The notes under the pieces: model-generated
Told to the model about the DNA's origin: nothing
Databases searched by the model: none
The model's input: the letters and a program-made list of their open reading frames with translations, nothing else
Shown: piece after piece, positions 1 to 64,000 of the stretch
Layout of the letters: every line of letters starts with the position of its first letter
Numbering within the stretch: position 1 is the first letter of the stretch
From: a bacterium
GTDB taxonomy: Bacteria > Bdellovibrionota > Bdellovibrionia > Bdellovibrionales > Bdellovibrionaceae
Assembly (NCBI GenBank): GCA_019752925.1
Contig: JAIELP010000001.1
Span: 241,073-305,072 of the forward strand
Length of the DNA: 64,000 nucleotides
Reading direction: 5' to 3'
Program-made: the position numbers and the translations under genes

Positions 1-933
1 ATTTCGATTAACTCTGAAAAGTTGAGCGATAAAGGTTATGCAGAAGTTAGCAACATTTTAAAAAATGAACAAACTTCAAAGTTAGCTTTTGAAGTTGAGC
101 GAAAGCAGCAGATTGTTAATATTGAGCTTAATAGAACTTACCGTGAGTTGAGCCACGTCCAGTATAATACTACCGGAACAGATAAAAAATATGCAGTGAT
201 TACTTTAACAAAATTCAACTCTGGTGCTTGCGGTGAGATATCTACAAGGCTTAAGCAAGCGAATAAGGAAAATGTTAAGGGTTTAATTCTGGATTTACGT
301 GATAATCCCGGCGGTCAGTTAAATGAAGCTGCTTGTATAGCAGGTTTATTTTTAGGTAAAGACAAAAAAGCCTATTACGTAGAATACTTTGACGAAGATA
401 AATCCAATGAAGTGGTGTTAACTTCTGACGAAAAAATTTATCATGGCCCGATGGTTGTATTGGTGAATTCGTTCTCGGCCAGTGCTTCTGAACTATTAGC
501 TGGCGGTCTTCAGGATTACAAGCGAGCGTTAGTTGTTGGTGAAAGAACCTTCGGTAAAGGCACTTTCCAGGAGCCAGAACAGTGGACTGTTAAGTCGACA
601 GTAAGCCTATTTAAAACTCAGGGAGTTTATTTATTGCCTAGCCGCACCTCAACTCAGTTGCGCGGGGTGATACCTGATGTGGTTTTAAATGCTGAAGCAG
701 ATACCCGTCGTGAAGATGTAGTGTATTTTCGTCCGGTAAAATTAAAAAATAATAAAACGAACAAGCTCAGAAACTCTGAAATAGAAAAAGATTTTTCTTT
801 CAGCTCGTGCAAAGTACAAAAAAATAGATCCGCGGAAGATATTTACCTGAGCCAGGGCATCGACTATCTAGGTTGTGTGCAAAAAACTGATATTAATCTG
901 GCGCAAACAGAATTTAAATCAATTATTCAATAA
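1..933 (+). CDS. S41-family C-terminal processing protease (5' end missing)
   Basis: This is the C-terminal part of a serine protease of the S41 (CtpA/tail-specific protease) family, which cleaves proteins in the periplasm. The reading frame is open to base 1, so the start lies outside the window; the first possible internal start (TTG at 22) is not the real one. The frame shows the S41 core: LRDNPGGQL, then a nucleophile-elbow segment NSFSASASELLAGG with the likely catalytic Ser at 475-477, then GERTFGKGTFQ with the general-base Lys at 556-558. A substrate-recognition PDZ domain would be expected upstream and cannot be seen. The last 11 bases overlap the convergent gene on the other strand. 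Which Ctp subgroup it belongs to is undecided. Confidence 0.85.
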   Translation: MSINSEKLSDKGYAEVSNILKNEQTSKLAFEVERKQQIVNIELNRTYRELSHVQYNTTGTDKKYAVITLTKFNSGACGEISTRLKQANKENVKGLILDLRDNPGGQLNEAACIAGLFLGKDKKAYYVEYFDEDKSNEVVLTSDEKIYHGPMVVLVNSFSASASELLAGGLQDYKRALVVGERTFGKGTFQEPEQWTVKSTVSLFKTQGVYLLPSRTSTQLRGVIPDVVLNAEADTRREDVVYFRPVKLKNNKTNKLRNSEIEKDFSFSSCKVQKNRSAEDIYLSQGIDYLGCVQKTDINLAQTEFKSIIQ

Positions 934-2041
934 CAACACAGGCAAAGCCACCACCAGTAGTTTTTAAATTGGTGGTTTGCCCTTGGTACAGGCGTGCCAC
1001 AATCAGCTGGGGTTTGTTTTGATAAGCATAACAGCGTAGATCATATTTAAATTGCAATGTTTCGCTGTTTAACTCGACGCTGACCTCGTCAGGTACTGAT
1101 AATTGCTGCGCAATAAAGTTTTCATTTGATACTTCGTCAAATACTTTGCGGCTTATTGAAGAGCCTTTGTAGGCCTGTTTGCCGCCATAGGATGTTTTAG
1201 GTTTAAAGAAAAGATTTTTTCTATCGGCCCAAATTTGATTGCGGTCGGATTTACCTAAATCATGTATTTTAAGTAAGCTTGTTGGCTTAGCACATTCGCT
1301 TTGCGCATTCCAGTCAAGTAGGCGTTCTTTATCAGCTAGTAAATAATAATCATAGGGCTGAGGTGACAGTTGCAGTTGATTATTATTGTATAAATCACGA
1401 ATAGCCCGGGATTTATTTTCTTCAAGATAAAAATCTGTATAACGATTGTATATGAGTGAGAATTTTTTAAATTCATCAATTTGCGAAATATCAAATATTT
1501 CAGCTTCAAAATTGTTATTTAATAACATTTGTTTAAAAACTAAAAACTCCACATACAAACGCTGCTGAGTCGGGGCCTCATCAACAATGGCCACAGAGTT
1601 GTGCGATTGGCCACTGAGTTTAATTTCGTCCACGAACATTTGTACGAGATCTTGAGTTGAAAAATCAGAAATAGGATTTTTAAGTTTAAGAAATTCGTAA
1701 AGCTCAACACCCATACCAAGAAAAGCGGCATTGGTATTGATTTCGATAAGTTCGGGTTGGCCTTGGGGATTAATATGAAAATCGTAGCTCATGCAAACCG
1801 AATAGTTTGTAGGCCTGCGAAGCGACTTAGATTCAAAACCTGAGCTCAGGTTTTTTTGTCCCCATTCGCGCAAAGCCCAGTAAGACTGAACCTCTTGTTT
1901 TATTTTAGAGATCTGGCCCTGTGACAATTTAATCTGAAAAGGCGATAAAAGCTGATCTGAAACAAGAGGCGACAATTGCTCGGTGCTGAGAGCGGGATAT
2001 TTTTGATTTAAATAAGAAACGAAACTTGCTTTCAAACTCAT
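923..2041 (-). CDS. circularly permuted ATP-grasp family protein
   Basis: No named family member is recognised, but the motifs are those of an ATP-grasp ligase in permuted order. Residues about 86-110 read like the end of a normal ATP-grasp domain (a DFHINPQG strand, then LIEINTNAA with the metal-binding E and N). The nucleotide-binding lysine and glycine segment FKPKTSYGGK lies near residue 281, followed by YDLRCYAY and ARLYQGQTTN with the GG turn at the very end. So the E-x-N element comes first and the ATP-binding half last, as in circularly permuted ATP-grasp proteins. Substrate is unknown; peptide or amine ligation is typical of the fold. ATG at 2041 is chosen over TTG at 2047. No clear Shine-Dalgarno is present. 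It is divergent from exonuclease III, only 37 bases away. Confidence 0.6.
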   Translation of the reverse strand: MSLKASFVSYLNQKYPALSTEQLSPLVSDQLLSPFQIKLSQGQISKIKQEVQSYWALREWGQKNLSSGFESKSLRRPTNYSVCMSYDFHINPQGQPELIEINTNAAFLGMGVELYEFLKLKNPISDFSTQDLVQMFVDEIKLSGQSHNSVAIVDEAPTQQRLYVEFLVFKQMLLNNNFEAEIFDISQIDEFKKFSLIYNRYTDFYLEENKSRAIRDLYNNNQLQLSPQPYDYYLLADKERLLDWNAQSECAKPTSLLKIHDLGKSDRNQIWADRKNLFFKPKTSYGGKQAYKGSSISRKVFDEVSNENFIAQQLSVPDEVSVELNSETLQFKYDLRCYAYQNKPQLIVARLYQGQTTNLKTTGGGFACVVIE

Positions 2042-2078
2042 GCTCAATTATTGTTGCCACATTCGGGGATTATAAACA

Positions 2079-2855
2079 ATGAAAACTCTTAAATTAGTAA
2101 CTTGGAATGTAAACGGAATACGCGCCAGCTATGATAAAGGGCTGAATCAATTTGTGCAGGAATATTCACCTGATATTTTGTGTATTCAGGAAACAAAAGC
2201 TCACAAAGATCAAGTAGAACCGCATAAACAGAGTTTGGGCTATGAGCACAATTACTGGTCGTCTGCAGAACGTAAAGGCTATTCAGGTGTTGCAACGTTC
2301 TTAAAGAAAAAACCGAAAAAAGTTTTAACTGGAATTGATAATCCCGATTATGAAAAAGAAGGCCGCATAGTTTGGACTCAGCATGAAGAGTTTGATTTAT
2401 ACAATATTTATTTTCCTAACGGCGGCTCTGGCGAAGAACGGCATAATTTCAAACAAAAATTTTTAAAAGAGTTAACCGATCATCTTAAATTTGAAATGAA
2501 AAAAGGTAAGCAGATAATTGTGGTGGGTGATTACAATGTAGCTTACTTGGAGTTTGACGTGCACGATCCTAAACGTCTTTCAAAAGAATCAGGTTTTTTA
2601 CCTGAGGAGCGCGAATGGTTTAATGGATTTTTAAAAGCCGGCTTTACGGATGTATTTCGTCAACTTCATCCTGATAAGAAAGAAATGTACTCTTGGTGGT
2701 CCTATCGAGAACTGGCCCGTTCAAGAAACAAAGGCTGGAGAATTGACCATATCTGTGTAACTGAGGGTTTACTTAAGCACATCAAGAGCTGCGACATACT
2801 GATGCAGCAGGTAGGTTCGGATCACTGCCCGGTTATTGCTGAATTTGAGTTTTAA
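2079..2855 (+). CDS. xthA: exodeoxyribonuclease III (AP endonuclease)
   Basis: This enzyme cuts DNA 5' of abasic sites and has 3'-5' exonuclease activity in base-excision repair. The 258-residue protein has the family's length and its motifs in order: LVTWNVNGIRA at the N-terminus (metal-binding Asn), IQETK (catalytic Glu), VVGDYNVA (Asp and Asn), WRIDHICVT and the terminal SDHCPV with the catalytic His. GGGGA at 2066-2070 can serve as ribosome binding site. TATAAA at 2071-2076 sits too close to the ATG to be its promoter -10. A short hairpin terminator follows the stop codon. It is a single-gene unit, divergent from the ATP-grasp gene and convergent with the penicillin-binding protein gene. 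Confidence 0.93.
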   Translation: MKTLKLVTWNVNGIRASYDKGLNQFVQEYSPDILCIQETKAHKDQVEPHKQSLGYEHNYWSSAERKGYSGVATFLKKKPKKVLTGIDNPDYEKEGRIVWTQHEEFDLYNIYFPNGGSGEERHNFKQKFLKELTDHLKFEMKKGKQIIVVGDYNVAYLEFDVHDPKRLSKESGFLPEEREWFNGFLKAGFTDVFRQLHPDKKEMYSWWSYRELARSRNKGWRIDHICVTEGLLKHIKSCDILMQQVGSDHCPVIAEFEF

Positions 2856-2876
2856 AAATGTACGCCGTACTTTTTT
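2854..2876. terminator. bidirectional hairpin terminator
   Basis: A five-A tract, a GTAC/GTAC stem with a GCC loop and a six-T tract lie between the stops of xthA and the convergent transpeptidase gene. The stem is short, but the A and T tracts extend it and make it usable in both directions. Confidence 0.55.
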
Positions 2877-2877
2877 C

Positions 2878-4263
2878 CTAAGTGCGGATAGATCTACGTT
2901 TTTTTGATTTGGTCGATTTACGTGTAGGTCTTTCAACTTTTTCGACTTCGGTTTTTTCTGAGTCTGCATCATTGATGGAGTCATCACTCAGAGCCGTTTC
3001 GCGCTCTTCGATTTTATCTTTAAAGTATTTTCTGAACATCATTTCCCCTAAAGCTGAGGATTTAACGGTCCACTGTTTGACGTTAACCGTAATGGCTGCG
3101 ATGGCAATTTTGCTTTCGCCATCAGATGCATAACCCACAAACCAGTCGTTGCGTCCTTTAGGGCTGGTACCGCTAAAGTGGCCTGTTTTTCCACCCATTT
3201 CAACTTCGCGGAATTTGCGGTCGCGCACAATATGTTTAAAGGTTTTACGTGATGTTCCGGCTAATACGGTTTGTTCCATCATCTGCTGAACTTTAGCAGC
3301 TGATTTAGCACTGATCACTTGGCTTTGAATCAGAGTTGAGCCTGTGTAGATATTTTCATTTTTTTCGTTTTCGATATTTTTAACGATGTAGGGAGAAGGC
3401 ATTTGGCCATCGTTGATAATAGCTGAAGCAATCATGGCTCCGTGAACGGGACTTAATGTATTAAAGCGGTTATAGCCTGATGCTACTTGAGTTAATGCAT
3501 AACCTTTTTCCGTAGGTACAGTTGCCGAGCTTATTTCCACATTGAAATCTGCCGGAATTTCCTGATTAAAATTAAAGCGATTTGCGTATTCAGACAAATC
3601 ATGTGGTTCGATAGATTCTAAACTTAAACGGCCAAAGGCTGTATTGATCGAACGCGCAAAAGCGTCTTTTAATGTAATAAAACGTGTCCAGCGGTTGATT
3701 CGATCAGATAACACATTCTTTTTGTAAAGAGTGTAGTTGCCGCCGTTAAAAGCGATGCGGTGCTCAGGGCTCACTCCGGCTTTATCAACAGCTGTTGCAG
3801 CGGTAATTACTTTAAAAATACTGGCAGCAGGGTAAGTGGCTCTCAGGGCTAAGTTAGCGCCGTCAGGATTGGCTTTTTCAAAGCTCGACATAGCAAGGAT
3901 TTCGCCGGTTTTTGCATCCATCATAACAATTGCGCCATAATCAGGTTTGTATCTTTTTAATAGTGAGTCTGCATGTTCTTGTAGGTCAGATAAAAGAGTG
4001 TAGTTAACTTTGTACTTAGATGTTTTTTCACTGTCTGCGCCATTAAATACGATTTCAGAAGGATATGTGCTGTTGGTGATATTTTCAGAAATAGCTTTAG
4101 CAATGGTTTTGCGTGATTCGATTGGATTTTGACTTGATAAACCACTTTCCAATTTTACAGAATTTTGGTGATTGAACACGAAAAATGCGCTGGCTAACAG
4201 CCCGAAAGGAATTAACATCCATGTTGCTAACTTGTAGCGTCTTTGCTGTGGTATTTGAAACAT
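2878..4263 (-). CDS. penicillin-binding protein, transpeptidase domain
   Basis: A peptidoglycan DD-transpeptidase anchored in the inner membrane. Residues 12-31 form one N-terminal membrane segment with a basic start, and the catalytic domain follows in the periplasm. The three serine acyl-transferase motifs are present: SIFK at 148-151, SIN at 205-207 and KTG at 359-361. The segment GAIVMMDAKTGEILAM is typical of the FtsI/PBP2 transpeptidase domain, but the usual N-terminal dimerisation domain is missing, so this is a compact single-domain protein of 461 residues. The C-terminus is a strongly basic tail rich in Lys, Arg, Ser and Thr, unusual for this family. AGGAAG is placed as a ribosome binding site. 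It is divergent from a TetR regulator 95 bases away, which may control it. Confidence 0.85.
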   Translation of the reverse strand: MFQIPQQRRYKLATWMLIPFGLLASAFFVFNHQNSVKLESGLSSQNPIESRKTIAKAISENITNSTYPSEIVFNGADSEKTSKYKVNYTLLSDLQEHADSLLKRYKPDYGAIVMMDAKTGEILAMSSFEKANPDGANLALRATYPAASIFKVITAATAVDKAGVSPEHRIAFNGGNYTLYKKNVLSDRINRWTRFITLKDAFARSINTAFGRLSLESIEPHDLSEYANRFNFNQEIPADFNVEISSATVPTEKGYALTQVASGYNRFNTLSPVHGAMIASAIINDGQMPSPYIVKNIENEKNENIYTGSTLIQSQVISAKSAAKVQQMMEQTVLAGTSRKTFKHIVRDRKFREVEMGGKTGHFSGTSPKGRNDWFVGYASDGESKIAIAAITVNVKQWTVKSSALGEMMFRKYFKDKIEERETALSDDSINDADSEKTEVEKVERPTRKSTKSKKRRSIRT

Positions 4264-4322
4264 TGTTACACTTCCTGTTTAACGTTGTTGCTGATACTCA
4301 GTATAGCACTAAAAAAAATATG

Positions 4323-4352
4323 TTCTCAAGCCCCCTCATATAGTTTTATTAT
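4323..4352 (+). promoter_or_regulatory. predicted sigma-70 promoter of the TetR gene, leaderless
   Basis: TTCTCA (4323-4328) and TATTAT (4347-4352) are 18 bases apart, placing the transcription start at about the ATG at 4359. There is no Shine-Dalgarno sequence, so a leaderless mRNA is likely. TATACT on the opposite strand (4298-4303) is a candidate -10 for the divergent transpeptidase gene. Confidence 0.4.
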
Positions 4353-4358
4353 AATCAC

Positions 4359-4979
4359 ATGAAAACTAAAGAGAGAATTTTACTAGGCGCCCTTGAACTG
4401 TTTAATGCTAATGCTGCGAGTGAAGTTACCACTAACGACATCGCAAGAGCGCTGAATATGAGCCCCGGAAATCTGTATTTTCATTACAAAAATAAAGAGC
4501 AGATCATTCGAGAACTATTCAAAAGGCTAGCTTCTGAGACTAGTTTAATATGGAAACCTCAAACCAAGTTAGCGAAAAAAAATGAAAAAATTCAGCTTGT
4601 CGACTTTATCGACAAAAACTTACAACTTTACTGGAAATATCGCTTTTTTCACCGTGAACTTTACACACTCAGAAAAAAGGATCCGGAACTGTCGAAGTTA
4701 TGGAGAGCTCATCTTAAAAAATTGAGTCGCTTGATGATCATTTTATACAAGCATTGGGTGAGATCAGGTTACATGCAGCCCATTCAATCCCGCGATGAGA
4801 TGGAGTTTGTGGGCGAATTGTTGTTTGTAGCTTCAAATAGTTTTATGCAGTTTTTTGAAACTGTGGACCGTGCCCCTAATCAGCGAACAATCGAAAAAGC
4901 CAAACGCCACATTATGCGTATGCTGACTCCGTATTTAAGCGGCGAGGTAAAAGCTAGTTTTGAAAAAGGAATTCTATAG
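4359..4979 (+). CDS. TetR/AcrR family transcriptional regulator
   Basis: A 206-residue repressor-type protein. Residues about 3-50 form the TetR DNA-binding domain: KERILLGALELF, then TTNDIARALNMSPGNLYFHYKNKEQII, which contains the helix-turn-helix and the family's typical YFHYKNK recognition element. The remaining helices would bind a ligand and dimerise; the ligand cannot be read from the sequence. The gene has no ribosome binding site and the predicted transcription start coincides with its ATG. It is divergent from the transpeptidase gene, and TetR proteins often control their divergent neighbour, so that gene and the regulator itself are likely targets. Its last 26 bases overlap the convergent gene downstream. 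Confidence 0.88.
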   Translation: MKTKERILLGALELFNANAASEVTTNDIARALNMSPGNLYFHYKNKEQIIRELFKRLASETSLIWKPQTKLAKKNEKIQLVDFIDKNLQLYWKYRFFHRELYTLRKKDPELSKLWRAHLKKLSRLMIILYKHWVRSGYMQPIQSRDEMEFVGELLFVASNSFMQFFETVDRAPNQRTIEKAKRHIMRMLTPYLSGEVKASFEKGIL

Positions 4980-5514
4980 ATCTACGGAACTCCACCGGTC
5001 TTCGTAAAGGTGTTGAACCGTCGTATTCGGAGCTTGGCTGTCCGTAATATAATTTATTTTCCTCAACGGAATAGATGCCATATTTTTTATCGCCACCTTT
5101 AGGAATCTGAGTTTCCTTTGTGTAATTGAATATGGCGCACTTGAGTCCTGTAATATTTTGAGCTTCTCCATTTTTCCAGTTAGTAAAACCACACACCTTA
5201 CGAGTATTAAAGTCATCAATCACACGTTGCTTGAAAACCGTGAGGTTTATTTGCTCGTACATAAAATCTATAAATGTCGGATTTGCATCATTATAAAAGA
5301 CGCTTCCGATAGTTTCAAAACGAAAGGATTCATCACTGCAGTGGGCGTCTTGGTGAAAGAATTCAGTGGTGCTGACTCGGCCCGAGACTTCATAGATCTG
5401 CTCTTTTTTTAGACCTTGCTGGCATTTGAGGACCCATAAACCTGAATTTATGTAAGCAAAGAGAGGTATTGATAAAAAAAAGCTAAAAATGAATATATTG
5501 GCTTTAGAAAGCAT
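4954..5514 (-). CDS. hypothetical exported protein
   Basis: Not recognised. The 186-residue product starts with a Lys followed by a hydrophobic stretch (IFIFSFFLSIPLFAY), a good Sec signal peptide or membrane anchor. The mature part has five cysteines (near residues 30, 59, 109, 126 and the CGF segment), which could form disulphides in the periplasm, and no catalytic motif stands out. The 3' end overlaps the tetR stop region by 26 bases on the other strand. The ribosome binding site is weak. A copy of a short repeat (5542-5556) lies just upstream of the start. Confidence 0.55.
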   Translation of the reverse strand: MLSKANIFIFSFFLSIPLFAYINSGLWVLKCQQGLKKEQIYEVSGRVSTTEFFHQDAHCSDESFRFETIGSVFYNDANPTFIDFMYEQINLTVFKQRVIDDFNTRKVCGFTNWKNGEAQNITGLKCAIFNYTKETQIPKGGDKKYGIYSVEENKLYYGQPSSEYDGSTPLRRPVEFRRSIEFLFQN

Positions 5515-5541
5515 CCAATTCTTATATATGAATTCTAAAAA

Positions 5542-5556
5542 AAGTGCCAGCTACCT
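5542..5556. repeat. dispersed short repeat AAGTGCCAGCTACCT
   Basis: The same 15 bases recur at 12002-12016, and the first 13 recur again at 12020-12032. Here it is preceded by an A tract, so on the minus strand it reads AGGTAGCTGGCAC followed by a run of T. It lies between genes, as REP-like or terminator-like elements do. Confidence 0.6.
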
Positions 5557-5783
5557 TATGAAAAGGGGTTTAGCTTAGTCTTATTAGCTAGATAAAAAGC
5601 TCAATTTATTTAAGTAAAAGTCATTTTTTAGACTTTTTCAGATTTTTAATGCACACAGACATGACTTTAGTTCTAAAAATATCTAAGTAAATTCAATAAC
5701 TTAAAACATTTAATATTTTGTAAGATTTTTTATTGCAATAAATACAATAATACATTTAGATAAGGCGGTTCCAAAGTGGAACT

Positions 5784-5810
5784 TAAGTTTTGGGCAGTAA
5801 GTGCCGATAT
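5784..5810 (+). promoter_or_regulatory. sigma-28 (FliA)-type promoter of the DksA-like gene
   Basis: TAAGTTTT (5784-5791), an 11-base spacer and GCCGATAT (5803-5810) match the flagellar sigma-28 consensus TAAAGTTT-N11-GCCGATAA at 6 of 8 and 7 of 8 positions with exact spacing. The start of transcription would be near 5816, about 28 bases before the ATG at 5845. Confidence 0.6.
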
Positions 5811-5844
5811 TTAAAAACTTAAAAAGATCTCAATGGAGGGGTAT

Positions 5845-6243
5845 ATGGCAAAAGGAATGCAAGCTAAACCGGTTAAAGAAAAATTAACTGATAAGCTCGT
5901 TAAGGATTGCAAAGAAAAGCTATTGAAAACAAAGATGGATCTTTTAAATAGAGTTAAAGAAGCCCGTGAAAAACTCGATTTAGGCGAAAAAGGTGGCGAT
6001 GAAGCCGATCAAACTATGCGCCTTTTAGCTGAACAAGAAATGTTAAATTTAAATGACCGCTTAAGATCTCAGTTATTTGAGATTGAAAGTGCTTTAGGTC
6101 GTATTGAAAGCGGTGCTTTCGGTTTTTGCGAAGAAACTGAAGAGCCGATCGAAGTTGAAAGACTTAAAGCCATTCCTTGGACGCGTTTAAGCATTGAAGG
6201 TGCTGAAATCCGTGAATCAATGGATCGTCGTTACGCTCGCTAA
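5845..6243 (+). CDS. DksA/TraR-family protein with degenerate zinc finger
   Basis: A DksA-like protein, a family that enters the RNA polymerase secondary channel and adjusts initiation, often with ppGpp. The 132-residue product has the long coiled-coil pair (residues about 10-75; DEADQTMRLLAEQEMLNLNDRLR resembles the DksA arm) and the C-terminal fold. The zinc finger has decayed: only the first Cys (GFC) remains, while the positions normally C-x2-C and C-x2-C read CEETEE and LSIEGAE. ATG at 5845 is preferred over ATG at 5833, because GGAGGGG at 5835-5841 would overlap the earlier start and is correctly placed for the later one. The sigma-28-like promoter upstream suggests expression with motility genes. 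Confidence 0.75.
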   Translation: MAKGMQAKPVKEKLTDKLVKDCKEKLLKTKMDLLNRVKEAREKLDLGEKGGDEADQTMRLLAEQEMLNLNDRLRSQLFEIESALGRIESGAFGFCEETEEPIEVERLKAIPWTRLSIEGAEIRESMDRRYAR

Positions 6244-6258
6244 TTAGTATTTGAAATT

Positions 6259-6579
6259 TTAGTTACCTTTAATTGGTACAATCACAGGAGAAGAAACCGA
6301 AGCTGGTTTCTTCTTTTTTTTCTTCTTCTGCTTTTTCTTTAAAACTACTTTTAAACCATCGTTATCATCGGTATCTACTTGAGCTTGTGTGGAAGCGTTT
6401 TGTTTTTTTTGAACATTTAAATAGACATCTTCTTGTTGCGAGTATTCTTCCAGATCAGCGGCGGCTTGAAGTTGTTGCGCAGAGCTTTGCTTGATCAGCT
6501 CATTAAATTGAATATCGGAGGCAAATACGCTGATGCCGATTAAAAAAAATAAAATAGTGAGTAATGTATTGATACCCAA
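6259..6579 (-). CDS. small exported lysine-rich protein, unknown function
   Basis: Not recognised. The 106-residue product begins with a hydrophobic signal peptide (residues 4-20, cleavage likely after VFA). It then has a Gln/Glu-rich, probably helical stretch and a highly basic segment near residues 78-91, almost pure lysine with one Gln, ending in a Pro/Val-rich tail. Such a cluster could bind DNA, RNA or acidic envelope polymers; this is a guess. The start is TTG, with GGAGG four bases upstream. It is convergent with the DksA-like gene, 15 bases apart. Confidence 0.55.
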   Translation of the reverse strand: MGINTLLTILFFLIGISVFASDIQFNELIKQSSAQQLQAAADLEEYSQQEDVYLNVQKKQNASTQAQVDTDDNDGLKVVLKKKQKKKKKKKPASVSSPVIVPIKGN

Positions 6580-6654
6580 AAAACCTCCGTGTTTTTTGTG
6601 TTAATACAGAATATCAGAACGTGTTTAGTTTTCGCTAGAGCGAATGCTGAGCCA

Positions 6655-7725
6655 TTATTTATTTGTGACGATAGTCCAGTTGCAGAGCTTATAAAGCATG
6701 CGGGCACCCACATTTCCGTCCCATTCAGACTCTTCGGCGTCGCCGGAAGAGACTTCGTTTAAATCGAACCCTACGATCGTACGCCCAGATTGAGCCACCA
6801 GATTGAATAAGAAGAAAACTTCGTCTGCCGACAGGCCACCGATGACCGGCGTTCCCGTAGACGGGCAGTAGCGAGGATCAAGGCCATCGATGTCAAAAGA
6901 GATGTAAACCTTTTGTGGTAATTCGCTGATGATGTCGGTTGCAATGGAAGCCCAAGATTCGCCTTTAAGCTGGCGTTGCTTAATGCCGATATCAAAAAAA
7001 GTTTTAATATCAGGGCGTGATTGAACAAAATTATATTCTTCTTCGCAGAAATCACGGATGCCGACTTGAACCAATTTTTTAGGCTTTAGAGCTAAATTCA
7101 TTACGTTGTACATAATAGAGGCATGAGACTGCTCAAAGCCTTGGTAAGCTTGGCGAGTGTCGGAGTGGGCATCGATATGAAGAATGCCGACTTCGCTTTG
7201 ATCATTGGCTGAGTGCTGCTCGCAGATGGCTTTTATAGCGCCAAGTGGGGTGGAGTGGTCGCCGCCCACTAAGCCGAAGAGCTTTCCGGCTTTTAAAATG
7301 GATTTAGTTTGTTGATAAACCCATTCGGTCAGTTCTTTTGAGGCCGCATTTACAACTTCTGTGAGTTTTTGGATTTGAGCCGTATCGTCTGATTGTTCGG
7401 TTTTGAGTTCGATTACTTTTTGGGCAAGTTCTTTATACTTTTTACTCTTAGTCATGACATCTTCAGAGATTTCGCGCATGAAATAGCCTGCTTCATAAGC
7501 GTTTTTAGTTTCGAAGTCGAATAAGTCGATTTGCTCCGAAGCTTCGCGGATGATGCGAGGGCCATTAGAGGCTCCTTTGCCGTAAGACGTTGTTACTTCC
7601 CAAGGAACCGGTAATAAAACCAGCTTGCATTCTTCTTCGGTCAACGGAATGCCGAAAATACCAAATTCAGATGAAATAGTTGTAGTAGGATCAAATTTTT
7701 TAGGTTGAGAATTGCTATCAGACAT
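6655..7725 (-). CDS. speB: ureohydrolase, agmatinase/arginase family
   Basis: A manganese enzyme that hydrolyses a guanidino group to release urea. The metal ligand motifs are complete: GGDHS near residue 155, HIDAHSDTR near 180, and SFDIDGLDP near 274, followed by GTPVIGGLS and GFDLNEVSSGD. Agmatine is the likely substrate because arginine decarboxylase (speA), which makes agmatine, lies 4 kb away. Arginase or a related activity cannot be excluded. The 356-residue protein is longer than classic agmatinase (about 305), because about 50 extra mostly helical residues (roughly 75-140) sit before GGDHS. AAGGGC precedes the ATG. Confidence 0.8.
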   Translation of the reverse strand: MSDSNSQPKKFDPTTTISSEFGIFGIPLTEEECKLVLLPVPWEVTTSYGKGASNGPRIIREASEQIDLFDFETKNAYEAGYFMREISEDVMTKSKKYKELAQKVIELKTEQSDDTAQIQKLTEVVNAASKELTEWVYQQTKSILKAGKLFGLVGGDHSTPLGAIKAICEQHSANDQSEVGILHIDAHSDTRQAYQGFEQSHASIMYNVMNLALKPKKLVQVGIRDFCEEEYNFVQSRPDIKTFFDIGIKQRQLKGESWASIATDIISELPQKVYISFDIDGLDPRYCPSTGTPVIGGLSADEVFFLFNLVAQSGRTIVGFDLNEVSSGDAEESEWDGNVGARMLYKLCNWTIVTNK

Positions 7726-7890
7726 ACAAAAAAGCCCTTCATGTTTTATTGAACAAAAATGATATCAATGAGTTAGTGCATAAATCAGAAAAAATAAATG
7801 ATTTCAGTTTTTTAACCTATTGCGCCATAGCGTCAAAAGTTGAATAAAAGGCCAACTGCCCTCATTGTCTCTCCAAGAGAAATTAATACG

Positions 7891-7916
7891 GAAATTCATT
7901 TATACGAAATGATTTC
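7891..7916 (+). promoter_or_regulatory. inverted repeat in the oppA leader
   Basis: GAAATTCATTT, loop, AAATGATTTC can form a 10-bp stem with one bulged base, 17 bases upstream of the oppA start and just before its GGGGGA ribosome binding site. It could be an operator or an mRNA hairpin. Confidence 0.3.
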
Positions 7917-7933
7917 TGAATGGGGGATATATT

Positions 7934-9574
7934 ATGTTTTCAAAAGCTTTAATCGCGGTTTTCGTCGGTTTAAACTTAGTAGCTGCTGCAGCTTCTGCAA
8001 CAACTCCTAATGTAAATGCACCTAAAGGTGGAGTTTTGATTTTCCACTTAGATAATGAGCCAGAAGGTCTTCACCCAATTATGGCTGGTGACACTTACTC
8101 AACAGAAGTAAATAACTACATTCACGACTCTATGTGTGCTCGTGACATCAATACATGGGACTTAGTTCCAAGACTTGCTGAAAAGTGGGAAACTTCTGCC
8201 AATGGTTTAGAGTTTACATTTACGTTAAGAAAAGACGCTGTTTTCCAAAACGGTGATCCGGTAACGGCTGAAGACGTTAAGTTCTCATTAGAGCACGTAC
8301 GCGAACCAAAGCTTCAGGCTTTGAACTTAGTTCCTTACTACGAAGGATTAGTTAAAGTTGAAGTTCTTGATAAGCATAAAATCAAATTTACGGCTAAAGA
8401 AAAGTACTTCAAAAATTTAAGCGTTATCTGCGGTATTACGGTACTTCCGAAATCAGTTTACGGAAATGTTGATAAATCAGTAAAAATGCAAAAAGAAGGT
8501 ATCGGCGCGGGCCCTTACAAATTAGAAAAATACGATAAAGGCCAACAGATCGTTCTTAAAAAATTTGATAAATGGTTCGGCGATAAAATGCCAATCTACA
8601 AAGGTTATTATAACTTTGATCAAATCACTTTCAAATTTACTAAAGAGATCAACGTAACAACTGAAAAATTGAAAAAAGGTGATTTAGATTATGTTGAATT
8701 ATTAAGAGCTGACGATTACTTAGCCGTAACAGGTAAGCCATTCAAACCTTTATACAATCAGCCTAAGTTCCAAGGTAAAGCTGTTAAAAACAAAATGCCT
8801 AAATCATACGGCTACATCGGATTTAACTTCTTAGATCCAATCCTTAAAGATAAAAATGTTCGTTTAGCTATCGCTCACCTAGTTAATCGCGAAGAAATGA
8901 ACAAAAAATTCTTTGAAGGTTTAAATGACTTAGCGACAGGTCCTGTATCTGTTAACTCTACACAGGCTGCAGCGGTTCAACCAATTCAGTTTAACCCAGC
9001 GAAAGCTCAAGAGTTACTGGCTAAATCGGGTTGGGCTGATACTGATAAAAATGGTGTTTTAGATAAAGTTATCAACGGTAAAAAGACCGAATTGAATTTA
9101 TCTTATATCTACGCACGTAAAGAATCTGAAAAACAATGGACTATTATTAAAGAAGACGCGAAAAAAGCCGGTATTAATATCGACTTAAAATTCTTAGAAT
9201 GGAACAGCTTCTTAAAAACTATCGACGATAACAAAATGCAACTTTATGCTATGGGCTGGGGTGGCGGTGACGTTGAAATGGATCCAAAACAAATTTGGCA
9301 TTCATCTTCTAGCAAAAAAGGTGGCTCTAACCGTGGTAGCTACTCAAACCCTGAAGTTGATAAATTAATCGATCAGGGCCGAGCTGAGTTAAACGATGCT
9401 AAGCGTGGTGCTATTTTCAAAAAGGCTTATACTTTGATTGCTGAAGACGTTCCATACGTATTCTTATTCAATGTTAAGTACGATTTCTATGCTATGTCTA
9501 AAAAAGTAGCTCAACCTGGTGATACCTTTAATTATAATTTTGGTGTAACTTCTTGGTGGAGTGCTCAACCTTAA
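7934..9574 (+). CDS. oppA: oligopeptide ABC transporter, substrate-binding protein
   Basis: A family 5 solute-binding protein that captures peptides in the periplasm for the OppBC channel. It has a cleavable signal peptide (residues 1-22, ending AAASA) and no lipobox. The family signature lies near the N-terminus: LVPRLAEKWETSANGLEFTF, LRKDAVFQNGDPVTAEDVKFSLE. The 546-residue length is typical. GGGGGA at 7922-7927 is a good ribosome binding site. It leads an operon with two permease genes (22-base and 8-base gaps). The codons are A/T-rich and uniform, as expected for a highly expressed gene. Peptide uptake would suit a predator that lives on host protein. Confidence 0.9.
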   Translation: MFSKALIAVFVGLNLVAAAASATTPNVNAPKGGVLIFHLDNEPEGLHPIMAGDTYSTEVNNYIHDSMCARDINTWDLVPRLAEKWETSANGLEFTFTLRKDAVFQNGDPVTAEDVKFSLEHVREPKLQALNLVPYYEGLVKVEVLDKHKIKFTAKEKYFKNLSVICGITVLPKSVYGNVDKSVKMQKEGIGAGPYKLEKYDKGQQIVLKKFDKWFGDKMPIYKGYYNFDQITFKFTKEINVTTEKLKKGDLDYVELLRADDYLAVTGKPFKPLYNQPKFQGKAVKNKMPKSYGYIGFNFLDPILKDKNVRLAIAHLVNREEMNKKFFEGLNDLATGPVSVNSTQAAAVQPIQFNPAKAQELLAKSGWADTDKNGVLDKVINGKKTELNLSYIYARKESEKQWTIIKEDAKKAGINIDLKFLEWNSFLKTIDDNKMQLYAMGWGGGDVEMDPKQIWHSSSSKKGGSNRGSYSNPEVDKLIDQGRAELNDAKRGAIFKKAYTLIAEDVPYVFLFNVKYDFYAMSKKVAQPGDTFNYNFGVTSWWSAQP

Positions 9575-9596
9575 TTATTTTAGGTAACTTTAGAAG

Positions 9597-10601
9597 ATGG
9601 CATTATATATTATTAGACGTTTATTATTGGCGATCCCTACGTTCATAGGGATCACTTTGATTACGTTCTTAATTATTAATGCCGCTCCCGGTGGACCGAT
9701 TGAGCAAAAGCTTCAGCAGCTGCAGTTCGGCGCTAAAGGTGGCGGTAAAGGCGAGATTTCTCAGGAAATCTTGGATGCCATGGTTAAGCAATACGGTTTT
9801 GATAAACCGGTTCATGAAAGATATATTATTTGGGTTAAAAACATCGCCAAACTTGATTTTGGCGAAAGTTACTCTTATCAAGAACCTGCAATTGACGTTA
9901 TTACTTCTAAATTCCCAGTCTCACTTTCTTTTGGTATAGCGTCTTTATTTTTAACTTATTTAATCTGTATTCCTTTGGGAGTTAAAAAAGCCATTAAAGC
10001 CGGAGGAGTCTTCGACCAGATCAGTGGTGTAGTGCTTTATTTTCTGTATGCAATTCCGCCCTTGGTTTCGGGTATTTTATTAATAGTATGGTTTGCTGGG
10101 GGATCGCATTTTGATTGGTTCCCCATTGGAAATTTATACTCAGATAATTACGATAGTTTAACGACTATGGGTAAACTATGGGACCGCACATATCATTTTA
10201 TATTACCGCTTACTTGTTATATGTTAGGTAACTTTACTGAGCTGACAATGTTAGTACGTAACTCAATGTTAGATGTTATCAGTTCTGACTACGTCAGAAC
10301 TGCGCGCTCAAAAGGCTTAACGGATAAATTTGTTTATTATAAACATGCTTTACGTAATGCTTTAATTCCTGTGGCAACAGGATTAGGCGGGTTTTTAAGA
10401 GTATTCTTGGCGGGTTCATTAGTTATTGAACGTATTTTCAATTTAGATGGCATAGGTTTATTGAGCTATAACTCAATTTTAGCCCGTGATTACAATGTGA
10501 TTATGGGTATTACATTTATTTCTGCATTATTATTGTTAATAGGAAATATCATCAGCGATATTGTTTATGTACTTATTGACCCGAGAATTGATTTTAAATA
10601 G
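9597..10601 (+). CDS. oppB: oligopeptide ABC transporter permease OppB
   Basis: An inner-membrane channel subunit of 334 residues with about six membrane helices. The start RRLLLAIPTFIGITLITF is typical of OppB/DppB. The EAA loop that docks the ATPase reads RTARSKGLTDKFVYYKHALRNALIP near residues 237-262. The C-terminus ends with DIVYVLIDPRI, also a family hallmark. It follows oppA by 22 bases and precedes oppC by 8. The matching ATPase genes are not here but at 24.3-26.3 kb on the other strand. Confidence 0.92.
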   Translation: MALYIIRRLLLAIPTFIGITLITFLIINAAPGGPIEQKLQQLQFGAKGGGKGEISQEILDAMVKQYGFDKPVHERYIIWVKNIAKLDFGESYSYQEPAIDVITSKFPVSLSFGIASLFLTYLICIPLGVKKAIKAGGVFDQISGVVLYFLYAIPPLVSGILLIVWFAGGSHFDWFPIGNLYSDNYDSLTTMGKLWDRTYHFILPLTCYMLGNFTELTMLVRNSMLDVISSDYVRTARSKGLTDKFVYYKHALRNALIPVATGLGGFLRVFLAGSLVIERIFNLDGIGLLSYNSILARDYNVIMGITFISALLLLIGNIISDIVYVLIDPRIDFK

Positions 10602-10609
10602 GACTTGCA

Positions 10610-11650
10610 GTGAGAATTATTGAAGGCAGACTTATAACTAATGAATTAACACTAAAGCGCTATCGCCGCTTTAAACGCAATAAGCTTGCGGTTTTTTCGT
10701 CGTTAATGATTATGTTTTTAGTGTTTTTAAGTTTAACGGCTGAATTCTGGGCTAATAGTAAACCTATCATTATGAAATATCAGGGTAGTATGTATGTTCC
10801 TATGATCGTTGACTACCATCCAACTGTATTTGGTCGTGAAGATATTTTTGTAATGGATTATCGCTCTTTAGAATTTAATAAAGAAGCCGGCGACTGGGTG
10901 GCTTGGCCATTGATCCAATGGGATCCTTTAGAAAGTAATAGTAATGTAGATACGTATCCATCTCCTCCATCAAAATACAATTTAATGGGAACAGATGACC
11001 GTGGGCGCGATGTTTTAACACGTTTATTGTACGGCTTAAGATATTCTTTAGTGTTTGCAGTGGGCGCATGGTTTGCGTCTTACTTGCTCGGTGTGATTAT
11101 TGGGTCTGTAACCGGCTTCTTCGGTGGTAAAGTGGATTTGATCGGTATGCGTACAGTTGAAATTATTCAAACTATGCCGACCACTTTAATTTTAATTACA
11201 ATAATTTCTATATTTACACCTAATTTATTTGTTTTAATTATATTCTTAGCTTTATTTGATTGGACCAAACTTGCAATTTATATGCGTTCACAGTTTTTAC
11301 AATTACGTAAGCGCGAATTCGTAGAAGCAGCCCATGCATTGGGCGCTTCAAACAGTAAAATTATCTTTGGTCATATTTTACCTAATGCGCTTACTCCAAT
11401 TGTAACATTCTCTCCATTTGATATTGCCGCTAATATTTCAGTATTAGCTTTCTTAGATTACCTAGGTTTGGGCTTGCCGGCTCCAACTCCAAGTTGGGGT
11501 GAATTACTGGATCAGGCGCAAAAATATATTACTCAAGCTGAATGGCTTGTGTGGTATCCATCTGCTGCTCTGGTTATTACATTAACTCTTTTAATCAATA
11601 TCGGCCTTGCTGTACGTGATGCTTTCGATTCTAAGTCGTCTGTAGGCTAA
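10610..11650 (+). CDS. oppC: oligopeptide ABC transporter permease OppC
   Basis: The second channel subunit, 346 residues, with one N-terminal helix, a large periplasmic loop (residues about 50-130) and five further helices. NLMGTDDRGRDVLTRLLYGLRYSL is the OppC/DppC signature, and the EAA loop reads VEAAHALGASNSKIIFGHILPNALTP. The start is GTG, with AGGA just after the oppB stop. The long loop before the GTDDRGRD motif is larger than in DppC-type proteins and resembles the long OppC variants. It is the last gene of oppABC; a strong hairpin follows 280 bases later. Confidence 0.9.
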   Translation: MRIIEGRLITNELTLKRYRRFKRNKLAVFSSLMIMFLVFLSLTAEFWANSKPIIMKYQGSMYVPMIVDYHPTVFGREDIFVMDYRSLEFNKEAGDWVAWPLIQWDPLESNSNVDTYPSPPSKYNLMGTDDRGRDVLTRLLYGLRYSLVFAVGAWFASYLLGVIIGSVTGFFGGKVDLIGMRTVEIIQTMPTTLILITIISIFTPNLFVLIIFLALFDWTKLAIYMRSQFLQLRKREFVEAAHALGASNSKIIFGHILPNALTPIVTFSPFDIAANISVLAFLDYLGLGLPAPTPSWGELLDQAQKYITQAEWLVWYPSAALVITLTLLINIGLAVRDAFDSKSSVG

Positions 11651-12001
11651 AAATAATGAAACAAATAAGTGAACAGCCTCAACTAAGTTCCGTGAGCAGG
11701 AAAATCTCTGGATTTTAAGTCCATCCTAAACTTGTACACGTTGGCAGAACCAAAAGTTTAGAGTTTACTTAACAAGATCTAATAATGATTTCAGAAGTTT
11801 TAAAATTAATAAAACTAGACTTAAAACCACTTTAGAATAGTTCAAAAAACGACGAAAATGTTTATACTGGTTAGGTATATTTAAATTCGGCATTCGGAAC
11901 CTCCTTTTAAATCGGAGATTTTGAAGCTCTTAAAGCGAAGTTGAGGTGTTCAGCTTCGCTTTATGCATTTTAAGGGCAAATTTTTATGAAGATTAAAAGA
12001 A
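11651..12001. other. intergenic region between oppC and speA
   Basis: About 350 bases without a convincing gene. It holds two inverted repeats (TGGA-7-TCCA at 11709-11723, CTAAACTT/AAGTTTAG at 11726-11733 and 11754-11761) and a strong hairpin at 11931-11963. An untranslated small RNA is possible but unsupported. The speA end carries a tandem repeat (12002-12037). Confidence 0.5.
11931..11963 (+). terminator. strong hairpin, possible oppABC terminator
   Basis: TAAAGCGAAG-T-TGA pairs with TCA-G-CTTCGCTTTA around a five-base loop, giving a 14-bp stem with one G-U pair. The following bases (TGCATTTT) are only moderately T-rich, so termination efficiency is uncertain. Confidence 0.5.
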
Positions 12002-12037
12002 AAGTGCCAGCTACCTATTAAGTGCCAGCTACTTATT
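12002..12037. repeat. tandem 18-base repeat overlapping the speA stop codon
   Basis: 12002-12019 and 12020-12037 are direct copies that differ at one base (AAGTGCCAGCTACCTATT and AAGTGCCAGCTACTTATT). The second copy contains the speA stop codon (12033-12035) and part of the last sense codon. The core also occurs at 5542-5556. Confidence 0.8.
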
Positions 12038-14009
12038 CCATCTCTTCAAGATAAGTATAACCAGATAAGCCTTCTTCGTAGTGCTTGATAAGAGCTTTAG
12101 CTTCCTGCTTCGTGATATTGCCATTTGCAATACTTTCTTCAGTAAACTGACGAACATTATCAACCATTTCGGCACGGCCGTACTGAACATAAGTTAATAC
12201 TTCAGTTACAGTATCGCCTGGAACATAATGGTCTACGGTGTAACCTGATTCATGGATAGAAATGTGAACCGCATCGGTATCGCCGAATAAGTTGTGTAAG
12301 TCGCCTAAGATCTCTTGGTAAGCGCCAGTTAAGAAAACGCCTAAGTAGTAAGGAGCATCACCTTCTTTGAACGGGTGAACTCTTAAAGTCTTTTTAACTT
12401 CGCCAGTTTCTGTGTCGATGAATTTTTCGATTTTACCGTCAGAGTCACAAGTTAAGTCAGCTAATGTAGCTTCATGGCAAGGTTCGTTCTTGTGATTATG
12501 AATTGGCATAACCGGGAACAGCTGGCCAACAGCCCAAGAATCTGGAACTGATTGGAATACGGAGAAGTTACAGAAGTAAGTATCGCAAAGTGTTTCGCGA
12601 AGTTCAGAAACGATATCGTCGCAGTCAGGAGTGCTTTGAGCTAATGCCAACATTTTTGTAGCGATAGCAAAGAACATACTTTCACACCAAGCACGTTGAG
12701 TTAAATTCAATACGCCGTATGTAAAAAGATTTAATGTTTCTTGTTTAGATTGCATCAAGTCGTTGAAACATTCATTAATGTTTTCGTTGTTTAGTTTTTC
12801 GTAGATGTATTGCAAATCCTGCATAATAGCTGGATCTGTTTTAGCTGCAGAAGCTGGCGGCTCCTGACGGAATAAGTTATTAACACCCATGACGTCAAAA
12901 ATTAAAACTGAGTGATGCGCTACTAATGCGCGGCCAGATTCAGTAATAATGTTTGGATGCGGAACATTTTTTTCATCGCAAAGAGCCTGAAGAGTTGAAA
13001 CAACATCATTGGCGTATTCTTGCTCTGAATAATTGATTGAGGAATCTGTCCAGCCTGTTCCGTCGTAGTCTACGCCTAAACCACCACCGACATCGATGTA
13101 CTTAAGCTTAGCGCCTAAAGAGTGTAACTCTGTGTAGAAGCGAGCCGCTTCTTTTAATGAAGATTTAATACTTTGAATAGATGGAACCTGGGAACCGATA
13201 TGGTAGTGAAGGAGCTCTAGGCAATCCAGCATATTTTGTTTTTTAAGGAACTCAACACCTTCAACTATTTCAATTGCAGTTAGACCAAATTTAGATCTAG
13301 CGCCTGCAGAATCAACCCATTTGCCAGCACCTTGCGTATTTAATTTAGCGCGGAAACCGATTTTAGGTTTTATATTTAATTTTTTAGCGGCATCAGTTAT
13401 TAATTTTAATTCGTCTTTGCGGTCTACAACGATAATTATTTCGCGACCGATTTTTTGAGCTAAGAGCGCTGTTTCAATGTACTCAGCATCTTTGAAACCG
13501 TTACAGATAATCACACCATTTGGATTATTCATTAAAGAAAGAACAACAAGAAGTTCTGGCTTTGAACCGCACTCAAGGCCTAAATTAACATCGCGGCCGA
13601 ATTTAACTAGTTCCTGCACTAAGTGACGTTGTTGATTTACTTTGATTGGATAAACACCACGGTACTGGCCACGGTAGTTGTGATCCGCAAAAGCTTTTTG
13701 GAAACATGAATGTAATAGGTGAACGCGTTCGCGGATGATGTCAGGAAAACGTATCATGATAGGAATGCGAATACCGCGGTCTTGCAGTTCTTGTGTTAAC
13801 TCATAAAGATCAACTGAAGGACCATTGGTGTTTTTTGGCGTTACTTGTACGTTACCTTGTTCATTGATTCTGAAATATCCGTTACCCCAGTTATTGATAC
13901 CATAAACTTTGGCACTGTTTTCAACACTCCACTCGCTGGCTTTACCCTTAGTAAAAGCGTGAGTAGGTGATTTTGGTGAATTAGTCACAGGACTAGCTTC
14001 TAAACTCAT
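12033..14009 (-). CDS. speA: biosynthetic arginine decarboxylase
   Basis: A PLP enzyme of the alanine-racemase-like fold III that turns arginine into agmatine, the first step of polyamine synthesis by the agmatine route. The 658-residue protein has the SpeA landmarks: WSVENSAKVYGINNWG at the N-terminus, GVYPIKVNQQRHLV with the PLP lysine, HYHIGSQ, YIDVGGGLGVDYDG, ESGRALVAHHSV, and the C-terminal CDTYFCNFSVFQSVPDSW with the active-site Cys. ATG at 14009 is chosen over TTG at 14021, because GGGAGG (on the minus strand, 14014-14019) is correctly placed for it. With the speB-like gene 4 kb away it could make putrescine. The stop codon is embedded in a tandem repeat. Confidence 0.93.
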   Translation of the reverse strand: MSLEASPVTNSPKSPTHAFTKGKASEWSVENSAKVYGINNWGNGYFRINEQGNVQVTPKNTNGPSVDLYELTQELQDRGIRIPIMIRFPDIIRERVHLLHSCFQKAFADHNYRGQYRGVYPIKVNQQRHLVQELVKFGRDVNLGLECGSKPELLVVLSLMNNPNGVIICNGFKDAEYIETALLAQKIGREIIIVVDRKDELKLITDAAKKLNIKPKIGFRAKLNTQGAGKWVDSAGARSKFGLTAIEIVEGVEFLKKQNMLDCLELLHYHIGSQVPSIQSIKSSLKEAARFYTELHSLGAKLKYIDVGGGLGVDYDGTGWTDSSINYSEQEYANDVVSTLQALCDEKNVPHPNIITESGRALVAHHSVLIFDVMGVNNLFRQEPPASAAKTDPAIMQDLQYIYEKLNNENINECFNDLMQSKQETLNLFTYGVLNLTQRAWCESMFFAIATKMLALAQSTPDCDDIVSELRETLCDTYFCNFSVFQSVPDSWAVGQLFPVMPIHNHKNEPCHEATLADLTCDSDGKIEKFIDTETGEVKKTLRVHPFKEGDAPYYLGVFLTGAYQEILGDLHNLFGDTDAVHISIHESGYTVDHYVPGDTVTEVLTYVQYGRAEMVDNVRQFTEESIANGNITKQEAKALIKHYEEGLSGYTYLEEME

Positions 14010-14101
14010 GGGGCCTCCCAAAATAAAACTGCATTAAAAATGCAGGAAAACTATATTTTTATATTATTCGTATAAGGTCTTTTGGGGGTGCTTGCAACAA
14101 T

Positions 14102-14129
14102 AATCAGGCGCTTTTTACAGCGCCTGATT
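14102..14129 (-). terminator. hairpin terminator of leuS
   Basis: AATCAGGCGC and GCGCCTGATT form a perfect 10-bp stem around an eight-base loop, 8 bases beyond the leuS stop. On the minus strand ATTGTTG follows, so the U tract is weak. Confidence 0.6.
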
Positions 14130-14136
14130 TCGGGAT

Positions 14137-16521
14137 TTACTGAGGAACGATCAGATTCAGAATTTTGCCGGCTTTGTAAATGATCTTACTCGGAGTTTTT
14201 CCGGCTGTAGCCGCAGCCACAGTGGCAACTTCTAGAGCCAGTTTTACGGCTTCGGCCTCGCTGGCTGCAATAGCGACTTCAATGGTTCCGCGCATTTTGC
14301 CATTAACTTGAACACCTAAAGTAACAGAGTCATCTACGCAAAGCTCAGGCTTGAAGCTCGGCCACGTGGCATGAACCACTAAACCTTCGCCGCCAAGTTT
14401 TTGCCAGATTTCTTCAGCTGTGTGAGGTGCAAATGGCTGTAATAATTGAGCTAATGGAAGCAAAACTTTTTTAGATTTGCAGTCATGCTTATACAGCTCG
14501 TTAACCAAAATCATCATTTGGCTGATGCAGGTATTAAAGCTTAAAGCTTCAATATCTTCCGAAACTTTCTTAATTGTTTTATGTAAGACCTTTTCAACTT
14601 CCGCCGGTAAGGTGTCATCATTGGCATGACTGTCGCCAGTTGCCTCATTGATGGCCAATCTTGTAAAGCGATCCAAGAAGCGCTTTACTCCGTCGATGCC
14701 GCTTGAATTCCAGGGTTTGTCTTTATCCATAGGGCCTAAGAAGCAAACAAAACATCTTAGAGCATCTACTCCAGAATCTTTGGCCACTTCGTCGGCTGGA
14801 ATTACGTTGCCGCGGGATTTTGACATTTTTTCACCGTCAGGGCCTAAGATCATTCCTTGATGGGCTAATTTTTTAAAAGGTTCATCAACTGGAGATAAGC
14901 CTACGTCAAAAAGAACCTTGGTCCAAAATCTTGAATAAAGTAAATGTCCAACAGTGTGCTCGGCTCCACCTACATATAGATCAACTGGCATCCAGTACTT
15001 GGCTGCTCTTTCTGAAAATGGAGCTTCAGAATTTTGAGGATCGGCATACCGCAAGAAATACCACGAAGAGCCGGCAGCTCCGGGCATAGTGTCGGTTTCG
15101 CGTTTGATATTGTCGGCGTAATTAACCCAAGCTTTGTTGTTGGCTAAGGGTGCCTCGCCTGAATCCGATGGCTCGTAGTTAGCCACTTCAGGTAAAATTA
15201 CCGGAAGCTCATTGTAAGGAACAGCTTTTGATCCATGAGCTGTTTGCAAAATCGGAAACGGCTCGCCCCAATAGCGTTGGCGGCTAAAAAGCCAGTCGCG
15301 CAGTTTATACTGAACTAATTTTTTTCCTAAGTTTGATTTTTCTAAATGATCACACATTTTCTTGATGGCATCGGTTTTAGTTAAACCATTTAAAATATCT
15401 GAATTACAAAGTTTGCCTTCGCCAGTAAATGGTAAATCGCTTTCAGATTCTAAAACTCTTAAAATGGGTAATTCAAATTTTTGCGCGAATTCAAAATCAC
15501 GCTCGTCGTGCCCTGGAACAGCCATGATAGCACCTGTGCCGTAATCCATCATCACGTAATCGGCAATCCAAATTGGAATTTCTTTTTGATTTAATGGGTT
15601 AATCGCGAAGCCACCAGTAAACACACCGGTTTTTTCTGTAGCGGCTTTGCGGTCCACTTCAGATTTTTTTGCAGTGCCTTCGATATATTCAGCAACTTTA
15701 ACGGCTTGTCCTTGAGTAGTAATTTTTTTAACAAGCGGATGCTCAGGTGCTAAAACCATAAAGCTTACGCCGTAAATTGTGTCGGGACGAGTGGTGAAAA
15801 TTTCTAATTGGTCTGCAACACCTTTAACGTTGAATTTAACAGTGGCGCCTTCAGATTTACCGATCCAGTTACGTTGAGCTTCTTTAGTTCTTTCGGGCCA
15901 ATCGATTTTGTCTAAATCGTTTAATAATCTTTCAGCATAGTCGGTAATTTTTAACATCCACTGTTTCATTGGAACGCGGATAACAGGGTGACCACCGCGT
16001 TCTGATTTGCCATCAATAACTTCATCGTTAGCTAAAACAGTTTTTAAAGCGGGACACCAGTTAACCGGAACTTCTTTTTGATAAGCTAAACCTTTTTCAT
16101 AAAGCTTTAAGAAAATAAATTGTGTCCATTTGTAATACTCGGGTTCACAAGTAGAAATTTCGCGAGACCAATCAAAACTGAAACCGTATCTTTGTAAGGT
16201 GGCTTTAAAACTTTCGATAGCTTTTTTAGTTGTAATAGTGGGATGAACACCAGTTTGAATAGCGTATTGTTCTGCCGGTAAACCGAAAGCATCAAATCCC
16301 ATTGGGTGAAGAACATTGAAACCTTTAGTTCTTTTGTAGCGTGAAATAATGTCAGTTGGGGTGTAAGAGGCAATATGGCCCATATGTAATCCTGATCCTG
16401 AAGGATATGGAAACATATCAAGTGCATAATATTTTGGTTTTGTAGAATTATTGTCGGCTTTGTAAGCCTGTTTTTCTTGCCAGATTTTTTGCCATTTAGA
16501 TTCGATTTCGGTGTGTTTCAT
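14137..16521 (-). CDS. leuS: leucyl-tRNA synthetase
   Basis: Charges tRNA-Leu with leucine. The 794-residue protein has the class I signatures HMGH (in SGSGLHMGHIASYTPTD, near residue 45) and KMSKS (GEKMSKSRGN, near 560). The editing (CP1) domain carries TTRPDTIYGVSF, and the C-terminal part holds the anticodon-binding helices and VQVNGKMRG. The family usually has 800-860 residues, so this is at the short end. The start is ATG with no strong ribosome binding site. A hairpin terminator follows. Confidence 0.96.
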   Translation of the reverse strand: MKHTEIESKWQKIWQEKQAYKADNNSTKPKYYALDMFPYPSGSGLHMGHIASYTPTDIISRYKRTKGFNVLHPMGFDAFGLPAEQYAIQTGVHPTITTKKAIESFKATLQRYGFSFDWSREISTCEPEYYKWTQFIFLKLYEKGLAYQKEVPVNWCPALKTVLANDEVIDGKSERGGHPVIRVPMKQWMLKITDYAERLLNDLDKIDWPERTKEAQRNWIGKSEGATVKFNVKGVADQLEIFTTRPDTIYGVSFMVLAPEHPLVKKITTQGQAVKVAEYIEGTAKKSEVDRKAATEKTGVFTGGFAINPLNQKEIPIWIADYVMMDYGTGAIMAVPGHDERDFEFAQKFELPILRVLESESDLPFTGEGKLCNSDILNGLTKTDAIKKMCDHLEKSNLGKKLVQYKLRDWLFSRQRYWGEPFPILQTAHGSKAVPYNELPVILPEVANYEPSDSGEAPLANNKAWVNYADNIKRETDTMPGAAGSSWYFLRYADPQNSEAPFSERAAKYWMPVDLYVGGAEHTVGHLLYSRFWTKVLFDVGLSPVDEPFKKLAHQGMILGPDGEKMSKSRGNVIPADEVAKDSGVDALRCFVCFLGPMDKDKPWNSSGIDGVKRFLDRFTRLAINEATGDSHANDDTLPAEVEKVLHKTIKKVSEDIEALSFNTCISQMMILVNELYKHDCKSKKVLLPLAQLLQPFAPHTAEEIWQKLGGEGLVVHATWPSFKPELCVDDSVTLGVQVNGKMRGTIEVAIAASEAEAVKLALEVATVAAATAGKTPSKIIYKAGKILNLIVPQ

Positions 16522-16578
16522 AAGATTAAATCTTAATGCTTTGCACGACCGAAATCAAACCTAGAATGTTAATTAAGA

Positions 16579-16941
16579 CTATGCAGCGTAAGTGCTTTTA
16601 AATTTTTTGTACTGAGCAAAATCTTTTTTATAGCTCTTATTAGAGAATGTGTAGTTTTTAGAGATTACACCTTTTAAGAAGTTGTAATAATGAGTGTATA
16701 AGTAGTTACCCATGAATTTACCGAAGAAAGCTTTGTTCATATTAGGGTAGTATTCAGTTTTGCAGAATGTAGTCATCCATTTTTGTGACTGGCCCCACCA
16801 TTTAGTAGCTTCAGTGTGATCGATAAAGTTAGACACGAAATAGCTAGTGTTATTGAATTTATAACCGATTTCCCAGCCCGTGCCGGCTTTGATAAAGTAA
16901 CCTTTAAAAGTGAAATCTCCGCAATAAAATGTTTTAGTCAT
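16579..16941 (-). CDS. small aromatic-rich protein of unknown function
   Basis: Not recognised. The 120-residue product is rich in Tyr, Phe, Trp and Lys, with no signal peptide and no membrane helix. The N-terminal half looks like a small beta-sheet (FYCGDFTFKGYFIKAGTGWEIGYKFN) and the rest is probably helical. It is basic overall. ATG at 16941 is preferred over the longer frame starting at 16995, because AAGGAG lies seven bases upstream of it. It stands alone between leuS and the diguanylate cyclase gene. Its strong ribosome binding site suggests it is expressed. Confidence 0.6.
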   Translation of the reverse strand: MTKTFYCGDFTFKGYFIKAGTGWEIGYKFNNTSYFVSNFIDHTEATKWWGQSQKWMTTFCKTEYYPNMNKAFFGKFMGNYLYTHYYNFLKGVISKNYTFSNKSYKKDFAQYKKFKSTYAA

Positions 16942-17109
16942 GATGACTCCTTTGTGTTTTGGCTTTTCAGCTTTTAAAGTATGGCAAAGCCACATTGATT
17001 ACTAAAGTCCGGATTGCTTGAGTTAGGACCAATGGCTCAACAGACTTTTGTAGAGCGAATCTCACTTTGATACACAAAATTTGAACGTGTTTTTAAGGCG
17101 CTTGATACT

Positions 17110-17136
17110 TCATAATTTTTGGAGAAAAACCGATAA
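17110..17136 (+). promoter_or_regulatory. sigma-28-type promoter of the diguanylate cyclase gene
   Basis: ACCGATAA (17129-17136) matches the sigma-28 -10 box at 7 of 8 positions. The -35 region TCATAATT is weak (4 of 8) at the correct 11-base spacing. The 13 bases AAAACCGATAAGT (17126-17138) also occur at 56059-56071 at almost the same distance from another start codon. Transcription would begin within a few bases of the ATG at 17145, and no ribosome binding site is present. Confidence 0.5.
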
Positions 17137-17144
17137 GTATTCTA

Positions 17145-18140
17145 ATGAAAAAGGACCCGAAACACAGGCCTATATTAGTCTTAGATGAAGACCCGCAAAC
17201 ATTGGAATTACTGATGGAACCCTTGCGTTGGGAAGGTTATGACGTGCGCGGTTTAACATCGCCCAGTGAAGCCAGTGAATTTCTTAATTATTGGAAGCCA
17301 CAGATGATTATTGTGGATCCTGATTTTGCAAGCTCTGATGGACTGGAATATTTAAACTCATTACAGGGGCACCTAGAAACAACTTCATTAATTGTCATTT
17401 CATCAAACTCAGCCACAGATCGTATTACACAATGTTTAGATTTGGGTGCCAGTGATTATATAATTTCGCCATTTGTTCCTCTGGAATTCTTAGCTCGTGT
17501 TCGTGCCCAATTGAGATACAGAGATGCCCGTGAAGAATTAATTTCTGCTAATCAAAAATTGCTTGAGCTAGTTGAAATTGATGACCTGACCGGTTTATTT
17601 AATATGCGTTCAATTTATCAAAAATTAGAATTTGAAATGGAACGTGGAAAAAGATTTAATCGCCCAGTAACGGTAGTGATGATCGATATGGACAAATTTA
17701 AATTAGTAAATGATGGTCATGATCATTTGTTTGGTAGTTATATTTTATCTGAAGTGGGTAAAATCATTAAGATGTCTACGCGTACAGTGGATATACCCGC
17801 CCGTTATGGCGGAGATGAGTTTTTAATTCTGCTGTCAGAAACTCCTTTAGCAGGAGTGGAGATGTTCTGCGAACGCTTGCGTAAAAGAGTAGAGCAAATG
17901 ACATTTGTGCAAGGTGAAGACAGTATCAATTTAACCTTGTCTATAGGTTTTGCTACAACTCAGCCGGGCGAGAATTTGGTTCCTAAAGAGCTTGTAAGGC
18001 GTGCAGATATGGCGCTTTACGAAGCTAAGCGTTTAGGACGTAACCGTGTGGTGAGCTTTGATATCAATACTCAGTCGGATAGACGTATTGAAAAGTCTGC
18101 AGTGATCAGCATTTTCGAGAAAAAAAGAAAGACAGCTTAG
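17145..18140 (+). CDS. response regulator with diguanylate cyclase (GGDEF) output
   Basis: Makes the second messenger c-di-GMP from two GTP, under control of a receiver domain. The receiver (residues 8-125) has the acidic pair DED (14-16) and a phospho-acceptor Asp58. The conserved lysine before PF is replaced by Ser108, so phosphorylation control may be altered. The cyclase domain (145-320) has an intact GGDEF at 222-226 and an inhibitory site RxxD (213-216) exactly five residues before it, so product feedback is expected. It lies downstream of a sigma-28-like promoter, 27 bases before trmB, and a PilZ receptor gene lies 5 kb away. In Bdellovibrio, c-di-GMP controls predatory versus free growth. 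Confidence 0.9.
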   Translation: MKKDPKHRPILVLDEDPQTLELLMEPLRWEGYDVRGLTSPSEASEFLNYWKPQMIIVDPDFASSDGLEYLNSLQGHLETTSLIVISSNSATDRITQCLDLGASDYIISPFVPLEFLARVRAQLRYRDAREELISANQKLLELVEIDDLTGLFNMRSIYQKLEFEMERGKRFNRPVTVVMIDMDKFKLVNDGHDHLFGSYILSEVGKIIKMSTRTVDIPARYGGDEFLILLSETPLAGVEMFCERLRKRVEQMTFVQGEDSINLTLSIGFATTQPGENLVPKELVRRADMALYEAKRLGRNRVVSFDINTQSDRRIEKSAVISIFEKKRKTA

Positions 18141-18167
18141 TAAATTAATGGCATATCCTCTGTTGCC

Positions 18168-18872
18168 ATGGAAAACTCCGAACAACGACGTCCGCGTATC
18201 AATTTAACACGTACATTACCCAAGCAAAACGCTTATACATTGGCTCTGGACAACGAATACCGTGAATACGCATTCAATGAGGAGCGCGCCCCTTTAAACA
18301 AAGGGAAGTGGCGTTCTGAGGTGTTTAAATGTGATGATTCAAAGCCAGTGGATGTGGAAGTGGGGACGGGTGCTGGAATGCACTTTGCCCATTACGCCAA
18401 TAAACATCCGAATCGCAATGTGGTGGGCTTAGAACTCAAGTACAAACCTCTGATTCAGTCTATACGTCGTGCCCAGGCATTAGGCGCAAGAAACTCAGCT
18501 ATTTGTCGCTATCATGCTTTCAACATAGATCTGCTGTTTGAAAAAAATGAGATCAATAATATCTTTATACATTTCCCGGACCCTTGGGTCACTCCGCGCA
18601 AGCCTAAAAATCGTGTCGTAAACCGCAACATTCTCGATGCCTTGTACGATATGCAAAGAGAAGGTAGTTTTCTAGAGTTTAAAACCGATTCCCGTGAATA
18701 TTTTTTGTGGGCTTTGGATGAAATTAAAGAGAGCAAGTACAAAGTAGAATTTCAAACTTTGAATCTTTACCAAGAGGGTGGAAAGTACTTTGAGCAGAAC
18801 TTTCAAACCACATTTGAAAAAATCTTTACCCGTCAGGGTATTGAAATCAATTATATTAAATTACTAAAATAA
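18168..18872 (+). CDS. trmB: tRNA (guanine-N7-)-methyltransferase
   Basis: Methylates G46 in the variable loop of tRNAs using S-adenosylmethionine. The 234-residue protein has the Rossmann SAM motif DVEVGTGAGMHFAHYA, then VVGLELKYKP, and the TrmB hallmark FIHFPDPWVTPRKPKNRVV. FKTDSREYF near the C-terminus is the family's last conserved block. ATG at 18168 has no clear ribosome binding site. It follows the diguanylate cyclase gene by 27 bases and could be co-transcribed with it. Confidence 0.92.
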   Translation: MENSEQRRPRINLTRTLPKQNAYTLALDNEYREYAFNEERAPLNKGKWRSEVFKCDDSKPVDVEVGTGAGMHFAHYANKHPNRNVVGLELKYKPLIQSIRRAQALGARNSAICRYHAFNIDLLFEKNEINNIFIHFPDPWVTPRKPKNRVVNRNILDALYDMQREGSFLEFKTDSREYFLWALDEIKESKYKVEFQTLNLYQEGGKYFEQNFQTTFEKIFTRQGIEINYIKLLK

Positions 18873-18891
18873 TTTTTAAGCACAAAAAAAC

Positions 18892-18916
18892 AAGGGCAGA
18901 GAGTGACTCTGCCCTT
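18892..18916 (-). terminator. rho-independent terminator
   Basis: AAGGGCAGAG and CTCTGCCCTT form a perfect 10-bp stem around a five-base loop. On the minus strand it is followed by GTTTTTTTG. It therefore ends minus-strand transcription from the candidate small RNA or from the trxB operon. Confidence 0.8.
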
Positions 18917-19049
18917 CGGTGAATTGTCGAAAACTCCGCCCCTACAACAGAGAGAACTTTTTACCAAGCACCACTACGCTGATAGTGAGACCCACGGAGA
19001 TAACATACTCAAACGTACAAATTTATTGAGTGTTATTTCCATGGATCCG

Positions 19050-19065
19050 CGTTAGTTAACTAACG
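19050..19065. promoter_or_regulatory. perfect 16-base palindrome CGTTAGTTAACTAACG
   Basis: A fully symmetric site with no spacer. It could be an operator for a dimeric regulator or a hairpin near the 5' end of the candidate small RNA. Confidence 0.4.
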
Positions 19066-19205
19066 GCAAAAACATAAAAAAAGTTAAGCGTAAGTTTGAA
19101 AAAAAATATGTTTAAATCTGACTGTTAGTCAATATGAGAAGTTGTTAAGGATCACCAAAATTAGAATAAAATTTGGGTTAAAAGCTTGTAAAGAAGTTGT
19201 TAAAA

Positions 19206-19703
19206 TTACTTCGAGTCACTCAACAATTTTGAGATTACCGTTTTAAGCTTTTCAATATCGAAAGGTTTTTTTATGTAATCTGCAGCACCCACTGCGCGCG
19301 CTTTATCGAAGTCTTCCTGCTCTGCTTGTGCAGACAGAAATACCAGAGGTAATTTTTTAAGATCTTGATGCTGTTTCATCATTTCGGCTAACTCGAAACC
19401 GTTAATCCAAGGTAGTCCGATGTCCATTAGGATTAAGTGAAGATCTTTTTCTTCATCCAAAACAGCAGTGAGCTCAGCTGAGTCTGCTGCTAAAAGAGTA
19501 GAGTAGCCCTCGGCTTCTAAAATTCTTTTTAAAGACAATCTTTGTGTTTCATCGTCTTCGATTACCAGAATGTTTTTAGGATTCATTTTTTTATGAGCCC
19601 CGCGAAACTCATCTAAGCTCACAACAGGCTGTTCAGACATGCGCTGCTTAGTTAGTTTTTCGATTTTATTGATTAGATCGCTGGTAATAAATTTTTTAGC
19701 CAT
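19206..19703 (-). CDS. single-domain response regulator with N-terminal extension
   Basis: A 165-residue protein made of a helical 40-residue extension and a complete receiver domain: acidic pair near residues 50-51 (VIEDDE), phospho-acceptor Asp94 (LMDIGLP), conserved Ser (FLSAQ) and Lys (YIKKPF). There is no output domain, so it probably acts by protein contact, like CheY or a phosphorelay intermediate. No histidine kinase gene is nearby. Its ATG overlaps the trxB stop in a TAATG arrangement, so translation is likely coupled to trxB. Pairing with thioredoxin reductase could mean a shared redox or growth-phase promoter, but the link may be chance. Confidence 0.85.
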   Translation of the reverse strand: MAKKFITSDLINKIEKLTKQRMSEQPVVSLDEFRGAHKKMNPKNILVIEDDETQRLSLKRILEAEGYSTLLAADSAELTAVLDEEKDLHLILMDIGLPWINGFELAEMMKQHQDLKKLPLVFLSAQAEQEDFDKARAVGAADYIKKPFDIEKLKTVISKLLSDSK

Positions 19704-20644
19704 TAGTGTGCCTCATTTGCTTCAAGCCAGCGTTCAGAATCAATTGCCGCCATACAGCCGGTGCCAGCAGCTGTGATCGCTTGACGATAAATAGGATCTT
19801 GTACGTCGCCGGCGGCGAATACGCCTTCAATGTTTGTGTATGTAGTGCCTGGCTTGGTTTTAAGATAACCGGCTTCGTTCATATCGAGCATGCCGTTAAA
19901 TAATTTTGTGTTAGGTTGATGCCCGATAGCGATGAATAAACCTTGAATAGGTTTTTCAAACACTTCGTTAGTTTTTGTATTTTTAAGTTTAAGTGCATTT
20001 ACAGATTTGCCGTCGCCAAGAACTTCTTCAACCGTTGTATTCATTACGAATTCGATTTTTGGATTTTTACGAGCGCGATCTAGCATAATTTTAGAAGCGC
20101 GAAAATTTTCTGATCTGTGCATCAAGTAAACTTTGCTTGCAAAGCGAGTTAGGAAGTTAGCTTCTTCCATTGCCGTATCACCTCCGCCTACAACAGCTAC
20201 TTCTACATTTCTGAAGAAAGCTCCGTCGCAAGTAGCGCAGGCTGAAACTCCACGGCTCATATATTGTTTTTCGCTAGGTAAGCCTAAAAGCTTAGCGCTG
20301 GCTCCAGTGGAGATAATAACTGTTTTAGCTTGGTGCAAATCATTTCCTATCCATACTTTGAATGGACGGCTGCTGAAATCAACTTTTGTTACATTACGGG
20401 TAATAAAACGTGTACCGAATCTTTCAGCTTGTTTTCTCATGATGGCTATGAGTTCAGGGCCGGTAATGCCGTGATCAAAACCTGGATAGTTTTCAACTTC
20501 AGTTGTAATCATCAGCTGACCGCCGGCCTCTTCGCCTTCAATCATCAGCGGTTCTAAGCGCGCGCGTGAAGAATAAATTGCTGAAGTTAATCCAGCAGGA
20601 CCTGAGCCAATAATGATTACATTTTCAATTTTTTGATCTGACAT
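19703..20644 (-). CDS. trxB: thioredoxin reductase
   Basis: An FAD enzyme that passes electrons from NADPH to thioredoxin. The product of 313 residues has the FAD motif GSGPAG (13-18), EGEEAGGQL, the redox-active CATC (136-139), the NADPH motif GGGDTAMEEA, and the C-terminal GVFAAGDVQDP. The length is typical. ATG at 20644 is preferred over TTG at 20677, because AGGGTG lies upstream of it and the family starts right before the first beta strand. The stop overlaps the start of the response regulator gene by one base. Confidence 0.95.
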   Translation of the reverse strand: MSDQKIENVIIIGSGPAGLTSAIYSSRARLEPLMIEGEEAGGQLMITTEVENYPGFDHGITGPELIAIMRKQAERFGTRFITRNVTKVDFSSRPFKVWIGNDLHQAKTVIISTGASAKLLGLPSEKQYMSRGVSACATCDGAFFRNVEVAVVGGGDTAMEEANFLTRFASKVYLMHRSENFRASKIMLDRARKNPKIEFVMNTTVEEVLGDGKSVNALKLKNTKTNEVFEKPIQGLFIAIGHQPNTKLFNGMLDMNEAGYLKTKPGTTYTNIEGVFAAGDVQDPIYRQAITAAGTGCMAAIDSERWLEANEAH

Positions 20645-20854
20645 AATGTTCACCCTGTAATTTGCAGATTTTTTCAAATTTATATAAATATAGGGGATCA
20701 GTGCTCAGCGCACAACTAAAGGATTTTTGGCTCTATTGGTTAATCGAGTTTAATTATTTAGCGCAGCCCTAACAGAGCTAATTTGCATATAACCTAAGCG
20801 GAAATGTGGGCTGGACTAGCCTAAACAGCCATGAGCTTTTAAATTTGCGCCAGT

Positions 20855-20860
20855 TATAAT
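20855..20860 (+). promoter_or_regulatory. -10 box TATAAT of the ferredoxin gene
   Basis: A perfect TATAAT ends 12 bases before the ATG at 20873, so transcription would start about 5-6 bases before the gene. No Shine-Dalgarno sequence is present. The -35 region is weak. Confidence 0.45.
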
Positions 20861-20872
20861 AATCTTTAACCA

Positions 20873-21151
20873 ATGCCTAAAATAAACATTCCACAAAGAC
20901 AATTGACTATTGAGGTTAAGGCCGGAAGTAATCTGATGAATAGCTTGCTGGAAGCAGGTTTGCCAGTGGCCTCGTCGTGCCATGGAGACGGGGTTTGTAG
21001 TATGTGTCGGGTTAAAGTTACCGGCGAAGTAGTGGCACCTGCCAATTATGAAGCCGAAGCACTTAAAAGAAATAAATGTGAACCTGATGAGCGACTTAGT
21101 TGTCAGATAGAAGTTCATTCAGATGTGAGTGTAGCTACTAAATATTGGTAG
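20873..21151 (+). CDS. [2Fe-2S] ferredoxin
   Basis: A 92-residue electron carrier of the plant/adrenodoxin type. The cluster ligands are Cys36, Cys42, Cys45 (SSCHGDGVCSMC) and Cys77 (RLSCQ), the C-x5-C-x2-C spacing of this fold. A further Cys69 lies outside the ligand set. The N-terminus gives the beta strands before the cluster loop. No partner reductase is adjacent, so the redox partner is open. The gene has a TATAAT box very close to the start and no ribosome binding site. A strong bidirectional terminator follows. Confidence 0.88.
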   Translation: MPKINIPQRQLTIEVKAGSNLMNSLLEAGLPVASSCHGDGVCSMCRVKVTGEVVAPANYEAEALKRNKCEPDERLSCQIEVHSDVSVATKYW

Positions 21152-21158
21152 CCTTGCA

Positions 21159-21193
21159 AAATAAAAAAGGCCCTGTTAAGGCCTTTTTTATTT
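21159..21193. terminator. strong bidirectional terminator
   Basis: AAATAAAAAAGGCC and GGCCTTTTTTATTT form a perfect 14-bp stem around a seven-base loop. It serves the ferredoxin gene on the plus strand and the lipoprotein gene on the minus strand. Confidence 0.9.
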
Positions 21194-21214
21194 GTATTGC
21201 AACTGAAATGTTTA

Positions 21215-22483
21215 TCAATCGCCGACAGTCATCGAGCTAATACATTTAGTAAATGAGCTTCTCTCAAGAAAAGGTTTATTACTTTGTCGAACCAGAGTTA
21301 ACTTAGGTGTGCCCGATGCAGTTAAATCAAGAGTGAATTTTTCAACTTTGTAACCATAAGATTGCGTAAGCTGATTTGTTACACCTGGTTGGCTGGCAGT
21401 AGCAACATACAATGAATTGTCTGATGAGTCGTAAGCCATTGCGGAAATACCGAATGCAATTGAAGAATCTCTGTAAAGAATTGTTCCGCCGGCAGAGGTG
21501 TCGAGAGAGGCTGCTGTAGCTGTTTGGTTTACCGTGTACATAATAATACCATGATTGAATTCGGTACTGTTAGACATATCTGCAGATGTAGGGCCAGAGT
21601 ACGCAACAAGTAATTTACCTGTAGTTTGAGGTGAAGAAGCATCTGGGATATACACCATTGCAGTAGGGTTAGCTGATGTTGTATTGTCCATACTTGCTGG
21701 ACCCGTTAAAGTGGCGTCGTTTGAAATAGCTATTGAGTTTACCGGGTAGCCGTTATGACAATCGGCCACAACGTTATAACCATCTTTATTAACAATACCA
21801 ATTCTGTTTGTTGCCGCTGTAGTACCGCTGTGAGCAAAAATAATTTTACCTGCGCTAGCACCTGTTGTAGGTGTTGTTGTTGCGAGCGCACTCATGAAGG
21901 TTGTTGAGGTACCACAAGTACCACCAGGACCATTTACGTAGGCATTGGCACCGCTCTGAATACGTACACCTGAAGTATTAAGTTTTTCGATAGCTCGCGT
22001 TTTTGAAAAGAGCACGGTACCATCTGGATTTAAAACCATGCTGCGCGTAATGTCCGCAGATACTTGCGTTAATGCATTAGAGTCAGATGCATAAATTACA
22101 GTATTAAATGGATTAGTTTTTGGGATAGAGAAGATTTTACGATCACCCATATTTGTTGCATTTTCAGCCAACATTAATAAAGTTTGGCCATTGTCGACTA
22201 TACTTTGCGCTCCAGTTTCTGGTGCAAAGAAACCACCTTGATATTCGGCTGCTAAGTCGAATACAACACTATTTGCTTTTGTACTCAAATTAACTTTTGA
22301 AATCATTTTTGATGAGGCTAATGTGCCGAATGTAGTTACGCCCAGACCTGAGTTACATTGTCCAGAAGCGATGTATAGATTTTTTCCTGAAGTAGCCGTT
22401 GTATCTTCTGATTTCTTAGCACAACTAAACACCATTGTTGTTGCGGCTAAAATTGCAATTCTCGAAAAAAGTTTACGTCCCAT
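21215..22483 (-). CDS. lipoprotein, probable beta-propeller-like
   Basis: No named family is recognised. The N-terminus is a lipoprotein signal (MGRKLFSRIAILAATTMVFSC) with lipid attachment expected at Cys21, followed by KK and a Ser/Thr-rich linker. The remaining 400 residues are rich in short beta-strand segments and Gly, Asn, Ser and Thr, with recurring N-x-D-G-T-V-L-F-like turns (LNPDGTVLF, NKDGYNVV, DNSLYVAT). This suggests a beta-propeller or similar repeat fold for binding at the cell surface or periplasm. AGGAG lies ahead of the ATG. A perfect sigma-28 -10 box lies upstream. The strong bidirectional terminator follows. Confidence 0.65.
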   Translation of the reverse strand: MGRKLFSRIAILAATTMVFSCAKKSEDTTATSGKNLYIASGQCNSGLGVTTFGTLASSKMISKVNLSTKANSVVFDLAAEYQGGFFAPETGAQSIVDNGQTLLMLAENATNMGDRKIFSIPKTNPFNTVIYASDSNALTQVSADITRSMVLNPDGTVLFSKTRAIEKLNTSGVRIQSGANAYVNGPGGTCGTSTTFMSALATTTPTTGASAGKIIFAHSGTTAATNRIGIVNKDGYNVVADCHNGYPVNSIAISNDATLTGPASMDNTTSANPTAMVYIPDASSPQTTGKLLVAYSGPTSADMSNSTEFNHGIIMYTVNQTATAASLDTSAGGTILYRDSSIAFGISAMAYDSSDNSLYVATASQPGVTNQLTQSYGYKVEKFTLDLTASGTPKLTLVRQSNKPFLERSSFTKCISSMTVGD

Positions 22484-22537
22484 ATAGTGATTCTCCTAAT
22501 ATTGTTAAATCTCTTAAAACAAATTTCTCCATATGAT

Positions 22538-22545
22538 TTATCGGC
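22538..22545 (-). promoter_or_regulatory. sigma-28-type -10 box upstream of the lipoprotein gene
   Basis: GCCGATAA, identical to the sigma-28 -10 consensus, lies on the minus strand about 55 bases before the lipoprotein ATG. The expected -35 position reads CAAGAAAG, a poor match, so the call rests on the -10 box alone. Confidence 0.4.
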
Positions 22546-22741
22546 TTTTTATCTAACTTTCTTGATGAATATTTACTTTTCTTCATTCGAGGAATCTCAA
22601 AACTGGACTTGTGTACTAATATAAAACGTTTCCATGTAACATAAAAATCACACTCATGTTAAAATATAAGACAGGAGAGAAATAATTGGACTCACCAAAG
22701 GGTGATAACTAATTTAGTATAAAGAAGTTAAGAGGAATTTG

Positions 22742-23362
22742 TTGAGTAAATTGATTTTTATTTTTATTTTTTTTCAGATTTCTTTCGCTTTTGCACTTAG
22801 CAAAAAAGGTGCTTTTCAATCTACAAAAATTGGCTTTATCCAGCAAAATTATACAGGCACAGACAAGCAGTCTTTTTCAAGTGGAAGCCCGGGCTATGGA
22901 GCTGAGCTATCTATTGATAGCGGCGGTCAATACTTCAGATATTTTTTTAAGACCCGCATAATGAATTCAATTGGAAGTCAGAATTTCATTAAAAGCGGAA
23001 CAACTTATTTTTCAAAGTATGATTATACTTCTATTGAGCCTGAGCTTGGTGCCGCATTTTTTCCGGTAGCCCGTAAGGATAAGGGCGTAAATATCTATCT
23101 ATGGGGATTGGGTAATGTAAGTTACAATAATCTTTCAATTGCGTCACCTCCAGCCGGTTCAGGAGTTAACACTAAAGCGCAGGAGTTTGGTACTGGCTAC
23201 GGCGCAGGACTAGGTGTAGAGTTAATTGCATTTACAACCCGCGGTGGTAAAAGATTATTGATCTATAGTGAGGTGGGCTTCAGAGACTCTCGTGCTCCTT
23301 TAGCGGGATTAAATAATTTTGAAATCAGCGGTATGACCGCTTCATTTGGCTTTGGTTTTTAA
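22742..23362 (+). CDS. outer-membrane beta-barrel-like protein
   Basis: Not recognised by name. The 206-residue product starts with a signal peptide (about 18 residues, ending AFA). It then has alternating polar and aromatic strands with many Gly and Tyr, and the sequence ends in the aromatic pattern ASFGFGF, the C-terminal Phe typical of outer-membrane beta-barrels. An eight-stranded barrel would fit the length. The start is TTG at 22742, because AGAGGA (22731-22736) is too close to the TTG at 22739. A small hairpin TCACC-AAAG-GGTGA lies in the leader at 22691-22704. Confidence 0.6.
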   Translation: MSKLIFIFIFFQISFAFALSKKGAFQSTKIGFIQQNYTGTDKQSFSSGSPGYGAELSIDSGGQYFRYFFKTRIMNSIGSQNFIKSGTTYFSKYDYTSIEPELGAAFFPVARKDKGVNIYLWGLGNVSYNNLSIASPPAGSGVNTKAQEFGTGYGAGLGVELIAFTTRGGKRLLIYSEVGFRDSRAPLAGLNNFEISGMTASFGFGF

Positions 23363-23374
23363 TTTAAAACAATT

Positions 23375-24181
23375 TTAGCCAGTTTTCTTGGATTTATTTT
23401 GAAGAGCAATGTAGTCTTCGAGTAAAATCTGCAATGCTTTTTTTTGCAAATCAGTTGGATTGTGATAGTGAATACGTTGAGTTAAACCATTTCCGCCAAC
23501 AGTCGTAGCTTGCAGTTTAACTCGCGATTTTTGTGGATCTTTTGTGTGATTATTAATAACGACAACATCAAATGGAGTGTCGTAATAATCAAATGGAATG
23601 GTGTCTTCCAATAACGAACCTGACAAAGAAATATTTTTTGAACGGCTTCGGAAAGATTTGCCTTTCGGTGAAATTAACAAAATTTCAATTTTTAGCTCAT
23701 GACGTGTTTCGCGTCGGTGCATGGCTTGGCTGATTTTAGAGAAATCCAAATTAGGTTTTTCAATACCTGACCAAGTGATATCATCTCCGTCAAAAGATTT
23801 TCCTTCTGGCTGTTTATCCTGTTTAACAATTCGACTAACAGTTTCTTCAGTTAATTTAATGCTGGAGTAAGATTTGGTATCTTCTTTAGTGCGATACTGA
23901 GTTTGGGTATTTTCAAGAACTTCTTTGATCGTGGCTTTTACAGTTTGTTCTCCGGTCATTGGAATGGGAACAGTAAAAGTAGAAACAAAGTTTTTTTGAT
24001 CGCTTTCAAGATAGGTTTTAAGCGGTTGCCAGCTAGCCCAACCTGCGCTCCAAATCAGAAATCTGGCCACATCTTGAGGTCGCATTTTTAAAATAGCAGT
24101 CTGCGCATCCTCTTGTGAAAAAGGATTGGACTGTGTTTTGGCAAATGTATCATAAAATATCCAAGTAACTTTATTCGACAT
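23375..24181 (-). CDS. PilZ-domain c-di-GMP receptor with GYF_2/DUF4339-like N-terminus
   Basis: Binds c-di-GMP and passes the signal to a partner. The PilZ domain (residues 155-265) has both ligand motifs: RxxxR at 156-160 (RRETR) and N-x-S-x-x-G at 183-188. Residues 4-60 resemble the GYF_2/DUF4339 module (W-x-F-Y near the start, then W-x-x-x-G-W-x-x-W-x-P), thought to bind proteins. The middle region (about 85-150) is polar and probably flexible. It likely reads the c-di-GMP made by the GGDEF protein 5 kb away, though many cyclases may exist. It is convergent with the outer-membrane protein gene and lies downstream of oppF on the same strand. Confidence 0.8.
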   Translation of the reverse strand: MSNKVTWIFYDTFAKTQSNPFSQEDAQTAILKMRPQDVARFLIWSAGWASWQPLKTYLESDQKNFVSTFTVPIPMTGEQTVKATIKEVLENTQTQYRTKEDTKSYSSIKLTEETVSRIVKQDKQPEGKSFDGDDITWSGIEKPNLDFSKISQAMHRRETRHELKIEILLISPKGKSFRSRSKNISLSGSLLEDTIPFDYYDTPFDVVVINNHTKDPQKSRVKLQATTVGGNGLTQRIHYHNPTDLQKKALQILLEDYIALQNKSKKTG

Positions 24182-24252
24182 ACTAAGAATATTTCGGCTG
24201 GATTCCGAGTTTTTTAAAGCCTGATTCAGGTTTTAAATGGAATTTTTGGAGA

Positions 24253-24275
24253 TCTAGACCTAGAGGTCTAGACCT
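24253..24275. repeat. overlapping palindromes at the oppF stop codon
   Basis: TCTAGACCT occurs twice as a direct repeat (24253-24261 and 24267-24275), with the inverted copy AGGTCTAGA (24264-24272) between and overlapping. This makes a 9-2-9 hairpin and a perfect 12-base palindrome. The oppF stop codon (24268-24270) is inside. No T run follows on the minus strand, so simple termination is not obvious. Confidence 0.6.
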
Positions 24276-25236
24276 TTAGACAGCTAACGAAGTGTTGGGC
24301 TGAGGTTTCTTTAAGCTGAGGCACGTTGGTGCGACATGTTTCAGAAGCAATAGGGCACCTTGGATTAAAATGACATCCTGGCGGTGGGTTCAAAGGTGAA
24401 GGAACGTCTCCTGTTAGGATAATTCGTTCAGCTCGAGGTTTTGGATCCGGCACTGGAATGGCAGACAGTAAGGCTTTTGTGTACGGATGCTGAGGATTTT
24501 TATAAAGCTCATCGGCATCAGCCATTTCTACGATTTGCCCAAGATACATAACTGCTACGCGGTGAGAAACGTGTTCAACCACTTTTAAGTCGTGGGCAAT
24601 AAATACGTAAGTTAAACCCAGTTTTTGCTGAAGTTCCATTAACAGATTAATAACCTGAGCTTGGATTGAAACATCTAGTGCTGAAACGGGTTCGTCACAA
24701 ATAATGAGTTCGGGATTTACGGCTAAGGCGCGGGCAATACCAACACGTTGACGTTGTCCACCTGAGAATTCGTGTGGGTAGCGTGTTAGGTGTTCTTTGC
24801 GTAAACCAACAAGGCTAATTAATTCTTGAACTCGATCGGCGCGATCTTTTTCTGATTCGTATAAATTATGAATGATCAGCGGCTCTTCTAAAATTGAACC
24901 AATGGTCATGCGTGGATTTAAAGAAGCGTAAGGGTCCTGAAATATAATTTGCATTTTTTTTCGGAGTTCACGTAACTCAGCTCCTGAAGCTTTTGTGATT
25001 TCCTGATCTTTAAAAAAAACTTTTCCGCTGGTAGGTTCAATTAAGCGTATGAGGCAACGGCCTAAAGTAGATTTTCCGCAGCCGGATTCGCCCACCAGAC
25101 CAAGAGTTTCGCCTTTTTTAATATCAAAAGAAATATTTTGAACAGCCTTAACTGCGGCGATTTCTTTTGAAAAAAGACCGCCATGAATTGGAAAGCGTTT
25201 AACAACATTTTCAGCACGTAAAAGTGATTGGCTCAT
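24268..25236 (-). CDS. oppF: oligopeptide ABC transporter ATPase OppF
   Basis: One of the two ATPases that drive peptide import through OppBC. It has the Walker [10 protein letters not shown], the signature LSGGQ-type [15 protein letters not shown], Walker [13 protein letters not shown] and the switch His (FIAHDLKVV). The C-terminal oligopeptide-ABC extension contains the Cys motif CHFNPRCP-x6-C, typical of OppD/OppF, where some members bind an iron-sulphur cluster. The 322-residue length fits. It overlaps oppD by four bases (ATGA), so the two are translationally coupled. The permease genes lie 13 kb away on the other strand. Confidence 0.92.
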
Positions 25237-26258
25237 ACAGACCCCGTATCTACAGATTTTGCCGATGCAGTTGCATCGGAATTGAAGCAGGCTACTCGGT
25301 GCGAGCCTCTTAGGTTTTCAAGATTTGGTTCTTTTTGGCGGCAGACATCAGTAACGTAGCTGCAGCGATCCTGAAAGCGGCAACCCGTAGGTAGTTTAAG
25401 TAAATTAGGTACCATTCCCGGAATTGTTTGTAGAGATTTCAGACGTGAGCCGGTTTCAAAATGTGGAATGGAATTAAGTAATCCTTTTGTGTAGGGATGG
25501 CGCGGACGATAGAAAATATCTTCTACGGTTCCGTACTCAATAACTTTTCCGGCATACATAACTAAAACATCTTGGCACATTTCGGCCACAACGCCTAAAT
25601 CGTGTGTAATTAAAATCATACCGGCGCCGAATTCTTTCTGAACTTTTCTCATCAGATCAAGAATTTGGGCTTGAATAGTAACATCAAGTGCAGTTGTTGG
25701 TTCATCAGCAATTAAAAGTTGCGGATTACAACTCATAGCCATGGCAATCATTACGCGTTGGCGCATACCGCCCGAAAGTTGATGCGGGAATTCAGAATAT
25801 CTTTTTTCTGCAGCGGGTATACCAACCAGTTTTAACATTTCGATGGCACGTTGCTTAACTTGGGCTTTAGATAAATCTTTTTTGTGAAGACGTATGCTTT
25901 CTTCAACTTGGTCACCGATTGTGAAAACCGGATTTAAAGAAGTCATTGGCTCCTGAAAAATCATCGCCATTTGATTACCTAAAATGTCGCGCATTTCAGA
26001 AGGGGTTTTGGCAAGCAAGCTTTCACCCTTAAAAGTTACCTCGCCTGACTCAATAACGCCGGGTTTTTGGATTAATTGCATAATAGATAAAGCTGTTTGA
26101 GATTTTCCGCAGCCGGATTCGCCCACGATTCCCAGGGTTTGGCCTTTTTTAACTCTGAAGCTGACGTCATCTACAGGGTAGAGGGTGCCATCATCAGTTT
26201 TGTACTTAGTACGTAAATTTTTAACCTCAAGTAAAGTATCGGTGTTTGTATCTGCCAT
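25233..26258 (-). CDS. oppD: oligopeptide ABC transporter ATPase OppD
   Basis: The partner ATPase of OppF, 341 residues. It has Walker [15 protein letters not shown], the Q-loop [10 protein letters not shown], the signature [15 protein letters not shown], Walker [13 protein letters not shown], the switch His LITHDLGVV, and the C-terminal [14 protein letters not shown]ys motif. ATG at 26258 is preferred over a TTG at 26297, which would add a non-conserved N-terminus; neither start has a good ribosome binding site. It forms a two-gene unit with oppF. Confidence 0.9.
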
Positions 26259-26338
26259 AGTCGGGACATCATAACTGAAATGACTGGTTTTCAGCAACTT
26301 AAACCTACTTAAAAACCTATAAATATTGAGTATATAAA

Positions 26339-27004
26339 TTACAGATTAAGTAAGTTTTTTAAGTCTGAAAAATTTTTAAGAATCAAATCCGGTTTAAATG
26401 GGTCCAGTTCTTCAGGTTTAGAATAACCGTAGTGCACGGCCGCTTTTTTACAGCCAGCGGCTAAGGCTGATTTCATATCGGGACGGCCATCGCCTATCAT
26501 CCATGTATTATCCGGCGAATAATTTATTTTTTTCATGACAGTGTGTAACCCCAGAGGAGAAGGCTTCTTTTCTGCTAATGAGTCTCCACCGATGATATCG
26601 ACCCATTCCAATTGATTCAGTTTATAATAATCAAAAATTTGTAATGTTGGTTTAATATTTTTATTAGTGATTAAGGCCTTGGGGCCATTGTAATAACTTA
26701 AGAATTCGTAAACACCCGGATACAGAGTTGTTAAATCTGTCAGGTGTTCATCGCTATACAGAGAGAGGAACTCCTCCACTTTTTCGGAGTTTTCCTGAGA
26801 TTCAATGTGATATTCGGGAAAAAAATCATTCACCAACTTAGTAAGGCCGTCGCCGATGTGGCTGACCAGGGTTGCCATATCGACTTCGCGGCGTTTATAT
26901 TTTTTAAGCATTTTGTTCAGCGCAAAATGAATGTCTGCGGCTGAATCAATAAGGGTTCCATCGAGGTCAAAAATCAAAAGTGGTAAATTATGAGAGTTCG
27001 TCAT
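26339..27004 (-). CDS. HAD-family phosphatase, phosphoglycolate phosphatase-like
   Basis: A haloacid-dehalogenase hydrolase of 221 residues. Motif I is IFDLDGTLIDS (Asp13 nucleophile, Asp15), motif II is the Thr in ALITNKN, and motif III/IV is the KKPSPLG lysine with MIGDGRPDMKSA. The helical cap after DSAADIHFALN matches the Gph/PGPase subgroup, which removes phosphoglycolate or related small phosphates; the substrate is not certain. It is divergent from the O-methyltransferase gene by 13 bases. Confidence 0.75.
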   Translation of the reverse strand: MTNSHNLPLLIFDLDGTLIDSAADIHFALNKMLKKYKRREVDMATLVSHIGDGLTKLVNDFFPEYHIESQENSEKVEEFLSLYSDEHLTDLTTLYPGVYEFLSYYNGPKALITNKNIKPTLQIFDYYKLNQLEWVDIIGGDSLAEKKPSPLGLHTVMKKINYSPDNTWMIGDGRPDMKSALAAGCKKAAVHYGYSKPEELDPFKPDLILKNFSDLKNLLNL

Positions 27005-27017
27005 AAGCTCAGTTATT

Positions 27018-27674
27018 ATGAGAAAACTTAAGCCAAAAAGCTATGAATATATTGAGAACTTGTCTTCAAATGAAAATCAAAATCAACTAAAGGCTCGCGA
27101 AAACTCTGAAAAACTCGGACTTGGTGCAATATCACTTTCTAAGGCAGAAGCTCAGATCCTGCAGTTTCAGCTTCTTAACACAAATGCTAAAAAAGTTGTG
27201 GAAATCGGCACTCTGACCGGTTTATCGGCCCTCTATATGCTCGAAGTGCTGCCGCAAGATGCGTGCCTGTGGACATTAGAAAAATCACCTGAACACGCGC
27301 AAATGGCAGAAAAAGTGTTGGCAGAAGATATTAAAAATGGTCGTTGTAAAATTGTAGTTGGTGATGCTCAGGAAAAATTAAAAGAATTATCAGCACAAGG
27401 GCCATTTGACGCGGTTTTTATCGATGGCAATAAAGCAGCGTACTTAGATTATTTTAAATGGGCTCTGGAAAATACTTCTGCTGGCGCATTAATTGTGGCT
27501 GACAATGTTTTTTTAGCAGGTGCAGTGTGGGGAGATCAATCCTTACAGAGATTTAACGACAAACAAGTGCGCGTAGTAAACGAAATGAATGAATTAGCAT
27601 TCAAAAGTAAAAATTTAAAATCTGTTATACTTCCAACGGAAGAAGGTTTGCTTATATGCAAAAAGTTGTCTTAG
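27018..27674 (+). CDS. O-methyltransferase, caffeoyl-CoA O-MT-like
   Basis: A class I SAM-dependent methyltransferase of 218 residues. The SAM-binding motif is VVEIGTLTGLSALYML, followed by the acidic loop LEKSPEH. The metal-dependent O-methyltransferase signature is present: DAVFIDGNKAAYLDYF with the metal Asp, then LIVADNVFLAG with Asp-Asn. Such enzymes methylate catechol-like or uridine hydroxyl groups; the substrate is unknown. Its last 19 bases overlap the start of the SDR gene in another frame, so the two form an operon. Confidence 0.82.
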   Translation: MRKLKPKSYEYIENLSSNENQNQLKARENSEKLGLGAISLSKAEAQILQFQLLNTNAKKVVEIGTLTGLSALYMLEVLPQDACLWTLEKSPEHAQMAEKVLAEDIKNGRCKIVVGDAQEKLKELSAQGPFDAVFIDGNKAAYLDYFKWALENTSAGALIVADNVFLAGAVWGDQSLQRFNDKQVRVVNEMNELAFKSKNLKSVILPTEEGLLICKKLS

Positions 27675-28507
27675 TAACAGGAGCCAGTACAGGTATAGGT
27701 GCAGATACTGTAAGAATTTTAATTGAAAAATCTATTACAGTAGTAGCAAGCGTCCGTAAAAATGAAGATGAAGAAAATTTAAAAAAACTTTATGGCGATA
27801 AAGTTAAAGTTGTGCAACTCGATGTAAGTGATTTCTCAGCTGTTGAAAAACTACCTGAAATTTTAAAAGATAAATTTCAGATTTCAAAATTGGACGGCTT
27901 GGTTAACAACGCAGGCGTAGCTTTAGCCGGGCCTTTTGCTTTACAGAGCTTTTCTGAAATTCAAAATATAATCAGTATTAATGTTTTATCGGTTATGAAA
28001 GTCACACAGGTATTGCTCCCTTTATTGGGTGCTTATAAAGGCTCTGATAACCCGGGGCGTATTGTTAATATCAGTTCCGTTGCCGGAAAAACAGCGGCAC
28101 CGTTTTTATCAGTATATGCAGCCAGTAAGCATGCCATTGAAGGTTATTCTGAAGCTCTACGTAAAGAGATGATGCTTTTTGGAATTAAAGTTGTTGTTGT
28201 TGCTCCCGGGTCGATTAAAACGCCAATTTGGCAAAAAGGTTTTGGTTTAATAAAAGACCGCTATGCAAACACAGTATTTGCGGAAAGCTTTTCAAGGTTT
28301 GTTAAGTTTGCTGCTAGTGAAGAAAAAAATGCACTCGAAGTATCTTCAGTTAGTTCTATAATTTATGAAGCATTAACTGCTTCAGACCCCTGTGTTCGCT
28401 ATGCACCTATTCCGCGAAAATTTGTTAATTGGTATTTGCCGAAATTTATTCCCACTAAAATTTACGATAAGTTAACGGCAAAAGCGCTGGGATTAATTCC
28501 TAAATAG
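27656..28507 (+). CDS. short-chain dehydrogenase/reductase
   Basis: An NAD(P)-dependent oxidoreductase of the classical SDR family, 283 residues. The cofactor motif is TGASTGIG (near residues 7-14), followed by LDVSD and NNAG. The catalytic set is Ser in NISSVAG and Y-x3-K in YAASK. The C-terminal extension after the core (KFVNWYLPKFIPTKIYDKL) is hydrophobic and basic, as in retinol/steroid-type SDRs, so a lipid-like substrate is possible. It is co-transcribed with the overlapping O-methyltransferase gene. Confidence 0.85.
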   Translation: MQKVVLVTGASTGIGADTVRILIEKSITVVASVRKNEDEENLKKLYGDKVKVVQLDVSDFSAVEKLPEILKDKFQISKLDGLVNNAGVALAGPFALQSFSEIQNIISINVLSVMKVTQVLLPLLGAYKGSDNPGRIVNISSVAGKTAAPFLSVYAASKHAIEGYSEALRKEMMLFGIKVVVVAPGSIKTPIWQKGFGLIKDRYANTVFAESFSRFVKFAASEEKNALEVSSVSSIIYEALTASDPCVRYAPIPRKFVNWYLPKFIPTKIYDKLTAKALGLIPK

Positions 28508-28625
28508 GCCCTTAAAATGGCCTGTGTAAAATTTTGAGACACTCTAAATAGCTCCAAATTGGTTTAAAGGTTGGAACGCAATCTGCTAAGTAAGTTCCGG
28601 ATTAAAAAAATCAAGGTGGTGTTGC

Positions 28626-30158
28626 GTGATCAAGCTGAATAAAACTCGTATGATTTTATTTATATTGGCGATGATAGCTGTAAAGGCTTATGGCGAGACT
28701 TCTTTTGTTGAGTTATTAAAAGCGGCAACACCTTCTAAAAGTAATATTGTAAGTGAAATCCCTGGAATTGAAGCTTTGAATAGAGCCACTACGATGGATC
28801 AAGCTGCTCTAATCATGGCTGGAAAGTCTTACGCTCATTTACAATCTAGCGAAAAAACGAATTTGAATATAAACAATGTAATTGGTTTGGCCTCTAAACG
28901 ACAAATTACATTTGTAATTGTTCCCGGTGTATTAGGCGAGTTTATTGATACACGTGCCTTTGAAGAGCTTTTTAGCCGTGATTCGCTTTATAAAAGAAGA
29001 TGGCAGGCTTTAGGTGACCGTGTTGTAGATCAACGTTTTGATCTGGAAAAAAACAGTCTAAGAAATGAAAGACTTTCTAACTTAATCAGCGCAGCCAGTA
29101 TTGATAATGGTAATGAAATGATAAAAGTTATTATCTTAAAAACCTTCTTAGGTTCTATGGAGTCTGTGGGAAGTAATGTGGAAAAAGCAAAAGTCTTTAA
29201 CCGCCGTTTACAGAAATATGTGGATTTGACAGGAGACAGAGACATAGTTCTTTTAGGTTATTCAAGAGGAACACCTCTGGCTTTAGAAATGATCACTCAA
29301 GCTCAGAAAAATGGATTAGGTTATTTAAGAAATGTTAAAGCTGTTGTGTCTTATGCAGGTGTGGTTATGGGTTCAGCTTTGGCTGACGTAACTGGTGATA
29401 TGAATACAGAAAGCGGAAAGCTTCTGGCTGCAGCTAAAAAATACCGTGATAGTCTTGTATTAAGTGATGGATTCTTGGATCGTCCTGTTAAGGCCAGTCA
29501 AAATGCTGCTGCATTGGCGGCGTTTGTAGCAACTCTTGCTGAAAATTCTAAATTTGATGCGAACGCTTTTTTAAATAATACAAGATCTGGTGATTTTAAA
29601 ACCGTGGCGGCATTAATCGTAAAAATGACCTCTGAATTAGGCCTAGGTTCTCTATATGACTTTAACGGTCACGTATTAAGAGTTAAAACATTTATCAATG
29701 AAGTTATTCAAGCGGTGGAAGGTCTGAAAAGTACTAATTTGCTGGCGTGGTGGAAAACCCACACGTTGCCTCGTCACATTCAGTATTTATCTTTAGCGGC
29801 CGCGATGGTGGATCCGGCCCGTAATGCTCAGGAAAAAAATATTTACGATACGCGTGAAGGTTATAGTGATTCATTAGATGACATGAGCTTGCTTGAAAAT
29901 ATGCGCACTTACGAAAAATTAACAGGAGTGGCTTTAAATGACTCGCAAGTAGCCGTGTATCAAAGTTTATTTCTACCGAATGTAATTGCGGGTTTAAATA
30001 AGCAGAACTCAGGTTTAAATATTAAATCATTAGGTTTATTACAAACCCATCACTGGGGTGTCTCATTACAAGTCGTTAATAAAATGAAAGATGGCAGAAC
30101 TAATCCGTTTCCGCGCGAAAAAGTTTTAATCTCTTTAGCTGCTTATTTGAACCAATAG
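28626..30158 (+). CDS. exported alpha/beta-hydrolase-like protein
   Basis: Family not named with certainty. The 510-residue product has a signal peptide (about residues 8-23, ending AYG) and then a region with hydrolase features. A hydrophobic strand FVIVPGVLGEF is near residue 98, and the nucleophile elbow GYSRG near 211-215 gives a likely Ser213. The acid and His partners were not assigned. It may be a secreted lipase or esterase. The start is GTG with AAGGTG eight bases upstream. It is followed by another exported protein gene after 62 bases, and the two look functionally paired. Confidence 0.6.
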   Translation: MIKLNKTRMILFILAMIAVKAYGETSFVELLKAATPSKSNIVSEIPGIEALNRATTMDQAALIMAGKSYAHLQSSEKTNLNINNVIGLASKRQITFVIVPGVLGEFIDTRAFEELFSRDSLYKRRWQALGDRVVDQRFDLEKNSLRNERLSNLISAASIDNGNEMIKVIILKTFLGSMESVGSNVEKAKVFNRRLQKYVDLTGDRDIVLLGYSRGTPLALEMITQAQKNGLGYLRNVKAVVSYAGVVMGSALADVTGDMNTESGKLLAAAKKYRDSLVLSDGFLDRPVKASQNAAALAAFVATLAENSKFDANAFLNNTRSGDFKTVAALIVKMTSELGLGSLYDFNGHVLRVKTFINEVIQAVEGLKSTNLLAWWKTHTLPRHIQYLSLAAAMVDPARNAQEKNIYDTREGYSDSLDDMSLLENMRTYEKLTGVALNDSQVAVYQSLFLPNVIAGLNKQNSGLNIKSLGLLQTHHWGVSLQVVNKMKDGRTNPFPREKVLISLAAYLNQ

Positions 30159-30179
30159 TTGGCTTAATAGCTGCAATAA

Positions 30180-30212
30180 CTCTCTATTATAGTTAATAAC
30201 CACAATAGAGAG
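30180..30212 (+). promoter_or_regulatory. hairpin covering the ribosome binding site of the downstream gene
   Basis: CTCTCTATT (30180-30188) pairs perfectly with AATAGAGAG (30204-30212) around a 15-base loop that contains an inner GTTA/TAAC stem. The right arm overlaps the Shine-Dalgarno GAGAGG (30208-30213), so folding would hide the ribosome binding site of the gene starting at 30221. Confidence 0.45.
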
Positions 30213-30220
30213 GTTGCATT

Positions 30221-32104
30221 ATGAAAGTAGTGTTAACAATTTTGAGCGCGCTGGCGATTTCATTGACAGGTCCCGGCTTTGTCAATTCGGCACAGGCTGC
30301 AGGTGAAACAGGACATAGCGATTTAATGCGACTTTTGTCTGCTGTTTACGGTTTAAATATAGAAGTTTCAAATTATTTGGCAACAGTGAATCAGGCTGTA
30401 GATAATGTTCCGCTTTCCGCTGCCACTCAATCAGGCCGTGCTTCAGCTAAGTTACATTTTGGAACAACAGTAACGCCATCTGATTTAGATGAAAAAAGTT
30501 TAATTGAGATTGCTAAGAACGATGGACAAAGAGGTCTGCTTTTTACATTAAAAGAATTCTTTAAAAATAGCACAATGGGCGGCGGAGTAGCTTCTTTATC
30601 TAATGCTGAAGCTGCAGAGATGCTTGGTAGAGCCATGAGAAACGGTGATGGAACGGCTTTCGGCATGGGACTTCACTATTTATTAGATGTGGGCGCGCCT
30701 TTCCATGATGGTTATAAAGGTGCTTTATCAAATCCGATTCCATTAGTAAATAAGTTACCATTCTTAAAAGAATTTGCATTTGGTCACTTAACAGATGGTA
30801 CGTCGCCAGACCGTTTAAGCATTGGTAAAATTATTTTAGCAATGGAAGCTATGGGACCGTTTCTAATTACTTTACGTGAAACTCAAAAAGAAGCGGTTGG
30901 TGTAAATACTAAATGGTTAGATTATCTTAAATCACAAGGCGTTGATATACATGACAATACTTCAATCCGCGATTGGTTCTTAAAACAGGACATTGTGGCT
31001 GAAACATTAAAAAAAGAAATTCCGGCTAATAAAACAGATAATTACATTCAGGTTATTATTTTTGAATTAAAAGATCAGTTAAGAGATCTTAAATTCTTTA
31101 ACGACATTGCGTATTTGGATAATAAGCTGACTGAAATGATAGCAAGGGCAGAAGAGTACAGAAAATCCGGCAATATGGAGTGGACTGTAAATAAATTAAT
31201 AGGTGAACTTATAGATACAGCTTGGAAAGACGGCAAACTCAACGAGCGCGAAGTAATCAAACAAACGACAAGTGATTATATTGGTGTATTTGAAGAAACG
31301 CAGAAATTATCAGACTTATTGATTTCTTCAAGCTACGACAATATGCCTGAATATGCGAAGCAAGCTCTTAACGAACAATTGGCTTCCAAACATTCGAATG
31401 CTCCTCATACAAGAGAATGGTTAATTGACCAAATCGTGGCTAAAATCACACGCGGCATGATCAGCCAAGGCTGGGAAAAATTCAATACAGCTTATTTTAA
31501 TGATAATGTGGAAAGCGCGCAGAAAAAAATAGAAGCTGATGCTTTATCTAAAATTGAAAAGCACTTCTTTAACAGAACGGGAAAGTACTCTTACAATCCG
31601 GGTACTGAGTACTGGTCAAAAATTTTCCAAACATGGCGCCAGAACCGAGCTGAACTTAAAAACATGTCTATTCTGAATAAAGTTATGTTTTTCTGTGATT
31701 TGATTGTGAGAACAAAAATTTACGAAGGTTATGAGGTTCATTCTTTGAATGGCCGGATGAAACTCTCGATCTTTGTTAAAACAATGTCGTATATCTTTAA
31801 TGAAGAGTTCAGAAATCCGATAACAACAAAAGGTAACTTTGCTGTTAAAGTAAAAGCTTTACGTTTGCGAATGATTGCTCAGATCAGATCTCAGTTTCCG
31901 GGTGGTTTGATCACAGAAGAAATGATTGCTAAATCTAAAGCCTACAATGATTATGTGAATGCAAAATTTAACAGTGATAAAGCTGTAGGTGTCATTCAAA
32001 AAACGGCGGCAGCTGTTCGTAGCGGTGCTGAGTATATTCAGAAATTAACAAATCGCCCTCGTAGTGGTGCTGTGCTTCGTTGTGTGGAACTGTTAGCTAG
32101 ATAG
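30221..32104 (+). CDS. exported protein with zinc-dependent phospholipase C-like motif
   Basis: A 627-residue exported protein with signal peptide (cleavage likely after AQAA). Near residues 151-161 it reads H-Y-L-L-D-V-G-A-P-F-H, close to the zinc-dependent phospholipase C/P1 nuclease pattern H-Y-x-x-D-x-x-x-P-x-H. Downstream is GHLTDGTSPDR, which supplies another His and Asp. The rest is helical and rich in Lys and Glu. A metal-dependent phosphodiesterase acting on phospholipid is plausible, and such an enzyme could help breach prey membranes; this is inference. A ribosome-binding-site hairpin lies upstream. The 3' end overlaps the convergent hydrolase gene by 8 bases. Confidence 0.55.
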   Translation: MKVVLTILSALAISLTGPGFVNSAQAAGETGHSDLMRLLSAVYGLNIEVSNYLATVNQAVDNVPLSAATQSGRASAKLHFGTTVTPSDLDEKSLIEIAKNDGQRGLLFTLKEFFKNSTMGGGVASLSNAEAAEMLGRAMRNGDGTAFGMGLHYLLDVGAPFHDGYKGALSNPIPLVNKLPFLKEFAFGHLTDGTSPDRLSIGKIILAMEAMGPFLITLRETQKEAVGVNTKWLDYLKSQGVDIHDNTSIRDWFLKQDIVAETLKKEIPANKTDNYIQVIIFELKDQLRDLKFFNDIAYLDNKLTEMIARAEEYRKSGNMEWTVNKLIGELIDTAWKDGKLNEREVIKQTTSDYIGVFEETQKLSDLLISSSYDNMPEYAKQALNEQLASKHSNAPHTREWLIDQIVAKITRGMISQGWEKFNTAYFNDNVESAQKKIEADALSKIEKHFFNRTGKYSYNPGTEYWSKIFQTWRQNRAELKNMSILNKVMFFCDLIVRTKIYEGYEVHSLNGRMKLSIFVKTMSYIFNEEFRNPITTKGNFAVKVKALRLRMIAQIRSQFPGGLITEEMIAKSKAYNDYVNAKFNSDKAVGVIQKTAAAVRSGAEYIQKLTNRPRSGAVLRCVELLAR

Positions 32105-32831
32105 TTTTTAAAAAATCTTCTAATCCCGAGCGGTACTCGCTCGGGAAATCTCTCAGCCCATTTAAATGACCGCCCTCAGGTAACCCCAACTTAATCCAAT
32201 GAATATTTTTAGCGGGTTCAAAAATCTGATCGATATGCGCCGGAGCGATTAATTTATCTTTCCAGCCACGGATGCTTAATACAGGAAATCCGTTTGACAG
32301 TTTTTGTAAATGTTTAGAAATGTCGGTGTGGAATTCTTTGCTCCAGCCCAACATCACTAGAGGTGTTCCAATAATTTTTAGTGGCAATGATTTTACGCCC
32401 ATTTGCTGCTCGATCAGCTTGTAAGACGAATACATGAAGCTGGCGCCGGGACCACTATCGCAGATGAGTGCTACAACATCATTAGTTTTACGTCTGGCCA
32501 TGGCCTCAATAGCGCAACCTGCTACATTTGAGAAAGCAAAAATAATTTTAGTTTTATATTGTGAGAGAAAATCCAGATGCTCTTCAATTTGGTCAGCTAA
32601 GGCATGCTTCATACCGAACTTTTTAGATACATAGGAATAAGGCATGTACTGGTGTTCTTTAAGAGAATCTTTTAGGTTAAAAACATAGGCGTCGTAACCC
32701 AGCTCGTTAGCCAGTTCTACATGGCGTTTCAGCGCCTTTTTGTGTCCCTGAAAAAAATGGGCAAAAAAGATCAGATGTTCTGATTTTTTTTCACCCGCTT
32801 TAAAAAGTTCGCCATCATCAGGGTATTGCAT
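32097..32831 (-). CDS. alpha/beta hydrolase
   Basis: A 244-residue cytoplasmic protein with the fold's order: first strand LIFFAHFFQGH, an elbow-like segment FAFSNVAGCA (Ser, but not the full G-x-S-x-G), a late acidic loop GWKDKLIAPAH with the likely Asp, and PEGGHLNGL with the likely catalytic His. It resembles small serine hydrolases or acyl esterases; the altered elbow makes activity uncertain. It lies eight bases downstream of the large E1-type dehydrogenase gene on the same strand, so it may be co-transcribed with it. Confidence 0.65.
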   Translation of the reverse strand: MQYPDDGELFKAGEKKSEHLIFFAHFFQGHKKALKRHVELANELGYDAYVFNLKDSLKEHQYMPYSYVSKKFGMKHALADQIEEHLDFLSQYKTKIIFAFSNVAGCAIEAMARRKTNDVVALICDSGPGASFMYSSYKLIEQQMGVKSLPLKIIGTPLVMLGWSKEFHTDISKHLQKLSNGFPVLSIRGWKDKLIAPAHIDQIFEPAKNIHWIKLGLPEGGHLNGLRDFPSEYRSGLEDFLKTI

Positions 32832-32839
32832 AAACTCAA

Positions 32840-35659
32840 TTAGTGTTTATGATTCTGGTTTTTTGCTGGCCATAACTCAGTCCAGTGCGGAGTATTTTGC
32901 GCCTGAGCTGAATCGGATTGAACAACTTCATCCAGAGAGTTTTTAGTTACGATTACTTTTTCTAGAGCCGTTTCTGAAAGCGCTTTACCTGTGGCTTCCA
33001 TAATGGCTTCTGCATCAATTTGGTGGAAGTGATAGATTTCATTAGGGCGTCCGCATTTAGAATGTTTACGTACGGCACATGATTCCTGACGTACACCTAC
33101 AATAGAACCCAAATTATCAAGAAGACCAGCTTCGCCGTCATGAACACTCACGATTGGAACGCGGCGACCCGATACCGTTACTAAATCGGCCGAAGCAACA
33201 TCGCCGGTTTTGTTTAAGTAAAGATCTGCATTGATGCCAAGTTCATTACGTAAATAGTGGTAATCATTTTCATGAGCCAGTATACCGCACAATAAATCAG
33301 GAGAAGTTACGGCAATTACGTTTGCATAAATTCCACGTGATAATAAATCTTCAGAAGCCTTAAGAGCTTCAATAACCATAGCGCCCATTGCAAAAATATT
33401 AACTACGTTATCGCCCGGCTCGTAGCCTGCGTAGCCACGGTAGTCGATTAAGTGGTAAGCGCCCTTTAAAACTTCTTCACGAATTTGAGTTAAAATTTCC
33501 TGATCCGATTTAGGGGCTACTTCTTCTTCATTAACTGCATTTTGAATAGGGAATTCAGCACGACAAAGTTTAGCTGTAACATCTTGTTTAAAGCGAGCTT
33601 GCTTAGTTAAGTATTTCATCATGTCTTTTTGCTCAATACCGCGAGTAACTAAACGCAACAATGTACCTTGGCGACCTGAGTTGTTGTTCATGATGTGACG
33701 TTTGAATGTGTCTGATAGGATCCAGTCTACTTCAATACAGAAATAAGGTTCCCAGGTAATTTGATTAGGAATCTGGAAGTCAGATTTCCAACCATGCTGA
33801 GCGCCTTCCGGAGATAGCGTTACACCTGATGGAGTACCGACGCAGATGAAGCTCGATTTCCAGTATAAGTTGTAGAAGTACTGATCCAGCGCACGTTTAA
33901 TAAAGAAGTCGTATACCGTCATTAACGGCATAATAGGTACGCCGATGATGTCGCGCATTTTTCCGAATGAACCTACGCAGGTCATAACGTTACCTTCTGC
34001 AATTTCAAACCTTAAGAAGCGGTCTGAAACATCTTCTCCGGGAACTAAGTCAGGAAGTTTTGTATCTTTAACGCCTAAATCAGTTTCAACGTCGTGAACA
34101 ACGGGAGCACCAAAAATTTTACCGTCCATTGCCGGATTTAAATTGGTAGATGTTCCTACATCAGGCGCCATGGTCATAAATAATTCGCCCGGTACTTTCC
34201 ATTTTTTTTCAGTATCGGTTAATTTATCTGCAGGTGCATTCGCAATACGTGTTAATTTAGCTGTTAACTGACCTAGCATCCATTGTGTGTGCGGGTAGCT
34301 GGCCATTTTAGTATTGATGTCGAGTTTTTCAGGGATTTCGCCCATTTTTTCGATAGCATCAATAAAGAATTTTTCATTTTTTTCTTTTAAAGCATGTTGA
34401 GCTTTGATTTCAGAATAAATTTTTTCGCTGCGTGTTTTTAGGAATTGTCCTTCAGTTGACTTAGGATCAAAACCTGCAAACAGAGCATCACCTTTAAGGC
34501 CTTGCTTTTGGCGCAGTTCTTCTACTTCTTCCGGTTGCGGTAACGAAGAGTGATTGCCCGGAGCTGCTGCCATTTTTAAGCCCCAACCTTTAAGAGTGTG
34601 GGCGATAATGATGGTAGGTCTGCGAGTTGATTTTTTAGATTGAAGCATAGCTTCTGCTAATAAAAGCATATCGTGACCGCCGAAGTCGCGGAAAGCATCG
34701 TAAAGCTCTTGATCCGAAACATTGTCGATAAACTTTTTCATGTTCGGATGTTCTTTAACAATACCTTTTTTAAGAGCTGCGATATCTTGTACTAGTAAAA
34801 GCGCTTGTAATTCGTAATCTGTTAATTCGTTTTCTAAGAAATTTTTAAATACTTCGCCACCAGGTTTTTTAAACAAGTTTTGGCGTTTAGCTCCGTGACG
34901 AACCTGAATAACTTCCCAGCCGTTGGCAGCCATCGTTTTTTCTATACGATCCGCATCAGTGCTCTTCATTTGTTTTTCATTCACAATACGGTGACCATCA
35001 AGTGATTGACGGTTGTAATCTACGATCCAAGTTAAGTTACCGATTTCACGGTCTGCAAAATCCGGAACCGCTTCGTACATAGAGCCTTCGCGGAATTCAG
35101 AGTCGCCAGTTAAAGCCCAGAAGTGAGCATCAGGAACTTCGTAGTTATGTTCCTTAGCAAAGCGGTAAGCCAACGCTAAGTAACCAGCTTGAACCGGTGG
35201 AATTCCCACAGTACCTGATGGGAAAAAATTGTGGTGATCGGAATCGTAAGCAGAGTGGTAAGATTGAAAAACGGGTTCGCCGTTTTTAGAATACTTACGT
35301 AAACCCATCATCGCTGTATCTTTTTGTTCCTGAGTGAGTTTTGTGAAGTCAGCGTTTAATAATAAATCCAATAAATAATTGTAAGAGTGATCCGTAGGCG
35401 AAGCGTGAGGCTTGTTGGCTATGTGGTCAAAACCTGATTTTACGATCAAGTGTAATGCACCCATAATGTGAAGAGCGCTGGCGCTACCGCCTGGATGTCC
35501 ACCAACTTTTGGATCACCTTTTTCTTTATCGCTGCGGTGATTGGCCTGAAAAATCATTTGAGTTGCTAAGTAGTGAGCGCGTCTTGCGATAGATTCTACA
35601 GTTTCACGGGAAATATCTTTAAGATTAACAGAATTCGCAGGTGTGGTTTTAGAAGACAC
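32840..35659 (-). CDS. thiamine-diphosphate E1-type dehydrogenase, AceE/transketolase-like
   Basis: A 939-residue ThDP enzyme resembling homodimeric pyruvate dehydrogenase E1. The N-terminal half has GGHPGGSASA, the metal/ThDP motif GDSEFREGSMYEA with DYNRQSLDG (in place of the classic GDG-NN), and HTLKGWG. The C-terminal half has the pyrimidine-binding domain and a swivel domain with NIFAMGAMV. AceE of E. coli has 887 residues. No E2 or E3 gene lies beside it, so it may use subunits encoded elsewhere or act as a transketolase-type enzyme. The start is GTG with AAGGAG upstream. The gene below it is an alpha/beta hydrolase. Confidence 0.75.
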   Translation of the reverse strand: MSSKTTPANSVNLKDISRETVESIARRAHYLATQMIFQANHRSDKEKGDPKVGGHPGGSASALHIMGALHLIVKSGFDHIANKPHASPTDHSYNYLLDLLLNADFTKLTQEQKDTAMMGLRKYSKNGEPVFQSYHSAYDSDHHNFFPSGTVGIPPVQAGYLALAYRFAKEHNYEVPDAHFWALTGDSEFREGSMYEAVPDFADREIGNLTWIVDYNRQSLDGHRIVNEKQMKSTDADRIEKTMAANGWEVIQVRHGAKRQNLFKKPGGEVFKNFLENELTDYELQALLLVQDIAALKKGIVKEHPNMKKFIDNVSDQELYDAFRDFGGHDMLLLAEAMLQSKKSTRRPTIIIAHTLKGWGLKMAAAPGNHSSLPQPEEVEELRQKQGLKGDALFAGFDPKSTEGQFLKTRSEKIYSEIKAQHALKEKNEKFFIDAIEKMGEIPEKLDINTKMASYPHTQWMLGQLTAKLTRIANAPADKLTDTEKKWKVPGELFMTMAPDVGTSTNLNPAMDGKIFGAPVVHDVETDLGVKDTKLPDLVPGEDVSDRFLRFEIAEGNVMTCVGSFGKMRDIIGVPIMPLMTVYDFFIKRALDQYFYNLYWKSSFICVGTPSGVTLSPEGAQHGWKSDFQIPNQITWEPYFCIEVDWILSDTFKRHIMNNNSGRQGTLLRLVTRGIEQKDMMKYLTKQARFKQDVTAKLCRAEFPIQNAVNEEEVAPKSDQEILTQIREEVLKGAYHLIDYRGYAGYEPGDNVVNIFAMGAMVIEALKASEDLLSRGIYANVIAVTSPDLLCGILAHENDYHYLRNELGINADLYLNKTGDVASADLVTVSGRRVPIVSVHDGEAGLLDNLGSIVGVRQESCAVRKHSKCGRPNEIYHFHQIDAEAIMEATGKALSETALEKVIVTKNSLDEVVQSDSAQAQNTPHWTELWPAKNQNHKH

Positions 35660-35750
35660 GTAATGCTCCTTTTGTGGTCAAAAGCTTTGGTTTTAAAGAG
35701 TAAAAACTCTAGTCCCAACAGATTGAAAATTCAACTTTTAACTCTTGTTT

Positions 35751-36617
35751 TTAGCTCTCTACGACGCAGTCCCATCTAATTTTTACAGTCCCGTCGCTCT
35801 CAACCATTCCTTTAGGAGGATTTGGGAAGGGCGCTGCTGAGCGAAATGCCTCAATTGCGGCGTCGTCAAGGTCCCTAACGCCGGACTCGGCTAGAACCTG
35901 AACATTAACCAGATTACCTACATCATTAAGAGTGATAACCAGTTTTGTAATTTTATTATCTTCAGAAGCGATAGTACGGCCTTGTCTCAGCATTTTTGTG
36001 AATTTTTGCTGAACTTTAGGAACCCACCATTGGTTTAATTGGGTTTTAATACGGCTGTAGTAACCGAAGTATTTATATTCTTTTGTGTTTAAACGCGTGA
36101 TCAGATCATCTTTAACATTTGCAAGGCTATCATTAGTTGTAGATGCATCGTTGGAACCTTTTTGTTGGGCCACTTCACGTTGTTGTTGGGCTTCTTGTTT
36201 TTTATTCAAAGCTGCATAGGCATCAAAACCTTTAGCAAAGAAATCAGGTTTATTGGCTTTGGTTTCGGCTTTTGCAACAACTGCTTTTTGCGCCTGCTTA
36301 GCGGGTGCTTTTGCATTATGAAATTTTTCACCTGATTTGGCTTTTGTTTCCTGTTTTACTGTATTGCTTTTCTCACTGAGATATTTTGCATTTTCTGAAA
36401 GTTCGTTGTTGGCATTTGCACTGTCGGAATCAACTACATTAACGGGCTCTGGTTTATTTAATTTCTTAACCTCATTCGGATCAAGAAAAGCAATTTCAAT
36501 GTTTTCTGTTTTGTTCTGACTTTGAAAACTTGAAGTGAATAAAAGCAATCCAACAATGGAAATATGAACTAAAATTGAGGCAATTATAAAATTTCTGAAA
36601 GAATTTTGTTTGTTCAT
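35751..36617 (-). CDS. TonB-like energy transducer
   Basis: A 288-residue protein with a single N-terminal membrane helix (residues about 9-28). A long Lys/Ala/Gln/Glu-rich periplasmic spacer follows, then a C-terminal TonB domain: KLVITLNDVGNLVNVQVLAESGVRDLDDAAIEAFRSA, where the AI-E-A-F-R and final strand KIRWD match the family. TonB spans the periplasm to power outer-membrane receptors. The spacer is Lys/Ala/Gln-rich rather than Pro-rich and resembles TolA as much as TonB, so the partner is unclear. No exbB/exbD is next to it. It is divergent from the PP2C gene. Confidence 0.7.
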   Translation of the reverse strand: MNKQNSFRNFIIASILVHISIVGLLLFTSSFQSQNKTENIEIAFLDPNEVKKLNKPEPVNVVDSDSANANNELSENAKYLSEKSNTVKQETKAKSGEKFHNAKAPAKQAQKAVVAKAETKANKPDFFAKGFDAYAALNKKQEAQQQREVAQQKGSNDASTTNDSLANVKDDLITRLNTKEYKYFGYYSRIKTQLNQWWVPKVQQKFTKMLRQGRTIASEDNKITKLVITLNDVGNLVNVQVLAESGVRDLDDAAIEAFRSAAPFPNPPKGMVESDGTVKIRWDCVVES

Positions 36618-36751
36618 GAACCCTCATAACAAGTAACTTTTTTCGAAGTACTAACTCGACTATCGGTTGTTCTGAAGTGTGAATGAAGATCGCGGCTGAG
36701 AGTTTATTTTGTCAGAGCAAGATTTAGACAGAGGTCCAGTGCGTCTATGAT

Positions 36752-36780
36752 TTGACTATCGGGCTGTGTCCAGTAACAAT
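36752..36780 (+). promoter_or_regulatory. predicted sigma-70 promoter of the PP2C gene
   Basis: TTGACT (36752-36757) and AACAAT (36775-36780) are 17 bases apart. The predicted start of transcription is within a few bases of the ATG at 36789, and no ribosome binding site is seen, so the mRNA is probably leaderless. Confidence 0.45.
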
Positions 36781-36788
36781 GTATCTTA

Positions 36789-37511
36789 ATGAGAATACAG
36801 TCGTGGGGATTATCAGATAAAGGTTTAAAGCGTGAAGGCAATCAGGATTCTTTTTTGATTGATGACCGCTTAGGCGTTTTTGCAGTTGCCGATGGTGTTG
36901 GTGGACATTTTGGTGGAGAAGTGGCTTCAGCACTTGCTGTTGAAACTGTGCGCGAAGTAGTTAGTCATCCAAAAGCAGCTGAATTCAGACCAAAAGAAGT
37001 TTTAGCACAGGCCTATGAAGAAGCCAGTCACCGTATTTTCGACCGCGCCACTCAAGAACCTAAATTAAATGGCATGGGAACCACAATGGTGATGTCCTAT
37101 GTGCGTGATAACAAAATTTATATTGCGAATGTAGGTGATAGCCGTTGCTACCTTTATCGTAAACCTTTTTTGTGGCAATTAACCGAAGATCATTCTTTGA
37201 TTAATGAGCAAATTCGTTTAGGTATGATGACTGAAGAACAAGCACGCAAAGTTATCGGAAAAAACGTAATTACACGTAGTGTGGGTTTTGAACGAGATGT
37301 GTTTCCTGATTTAATCGAGCGTGAAATTTCAAGCGGCGACGTTTATTTATTCTGCTCTGATGGATTAAGCGGAATGGTTCCAGATAACGAAATGTGCAGT
37401 ATATTTAATTTGAATCCGGTGGAAAAAATTGCGCCAATTATGATTCAGAAAGCCTTAGATCACGGCGGAGACGATAACGTAACAGTTTTGGTTCTTCACT
37501 GTCAGGATTAG
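36789..37511 (+). CDS. PP2C-family serine/threonine phosphatase
   Basis: A metal-dependent protein phosphatase of 240 residues. The PP2C motifs are in order: REGNQDSF, VFAVADGVGGHFGGEVAS with two metal Asp and Gly, GDSRCYLYR, ITRSVG, LFCSDGLSGMV, and the terminal GGDDNVTVLV. It reverses Ser/Thr phosphorylation made by bacterial Hanks-type kinases, none of which is adjacent. It precedes the M23 peptidase gene by 7 bases, so the two form an operon. The start is next to a predicted promoter and lacks a Shine-Dalgarno sequence. Confidence 0.9.
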   Translation: MRIQSWGLSDKGLKREGNQDSFLIDDRLGVFAVADGVGGHFGGEVASALAVETVREVVSHPKAAEFRPKEVLAQAYEEASHRIFDRATQEPKLNGMGTTMVMSYVRDNKIYIANVGDSRCYLYRKPFLWQLTEDHSLINEQIRLGMMTEEQARKVIGKNVITRSVGFERDVFPDLIEREISSGDVYLFCSDGLSGMVPDNEMCSIFNLNPVEKIAPIMIQKALDHGGDDNVTVLVLHCQD

Positions 37512-37518
37512 GTAAAAA

Positions 37519-38526
37519 ATGAGCCAACCTAAAAAAACGCTCACGCTCTATTTTGTTACCAATGATGAAAAACAAACCCGAAAAATAACGATTCCTATTA
37601 GCTATTTTAAAGTAGCGGTTTTTATGATTGCGTTTGCAATAATTTCTCTATTTGCAGGTTTTATTGATTATTTTGGTTTGCTAGCTCAGTCGGTCGAAAA
37701 TAAAAAATTAAAAATTGAAAACATAAATCTGCAAAAACAATTTCAGGTGGTTGAAGGTAAGTTGGATTCATTGCAATCGGCTTTGGACCGCGTTGGTGTT
37801 ATTACAAATAAATTAAAATTAATTACAGATACTCATATGAAAGACCGCTCTGAGCGTTTAAGTTTTCCGGCAACGGTTAACAATGCCGACGAAGCGGCGC
37901 GCCTGAAAAATGCAGATCGTATGAGTAATGAAGATTTTTATGAGCAGGATCCTTCTATCAATACCGAAAATCCGGTTAATACTTTAAAAGGCGAATTGGC
38001 GAGCGAAAAATCCAGCACAAACTATTCAACTCTGGTTATTAAAATTGATGAGGCGGTTAAGGATTCAATGCTAAAAGAGCAAACTGTAATCCAGCTGTGG
38101 GAATCCTTATCTGACAGCCAGAGCTTGTTAGCATCAACTCCGAGCATTCGTCCGGCGCGTGGGCCGATTGGCTCTCGTTTTGGTTACCGCGTAGATCCAA
38201 TCAACGGTAAAATGAAAATGCATGCGGGGCTTGATATAGTCGTATCACCCGGAACTCCTGTGCGCGCTCCTGCCGATGGAGTGGTGAGTTTTGCCGGATG
38301 GGATGACTTCTACGGTAAGCTTGTTTCCGTTGATCATGGCTACGGCGTTCTTACTCGCTATGCGCACAACTCACAGATTTATGTGCAAGTGGGGCAGAAA
38401 GTTTCTAAGTACGATGTGATTTCTGCCACCGGAAGTACCGGTCGATCTACAGGTCCGCACTTACATTATGAAGTGCGCGTGAATGGTGTTCCGGTCAATC
38501 CTCTCAATTACATTTTAGATGAATAG
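37519..38526 (+). CDS. M23 family metallopeptidase (LytM/lysostaphin-type)
   Basis: A membrane-anchored peptidoglycan endopeptidase of 335 residues. It has one N-terminal membrane helix (residues about 30-52), a coiled-coil (about 60-100), a polar linker, and the C-terminal M23 domain. The metal ligands are all present: H-x-G-L-D in MHAGLDIV, and the final H-L-H in GPHLHYEVRV. With an intact active site it is an enzyme, not a NlpD-type activator. It follows the PP2C gene by 7 bases, so phosphorylation state and wall cleavage may be linked. The short leader is AGGTAAAAAATG. Confidence 0.88.
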   Translation: MSQPKKTLTLYFVTNDEKQTRKITIPISYFKVAVFMIAFAIISLFAGFIDYFGLLAQSVENKKLKIENINLQKQFQVVEGKLDSLQSALDRVGVITNKLKLITDTHMKDRSERLSFPATVNNADEAARLKNADRMSNEDFYEQDPSINTENPVNTLKGELASEKSSTNYSTLVIKIDEAVKDSMLKEQTVIQLWESLSDSQSLLASTPSIRPARGPIGSRFGYRVDPINGKMKMHAGLDIVVSPGTPVRAPADGVVSFAGWDDFYGKLVSVDHGYGVLTRYAHNSQIYVQVGQKVSKYDVISATGSTGRSTGPHLHYEVRVNGVPVNPLNYILDE

Positions 38527-38738
38527 TAATTTAACTAATTAAGTTTAATACCCTTTCTTAAAGCCCATTAGGGAAAAATCTTCCTAGCCGTTAGCAATAA
38601 CTGTACAGCTGTCAAAGTGTAGACTATGGGCTAATTTTTTGTCTCAGTTTGAACCAATTAAAGCCTATTAAATCGCTGTAGAATTGGCCTCTGTGGCCTG
38701 ACTCTTGAATATTACAATTATAAGAGTTGGGAACAAAT

Positions 38739-39287
38739 ATGTTAAAGATTTTAAGCTTTATCACATGTTTAGTATTTATAGGTTCATTGGCGAACGCCCG
38801 TGTTGAACAGGCCATCTCTAAACCTGTTTTGGTTATGCCTCATTCAGATACGGATACTTCTGCAGCAGAATTTTCAGAAAAAGTTTTACCTAAATCTCTA
38901 ACAACTGCAGACTCATCGCGCTCTGTAGTTACTAAAATTATTGATAACTCACTTGCTTACTGGTGGAATAATTCAGAAATGAAAAACACGTCGGTAGGGC
39001 AAGCGGCAGAAGCTGTGCAAAATAAAATGAAAGCCGAAATGGATTTAGGAAGCTCTGGCCAAAACAAAGTGGATCATAAACTCAGTTTAAAAGTTTTAGC
39101 TATGCAGGCGTTGGCCAAGCTTGAGTATAAAGGCTGGTTCAAAGGCGCTCTTAATTACGACGCCAAATCTAAAACCGCTGAAGCTGAAATTCTGGAAAAT
39201 TTATCAAACAATAAGGACCTTGTTATTTCACACTCGGTTACTTCTAACGAAAATAAATCTCAGTTATCCCTGCGTTGGAACTGGTAA
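38739..39287 (+). CDS. hypothetical exported protein
   Basis: Not recognised. The 182-residue product begins with a signal peptide (MLKILSFITCLVFIGSLANA). The mature part is Ser/Thr/Ala/Lys-rich, probably mixed helix then beta, and ends with LSLRWNW. There are no cysteines in the mature part and no catalytic motif. ATG at 38739 is preferred over TTG at 38727. The last 24 bases overlap the convergent desaturase gene. A DNA segment before it, 38560 to 38632, contains AGCCCAT/ATGGGCT arms around a long loop, followed by a T-rich run. Confidence 0.5.
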   Translation: MLKILSFITCLVFIGSLANARVEQAISKPVLVMPHSDTDTSAAEFSEKVLPKSLTTADSSRSVVTKIIDNSLAYWWNNSEMKNTSVGQAAEAVQNKMKAEMDLGSSGQNKVDHKLSLKVLAMQALAKLEYKGWFKGALNYDAKSKTAEAEILENLSNNKDLVISHSVTSNENKSQLSLRWNW

Positions 39288-40358
39288 GGTTCTGTAAGTC
39301 TGCAAAGTCTTAGGATTAATCAAAGTTGTCGAATTCTTATATATACGAGCACTACTGTAAAGTAATTTAAGTGCTTCAGATTTTTTCATGTACTGATAAG
39401 TATCGGGAAATTGTTTTTTCAATTCTTCATGAACTTTTTTAGTATAAGCCCCGCTCATTCTCGGGAAAATATGATGTTCAACATGGTAGCCAAAGTTCAT
39501 ATGGAAAAAATCACACAAGCTATTAGTTGTTACCGTTAGTGAGTTTAACAGCGGGTCATTAACTTTAGTTAAAGGTGAAATATTGTGATTAGTCGAAATA
39601 TAACTCATTACTGTATAGTTCTGAATAGCGAATGGAATAAGTATCAAGTAAGCAAAATTAGAAACGCCAGCAAAGTAAATTAAACTTCCCATCATGAGAA
39701 GCTGTAATCCAAATTCAATAGAAACTTGTGTGTGCTTCATTTCAGCCCACATTTTATTACCGAAGCGCATGTAGATCTGATTTAAAAAAGACTGGAATGA
39801 AAACCAGAAGAAAAAATAGAAGTAACTGCGGATAGTATTAGCTCCAGGAGTCCAATCATAAAGACGTTGCATAAATTTTGATTGGCGGTAAACGCTTAAT
39901 GTTGGGAATGCATCAGGATCTTTTAAGATGTACTGGGTATTTCCATGATGTAATCGGTTGTGCCAAAACCTCCAGTAAGTTGGCGACATTAAAAACGGCG
40001 CAAATGCAAAAAATCCGATAATATCCTGAGCGTATTTATTTTTAACAATAGATCCGTGCAATGTCTCGTGGGTAACAAATGCAAGGCCGGCGTTGAACTG
40101 ACCAATTAAAAAACCAGCTAGAATTTTTAAACTCCAGTGCAGGTTCAGATTTAGAACTGCTAAAATAAGAATAGCGTTTAAACCTAAAAACATAAATCCG
40201 TAAAAAAGACGTGCTGGATTACGCTCGAAATATTTTGCAGGGAGTGCTGAAGCAATTTTTTTGTTGTAGTAAGCCAGATTTTTTATCGGTTCAGATTCTG
40301 GGGAATTAACGGGCGTAACAGTATCAGTTACAATTGTATTGTAGTGCTCTAAGTTCAA
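39264..40358 (-). CDS. fatty acid desaturase
   Basis: A membrane di-iron enzyme that inserts a double bond into acyl chains of lipids. The three His boxes are complete: H-E-T-L-H in VTHETLHGS, H-N-R-L-H-H in WRFWHNRLHHGN, and H-V-E-H-H in NFGYHVEHHIFPRM. Hydrophobic helices lie before and between them. The product of 364 residues fits the family. The start is TTG at 40358, because GGAGG (minus strand, 40364-40368) sits five bases before it, while the TTG at 40370 overlaps that site. It would adjust membrane fluidity. It overlaps the convergent gene by 24 bases. Confidence 0.88.
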   Translation of the reverse strand: MNLEHYNTIVTDTVTPVNSPESEPIKNLAYYNKKIASALPAKYFERNPARLFYGFMFLGLNAILILAVLNLNLHWSLKILAGFLIGQFNAGLAFVTHETLHGSIVKNKYAQDIIGFFAFAPFLMSPTYWRFWHNRLHHGNTQYILKDPDAFPTLSVYRQSKFMQRLYDWTPGANTIRSYFYFFFWFSFQSFLNQIYMRFGNKMWAEMKHTQVSIEFGLQLLMMGSLIYFAGVSNFAYLILIPFAIQNYTVMSYISTNHNISPLTKVNDPLLNSLTVTTNSLCDFFHMNFGYHVEHHIFPRMSGAYTKKVHEELKKQFPDTYQYMKKSEALKLLYSSARIYKNSTTLINPKTLQTYRTLPVPTQG

Positions 40359-40457
40359 AACTTCCTCCAAAAATCAGGTTTTGAAGCTAGCATTGTGAAA
40401 AAATCAGGTCATCATTAAAGTTAAAACTCTAAAAAATAAAAATAAGGTGCTTTTGAA

Positions 40458-41705
40458 CTAAGTGTATTCGCCGATATCGTTGCGAAACTGGCGGCCATTG
40501 AATGTTATTTTTGAGTTGAGCTCATAGGCCTGTGCGCGCGCGTCCAAATAATTTTCAGCAACAGCTACAATATTAAGCACTCTGCCGCCATTTGAGATAA
40601 GTTGATTTTGTTTATTGAGAGCTGTGCCTGCATGTAAAATATAATTATTTTTTTGATCAGCTGGTAAATCAATTGGTGTATTTTTAACGGAATTGTCTGG
40701 GTAACCTTCAGCCGCATTCACAATACAGAAGGCCGTTTTGTTATGGAGCTCAACTTTTTGTAAATTTCCGTGGCTCAGATCTAAAAATAATTGCGAGATA
40801 TCATTTTTAATTAAAGGCAGTATCACTTGGGTTTCTGGGTCGCCGAAGCGAACGTTGTATTCCAGTACATAGGGTTGGTTATTTACAATCATCAAACCGA
40901 TAAATAAAACACCACGAAACAGGTAATCACGATTTTTTAAATTTTTAATTGAAGGCTCAACCACTTGATGAATTATTTTTTGATAAAGATCAGCGTCAAT
41001 AGCCATAGGAGCCACGGTGCCCATGCCACCGGTGTTGGGTCCTTTGTTGTGATCCATCAGTCTTTTATGATCTTGTGCTAATGGCAAAGCCTGAAATTCA
41101 GTTCCATTTGTTAAAACTAAAAAACTGATTTCTTTTCCGGGAAGATTTTGTTCAAGGAGGGCTCTGCGTCCTGCATCACCCAGTATTTTTTTATTAAATA
41201 AATTTTCAGCGGCGGTTTGCAGCTCGGTGAGATCGTGGCAGATAAAAACACCTTTTCCTGCGGCCAAACCATCTGCTTTTAGAATATACGGAGCCGAATA
41301 TTTTTTTGCAAGTCCCATGGTTTCATCAACCGAGCTAACAATGTCGGCTTTTGCGGTGGGAACTTTGGCTTCGGACATAAATTCCTTAGCGAAAATTTTT
41401 GAGCCTTCAAGTTGAGCGGCCTCTCGCGAAGGCCCGAATACAAAAACGCCTTCATTGCGTAAAGAATCCGATAAACCATCTACCAGTGGATCTTCAGGAC
41501 CAATAAAAACCAGATCAATTTTATGTTGTTTGCAGGCTTCGATGACTAGTTGGTGATTTTTGACGTCTAGCTTCAGGGTTTCAGCTAGTTTTGTAATGCC
41601 TGCATTAGATGGAGCGCAGAAAATTTTTTTAACAAATGAAGACTCAGCCAGACTTTTTGTAACGGCGTGTTCACGACCACCAGAACCTATGACAAGTACA
41701 TGCAT
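40458..41705 (-). CDS. purD: phosphoribosylamine-glycine ligase
   Basis: An ATP-grasp ligase of purine synthesis that joins glycine to phosphoribosylamine. The 415-residue protein begins MHVLVIGSGGREHA, the family signature, and has FIGPEDPLVDGL, FMSEAKVPTA, KADGLAAGKGVF (ATP-binding), DHKRLMDHNKGPNTGGMG, and the ATP-grasp end RFGDPETQVILP. All signature blocks are intact. It is divergent from the thiolase gene, 54 bases apart. No other purine gene is near. Confidence 0.95.
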   Translation of the reverse strand: MHVLVIGSGGREHAVTKSLAESSFVKKIFCAPSNAGITKLAETLKLDVKNHQLVIEACKQHKIDLVFIGPEDPLVDGLSDSLRNEGVFVFGPSREAAQLEGSKIFAKEFMSEAKVPTAKADIVSSVDETMGLAKKYSAPYILKADGLAAGKGVFICHDLTELQTAAENLFNKKILGDAGRRALLEQNLPGKEISFLVLTNGTEFQALPLAQDHKRLMDHNKGPNTGGMGTVAPMAIDADLYQKIIHQVVEPSIKNLKNRDYLFRGVLFIGLMIVNNQPYVLEYNVRFGDPETQVILPLIKNDISQLFLDLSHGNLQKVELHNKTAFCIVNAAEGYPDNSVKNTPIDLPADQKNNYILHAGTALNKQNQLISNGGRVLNIVAVAENYLDARAQAYELNSKITFNGRQFRNDIGEYT

Positions 41706-41759
41706 GTGTGCTCCTGAAATCTCTTGCTATCTCGTACACTTATTTCTAACCTACTACCT

Positions 41760-42941
41760 ATGGAAAAAATAGTATTTATATCAGGCAAAAGAACAGCATT
41801 TGGCGCTTTCGGTGGCTCACTGAAAGATATTTCAGCAACTGATTTAACAGTGGCAGCAGGATTGGGAACAATTCAGGCTTCTGGTGTGAAGCCAGAGGAC
41901 ATAGCGCAAGTCATTATAGGCAACGTGGTACAGGCGGGAGCCGATGCAGCCTATTTAGCACGTCATGCCGGTTTAAAATTAAATATACCGGTTAATGTTG
42001 GGGCTTACATTGTAAACCGTCTTTGTGGTTCAGGTTTTCAGTCTTGGATTAATGCGGCGGATATGATTATGGCCGGCGATGCGGGTTGTGTATTAGCTGG
42101 TGGTGTAGAACAAATGTCGCAAATTCCATTTGTGGCTCGCAAAGTACGCTTTGATGGTTTAAGAATGGGAAATTTTGAATTAGAAGATGCCATGACTTCA
42201 GCTTTAACTGACGTTTATGCTGGAATTCCTATGGCCATCACGGCAGAAAATTTAGGCGCGCAGTACGATATCACGCGCGCAGCCTGCGATGAGTATGCGA
42301 TTAAAACTCAAAGTAGATATAAAGCAGCCTTAGATAAAAATTATTTTGCAGCTGAAATTTCGCCAGTTAAAGTTGTAACTAAAAAAGGTGAAACAATTGT
42401 TGAAAAAGACGAGCATCCAAAACCGGACTCTACCTTAGAAAAAATTTCCACATTAAAATCTTTATTTAAAAAAGACGGATTAGTCACAGCGGCCACAGCT
42501 TCAGGAATTGTAGATGGTGCAGCCTGTTCATTATTAGCAAGCGAAAGCTTTGCAAAAGCTAAAGGTTTAAAGCCAATGGCTCGTATAGTTTCATGGGCTT
42601 ATGTAGGTTGTGATCCAAAAATTATGGGTATAGGACCTGCACCAGCAGCTCGTAAAGCTTTAGAAAAAGCCGGTTTAAAATTAGAGCAAATGGATTTAGT
42701 AGAAGTTAACGAAGCTTTTGCAGCTCAATATCTTTCTGTGGAAAAAGAACTAAAATTAGATCCATCGCGCACCAACGTTAATGGCGGAGCTATTGCTGTT
42801 GGCCACCCACTGGGCGCATCTGGCACCAGAATAATGAACCACTTGGTGTATGAATTACACCGTCGTGGTGGTCGTTATGCGCTGGGAACCGCTTGTATTG
42901 GTGGTGGTCAAGGTATCGCTATTATTATTGAGAAAATGTAA
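41760..42941 (+). CDS. acetyl-CoA acetyltransferase (thiolase)
   Basis: Condenses or cleaves acetyl-CoA units in beta-oxidation or acetoacetyl-CoA synthesis. The 393-residue protein has the three thiolase motifs: the nucleophile Cys in NRLCGSGFQSW, the His loop GGAIAVGHPLGASG, and the second Cys with CIGGGQG at the end. ATG at 41760 gives the normal N-terminus (MEKIVFISGKRT); the longer frame from 41724 would add an unlikely leader. No Shine-Dalgarno lies before it, and TTGCTA/TAACCT with 17-base spacing place a possible transcription start at the ATG, so it may be leaderless. A terminator follows. Confidence 0.92.
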   Translation: MEKIVFISGKRTAFGAFGGSLKDISATDLTVAAGLGTIQASGVKPEDIAQVIIGNVVQAGADAAYLARHAGLKLNIPVNVGAYIVNRLCGSGFQSWINAADMIMAGDAGCVLAGGVEQMSQIPFVARKVRFDGLRMGNFELEDAMTSALTDVYAGIPMAITAENLGAQYDITRAACDEYAIKTQSRYKAALDKNYFAAEISPVKVVTKKGETIVEKDEHPKPDSTLEKISTLKSLFKKDGLVTAATASGIVDGAACSLLASESFAKAKGLKPMARIVSWAYVGCDPKIMGIGPAPAARKALEKAGLKLEQMDLVEVNEAFAAQYLSVEKELKLDPSRTNVNGGAIAVGHPLGASGTRIMNHLVYELHRRGGRYALGTACIGGGQGIAIIIEKM

Positions 42942-42952
42942 AGTTTCTACAG

Positions 42953-42980
42953 GCCAAAACGCACTTTTGGCTTTAATTTT
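42953..42980 (+). terminator. rho-independent terminator of the thiolase gene
   Basis: GCCAAAA and TTTTGGC form a seven-base-pair stem around a five-base loop (CGCAC), followed by TTTAATTTT, just after the thiolase stop. Confidence 0.75.
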
Positions 42981-43021
42981 AAGTTGCGCTATGTTCCCCC
43001 ATATCGAAATGGGAGAACATT

Positions 43022-43672
43022 ATGAAAGTATTATTAGTTATTTTAAGTTTAGTTTTTTCGACAGCGGCTTACTCACAGGAAGCAACTGAAATTCTCCGTC
43101 AGATTCACCAACAGTATACACAAAGATTCGATGCAAGCGGCAGATTTATAAATGATGCTAACTTAACTGCAAAATTTTCTGCAAACCAAATTGCGGCTAT
43201 TCAGAAATTAAGAGCTAACGGGAATTTACAAAAATCGATCAGCATTAATAACGATGTAATGGCTAACTTAGTTATTACAGTAAGTATCGTGCAGGAGAAA
43301 AACGGCCAATTGGCAGGCTTACTTGTTGAGCGAAGTCAGTATGATAACAAAGCTGAAGAAGCTTTTTTAAGACTTTACAATATCCCGATTTTATTAGGTG
43401 GTATGGATGTGTTTACTTTAAACGGATCTAGTCTTGTTAATTTAAAGTCAGCACAGCTAACTGCTGATCAGGGTGGAGTAATCTCTATTAAATATCCGAC
43501 AAATTTAAAAAGTAATTCGTTCGACCAAGTTACATTTAATGTGTTAAAAAGCACGACTGGAGAATTTAACTTTTTCACGGCACAACGCACGTGGTTCAGT
43601 CAGGTTATGCTGACGATATGGGTTAATATCTTTTCGCAGAATTTCGGCGTAGAAAAAGTTACCTTTAAGTAA
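43022..43672 (+). CDS. hypothetical exported protein
   Basis: Not recognised. The 216-residue product has a clear signal peptide (MKVLLVILSLVFSTAAYSQ, cleaved before QEA). The mature protein is mixed, with a helical start (ILRQIHQQYTQRF) and beta-strand-rich middle and end. There are no cysteines and no motif that points to an activity. GGGAGAACATT precedes the ATG, with GGGAG as ribosome binding site. It is a single gene, ending one base before the convergent DUF5989 gene. Confidence 0.55.
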   Translation: MKVLLVILSLVFSTAAYSQEATEILRQIHQQYTQRFDASGRFINDANLTAKFSANQIAAIQKLRANGNLQKSISINNDVMANLVITVSIVQEKNGQLAGLLVERSQYDNKAEEAFLRLYNIPILLGGMDVFTLNGSSLVNLKSAQLTADQGGVISIKYPTNLKSNSFDQVTFNVLKSTTGEFNFFTAQRTWFSQVMLTIWVNIFSQNFGVEKVTFK

Positions 43673-43876
43673 CTACATCACCATATAAATGGCAGGCAAC
43701 AGAGCTCCGTTGCCTGATAAAAATAAAACTAATGCAATAACAGCCAACAAAACCCAAAAAGGTATCAGCCACCACTTTTTGGTTTGTTTAATTTGTCCAA
43801 ATGTCCATTTTAAAAAGGCTCCCGTAGTGCGGGGAACTTTGTTATCCGTATTATTTTTTTGATCTGTTTCTGACAT
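43673..43876 (-). CDS. small membrane protein, DUF5989-like
   Basis: A 67-residue protein with a charged N-terminus and one long membrane helix (residues about 34-55), ending in NGALLPAIYMVM. The pattern, a W-K-x-K-x-W-W-L-I-P segment before the helix and G-x-A-L-x-P-x-I-Y at the end, fits the DUF5989 family, a conserved small protein without known activity. It is downstream of the DUF2235/peptidoglycan-binding pair on the same strand, but 97 bases away. An 8-bp hairpin (43693-43716) sits in its 3' coding part. Confidence 0.6.
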   Translation of the reverse strand: MSETDQKNNTDNKVPRTTGAFLKWTFGQIKQTKKWWLIPFWVLLAVIALVLFLSGNGALLPAIYMVM

Positions 43877-43973
43877 ATCAATATCTCAACACGATAATTT
43901 TTAAAGCGCGAGCTATTTTTACATTGCAATGGTCATTTTTAATAGATTGCAATGAGTGTCCCAATTTAACCTA

Positions 43974-45158
43974 TTAATCAACCCACTGAACCTTATCAAT
44001 TACATTTTTTATGTTTGATGGGCGGTATTTATTACTGCTGTTGTCCATGCGCTCTTTTACGCTTTTATGAATTTTGGCGTTAGCTGGAATTTTTCTCTTC
44101 TTTTGAGTGATTAGTACTAATAAAGCAAATCCTGCCACGGTACATAGCCATGACCACGCCCAGCTTTCTTTGGCCAGTTCCCAGGCATAAGTAAGAGGTT
44201 CGTACACAGACAGCCACTGAATAATTGCAAACGTAGCTAATGCTAAAACTAAGTATAAATAGCTGGGAATAAACCACCAAAGCCCAGACCAAGATTCATG
44301 TAGTTTATCATGTGGGTTTGGATTCAAATTTGTTTTGTAATCAGACTTCAGGTGTAAACCTGCTTTAATGGCATTATCAATCATCCATTTAAGTGAAATA
44401 TCGGAAAGTCCCGCTTCTTTATAAAAACCGCCTACATCGGAATGCACGCCTGCAAACCAAACCTGTTCTACAACTTGGTCTTTCCCTAAATTTTGTTCGT
44501 TCCATAAATTTGGAGGAAAGCGCAAGCGTCTTTCATCTATGGATATGGCATGAAATGCATGTTTTAAACCAGGTCTGAGTACTCCATCTATTTTTGGACG
44601 TGGTAATAAACTTGAAACAGCAGAGACGGTATCCCACACACCTACAAAATGAATTGGGCATTCCCGAGTATAGGTTTTTTTGAATCCTTGTAGAATGGGA
44701 TCTGATTCGATATTTTTGCTTTTATTGGCCAGGTACATGCGGGAAACGTAAGGAATCATGTTTTCACTGCCTCGGTGAAGAAGTCCACACATTTCAATTA
44801 GGCTTGCTAAGCGTCTAACGGTGTGTGCGCCACGGCTGAATCCAAAAAGAAAAATGCGGTCTCCCGGCTGGTAAACATTCATCAGATAATAGTAGGCATC
44901 TTCCACATTGCGCTGTAGATCGAGCCCCAGAGCTTGTGTAAATACATTAGATAACAACTGAAACGGTATCAGGAGTGCATTCGAAGAAGTGCCAACTCCT
45001 GGATCGTAAAATATTTTTTGAGATTCGTTTGAAACGAGTCTTTCAAATAGTTTGACTACGTTTGTATTATTCTCGCCGTATTGGTTTCCAGTGCCATCAC
45101 AACAAACAACAATATTTTTAGGCTTTAGCTGGTTACTTAAGTTTGTGTTTTCTGACAT
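43974..45158 (-). CDS. DUF2235-domain alpha/beta hydrolase with membrane helices
   Basis: A 394-residue protein. The N-terminal 260 residues are DUF2235: KNIVVCCDGTGNQ, YDPGVGT, the nucleophile elbow GFSRGAHTVRRLA, VGVWDTVSAV, and HSDVGGFY with the likely catalytic His. Two hydrophobic helices follow (residues about 295-345), then a basic tail. DUF2235 includes type VI secretion phospholipase effectors of the Tle1 kind, though many members have other roles. There is no signal peptide. It sits eight bases downstream of a peptidoglycan-binding enzyme gene, an arrangement suggesting a two-gene lytic unit; no secretion genes or immunity gene are visible. Confidence 0.75.
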   Translation of the reverse strand: MSENTNLSNQLKPKNIVVCCDGTGNQYGENNTNVVKLFERLVSNESQKIFYDPGVGTSSNALLIPFQLLSNVFTQALGLDLQRNVEDAYYYLMNVYQPGDRIFLFGFSRGAHTVRRLASLIEMCGLLHRGSENMIPYVSRMYLANKSKNIESDPILQGFKKTYTRECPIHFVGVWDTVSAVSSLLPRPKIDGVLRPGLKHAFHAISIDERRLRFPPNLWNEQNLGKDQVVEQVWFAGVHSDVGGFYKEAGLSDISLKWMIDNAIKAGLHLKSDYKTNLNPNPHDKLHESWSGLWWFIPSYLYLVLALATFAIIQWLSVYEPLTYAWELAKESWAWSWLCTVAGFALLVLITQKKRKIPANAKIHKSVKERMDNSSNKYRPSNIKNVIDKVQWVD

Positions 45159-45166
45159 TTTAACAA

Positions 45167-46156
45167 CTAAGCAACTTTTGATTTTGGAGATTTTAAATCT
45201 GCAGCTTCAACACTACGGATACCGAAGTCGGTCTCTAGGTTGAGATTTTTTCCGTGTATTTTTCCGAATCCCTTAGCAATTGTTTCTTTTCTGGCTAAAA
45301 CATCTTTTTGCCATTCAGGTTTTGAATCGGCTGAGCGTCTACGTGCTACAATAACTAATTTTTCAGTTTCATTTTTTGCAGAAACAAAGTCTTGTAAAAT
45401 GGCTGTGCGGGTAGCGCTTTTAATAGAGCCGTTTTGTACAACAATATCAAACATCAGGGCAACAGCATTTTCCGTATACAGGCCGTAGTCTGCACACATA
45501 TTGAGTGCTGTTTGATATTTGGCATTAGCTTCTTTAAGCTGGGCATCTACACATTCTTTTGTATAACCGAGATTTTTAAATTGTTCTTTCCATACAAGCC
45601 ATAAATTTTTATTTTCAACCTGAATAGAAGAAAAATACTTCATAAGTTCATCGTGTGGCTCTTTTAACAGTTTTGTTAAAACTTCGTAGTGGTCTCCGAA
45701 TACTTTTTTAACAACCTGAGGTTTTTTGGTAATGAGCTCATTCAAAATCGGTTGCAGTGACTTCATTCCAAAATTCCATTGGAGAGCGCCGAAGCTCACG
45801 GCCATTTTATCAAAGTTACCCGATACGCCGGCAAAACAATGAGGTGGCAGTTCACCGGTTTCAATAGTTGCAGTCAGTTCAAGACATCTCAGTGCCAGCG
45901 GTTTTTTATTTGCTGATATGTTAGTTGTGGTTTTTGAAGAATTACGGGATTTCCAGTTTTGTAATTGTGAAAGAGTAGTAGGTCCTGCGATGCCATCGGC
46001 TTTAATTTTTGCGGCTTTCTGAAATTGCTTAACAGAAGTTTCTGTCTGAGGTCCAAAATCACCATCTATTTCGAATCTAAAAAAACCTGCGCTTTTTAAA
46101 TTTTGTTGCAGAGATTCTACTTCGCGACCTTTGGAACCGATTTTTAATGCTGACAT
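45167..46156 (-). CDS. peptidoglycan-binding protein with lysozyme/chitosanase-like domain
   Basis: A 329-residue protein in two parts. Residues 1-65 are a PG_binding_1 domain: IGSKGREVESLQQNLKSAGF, GDFGPQTETSVKQFQ, ADGIAGPTT. After a Ser/Thr/Lys linker comes a helical domain beginning ALRCLELTATIETGE with a possible catalytic Glu, then SFGALQWNFG, which resembles the active-site region of lysozyme-superfamily or chitosanase-like hydrolases. Exact family is not certain. There is no signal peptide, so it may be released by a dedicated secretion route or lysis. It is the first gene of a pair with the DUF2235 protein. TTTCCTTTG-type leader gives AAAGGAAAC as ribosome binding site. Confidence 0.65.
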   Translation of the reverse strand: MSALKIGSKGREVESLQQNLKSAGFFRFEIDGDFGPQTETSVKQFQKAAKIKADGIAGPTTLSQLQNWKSRNSSKTTTNISANKKPLALRCLELTATIETGELPPHCFAGVSGNFDKMAVSFGALQWNFGMKSLQPILNELITKKPQVVKKVFGDHYEVLTKLLKEPHDELMKYFSSIQVENKNLWLVWKEQFKNLGYTKECVDAQLKEANAKYQTALNMCADYGLYTENAVALMFDIVVQNGSIKSATRTAILQDFVSAKNETEKLVIVARRRSADSKPEWQKDVLARKETIAKGFGKIHGKNLNLETDFGIRSVEAADLKSPKSKVA

Positions 46157-46323
46157 GATAGTTTCCTTTGTTTCACTATTTTACTTCGGCATTTGGCGAG
46201 CTGATCTTAATGTAGTTTTAGTTTATTTAAGATGGGTATTAGCTTCAGATTGTTGAATAAATTTGTATAAGTGCATGAAATTACTTAATTATTTTACAAG
46301 TCTAGTATCTTGTAATTAGTACC

Positions 46324-46354
46324 TTGCAATACACAGTACTGTGCGATATATACT
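46324..46354 (+). promoter_or_regulatory. padR operon promoter with palindromic operator
   Basis: The -35 TTGCAA (46324-46329) and the -10 TATATA (46347-46352, 17-base spacing) or TATACT (46349-46354) enclose a perfect 12-base palindrome CACAGTACTGTG at 46332-46343. Transcription would start at about the ATG at 46361, and no Shine-Dalgarno is present. A repressor on the palindrome would block polymerase, so PadR autoregulation is likely. Confidence 0.55.
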
Positions 46355-46360
46355 ATAAGC

Positions 46361-46675
46361 ATGAATACACAGTTTAACAAAGGCGTTATCGAAATGTGCG
46401 TGCTGGCTCTTGTAAGCCAGAGAGATTTTTACGGCTATGAGCTCGTAGAAACCATTTCTAAAAAAATTGAAATATCGGAAGGCACTATATATCCGATTCT
46501 CCGAAGGCTCACTTCTGAAAAATATTTTGAAACCTATTTAAAAGAGTCTACCGAAGGACCTCCGCGTAAGTACTACCGGATGACGAGTTTAGGAAAGCAA
46601 GAAACACAAAAATTATTATCGTCGTGGAGCAAGTTCACTGAGGACGTTCAATTTATTATTAAAGGCGGGAGCTAG
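46361..46675 (+). CDS. PadR-family transcriptional regulator
   Basis: A 104-residue winged-helix regulator. The family start NKGVIEMCVLALVSQRDFYGYELVETI is complete, and EGTIYPILRRLTSEKYFETYL is the recognition helix and wing region, followed by GPPRKYYRMTSLGKQETQKLL. It is the small PadR-s2 type that usually represses its own operon. A palindrome sits between the -35 and -10 of its promoter. The downstream DUF1700 and DUF4097 genes (4- and 8-base gaps) form the familiar PadR-DUF1700-DUF4097 arrangement, linked in other bacteria to membrane or envelope stress. Confidence 0.9.
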   Translation: MNTQFNKGVIEMCVLALVSQRDFYGYELVETISKKIEISEGTIYPILRRLTSEKYFETYLKESTEGPPRKYYRMTSLGKQETQKLLSSWSKFTEDVQFIIKGGS

Positions 46676-46679
46676 TTAA

Positions 46680-47261
46680 ATGAAGAAACAGGATTTTATT
46701 AACCAATTAAAAACAGAACTACAGGGTTTGCCTGAAAGTGAAATCAGCGACATCATCCGCGATCAGGAAGAAATGATCAGCGATGCAATAGCTGCAGGTC
46801 GTACAGAAGAACAAATTGTAATCTCATTCGGTGATCCAAAAGAATTAGCTCGCAGTCTTAAAGCAGAAATTAAAATTGATAAAGCAACTGGGGAAAAAAA
46901 TCTTCCTCAGCAGGTTAAGGGGGCGTTCGGCGCTCTAGGTGCATTGTTGGTGCTGGCGCCCTTTAACCTGATATTTGTTCTTGGGCCATTTTGCGCGGTG
47001 CTAGGAACATTAGTAGCGGGTTGGTCTGTTACGGTGGCCATGGGTGTGGTGTCGCTGGTTTTAATGGGAGCTTTCTTTGTTAAGTTTATTTTTGTATCGG
47101 CTGGATTAGCGGCGCATCTATCAACATTTTTCGGATTTCTCGGTTTTATAGGTTTGTCGGTGCTGTTTGGCTTTGCCATGTACTACGTAACAAAATTTGT
47201 TTTCAAAATGGTGCTCTCTTATTTTAAATGGAATCTTAACTTTATTAAATCACAGGCGTAG
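46680..47261 (+). CDS. DUF1700/HAAS-domain membrane protein
   Basis: A 193-residue membrane protein. Residues 1-60 are the HAAS (DUF1700) domain: KKQDFINQLKTELQGLPESEISDIIRDQEEMI, then EEQIVISFGDPKELARSLKAE. Several hydrophobic helices follow (about residues 80-185), rich in Gly, Ala, Phe and Leu. In related operons such proteins work with a PadR regulator, but their activity is unknown. Ribosome binding site GGGAG lies inside the end of padR. Its stop lies 8 bases before the DUF4097 gene. Confidence 0.85.
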   Translation: MKKQDFINQLKTELQGLPESEISDIIRDQEEMISDAIAAGRTEEQIVISFGDPKELARSLKAEIKIDKATGEKNLPQQVKGAFGALGALLVLAPFNLIFVLGPFCAVLGTLVAGWSVTVAMGVVSLVLMGAFFVKFIFVSAGLAAHLSTFFGFLGFIGLSVLFGFAMYYVTKFVFKMVLSYFKWNLNFIKSQA

Positions 47262-47269
47262 GAATTTAT

Positions 47270-48178
47270 ATGGCTAAAAAAATAGTATTAATTACGTTAT
47301 TAATTACAGTGGTCAGCTACGGGTTATCCGTTTCACTAGCGAAACATTACGGAGATGAAAATATGGTGCAATATCTGCAAGATGTTGCCAATCATACATT
47401 CAATCATAAAAGCTACAAAGGCACGCTTACTGAAGAAGCTATATCAGCTGAAAAAATTAACGAACTAGAAATAAGCGGCACCGGTGTGGATATCAAGGTG
47501 GAAAAGTCCTCAAACGATAAAGTTAAGCTTTTATACAGTAAAACTCCTCAAGATCAGATATCCGAGCTCATTCACATTAACGGTCTTGTGATGAAATTAA
47601 ATCTGGATAATCTTGAGAATCACGGTTCTTACGTACAGTTTAATTTTACCAAAGGAAAAAATTATTACGGAGCGCTGATTAAAGAGCCTTCGGTTGTTAT
47701 ACAGGTGCCGGAAAATATTAAAAGAGTAGTGATTAAAACTGTTTCCGGTGATCTTGATGTGGTGGATTTAAGTTTAGACGATCTTAAAATTAAATCCGTT
47801 AGCGGAGATGTTCATGTTACGTTAGAAAATCTGAAAAATTTCGAGCAGGAGTCTGTAAGCGGCGACATTGAGTTGTTCGGTAACACAAAAGACATTAAAG
47901 CCAAAACGATTTCTGGAAATATGTTTGTTGATTCTAAAATAGATAATCCCAATTTAAAATTTGTCAGTACATCGGGGGATTTAAAAGTTGCATTTGAAAA
48001 AGAACCGAATTTTAGTTTAAAATTTGAAACAGTAAGCGGGGAGATGATCTATCCGAGCAAATTTACTCAAGGTATGATTGATAGTTCGGTTAAAAACTTT
48101 ACCTTTGGTAAAGGTGAAGGTCTTTTTGATGTTCAAACAACTTCGGGAAATATTAAGATCGTTCCCATACTGGAGTAG
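47270..48178 (+). CDS. DUF4097-family beta-solenoid membrane-anchored protein
   Basis: A 302-residue protein with one N-terminal membrane helix (residues 4-22) and a repeated beta-strand domain outside. The repeating unit is visible as TVSGDLDVV, SVSGDVHV, SVSGDIELFG, TISGNMFV, TSGDLKV, TVSGEMIY and TTSGNIKIV, the stacked SGD/SGN pattern of DUF4097. Such proteins may act as a scaffold or adhesin at the membrane. It is the last gene of the PadR operon. A small inverted repeat GTCTCA-AAT-TGAGAC follows at 48228-48242, without a clear T run. Confidence 0.85.
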   Translation: MAKKIVLITLLITVVSYGLSVSLAKHYGDENMVQYLQDVANHTFNHKSYKGTLTEEAISAEKINELEISGTGVDIKVEKSSNDKVKLLYSKTPQDQISELIHINGLVMKLNLDNLENHGSYVQFNFTKGKNYYGALIKEPSVVIQVPENIKRVVIKTVSGDLDVVDLSLDDLKIKSVSGDVHVTLENLKNFEQESVSGDIELFGNTKDIKAKTISGNMFVDSKIDNPNLKFVSTSGDLKVAFEKEPNFSLKFETVSGEMIYPSKFTQGMIDSSVKNFTFGKGEGLFDVQTTSGNIKIVPILE

Positions 48179-48379
48179 GGTCTTTATACTGAAAAAATAA
48201 ATTGATCTGATTCTACAATATTTGTCAGTCTCAAATTGAGACGTACTCAAATCTATAAGTGTATTGCAAAATCTGGCATCAACAGAAAATTCTTTATTGC
48301 TACTCATTACACGGCATATGAGCTGGTATAGCGATTGCTTTATATCCTATTCAAGCCCTTTAACGAGCAAAGGATATTT

Positions 48380-49468
48380 ATGAAATTCTCTTTAATTAAA
48401 AAGTTATCTTTATCAACTTCTGCATGTTTTATGACTGCGGGCTTGATCTTAAATTCAAATTTAGCTCTGGCTTTCGGTATTGCGGCTAAAGGGACTTTTA
48501 AAACTTATGGCCAACCGGTTCACGAAACGATCACTCAAAAGGCAGCGCTAGACTCAGGCTTACTAACGTCAGCTCAGGAGCTTGAAATGAAGCATTTAAT
48601 TGAAGGCGTTAGGTTTAATGATGACCCTGAGGCGTATCTTTTAGAGGGTGCTAGACAAGATGGTGGTGGCGTAATCAGTTTTGCGCTGGAGTTTCTAGGT
48701 AGTAAAAAAGATAAAACAGATCCTACGAAAGCTTCGCACTTTGGGGACTATCAATTTTTACATGCGATGGGTAATTCCGACATGGGAGCTGAAGAAATCA
48801 AAGAAAAAATTATTCTTTATGTATACCACTGTTGGAAAATGGCTACCGAAAAAGATTCTTTAGCTAATTTTACAAAAGACTACGAGTTGGTATTACAACA
48901 GGAAAAATCACCTTCGCCGGATGTGAAGTATACGCGCGACCAAATTATTGTAAGAAGAGCCGTAAACCTTTTCCCAAAAGAGGTCTTATTTTTTCATTCG
49001 GTAACTCAGGCGCAATTTCAGTACAGAGCTTTAGGCTCTTTATTGCACGTTATTCAGGACTCGTATGCAAAAGGGCATGTTGTACGCGTTGGCTGGGAGA
49101 GCGGTGCTAATGACGGAAAAGTTCTATACTTCCAGAACTACACTGAGCAGGATTCAAATGAGCACAACCATTTAGACAACCACGACCACGGTAAAGTTAA
49201 TCACCAGAATGTAAATGATATTCCGGGTGCGAAAATAGCTTACGAACGCTCAAAACAAATGCTATCCATGATTGTTAACCAATGTCCTTGGACAAGCGGT
49301 ACTTTGGGTAATAGCCCAACTTGTGCACAGAGTGTATATAACTTTTTAGATAAAGAAATTTTTGCCTTTGATGAAAGTACTGATTGGAAATCAAGAGGAA
49401 CACGTTCGCATCCTGATTTAATTCCTAAGCCTGTACAGCCGGATCCTTATGGAGCTAGCGGTGGATAG
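48380..49468 (+). CDS. exported protein, zinc-dependent phospholipase C-like
   Basis: A 362-residue product with a signal peptide (residues about 1-30, ending ALA). Near the start of the mature part is HETITQKAA, as in the His that begins zinc-dependent phospholipase C and P1 nuclease, and further on LGSLLHVIQDSYAKGHVVRVG gives the His, Asp, His pattern of that fold. A His-rich segment (NEHNHLDNHDHG) may add metal ligands. ATG at 48380 is chosen because AAGGAT lies eight bases upstream; an earlier ATG at 48335 would precede a weaker leader. It resembles the protein at 30.2-32.1 kb in outline, not in sequence. Confidence 0.6.
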   Translation: MKFSLIKKLSLSTSACFMTAGLILNSNLALAFGIAAKGTFKTYGQPVHETITQKAALDSGLLTSAQELEMKHLIEGVRFNDDPEAYLLEGARQDGGGVISFALEFLGSKKDKTDPTKASHFGDYQFLHAMGNSDMGAEEIKEKIILYVYHCWKMATEKDSLANFTKDYELVLQQEKSPSPDVKYTRDQIIVRRAVNLFPKEVLFFHSVTQAQFQYRALGSLLHVIQDSYAKGHVVRVGWESGANDGKVLYFQNYTEQDSNEHNHLDNHDHGKVNHQNVNDIPGAKIAYERSKQMLSMIVNQCPWTSGTLGNSPTCAQSVYNFLDKEIFAFDESTDWKSRGTRSHPDLIPKPVQPDPYGASGG

Positions 49469-49511
49469 TTTACAGACGCAGCTTTTATAATATGTAAAAA
49501 CTGTTTTTAAA

Positions 49512-50795
49512 TTAGTATTTTTCTTCGTTGAAAATCTTTTTAGCCTGTTCGTATTTTTCAGGTGCAACGTAAAAGCGATCGATCACACGAGCGCCTTCGT
49601 ATTTTTGGAATATTTGTGTAGCTTGATCCACTGGAGACGGTACGTCCCACTTGTCATACTGATCGACCACAAAAATATTCATACGGTCGTCAGGGTTTCC
49701 GGAATGGTATTTAGATAAACGAACTTTAGAACTCGCATAAATGATGTCGATATCATATTTTTCAAAAAGGGCTTTAACTTTTTCAATACGGCTTGAGTCC
49801 TGATTGTGTAACTCAAGAGCTACGCGATAAGGACGGCGTTGTGCAATACGCTGAGCCCATTGGTTATCAACAGTATCTAAATGTTCGTACAATTTATAAT
49901 CTGTGTAACCGATATATTCTTTTGCATCTGCTGGTAAAACAAAACTGCAGTCTTTTGAAGTTAAATAGCGGTTGAGCATTTCTTCGTACACAATACTTTT
50001 GTGATGGAAGTAAACCATCAAATGCATATGGTGTCGTGAAATTAAAAAATCGTCGAAAGCATATAAAGCACGACGGTTTAAGGCTAGGAACGCTTTATTC
50101 TTTTGAACATGCAAAGTTAAGTTCTGTTGTAACCAGTCTTTATCAATTTTGCCGTAATTAATTCCGCAGAAATAAGAGTCGCGCTCTAGGTAATCCATAC
50201 GGTCTGCATCTAATTCAGAACTTACGATTTGGCTCAAGATCGGGCGGAAATTAATTGCGCCGTCAGTAAAATAACTTTCATCACATTTTAAATTTTTATC
50301 GATCAGGCAGGCTACATATTCCGGACTGATATCAATGAAATGACTTTCAATTAATTTTGCAATTGTGGAATCGGTTACAAATTTAATAGTGTAATCTTCG
50401 TGATTAGCCTGACGTTTTTGATCTACACCTTGATCGTTATAAATTTTTACGTTTAGTTTGCTGAGCTCAGGCATGACCTGTTCGGTGGTGTGGCTGAGCG
50501 GTCCATGGCCGATATCATGTAATAAAGCGGCTAACTTCACAGTTTGTCTTAAGCGGTTTTTAACGCTGATTTTTGAAAACGGGTAGGCGCGGAAAATACT
50601 ATCGAAAATCTGGCCCGCTACATAACTAACTCCGATTGAATGCAAGAAGCGATTATGTGTAGCGCCGGGAAAACTGAACTCAGAAAAGCCCAATTGTTTA
50701 ATTTCGCGTAAACGCTGAAATTCAACAGATTCAATAATGGCCACTTCGCCATCGTTTAGCTGTATAGAACCGTGTATTGGGTCTCTTATTTCCAC
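49512..50795 (-). CDS. HD-domain phosphohydrolase, dNTPase/SAMHD1-like
   Basis: A 427-residue metal-dependent hydrolase. The HD set is complete: H in HNRFLHSIGVSY, HD in LAALLHDIGHGPLSH, and the final Asp in SELDADRMDYLERDSYF. MEIRDPIHGSIQL at the N-terminus and the order of motifs match SAMHD1/YdhJ-like proteins, which break down dNTPs or bind nucleotides. The role here is not certain; pool control or phage defence are both known for relatives. It stands alone and faces the flagellin gene. No terminator was identified after its stop. Confidence 0.82.
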   Translation of the reverse strand: MEIRDPIHGSIQLNDGEVAIIESVEFQRLREIKQLGFSEFSFPGATHNRFLHSIGVSYVAGQIFDSIFRAYPFSKISVKNRLRQTVKLAALLHDIGHGPLSHTTEQVMPELSKLNVKIYNDQGVDQKRQANHEDYTIKFVTDSTIAKLIESHFIDISPEYVACLIDKNLKCDESYFTDGAINFRPILSQIVSSELDADRMDYLERDSYFCGINYGKIDKDWLQQNLTLHVQKNKAFLALNRRALYAFDDFLISRHHMHLMVYFHHKSIVYEEMLNRYLTSKDCSFVLPADAKEYIGYTDYKLYEHLDTVDNQWAQRIAQRRPYRVALELHNQDSSRIEKVKALFEKYDIDIIYASSKVRLSKYHSGNPDDRMNIFVVDQYDKWDVPSPVDQATQIFQKYEGARVIDRFYVAPEKYEQAKKIFNEEKY

Positions 50796-50888
50796 ATAGT
50801 TTTCTACCCATTAGTCCAGTAAAAGTCAAAATTTATACGCCTAAGGACCAGAAATCAAAATAAACACCAAATAAGCCCGATCTGGACC

Positions 50889-50915
50889 TTAGGTTTTCTC
50901 ACTTTGAGCCGATCA
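50889..50915 (+). promoter_or_regulatory. sigma-28 (FliA) promoter of flagellin 1
   Basis: TTAGGTTT (50889-50896), an 11-base spacer and GCCGATCA (50908-50915) match TAAAGTTT-N11-GCCGATAA at 6 of 8 and 7 of 8 positions with exact spacing. Transcription would start near 50922, leaving a leader of about 73 bases before the ATG at 50995. Confidence 0.75.
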
Positions 50916-50953
50916 GTTGTATGAGATTGATACAAAACCCAACTCGGATCAGG

Positions 50954-50988
50954 CAAGGATGCTTGAGCAAGAGCGGTCTTCAAGGAGG
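50954..50988 (+). promoter_or_regulatory. possible CsrA binding sites in the flagellin 1 leader
   Basis: CAAGGATG (50954-50961) matches the core of the CsrA high-affinity consensus ACARGGAUGU. The second GGA is in CAAGGAGG (50981-50988), which is the Shine-Dalgarno. One site upstream and one on the ribosome binding site is the classic arrangement for CsrA repression. Whether this genome encodes csrA is not visible here. Confidence 0.4.
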
Positions 50989-50994
50989 AAGGCA

Positions 50995-51834
50995 ATGGGA
51001 CTGAGAATTAACACAAATACAGCTGGATTGAATGCTCAATACCAACTTCGCAATAACCAAAAAGGTGTTGCGTCGGCAATGGAGAGATTATCTTCCGGTT
51101 CTAAAGTTAACAGATCTGCAGATGATGCTGCTGGTTTGTCGATCTCAGAAAATATGCGTGCAAATATCCGTGCTTTGAAGCAAGCGGACAGAAATGCTCA
51201 AGACGGAGTTTCATTAACTCAGGTTGCAGAAGGTAGCCTTAGTCAGATCGCCGATATTTTAGTAAGACTTCGTGAATTAAGTTTACAAGCGGCTTCAGAT
51301 ACAGTTGCAGATCCACAAAGAGTTTTAATCAGCCGTGAATACAATCAGATGCTTGAAGAGATCGATCGCATTGCGAGCGCAACTGAATACAACGGAACAA
51401 AATTATTGTTAGGCGTTGGCGATAAGATTGATTTTCAGATTAATACAAAAAATTCAGATGCAGTAGACCGTATTTCTTTTGATCCGGCTCAAGCTGACAT
51501 GACCACAACATCATTAGGTATTGAGCACAGTGTAGTGACTGATAAGGTTGGAGCGCAACAATCGCTCGCTATGTTGGATGGAGCGATTAACAGTGTAAGT
51601 GAGTTAAGAGCAACATTCGGTTCGATACAGGCTCGTTTAAATACGACCACAGAAAATATTATTAATAGTTTAGAAAGCCTTTCTGCAGCTAACTCTCGTA
51701 TCAGAGACGCTGATATAGCAGAGGAAAGCTCGGAATTAGCTAAGAAGAATATGATGCTTCAGGCAGGGACTTCAATCCTTGCTCAAGCAAATCAGCAACC
51801 CGGACAAGCCTTGTCCCTTTTACAAAAGGGGTAA
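50995..51834 (+). CDS. fliC: flagellin
   Basis: A filament subunit of 279 residues. The N-terminal D0/D1 domain (GLRINTNTAGLNAQYQLRNN, then SSGSKVNRSADDAAGLSISENMRANIR) and the C-terminal D0/D1 domain (NSRIRDADIAEESSELAKKNMMLQAG, then SLLQKG) are complete. The variable central part is short (residues about 150-200), as in Bdellovibrio and Campylobacter-like minimal flagellins. ATG at 50995 has the strong AAGGAGG at 50982-50988; an earlier in-frame ATG at 50917 lies before the predicted transcription start and is not used. It is followed by a terminator and then a second flagellin gene. Flagellin drives motility of the free-swimming stage. Confidence 0.95.
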   Translation: MGLRINTNTAGLNAQYQLRNNQKGVASAMERLSSGSKVNRSADDAAGLSISENMRANIRALKQADRNAQDGVSLTQVAEGSLSQIADILVRLRELSLQAASDTVADPQRVLISREYNQMLEEIDRIASATEYNGTKLLLGVGDKIDFQINTKNSDAVDRISFDPAQADMTTTSLGIEHSVVTDKVGAQQSLAMLDGAINSVSELRATFGSIQARLNTTTENIINSLESLSAANSRIRDADIAEESSELAKKNMMLQAGTSILAQANQQPGQALSLLQKG

Positions 51835-51911
51835 TGAAAGTTGGGAGACTCTTGCCTGTGCAAGTGACGACGCTGATGTGAAGCAAATTCCTGCGAGGAA
51901 TTAGAAAAGCG

Positions 51912-51938
51912 GGGTCCGGTCCCCTAAAGACCGGGCCC
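51912..51938 (+). terminator. terminator between the two flagellin genes
   Basis: GGGTCCGGTC and GACCGGGCCC form a 10-bp stem with one G-U pair around a seven-base loop, 77 bases after the flagellin 1 stop. A-T-rich bases with a TTCTTTT run follow, so termination may be partial. Confidence 0.6.
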
Positions 51939-51970
51939 ACAAATTGGTTCTTTTAAATTTATTTTAAATT

Positions 51971-52022
51971 GCTGAAAAACGGATTTTCAGCATTAACAAA
52001 AACAAGCTACGGATAGCTTGTT
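51971..52022 (+). promoter_or_regulatory. two hairpins with ACGGA loops in the flagellin 2 leader
   Basis: GCTGAAAA/TTTTCAGC (51971-51991) encloses ACGGA, and AACAAGCTA/TAGCTTGTT (52001-52022) encloses CGGA with C closing bases. GGA displayed in a hairpin loop is the typical CsrA recognition element. The Shine-Dalgarno AAGGAGG follows at 52038-52044. No sigma-28 promoter is visible just before flagellin 2, so expression may come from read-through or an unrecognised promoter. Confidence 0.5.
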
Positions 52023-52049
52023 TCAAGGAAGGTAAACAAGGAGGATTTT

Positions 52050-52886
52050 ATGGGGTTACGTATAGCCACAAACGTGCAGGCGATTAATGCACAAAAGAAT
52101 TTGTACGGTCTGAGCAATCAGATATCGACAACGATGGCCAGATTATCATCTGGGTACAGAATCAATAGATCAGCAGATGATGCTGCGGGTTTAGCGATTT
52201 CAGAGAACTTAAAAGCACAGATTCGTGGTTTTAAGCAAGCCAACAGAAATGCGAATGACGGTATATCGTTAGTGCAAGTTGCTGAGGGTGGATTGAACGA
52301 AATTTCAGGTATGTTAGTACGTCTTCGTGAGTTAGCGATCCAAACATCATCTGATACAGTAGGTGACCGTGAAAGAGCGTTAGTGGATGTTGAGTATCAA
52401 CAATTAAAAGAAGAGATCGAGCGCGTAGCACAGACGACACAGTTTAACGGTGCGCCATTATTGAATGGTATGGGTGGAGTTTTAGACTTCCAAGTGGGTG
52501 TTTATAATGATCCGATCAATGACCGTATCAGTTTTGATGCCGGTGCAGGTAATGCTACTTTAGAATCTTTGATGTTAACGGAATTAAACGTTGCCTCTAA
52601 AGAAGCTTCACAAGAAAGTTTGGCATTCGTAGATGAAGCTATGAGCTTTATCGGTTCAGCACGCGCTAATTTAGGTGCTTTACAGAATCGTTTACAAACA
52701 ACTTCAGAGGTTTTAGGTACAGCGGAAGAAAACTTTGCAGCAGCCAACTCACGTATTCGTGATACTGATATCGCGGCGGAATCGACAGCATTAGCTAAGA
52801 ATAATATTTTAATGAATGCGGCGACTTCGGTACTGAGCCAGGCTAATACGCAGCAACAGTTAGCTCTGAAGTTATTACAATCATAG
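52050..52886 (+). CDS. flagellin (second copy)
   Basis: A filament subunit of 278 residues, close to the upstream flagellin in both conserved ends: GLRIATNVQAINAQKNLYGL, SSGYRINRSADDAAGLAISENLKAQIR, and the C-terminal NSRIRDTDIAAESTALAKNNILM. The central part differs more. CAAGGAGGA lies before the ATG. Multiple flagellins of this type occur in Bdellovibrio filaments. Its leader carries two GGA-loop hairpins. A small inverted repeat ATTGAAG/CTTCAAT lies just after the stop (52892-52912). Confidence 0.95.
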   Translation: MGLRIATNVQAINAQKNLYGLSNQISTTMARLSSGYRINRSADDAAGLAISENLKAQIRGFKQANRNANDGISLVQVAEGGLNEISGMLVRLRELAIQTSSDTVGDRERALVDVEYQQLKEEIERVAQTTQFNGAPLLNGMGGVLDFQVGVYNDPINDRISFDAGAGNATLESLMLTELNVASKEASQESLAFVDEAMSFIGSARANLGALQNRLQTTSEVLGTAEENFAAANSRIRDTDIAAESTALAKNNILMNAATSVLSQANTQQQLALKLLQS

Positions 52887-53014
52887 GCTTAATTGAAGTT
52901 TAAACCTTCAATGAGCCTTGGTCTGAGACTGATGCCACTGGTGTGTTTAAAATAGGTTGAGTTTTTGATCCAGATTTGCGAACTTATGTTTCCTTATAAG
53001 GGAAACGGGGATTC

Positions 53015-53560
53015 GTGAACATATCCAAGCTTGTTCGTACAGTTAAAGTCATTTGCCAAATAGGTAAATGCTTAAAGAGTCAGATAAGTATTTTAACAAT
53101 ACTTGTAGCGGGACTCGTGTGTTCAAAATCAACTTATGCTCTTGAGATGAGTGTTGTAGGTCCATGTGATCAACAGCCGAAGCTCGAAGTGTATGTAGAT
53201 ATAAAAGATAAAGAAGAAGTCACATTAGGTGACCTGACAGTAAAAGTGCTGAACTCTAGAGGTGTACCTTTTAAAGGGGATGCGTCGGGTATTGCACAAA
53301 TATATGATTCACCATTAGGTGACGAAGCAATCGAGGTTTTAAGCCCTTCGATTCTACGCGCTTATGGATGGTGTGTACATGTAGACAACGATGAACCGGC
53401 AGAGATGCCAGACAAAGTTGTGATCACATCGCAGGTATCAAAAATTACCTGGTTCTATGCCTATTCCCTTTACGATAAAGGTGAATGGAAAGACTACTGC
53501 ACTCCGTCTTGGAAAGTGCGATCGCTAAACTATTGCCAAAAACCACAATCAAATAAATAA
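53015..53560 (+). CDS. exported cysteine-containing protein, unknown
   Basis: Not clearly recognised. The 181-residue product has an extended N-terminal region with a hydrophobic segment (residues about 27-43, then STYALE) acting as signal peptide. The mature part contains beta strands and several cysteines (VVGPCDQQPK, YGWCVHVDN, DYCTPSW, NYCQKP), likely forming disulphides. A DUF4430-like pattern (YGWCVHVDN followed by ITWFYAYSLY) is possible but weak. The start is GTG with GGGGA upstream. It lies just after the flagellins, but no shared promoter is evident, so a flagellar role is only a guess. Confidence 0.5.
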   Translation: MNISKLVRTVKVICQIGKCLKSQISILTILVAGLVCSKSTYALEMSVVGPCDQQPKLEVYVDIKDKEEVTLGDLTVKVLNSRGVPFKGDASGIAQIYDSPLGDEAIEVLSPSILRAYGWCVHVDNDEPAEMPDKVVITSQVSKITWFYAYSLYDKGEWKDYCTPSWKVRSLNYCQKPQSNK

Positions 53561-53568
53561 TCATTTAA

Positions 53569-53751
53569 ATGTATAAGCTTATTGAAAAATACAAAAGTAT
53601 GACGGCCAGCAAAAGGTTCAGTTATAAAATATTGCTGATTATACTATTTATCATTGTAATGGTAGCCCTATTTACTCAACAAATACGTCAGTCCGATAAT
53701 AAGGGAATAAATATGGAACAAAAATATATTCCTGGTATTCGTCGTTTTTAA
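53569..53751 (+). CDS. possible small membrane protein
   Basis: A 60-residue frame with a basic N-terminus, one membrane helix (residues about 21-38, ILLIILFIIVMVALF) and a polar tail ending in RRF. It fits the 207-base gap between two genes on the same strand. It has no ribosome binding site before ATG 53569, and no homologue is recognised. It could be a real small membrane protein or a chance open frame. Confidence 0.35.
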   Translation: MYKLIEKYKSMTASKRFSYKILLIILFIIVMVALFTQQIRQSDNKGINMEQKYIPGIRRF

Positions 53752-53767
53752 TTGAAAGGATTTTATT

Positions 53768-54730
53768 ATGCAAAATATGCCGTTCCGTAAACTGGGTGAC
53801 TCAGGTATTTCAGTTAGTTTATTTTCGTTTGGTTCGTGGATTACATTTAGTAAACAGATGGATCTGGACGCCTCACGTGAGTGTATCAAATACGCATTCG
53901 ATAATGGTGTAAATTTTTTTGATAATGCCGAAGTATATGCGCATGGTAAATCAGAAGAGTTGATGGGGGAGTCGTTTCGCAAAATAGGATTGACCCGCAA
54001 TGAATATGTTTTAACCACCAAATTTTTTTGGGGCATTGAAAATCGCGTTAATTTTCAGAATACTTTAAACCGTAAATATTTAATGCAAGCTATTGATGGT
54101 TCGCTGGCGCGTTTAAAAACAGATTTTATCGATGTGGCGTATTGTCACCGCTATGATCCTGAAACTCCGATTCATGAAATTTGTTTTGCTATGGATCAGA
54201 TGATTCGGGATGGTAAAGCACTTTATTGGGGAACCAGTGAGTGGCCAGCTTTGGCTATAGATATGGCTTATGATTTTTGTGTGCAGCATGGATTACACAG
54301 ACCAATAGTAGAACAGCCGCAATACAATTTAATTCACAAAGATAAAGTTGAAAAAGAATTTGCGCCTTTATATAAAAAAATGAAGCTGGGTTTAACTACT
54401 TGGAGCCCACTTGCATCGGGAAGTCTAACTGGAAAATATATGAATGGTATTCCTAATGAGTCACGTGCCGCAATGCCATCGTTAGGGTATGTTAAAGATG
54501 AAGTACTCAACACATCAAATCAGAAACTGGTAAAAAAATTAAGTGAAATTTCTGTCAAGTCAGGCATTTCAATGACTCATTTGGCTCTTAATTGGTGCGC
54601 TTTAAATCCAAACGTAAGCACGGTTATTTTGGGTGCAAGCCGCTTAGAGCAGCTGAAAGATAATCTGTCAGCTCTTAAGCATATTAAGCAGGTTCAAGAA
54701 CTAAAAAAAGAATTGGATTCGTTAGCTTAA
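53768..54730 (+). CDS. aldo/keto reductase, YghZ/Kv-beta-like
   Basis: An NADPH-dependent oxidoreductase of the TIM-barrel aldo/keto reductase family, 320 residues. The catalytic set is Asp and Tyr in FFDNAEVYAHG, Lys in LTTKFFW and His in YCHRYDPE. EYDR-like EQPQYNLIHK and WSPLASGSLTGKY, and the cofactor segment STVILGASRLEQLKDN, match the K+-channel beta/YghZ subgroup, which reduces methylglyoxal and other aldehydes. The gene has AAGGA upstream and is monocistronic. Confidence 0.92.
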   Translation: MQNMPFRKLGDSGISVSLFSFGSWITFSKQMDLDASRECIKYAFDNGVNFFDNAEVYAHGKSEELMGESFRKIGLTRNEYVLTTKFFWGIENRVNFQNTLNRKYLMQAIDGSLARLKTDFIDVAYCHRYDPETPIHEICFAMDQMIRDGKALYWGTSEWPALAIDMAYDFCVQHGLHRPIVEQPQYNLIHKDKVEKEFAPLYKKMKLGLTTWSPLASGSLTGKYMNGIPNESRAAMPSLGYVKDEVLNTSNQKLVKKLSEISVKSGISMTHLALNWCALNPNVSTVILGASRLEQLKDNLSALKHIKQVQELKKELDSLA

Positions 54731-54751
54731 ATTTGTTTATAAAATACTGGC

Positions 54752-55915
54752 TTATTTTAAATAGACTAGTATTTTCTGCAATTTTTCATCTGTTTGTTTT
54801 AAAACAGCCTCGCGCCAAGAGGTATCTGATGGGTAAAACATTTCACGGTACAGAGCTTTAATTTTTTCGCTTTCAGCTTGTTCAGCAGAGTTATGGAAGT
54901 TTTGATTTTCAAGAACAACTCTGCGTAAAGATTCAATTGAGCCCAGTGTTTTTTGGCTGTCCATTGTGCCGTATTCAAAAGTAATACCTGATACCTCTGT
55001 ATCAACATTTAGTTTTATTTTATCCATAAAGTAGTTAAGCATTTCTCCTTCTACAGCGTAAAAATTTTTTTTATCTGCAAAATCAATTTCATCTTTATTG
55101 TAAACTTTTAAAAGATTTTGCGAGTTTTGATCAGTTGATTTACCCGCAAGTAAGTGTAATTTAGCTTTTTCACCATATCCGGTATGAAGGTCTACCAGCA
55201 TTACTTTTTTAAAACTTCCGGGCTTAATAAATTCTATAATTAAATCCTGAATGAGCAAAGACTGTATTTGAGTTTTATCGCCGCCGTAAAATACACCTTT
55301 GGGATAAGTGTACTGGCCCTTTAAAATTGAACTGCGCAAAGTATCCATAGAGTAGAGAACAGTATTTTTAATTGAATTTAAAATAAACCCTGTATGGCTG
55401 AAAAAACCTGTAGATGGAGGATTTGAAGGGTTTAAAAAAGAATTTATTAATGCATATTTTTGATCATCAGGTTTAAACATTTCGCGTGTTAGTACAAAGT
55501 TACGGTTTAAATCAATATTAGCCTCGTTAACTCGACGGTCATTCTTGAAGCCGTATAGATTAAATCCATGAATCATCAGAATTGCGGTGTTTCCGTTGTT
55601 CAAGTTTTGGTCGAGCAAGTACCTTTGGACCGCAGATCCTGCAAAAGCTTCGATTCCGTGTGTTCCCGAAATCAGTATAAGTAAGTTTTTTTTCTTAGAT
55701 TTTTCGTTTTTGGCAGGAAAGAAATATGATTTTAGAGTTCCTTCAGCGTACTGAAATTCATGAATCTCAGCATTTTTGTTACTGGCTTTTGCCTTGGAAA
55801 ATTTTGCATCAAAATCGGCTTCGCACTCTGGATACGTATTTTTGAAGTAATCTGTAGTAGCTGATTGAGTTTGATAAGTAAAAAGAACAATTGTGGAAAT
55901 TAGGAAATATTTCAT
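54752..55915 (-). CDS. exported M14-like zinc peptidase (DUF2817)
   Basis: A 387-residue exported protein with signal peptide (about residues 1-18). It has the metallocarboxypeptidase motifs of DUF2817: SGTHGIEAFAGS with the His and Glu metal ligands, NRN in IDLNRNF, the third ligand His in VDLHTGYGEK, and a late Glu in GITFEYG. Such enzymes trim amino acids or peptides from peptidoglycan or proteins. ATG at 55915 is chosen over TTG at 55918. There is no ribosome binding site, and CATACT a few bases upstream places a possible leaderless start at the ATG. Confidence 0.7.
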   Translation of the reverse strand: MKYFLISTIVLFTYQTQSATTDYFKNTYPECEADFDAKFSKAKASNKNAEIHEFQYAEGTLKSYFFPAKNEKSKKKNLLILISGTHGIEAFAGSAVQRYLLDQNLNNGNTAILMIHGFNLYGFKNDRRVNEANIDLNRNFVLTREMFKPDDQKYALINSFLNPSNPPSTGFFSHTGFILNSIKNTVLYSMDTLRSSILKGQYTYPKGVFYGGDKTQIQSLLIQDLIIEFIKPGSFKKVMLVDLHTGYGEKAKLHLLAGKSTDQNSQNLLKVYNKDEIDFADKKNFYAVEGEMLNYFMDKIKLNVDTEVSGITFEYGTMDSQKTLGSIESLRRVVLENQNFHNSAEQAESEKIKALYREMFYPSDTSWREAVLKQTDEKLQKILVYLK

Positions 55916-56042
55916 CAAAACAGTATGAACCTTTATTTAAATTATGGCATTTGGTTTGTGCCGCATCGACGACAGCTATCTATGCGTGGTTTCGCTATAA
56001 ACTCCTTGTTCGTCACAGAAGCCAGATTAAGGTCTAGTCGAG

Positions 56043-56069
56043 TTAAGATCTCAGTAAGAAAACCGATAA
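56043..56069 (+). promoter_or_regulatory. sigma-28-type promoter of the TPR lipoprotein gene
   Basis: TTAAGATC (56043-56050), an 11-base spacer and ACCGATAA (56062-56069) match sigma-28 at 5 of 8 and 7 of 8 positions. AAAACCGATAAGT (56059-56071) is identical to the sequence upstream of the diguanylate cyclase gene. Transcription would begin at about the GTG at 56077, and no Shine-Dalgarno is present. Confidence 0.5.
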
Positions 56070-56076
56070 GTTAAAT

Positions 56077-57837
56077 GTGAAACAGAGTTTATTTTATATT
56101 CTATCTTTATTGCTGGCGGTGGGTTGCGCAACCCATAAGCCTATTCAGAACAATGAAGTTTTCACTATGAAAACCGATATGTTTCCGCAGAATATTTCCA
56201 GAGCCGAGTACTATGAGCAAATGGCCATCAGTTACTCGCTTGAAAATGACTCAGATAAAGCTATCGAGTATTTTAGACTGTCTTTGTTACATAATCCTAA
56301 AAGAGTATCTCCTTATTTAAGTTTATCTGACGAATACAGAAAAGTTAAACGTAACCACTTAGCAATTGTTGAGTTGAGCGAAGCGCTTAAGTTAGAGCCT
56401 GACAATCTATCCATTCTTAAAAAAATTGGTGACTTGTACCTTGAAACTAAAATTTATTCAAAAGCACGCGAAGTTTATAAAACAATGTTACAAAAAGATC
56501 ATAAATTTGAAGAAGCAGAATGGGCTTTGTTTTATATTTTTAAAATCGAGAAAAAATACAATGAAGCATTAAGCACATTGGTGAAAATCAGTCCGAATGA
56601 TTCAAATAATTTCAGAATTGCCTATGAAAAAGCTATGATTTATAAAATTACTAGAGAATCAGAGCTTTATAATGAGTGGCTGGCTCAGGCTTATGCACTT
56701 AATCCACGTGATCGTCAGGTAGTTCTTGAGTACGTAACAAATTCCTTTGCGCAAAAACAGTTTAAAGAGTCAACTTTTGCTCTTATGAATTTTTCTGATA
56801 CTCATGAATTTGATATGGAAATTTCACAAAACTTATCCTATTCAGCCGTTCAGTCTGAGCATTATGAAGTTGCTTTGCGTGAATACAATAAACAACGTCC
56901 TTTAACATACGATATCGGAATGATAGATCTGAAAAAGGCCCATGTTTATTATTTAATGAACGATTTAAAGAATGCAGAAAAGCTATATTTATCACTTTTA
57001 AGGTATCAGGAAAGCGACGAAGCTCGCTTTTACCTGGCTCAAATTTATATTACACAGGAAAAACCTGATGATGCCGCCTTTATCTTAAGTAAAATTCCTA
57101 CTTCATCTGATTACTACGGCGAAGCACAGGTTCGTTTAGCTTTATATCACAAACTTGAAGGCAAATACGATGACGCTATCAATACAATTCGTTCGGCCTT
57201 TATTGCAAGACCTGATCAGCTAGTAATCTACAAGACTTATGCAGATTTCATGATCGAGGGTAAAAGATACGTTGAAACAGTTGCCTTACTTGAAAAGGGC
57301 ATTCAATTATTTCCTCGCGATGAAGATTTGCGTCTGAAAATGGCTTTTCTGCACTATAGACTGAGCAATCAAAAAGCATTCAAAAAACAAATTTTTGCAG
57401 CTTTAAAAATTAACCCGCGAAGTGCCAATGTTTATTCGATGCTAGCTGAGCTTTGGTACCTGAAAAATAAAAGCCCTGATGATATCGTGTTCTTCGTAAA
57501 TAAGGCTGTTGAGTTGAAATCGACAAATAAAAACATAAAGCCACTCTTGGCATGGGCCCTTATGCAACAAAACAACTCGACTGAGGCCGTGGCCATCTTT
57601 GAAGAGTTTTACGAGGAAAATCCGAAAGAATCTTTCTTTGCGAGATCACTTTCGCAAGTCTATAGTCGTGCGGATGTTAAACAAAAAGCCAAAGACTTGG
57701 CGGATGCAGCCACTGTATTGGAATCCAACGACAGCCTAAAGTCGAGATTCCTTTTCAGACCTGAAACTCAGCAAGTGGATGCCGAACAATTTAAACAAAA
57801 CCCGACGCGACTTCCTGCCAGTCTAGAAAATAACTAA
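56077..57837 (+). CDS. TPR-repeat lipoprotein
   Basis: A 586-residue lipoprotein. The signal MKQSLFYILSLLLAVGC ends in a lipobox (L-A-V-G-C) with lipid attachment at Cys17. The rest is a long array of tetratricopeptide repeats: EYYEQMAISYSLENDSDKAIEYFRLSLLHNP, HLAIVELSEALKLEP, and further helix pairs to about residue 560, which form a protein-binding superhelix. Its start is GTG directly after a sigma-28-like promoter. It heads the surface cluster with a LysM/barrel protein, an FN3 lipoprotein and the fibre gene, so it may help assemble or export the fibre; this is inference from position. Confidence 0.82.
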   Translation: MKQSLFYILSLLLAVGCATHKPIQNNEVFTMKTDMFPQNISRAEYYEQMAISYSLENDSDKAIEYFRLSLLHNPKRVSPYLSLSDEYRKVKRNHLAIVELSEALKLEPDNLSILKKIGDLYLETKIYSKAREVYKTMLQKDHKFEEAEWALFYIFKIEKKYNEALSTLVKISPNDSNNFRIAYEKAMIYKITRESELYNEWLAQAYALNPRDRQVVLEYVTNSFAQKQFKESTFALMNFSDTHEFDMEISQNLSYSAVQSEHYEVALREYNKQRPLTYDIGMIDLKKAHVYYLMNDLKNAEKLYLSLLRYQESDEARFYLAQIYITQEKPDDAAFILSKIPTSSDYYGEAQVRLALYHKLEGKYDDAINTIRSAFIARPDQLVIYKTYADFMIEGKRYVETVALLEKGIQLFPRDEDLRLKMAFLHYRLSNQKAFKKQIFAALKINPRSANVYSMLAELWYLKNKSPDDIVFFVNKAVELKSTNKNIKPLLAWALMQQNNSTEAVAIFEEFYEENPKESFFARSLSQVYSRADVKQKAKDLADAATVLESNDSLKSRFLFRPETQQVDAEQFKQNPTRLPASLENN

Positions 57838-57885
57838 TATTCGCAGATCGCTTTCTTTTATTCTAAGTCATTGAAATAATTGAAA

Positions 57886-59115
57886 ATGATGACAGAAGTA
57901 CGACTTAAATTTATTAACAGCATTTTGATATTAATATTTTTACAGCTCATTTTTTTACAGAAAATTGATGCGGCAGAAATTTGTACGCCTTTATCAAAAC
58001 AAACACGCTACTCTGTTCAAAACGGTGAAGACTTTTATTCCATATTAAAAAACTTTCGTCTGGAGCCTGTAATTGGCGATGGTGGCTCGTTAGAGGCACT
58101 TCAGAAAATGAATAATGTGCCAAATCAAACAGCCACAGAGCCTGGCAATGAAATTATTATGCCGTTTAAATGCGAAGAGCAATTGGTCGGATGGCGTGTA
58201 ATTGATAAAGGAACTTACCGACTTATTACTTCTGAAAAAATCGGAAAAATTACAGGAACAGACGGAAAAGTTAAAACTGAAAACCTCGGTGCAGATCAAC
58301 AAACTACAGATATTTTAAATAAAGATATTCCAGGTGGTGCTCAGGTAGATCTTGATTCTGTTGGCCCTACGGAGGAAGTATCGGAAGCTCTCCGTTACCG
58401 CATGATTTGTGACGGCGAGTGGACCGGTACAGAATGTATCACGCGTTATTCTACAATTTTTGTAACAGGCGCAGCTTGGTACAACCGCTACGATGGTACC
58501 GATAGAACAACCGGCGGACAAGGTGTTCTGCTGAGTAAGCTGAATCCGGAAGTTGGCTTTGGTTGGAATAATTATTGGACAGAAAACTTCAGAACTGATT
58601 TGTATTTCTCAGTCATTAACAATGACATTCATCCTGAGATTCGTGAGAGACCTATTGAGCAAAGTAAAAAAACCTTAAACACATTCAGTGCATCTGCGCG
58701 CTACGACATTGGCAAATGGGGGTTTAGCGCCGGCATTCAGCAACGTGAAAGATTGTTCTACCGATTCTTAGTACAGAATATCGTTTTGTTTGACGACGGA
58801 GGAGTTGTTGTGAATGCGGTTCCGCTTGTTGATGTGCACGTAGGTGCAAGTTACATGTTCCATCAATCCGGAAAATTCCGTTTTGACGGGGAAGTTAATA
58901 TGACATCAATTCAGGGTGGCGGCACCAGCGGTTACAATGTTAATGCCGGAACTGCTTTTGATATTGGGTTTACTGTTCAGCAAGATCGCGTGAAAGAATA
59001 TCTTTTTGGTACGGTAAAATATGAGGTGTCTCAACAAGATACGGATATTCTGTTACAGAAAGCATCTAAACTAGGATTTAAATTTGGGTACGCATGGAAG
59101 CTGAAAGATTGGTAA
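57886..59115 (+). CDS. outer-membrane protein with LysM-like N-terminus
   Basis: A 409-residue exported protein. After the signal peptide (cleavage after KIDA) lies a LysM-like segment (residues about 40-95: YSVQNGEDFYSILKNF to EPGNEIIMPF), which could hold peptidoglycan. A Gly/Asp-rich linker follows, and the last 220 residues read as amphipathic beta strands with aromatic ends (WGFSAGIQQRERLFYRF, GASYMFHQSGKFRFDGEVNM), ending FKFGYAWKLKDW, in keeping with an outer-membrane barrel. It could link the wall to the outer membrane. ATG at 57886 is chosen, without a clear ribosome binding site. The stop codon overlaps an ATG (TAATG) that begins a 15-codon frame. Confidence 0.65.
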   Translation: MMTEVRLKFINSILILIFLQLIFLQKIDAAEICTPLSKQTRYSVQNGEDFYSILKNFRLEPVIGDGGSLEALQKMNNVPNQTATEPGNEIIMPFKCEEQLVGWRVIDKGTYRLITSEKIGKITGTDGKVKTENLGADQQTTDILNKDIPGGAQVDLDSVGPTEEVSEALRYRMICDGEWTGTECITRYSTIFVTGAAWYNRYDGTDRTTGGQGVLLSKLNPEVGFGWNNYWTENFRTDLYFSVINNDIHPEIRERPIEQSKKTLNTFSASARYDIGKWGFSAGIQQRERLFYRFLVQNIVLFDDGGVVVNAVPLVDVHVGASYMFHQSGKFRFDGEVNMTSIQGGGTSGYNVNAGTAFDIGFTVQQDRVKEYLFGTVKYEVSQQDTDILLQKASKLGFKFGYAWKLKDW

Positions 59116-59162
59116 TGATGACATATACTTATAGGAAGTTAACAAAAGAAGGTTTGGCATAA
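59115..59162 (+). CDS. possible 15-codon leader frame
   Basis: ATG at 59115 overlaps the previous stop (TAATG) and opens a 15-codon frame (MMTYTYRKLTKEGLA) whose TAA overlaps the ATA at 59159. It has no protein signal of its own. It may be a translation relay into the next gene, or the 5' end of that gene in a shifted frame. Confidence 0.3.
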   Translation: MMTYTYRKLTKEGLA

Positions 59163-60205
59163 GAACGTTTATCCGTCATATACTTTCGAATACGTTACTG
59201 CTTGTTGCGACATTATTTGTCGTAGGTTGTGACTTTAATCCACTAGGCGGAAGTAAATCTAATTTAGATCCAACTTTCGAGCCGGGTAAGCACACACCAT
59301 CACTGCCTCCTGTTATTAGTTCTATATCTGATTTTATCATCGACGAAAATGACGTGCAAACAATTCCCTTCACGATTAACGATCCTGATACATTCATGGT
59401 TTGTTCTCTTGTATTCGTAAAAGCAACTTCATCAAATAATACAATAATAGATAGTACTGGCTTAACTGTTGGTGGTACGTATCCTAACTGTACATTAAGA
59501 ATTGCACCTAAAGCTTTCCAATTTGGCGTTGTTAATATTACTGTTACTCTTTATGACTTCTGGACATATGCAAGCTCTAACTTCCAGTTAACAGTTGTTC
59601 ATATTTTAGCTCCAGGTGCCTTTGCAATTACAGATGCAACAGGCGGCAATCAAACAGTCGATATCACATGGCAGAATGCTGCGTATATGTTAACGAGTGG
59701 TGCATTTACTTCTCCATATTATAATCTTTACTACCGCGTAACTGGTTCCGGTTCAGCGTTTACTGAAATTCAGAGAGTGACTTCTCCTTACACCGTAACC
59801 GGGTTAACGAATGGTACGGAATATGACTTTTATGTATTAGCACGTAACTCTTTAGGGCAGCGTCAAAGTAATACTGTAACGGCTCAGCCCACGCGCTTTC
59901 AATTCCGTGGTGCCGCTTTTGTTCCTGGCAGTAATCAAGGCGAAACAGCAGCTATGTCTGGAGCTAGTAGCAATCCAAACGCTGTTAATACTCAGCACAC
60001 AAATTTTTCTTTGATGCATGAGGTGCCTCTAGAAGATGCGACTTACCCTTCATTTGCATACGATTTGGCTGCGCCAACAGGAATTATTGAAGATCCTACG
60101 CCAGCGTCGGGATCTAATCCACCTTCATCTCTTACTACTACCTCAGGTAACTATAAAGGTTACGTGAACTCTCAAGGCAACATTTTATCAGGAGTCGGAC
60201 AGTGA
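59159..60205 (+). CDS. lipoprotein with fibronectin type III domain
   Basis: A 348-residue lipoprotein. The segment RTFIRHILSNTLLLVATLFVVGC is a fine lipoprotein signal with a V-V-G-C lipobox, so the gene begins near 59159. In this frame, however, no ATG, GTG or TTG lies between the TAG at 59132-59134 and the Cys codon. ATA at 59159, six bases after AGAAGG, is the best start. The mature part has a Ser/Pro-rich linker, a beta domain (residues about 55-145) and one FN3 domain (about 145-240: FAITDATGGNQTVDITW to TEYDFYVLARNSLGQ). Its stop overlaps the fibre gene start (GTGA). The arrangement suggests it anchors or caps the fibre. Confidence 0.65.
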   Translation: MRTFIRHILSNTLLLVATLFVVGCDFNPLGGSKSNLDPTFEPGKHTPSLPPVISSISDFIIDENDVQTIPFTINDPDTFMVCSLVFVKATSSNNTIIDSTGLTVGGTYPNCTLRIAPKAFQFGVVNITVTLYDFWTYASSNFQLTVVHILAPGAFAITDATGGNQTVDITWQNAAYMLTSGAFTSPYYNLYYRVTGSGSAFTEIQRVTSPYTVTGLTNGTEYDFYVLARNSLGQRQSNTVTAQPTRFQFRGAAFVPGSNQGETAAMSGASSNPNAVNTQHTNFSLMHEVPLEDATYPSFAYDLAAPTGIIEDPTPASGSNPPSSLTTTSGNYKGYVNSQGNILSGVGQ

Positions 60206-63200
60206 AAAATACTATAAGGTACGTTTGCTCAGTATTTTTGTTCATGATGTTTGCGGCACTCACCGCGAACTCTCAACAGCTCAGTTATCACGGTCGTATT
60301 ATCGACAGCGTGACTAACTTGGGTTTAACAGGAACTGTAGAGTTTAGAGTTCAAGTTCGAACTCCTTCCACTTCTCCTGCCAACTGTTTAATGTACGAAG
60401 AAATCGTATCACGAAACGTAACAAACGGCGTTTTCGTGCTCGGTATTAATAGTGGTGCTGGTGTAGTAAGTCCACTTAATGGTTATACGGTTCAACAGGT
60501 TTTCAGTAATAAAAATACTTTCGGTGCTTTCAACTTAGCTGGTAATTGTACTGCAGGTGGCCCAACGTACTCTCCTGCTGCAACTGACGCCAGACGTGTA
60601 AGCATTTCTTTCAGAGCAAATCCAGGTGATCCTTGGGAACCACTGCCAACTCAAACAGTAGCCTATGTTCCTTCGGCAATTGAATCTTTAAATGTTGGTG
60701 GTTTCTCAGTTGATGCTTTAATGAGAGTAGTAGATGGTTCAGGTAACCCGCTTAACGTAACTCCTTTAAATAATACTCAATATACTGAGCTGATTAATAC
60801 ATTATCTAATGCCAGTAGTTTTTACTTAAGAACCGGTGATCCAGCAGTGGGCTTTACTGGAGCTTTAGCTGGTGACGTAACAGGTACTCAAGGTGCCACT
60901 TCAGTGGATAGAATTCGCGGCATCAACGTAAATATTGGCGGTATCGTAGCCGGTCAAACTTTACAATATAACGGTACAAACTTTATTCCTGTAACAGATG
61001 GTGGCGGTACGGTAACCAATGTTACTTCGTCTAATGCATATTTAACAGTTGCAACCGGAACAACAACTCCTTCTTTAACTGTTAATGTTGGCACAGTAGC
61101 TAATACAGTTGCGGCAGGTAATGATGTTCGTATCGTAAATGCGATTCAATCAGGTGGTGCGGCTGGTGGTGATTTGGGTGGTACATTCCCTAACCCATCT
61201 GTAGCAACTGTGGGTGGTCGTACTGCAGCTCAGATCAATACTTCTGTAACAGATACTTTGGCTGCAACAAATGCCAACACTGCAAGTACGATTGTAAAAC
61301 GTGATGCTTCAGGAAATATCGCAGTAGGAACAGTTTCAGCAACGAATGCATCCATTAATAATTTAAGAATTTACAATGCCGGTAACGTTAATAATGCATT
61401 AATTCAGCTGCCGGGCACTGTGAGTGGTGACTATACTTTAACCTTACCTTCGACATTACCTGTAGCGGGAACTCTTTTAGGTACAAATAGTTCGGGTGAT
61501 TTATCGTGGGTAAATCCGTCAGCTATCGGTGTTACCAATGTTACAGCATCGCCTCCATTAGCTTCTTCTGGCGGTTCTACGCCTAATATTACAATTACTC
61601 AATCGAGCGGTGCTGCAAACGGTTATTTAAGTAGTAATGACTGGACAACATTTAACAATAAATTATCTACAACTTTGGCTAACGGTCGTGTGTGGGTTGG
61701 TAATGCCAGTGGTGATGCTACCGCTCAATATATGACATCCACAGAAATTCACTCATCGGTTGCAACAGGTTCCGCGGCTTGGTTTAACGTATCCGGTGCG
61801 TGTCCGACAGGTCAGTCTTTAAATTATTCAGCTATTACAGACCAAATTACTTGTACAGCTTACTCTTTATCGGGAAGCCAAGTAACAACTGCTTTAGCAG
61901 CAGTTATGAGCGGCGATGTGTCGATGAATGCTTCAGGTGATGTAACAATACGTAATAATGCGATCACCAATGCAAAAATTTTAAGTGGCGATATCAGTTG
62001 GACAAAAATTAATCCGGCTACTACGCCTACAACTTTCGGTGGTTACGGTATTACAGACGTAACTTTAGCTAATGCCGGTGGTTTAGATTCAGTTCAAGGC
62101 GGTACTTTAGCAGCAAGGCCTGCAGCGGCTCCAGCCAATGCAAATCGTATGTATGTTGCTAGCGATACAGGTGAAATTTATTACTCTAACGGTGCGGCTT
62201 GGTTAAAAGTGGGTTCTGCTACTGGTTTGGGTGGTACAGTTACCAGCGTAACAAGCGGTGGCGCCCCTATCGTTATTGGTGGTACTTCAGCAGATCCTAC
62301 AGTTTCAATCACTCAGGCTTCTGTTGCAACTAACGGTTATTTATCGAGTACGGACTTTACAACTTTCAATAATAAATTAGGCACAACAACAAGCTTTAGC
62401 GGTGATGTAACAGGAACTTACAATGCTACGGTGTTATCGAATTCTGGAGTTACTGCTGGTTCGTTTGGTGGAGTAAATGGCGTGCCAACATTTACAGTAG
62501 ATGCAAAAGGTCGCTTAACAGCTGCGGGTGCAGCATCATTAGATATTACAAATGGAACAACAGGTACGTTGGGTGTGGCTCGCGGCGGTACCGGAGTAAC
62601 TACCTTCACTGCGGGTAACTTATTAGTAGGTAATGGAGCAGGTGCTTTGAACACATTAGCTCCAGGAGCTAACGGAAATATATTATATGTATCTGGTGGC
62701 GCTTGGACTAGTGGCACACCGGCTTCTAATAATATTTTGACTACAGCAAGTACATTTAGTGGAGATGTAACCGGCACTAGTTCTACAATTGCGTTAACCA
62801 ATACTGGCGTAGTGGCATCATCCGATTACACAAAAGTAACAGTGGATGCAAAAGGCCGAGTAACTTCAGCAGGAAGATTAGTTTCAGCTGATATTTCGAC
62901 ATTATATGGATATGTTCCAGCAAACAGTTCAACAAGCGTGGCTTCCGTAAATGGTATGACTGGCGCGATCACGATAAATACGGGATCAGCGAGTAATGAT
63001 TTAACAGTTGCCAATGGTGGATCGACAGTAACGATTAATATCCCGAATGCAAGTAACAGTGTTATAAGAGGTTTATTAACATCGACTGATTGGACAACGT
63101 TTAATAATAAGCTTGGAACAACAACCAACTTCAGTGGTGATGTAACGGGAACATATAATACCATTACATTAAATAACACAGGTGTAGTGGCAAGTACGGA

Positions 63201-64000
63201 TTACACGAAGGTAACAGTAGATGCTAAGGGTCGTGTAACAAGTGCGGGTCGATTAACATCAGGCGATTTATCATCGATTATAGGTTACACTCCTGTATCT
63301 CTAGTAACGGGCGTAGCTCCGATAGATGTCAACAACTCCTCACCAACATCATCAACGCCAATAATTAGTTTTAACTACGCTGGAGAGTTTAACGTATCAG
63401 GTGGTAATTTAATTTTAGCAAACACTGGGGTAACAGCAGGAACATATAACCGAGTAACTGTAAATGCTAAAGGTCAGGTAACAGCAGGCTTTGCTTCATC
63501 AGACTTATCAGCAGTAACAGGAACATTAGGCATAGCAAATGGTGGTACTGGTGCAACAAGTGCAAATGCAGCGTTGAATAACTTATTACCATCGCAGGGT
63601 GGTAATGCAGGAAGATTATTAAGAACAGATGGAGCGAACACATCATGGTATGCGTTAGCGTCGTCGGATATAACAACAGCATTAGGCTTTACTCCTGTAA
63701 CGAATGTATTAACAACAGGAAATATAATAGTAGGTGTGGGTAACGTAGCTACATCAGTAACTCCAAGTGGTGATATTTCATCAATAACTGGTGGTAATAT
63801 TCAGTTAGCCAATACAGGAGTAGTAGCAAGTACGGATTACACAAAGGTAACGGTAGATGCTAAGGGTCGCGTAACGAATGCAGGAAGATTAGTATCTTCA
63901 GATATCAGTGCATTATACGGTTATACTCCAGCGAATAGTTCTTCGAGTGTAGCATCAGTAAACGGGATGAACGGTGCAATTACAATAGCAACAGGTACAG
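60202..64000 (+). CDS. giant secreted tail-fibre-like adhesin, MAT type (3' end missing)
   Basis: A reading frame of at least 1266 codons open to the end of the window. It starts at GTG 60202, with GGAG upstream and a four-base overlap with the FN3 lipoprotein gene. The signal peptide (residues about 5-25, MMFAALTANS) is followed by an N-terminal domain with QQLSYHGRIIDSVTNLGLTG and CLMYEEIV, like the start of Bdellovibrio fibre proteins. The rest is rich in Gly, Thr, Ser, Asn and Val and made of phage-fibre units: GDLGGTFPNPSVATVGG, YVASDTGEIYYSNGAAWLKVG, and repeats of NTGVVAS-DYTKVTVDAKGRVT. Such proteins trimerise and recognise prey. The tip and any C-terminal chaperone domain lie outside the window. 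Confidence 0.8.
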   Translation, partial: MKNTIRYVCSVFLFMMFAALTANSQQLSYHGRIIDSVTNLGLTGTVEFRVQVRTPSTSPANCLMYEEIVSRNVTNGVFVLGINSGAGVVSPLNGYTVQQVFSNKNTFGAFNLAGNCTAGGPTYSPAATDARRVSISFRANPGDPWEPLPTQTVAYVPSAIESLNVGGFSVDALMRVVDGSGNPLNVTPLNNTQYTELINTLSNASSFYLRTGDPAVGFTGALAGDVTGTQGATSVDRIRGINVNIGGIVAGQTLQYNGTNFIPVTDGGGTVTNVTSSNAYLTVATGTTTPSLTVNVGTVANTVAAGNDVRIVNAIQSGGAAGGDLGGTFPNPSVATVGGRTAAQINTSVTDTLAATNANTASTIVKRDASGNIAVGTVSATNASINNLRIYNAGNVNNALIQLPGTVSGDYTLTLPSTLPVAGTLLGTNSSGDLSWVNPSAIGVTNVTASPPLASSGGSTPNITITQSSGAANGYLSSNDWTTFNNKLSTTLANGRVWVGNASGDATAQYMTSTEIHSSVATGSAAWFNVSGACPTGQSLNYSAITDQITCTAYSLSGSQVTTALAAVMSGDVSMNASGDVTIRNNAITNAKILSGDISWTKINPATTPTTFGGYGITDVTLANAGGLDSVQGGTLAARPAAAPANANRMYVASDTGEIYYSNGAAWLKVGSATGLGGTVTSVTSGGAPIVIGGTSADPTVSITQASVATNGYLSSTDFTTFNNKLGTTTSFSGDVTGTYNATVLSNSGVTAGSFGGVNGVPTFTVDAKGRLTAAGAASLDITNGTTGTLGVARGGTGVTTFTAGNLLVGNGAGALNTLAPGANGNILYVSGGAWTSGTPASNNILTTASTFSGDVTGTSSTIALTNTGVVASSDYTKVTVDAKGRVTSAGRLVSADISTLYGYVPANSSTSVASVNGMTGAITINTGSASNDLTVANGGSTVTINIPNASNSVIRGLLTSTDWTTFNNKLGTTTNFSGDVTGTYNTITLNNTGVVASTDYTKVTVDAKGRVTSAGRLTSGDLSSIIGYTPVSLVTGVAPIDVNNSSPTSSTPIISFNYAGEFNVSGGNLILANTGVTAGTYNRVTVNAKGQVTAGFASSDLSAVTGTLGIANGGTGATSANAALNNLLPSQGGNAGRLLRTDGANTSWYALASSDITTALGFTPVTNVLTTGNIIVGVGNVATSVTPSGDISSITGGNIQLANTGVVASTDYTKVTVDAKGRVTNAGRLVSSDISALYGYTPANSSSSVASVNGMNGAITIATGT
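62800..62880 (+). repeat. fibre repeat unit, copy 1
   Basis: Encodes NTGVVASSDYTKVTVDAKGR and then VTSAGRL, 27 codons, inside the fibre gene. Copies 2 and 3 lie at 63175-63255 and 63811-63891. Divergent copies lie at 62440-62529 and 63421-63489. Confidence 0.85.
63175..63255 (+). repeat. fibre repeat unit, copy 2
   Basis: Encodes 27 residues that differ from copy 1 at one position (T for S before DYTK). The DNA differs mainly at third codon positions, so selection on the protein is likely. Confidence 0.85.
63811..63891 (+). repeat. fibre repeat unit, copy 3
   Basis: Differs from copy 2 in a single residue (RVTNAGRL for RVTSAGRL). As in copy 1, YGYTPANSS-SVASVNGM-GAIT follows, so the repeated block is larger than 27 codons and includes a second element (about 62899-62970 and 63919-63990). 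Confidence 0.85.

Follow-up and report, generated by a model that had tools for sequence, protein, structure and literature searches.

The window, by which we mean the whole 64,000-nucleotide stretch of DNA that was analysed, ends in four forward-strand genes coding for a TPR lipoprotein, a LysM/barrel protein, a lipoprotein with a fibronectin type III (FN3) domain, and a fibre (Table 1). The same gene order was found in eight genomes of the genus, one of which (G004) carries two additional genes after the TPR gene.

Table 1. Features at the right-hand end of the window (positions of the window)
Feature	Coordinates	Strand	Evidence or remark
TPR lipoprotein, 586 aa; constant upstream neighbour, flank	56077..57837	+	Pfam TPR_19, E 4.7e-26
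LysM domain, linker and predicted 10-strand outer-membrane beta-barrel, 411 aa	57880..59115	+	
LysM-like domain, residues 44-95	58009..58164	+	Pfam; model elements at 41-109
Beta-barrel (predicted), residues 190-409	58447..59106	+	structure model
Shine-Dalgarno-like AGAAGG, six bases before ATA	59147..59152	+	sequence
FN3 adapter lipoprotein, 348 aa from inferred ATA start	59159..60205	+	full-length homologue in 8/59 genomes
Fibronectin type III domain	59612..59878	+	PF00041, E 2.5e-8, above cutoff
C-terminal tail, ends NYKGYVNSQGNILSG	60095..60190	+	tail profile, E 3e-9; 7.3e-4 in genome search
GTGA, shared by the lipoprotein stop and the fibre start	60202..60205	+	4-bp overlap in 8/8 genomes of the genus
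Fibre gene, 5' part, giant MAT-type	60202..63999	+	1,266 codons; likely continuation C2:2-2125
Signal peptide and MAT N-domain	60205..60726	+	profile A1 (N-domains of 8 orthologues, the window's own included), E 2.8e-83 here
Phage-fibre-like repeat shaft, first part	60727..63999	+	PHROGs matches; recurring motifs

An earlier note on this DNA had grouped all four genes together. Its description of the three surface genes as TPR lipoprotein, LysM/barrel protein and FN3 lipoprotein was correct, but the four-gene unit was rejected. In P. exovorus JSS (G002) and in G010, the barrel, FN3 lipoprotein and fibre genes are jointly absent from the site, while the TPR gene and the downstream lipoprotein are retained. 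The TPR gene is thus a flank rather than a member, even though it stands beside the block in eight genomes of eight, and the block consists of three genes: LysM/barrel, lipoprotein, and fibre. Full-length matches to the LysM/barrel protein and to the lipoprotein were obtained only in the eight cluster genomes among the 59 searched, and weaker barrel matches in 12 further genomes. For a possible role of the TPR protein as an exporter of the Slam kind, the search gave a weak match to the Slam TPR (E 0.0018), below the cutoff. In JSS, where the empty block site lies at L258:7242-10186, no MAT N-domain match was found at E<=0.001, and none of the three profiles (N-domain, barrel, lipoprotein) matched. 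A different arrangement was seen in G011 (79% complete), where a TPR lipoprotein fused to a LysM domain adjoins the flanking lipoprotein and transporter that border the block in other genomes (L034:11256-12680); no barrel or fibre gene lies beside the fusion, and the genome gave no MAT match.

The protein encoded by the second gene is predicted from its structure model to be a 10-strand outer-membrane barrel of the OpcA/OmpT-like kind, the count being ten if residues 214-232 form a single broken strand. The model is a closed barrel and matches solved 10-strand barrels; its identity to OpcA is 9%, a match at the level of structure, and FapF and autotransporter barrels also appear in the fold-match lists. 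The LysM family (PF01476) scored 15.6 bits in the window protein, below the cutoff of 20.9, and is listed for several homologues. Organism names are attached to few of the homologues, and all of these are from Bdellovibrionota. LysM/OmpA-type outer-membrane tethers are a known class, and the window protein likewise joins a peptidoglycan-binding-type domain to a predicted barrel; it differs from these tethers and from OpcA-like barrels in that the LysM domain precedes a linker, modelled at low confidence, and then the 10-strand barrel. The earlier note had assigned export and anchoring to the surface genes; that they belong with the fibre was upheld, while export as the main role was not, given the predicted OpcA/OmpT-like barrel of ten strands.

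The frame of the FN3 lipoprotein does not begin at the GTG listed for it (59354) but extends upstream to about 59159, and it contains a lipobox with its cysteine at 59228-59230. An NPLG motif follows at 59237-59248, and then an Ig-like domain, the FN3 domain, and the C-terminal tail. No ATG, GTG or TTG in this frame yields a normal signal peptide, and the ATA is the sole candidate behind the AGAAGG element. At the position matching this ATA (window segment 59147-59161 with the AGAAGG element), inspection by eye showed ATT (G003, G008) or ATC (G006) in three relatives (L031, L032, L033). A conserved AUA/AUU/AUC start in four of the eight genomes is a possible reading of these sequences; such a start, if used, would throttle the lipoprotein and the coupled fibre together. 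An exact NP[LF]G motif is present in 12 of the 16 inspected lipoproteins encoded directly after a LysM/barrel gene, a set that does not include the barrel loci of G037 and G014. Variants are NLLG in G005 and G013, and the motif is absent in G040 and G017; NPF occurs in some lipoproteins without an adjacent barrel. Because of these cases, a role of NPLG as a barrel-contact motif is offered as a suggestion. Tandem copies of the lipoprotein's Ig-like domain were observed in frames of 1,591, 1,979 and 8,543 aa (G000 C11, C12; G013:C1:727728-749666).

The window end is also the end of contig C3 (position 305072 of 305,072 bp). Since the contig ends inside the fibre frame, which is without a stop up to that point, the gene is truncated by the assembly and not by a stop codon. 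Another contig of the same assembly, C2, opens with a 707-aa frame of the same repeat style (terminus ...DGTDCLITWITGF), at the end of which lies a 115-aa tip domain. The same tip ends the complete orthologue of Ca. Bdellovibrio qaytius (G013), a protein of 4,489 aa with the terminus ...DGTDCLVTWITGF. In four relatives (G003, G004, G008, G009), the tip sits on a frame that is still open where the contig ends. A counterpart of the 353-aa lipoprotein that follows the fibre on C2 adjoins this tip or lies a few genes off (by eye), and beyond it a transporter was found on all four tip contigs. In JSS and G010, the TPR gene, the downstream lipoprotein and the transporter are contiguous. From the arrangement of tip and flanks in the four relatives and the joined flanks in the two genomes, it is very likely that the C3 end and the C2 start are two pieces of one gene whose middle is missing. 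Contigs break within the fibre gene in seven of the eight cluster genomes, which explains the truncated look of such genes in draft genomes. Downstream of the fibre on C2, we also observed a gene for a 1,892-aa protein with PKD and RCC1 repeats (L007:2357-8035); it is not at the equivalent place on the tip contigs of the four relatives. The earlier note's account of a giant protein with an open frame of at least 1,266 codons and, by eye, a signal peptide at its N-terminus was borne out, and an end of the frame soon after position 64,000 without a tip, which that note would have counted against itself, is not the case, since the frame very likely runs on to one.

Directly after its signal peptide, the fibre carries the N-domain, a conserved beta-rich domain of ~130 aa that is characteristic of the mosaic adhesive trimers (MATs), fibres described in Bdellovibrio bacteriovorus (Caulton et al. 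2024, PMC10769870). The N-domain profile matched in 45 of 59 genomes, with 244 matches in total and a maximum of 21 per genome; the window genome (94% complete) has a single one at the profile threshold. Among the proteins retrieved were two of G018 (E 3e-20 and 2e-16), whose tips match the structures 8OKW (Bd2734, E 4.7e-59) and 8OKS (Bd2740, E 7.6e-54). Since the profile reaches the orthologues of Bd2734 and Bd2740, membership of the window fibre in the MAT superfamily, as had been claimed, is supported at the level of sequence. MAT number does not simply track lifestyle: P. exovorus JSS and qaytius are both epibiotic predators (described as such in PMC11656739), and they gave 0 and 15 N-domain matches, respectively.

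The shaft matched PHROGs families 5181 (E 1.6e-13), 33377 (E 9.7e-12) and 7389 ("tail fiber protein", E 0.0018), in agreement with the tandem phage-tail-fibre modules proposed earlier. Pfam returned no match to the window fibre at E<=1, and neither did a sequence search of the PDB with its window part. The C-terminus, for which the earlier note had recommended inspection beyond position 64,000, was read on the C2 part. The S74-type chaperone anticipated there was not found (no S74 match at E<=0.1), and, as the G013 orthologue has the same tip, the fibre was not placed in the S74 subfamily of MATs. Nor did the prediction of variable tips hold for this orthologue. The tip was found at E<=1e-3 in 16 of 59 genomes, including six of the eight cluster genomes, and five orthologous tips are 42-70% identical to that of the window genome; a variable tip was therefore rejected. 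The two cluster genomes without a tip match are G005, where the contig ends inside the fibre, and G006, which is 64% complete. The same tip also occurs on other MAT frames, for example G035:C4, G047:C15, G034:C3 and G045:C2. A phmmer search with the tip found nothing, and Foldseek with its weak model (pLDDT 66) gave no PDB match at E<=0.001. Seven weak matches of the tip profile to solved structures (E 0.0014-0.93), mostly to short fibronectin stretches, were taken as chance.

Compared with the B. bacteriovorus fibres as described in PMC10769870, the window type shares the signal peptide, N-domain and phage-fibre-like shaft, and its likely C-terminal tip gave no S74 match. It exceeds those fibres several-fold in length (4,489 aa for the complete orthologue versus typically about 1,000 aa), has one conserved tip, and comes with a dedicated lipoprotein and barrel. 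Bd3182, of about 922 residues, was modelled at ~550 A in that study; by rough proportion, 4,489 residues correspond to about 0.27 micrometre.

In other genera, small lipoproteins encoded upstream of MAT genes end, on reading of their sequences, in a common tail with the rough consensus G-x-E-F-V-x-G-S ... N-Y-K-V-x-S-S-V-G ... T-x-x-G-Y-K-V-Y-x-S-V-Q-G-x-M-I-S, the final portion of which makes up the tail of the window lipoprotein. The loci for this upstream reading were hand-chosen among the matches listed. When 3,527 ORFs from 70 loci were searched with an iterated tail profile (E<1), 20 matched, and every one of them immediately precedes a MAT gene on its own strand. Seven of these matches were seeds of the profile, and the loci had mostly been pre-selected for a MAT or barrel gene. 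A search of the 59 whole genomes at E<=1e-3 found 37 tail loci, 21 of them at most 150 bp upstream of a MAT gene and 16 not; among the weaker matches (E 0.001 to 1), the one in G013 was also examined. After exclusion of 12 query rows, nine of 25 loci were MAT-adjacent (three of the nine are orthologous, within the genus, to query rows), and the chance of MAT adjacency was estimated at ~2e-4 per match, from 244 MAT matches in about 180 Mb. A tail match was obtained in 25 of 45 genomes with a MAT and one of 14 without (Fisher p 0.0016, kinship not removed); the corresponding numbers within the family were 23 of 29 and none of eight, again with kinship left in. Pfam matched none of six small lipoproteins submitted to it.

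The association is not universal. Of the 61 MAT frames inspected, about 23 are on our reading immediately preceded by a small lipoprotein gene (one, in G014, is doubtful), and about 38 are not; outside the cluster, nearly all MAT copies examined in G033, G036, G005 and G013 are without one. A general anchor would thus need to be shared or different for many MATs. The order barrel, lipoprotein, MAT recurs in G022 and G020. At the Bd2734-type locus of G018, a DUF4421 protein stands in the barrel's place before the lipoprotein and MAT genes. The two lipoproteins of the G018 Bd2734/Bd2740 locus are below the tail threshold (E 0.13 and no match), and were assigned by position and lipobox. Orphan tail lipoproteins in G018 and G025 (L231:2931-4006; L261:2615-3625) are each followed by the same secreted-type protein, with similar genes beyond (by eye); judged by these sequences, this orphan locus is conserved in its own right. 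G010, despite the absence of the block, has one orphan tail lipoprotein and two other MAT matches.

Tails and N-domains diverge together. For 28 lipoprotein/MAT pairs the distances were correlated with a Mantel r of 0.80, for 20 pairs outside the genus with an r of 0.81, and for one pair per genome (14 pairs) with an r of 0.55, in each case reached by 0 of 5,000 permutations, a procedure that leaves shared ancestry in. A lipobox filter alone gave 24 pairs; allowing tail matches as well gave the 28, among which G014 is not included. Four of the 28 (both of G018, G031 and G047) were joined by position and lipobox only. The 4-bp overlap was found in 17 of the 28 pairs when the start nearest to the lipoprotein stop was taken. 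In G035, by both proteins, one pair groups with G032/G026 and the three others group together, which is beyond what species relatedness alone would give.

The MAT study left the partner of the N-domain unidentified, and the words "lipoprotein" and "operon" have 0 occurrences in the main text of PMC10769870. A described lipoprotein partner of MATs was not found in the literature searched, which included PMC10769870, PMC11003981, PMC12034629 and PMC11656739 and few subscription papers or preprints. The gene order, the 4-bp overlap, the presence of the tail family upstream of MATs, the co-divergence, the joint absence, the MAT N-domain and the conserved tip together suggest, with slightly better than even probability in our judgement, that the lipoprotein is the socket of the fibre, tied to the peptidoglycan and outer membrane by the LysM/barrel protein. 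In such an arrangement, the lipoprotein, presumed to be lipidated and surface-exposed, would sit in the outer membrane, where its N-terminal NPLG segment would meet the barrel, and the LysM domain would tie the barrel to peptidoglycan. The Ig-like and FN3 domains may be a spacer that spans the surface layer of the predator itself, and the tail would bind the N-domain of the fibre. Through the coupled start, fibre and anchor would be made together. On a shaft of up to 4,489 residues (the length of the complete orthologue), the one conserved tip would be held well away from the cell, and the fibre would presumably act as a trimer whose tip adheres to prey.

A wider proposal, which we put forward tentatively and consider somewhat less probable than its opposite, is that tail lipoproteins are the missing MAT sockets at large. 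The conserved tail would plug into the invariant N-domain; paired MATs would each have their own socket and unpaired ones would share the orphans; and in Pseudobdellovibrio the socket would have grown into a spacer, clamped by the LysM/barrel protein, for a fibre with a possible reach of a quarter of a micrometre.

The lipoprotein and LysM/barrel protein could instead form an assembly or export apparatus, the former as a periplasmic chaperone of the N-domain or of trimerisation and the latter as a barrel for outer-membrane crossing, rather than a lasting anchor. Translational coupling and inheritance as a block are as compatible with a dedicated chaperone as with an anchor, and the FapF and autotransporter hits lend some weight to a crossing function; we regard such an apparatus as rather unlikely. 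It is still less probable that the block reflects ordinary co-transcription of three independent surface proteins, the lipoprotein-MAT neighbourhood elsewhere being inherited operons of unrelated function. The MAT frames without a lipoprotein and the tail loci without a MAT (16 of 37) are what one would expect in that case; however, the neighbourhood recurs across genera, the 4-bp overlap is frequent, the paralogues of G035 group alike, and the block is absent as a whole. That the fibre belongs to a prophage or tailocin and not to the cell is scarcely credible, and was rejected on gene context in the stretches read: its shaft repeats match phage fibre families, but it has a signal peptide, a MAT N-domain, and a lipoprotein and a predicted outer-membrane protein as partners, its neighbours include flagellin, aldo/keto reductase, HD-domain and transporter genes (by eye) and DUF2817 (Pfam), and the capsid and tail genes that the earlier note had named as contrary evidence were not recognised in ~10 kb upstream in the window or in 12 kb of C2.

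With the lipoprotein as a probable socket, a small recognisable family found beside a subset of MATs becomes a testable candidate for the fibres' anchor. The authors of the MAT study describe it as the first to connect an adhesin of Bdellovibrio with a specific surface of its prey, and predation on E. coli was slightly impaired in single mutants of Bd2734 and Bd2740 (PMC10769870). Similar lipoproteins at the Bd2734/Bd2740 locus, as seen in G018, make the anchor question directly testable in a tractable laboratory strain. The window genome itself is that of a relative of predatory Pseudobdellovibrio, and its fibre belongs, as the sequence evidence supports, to the family that Bdellovibrio uses for prey recognition.
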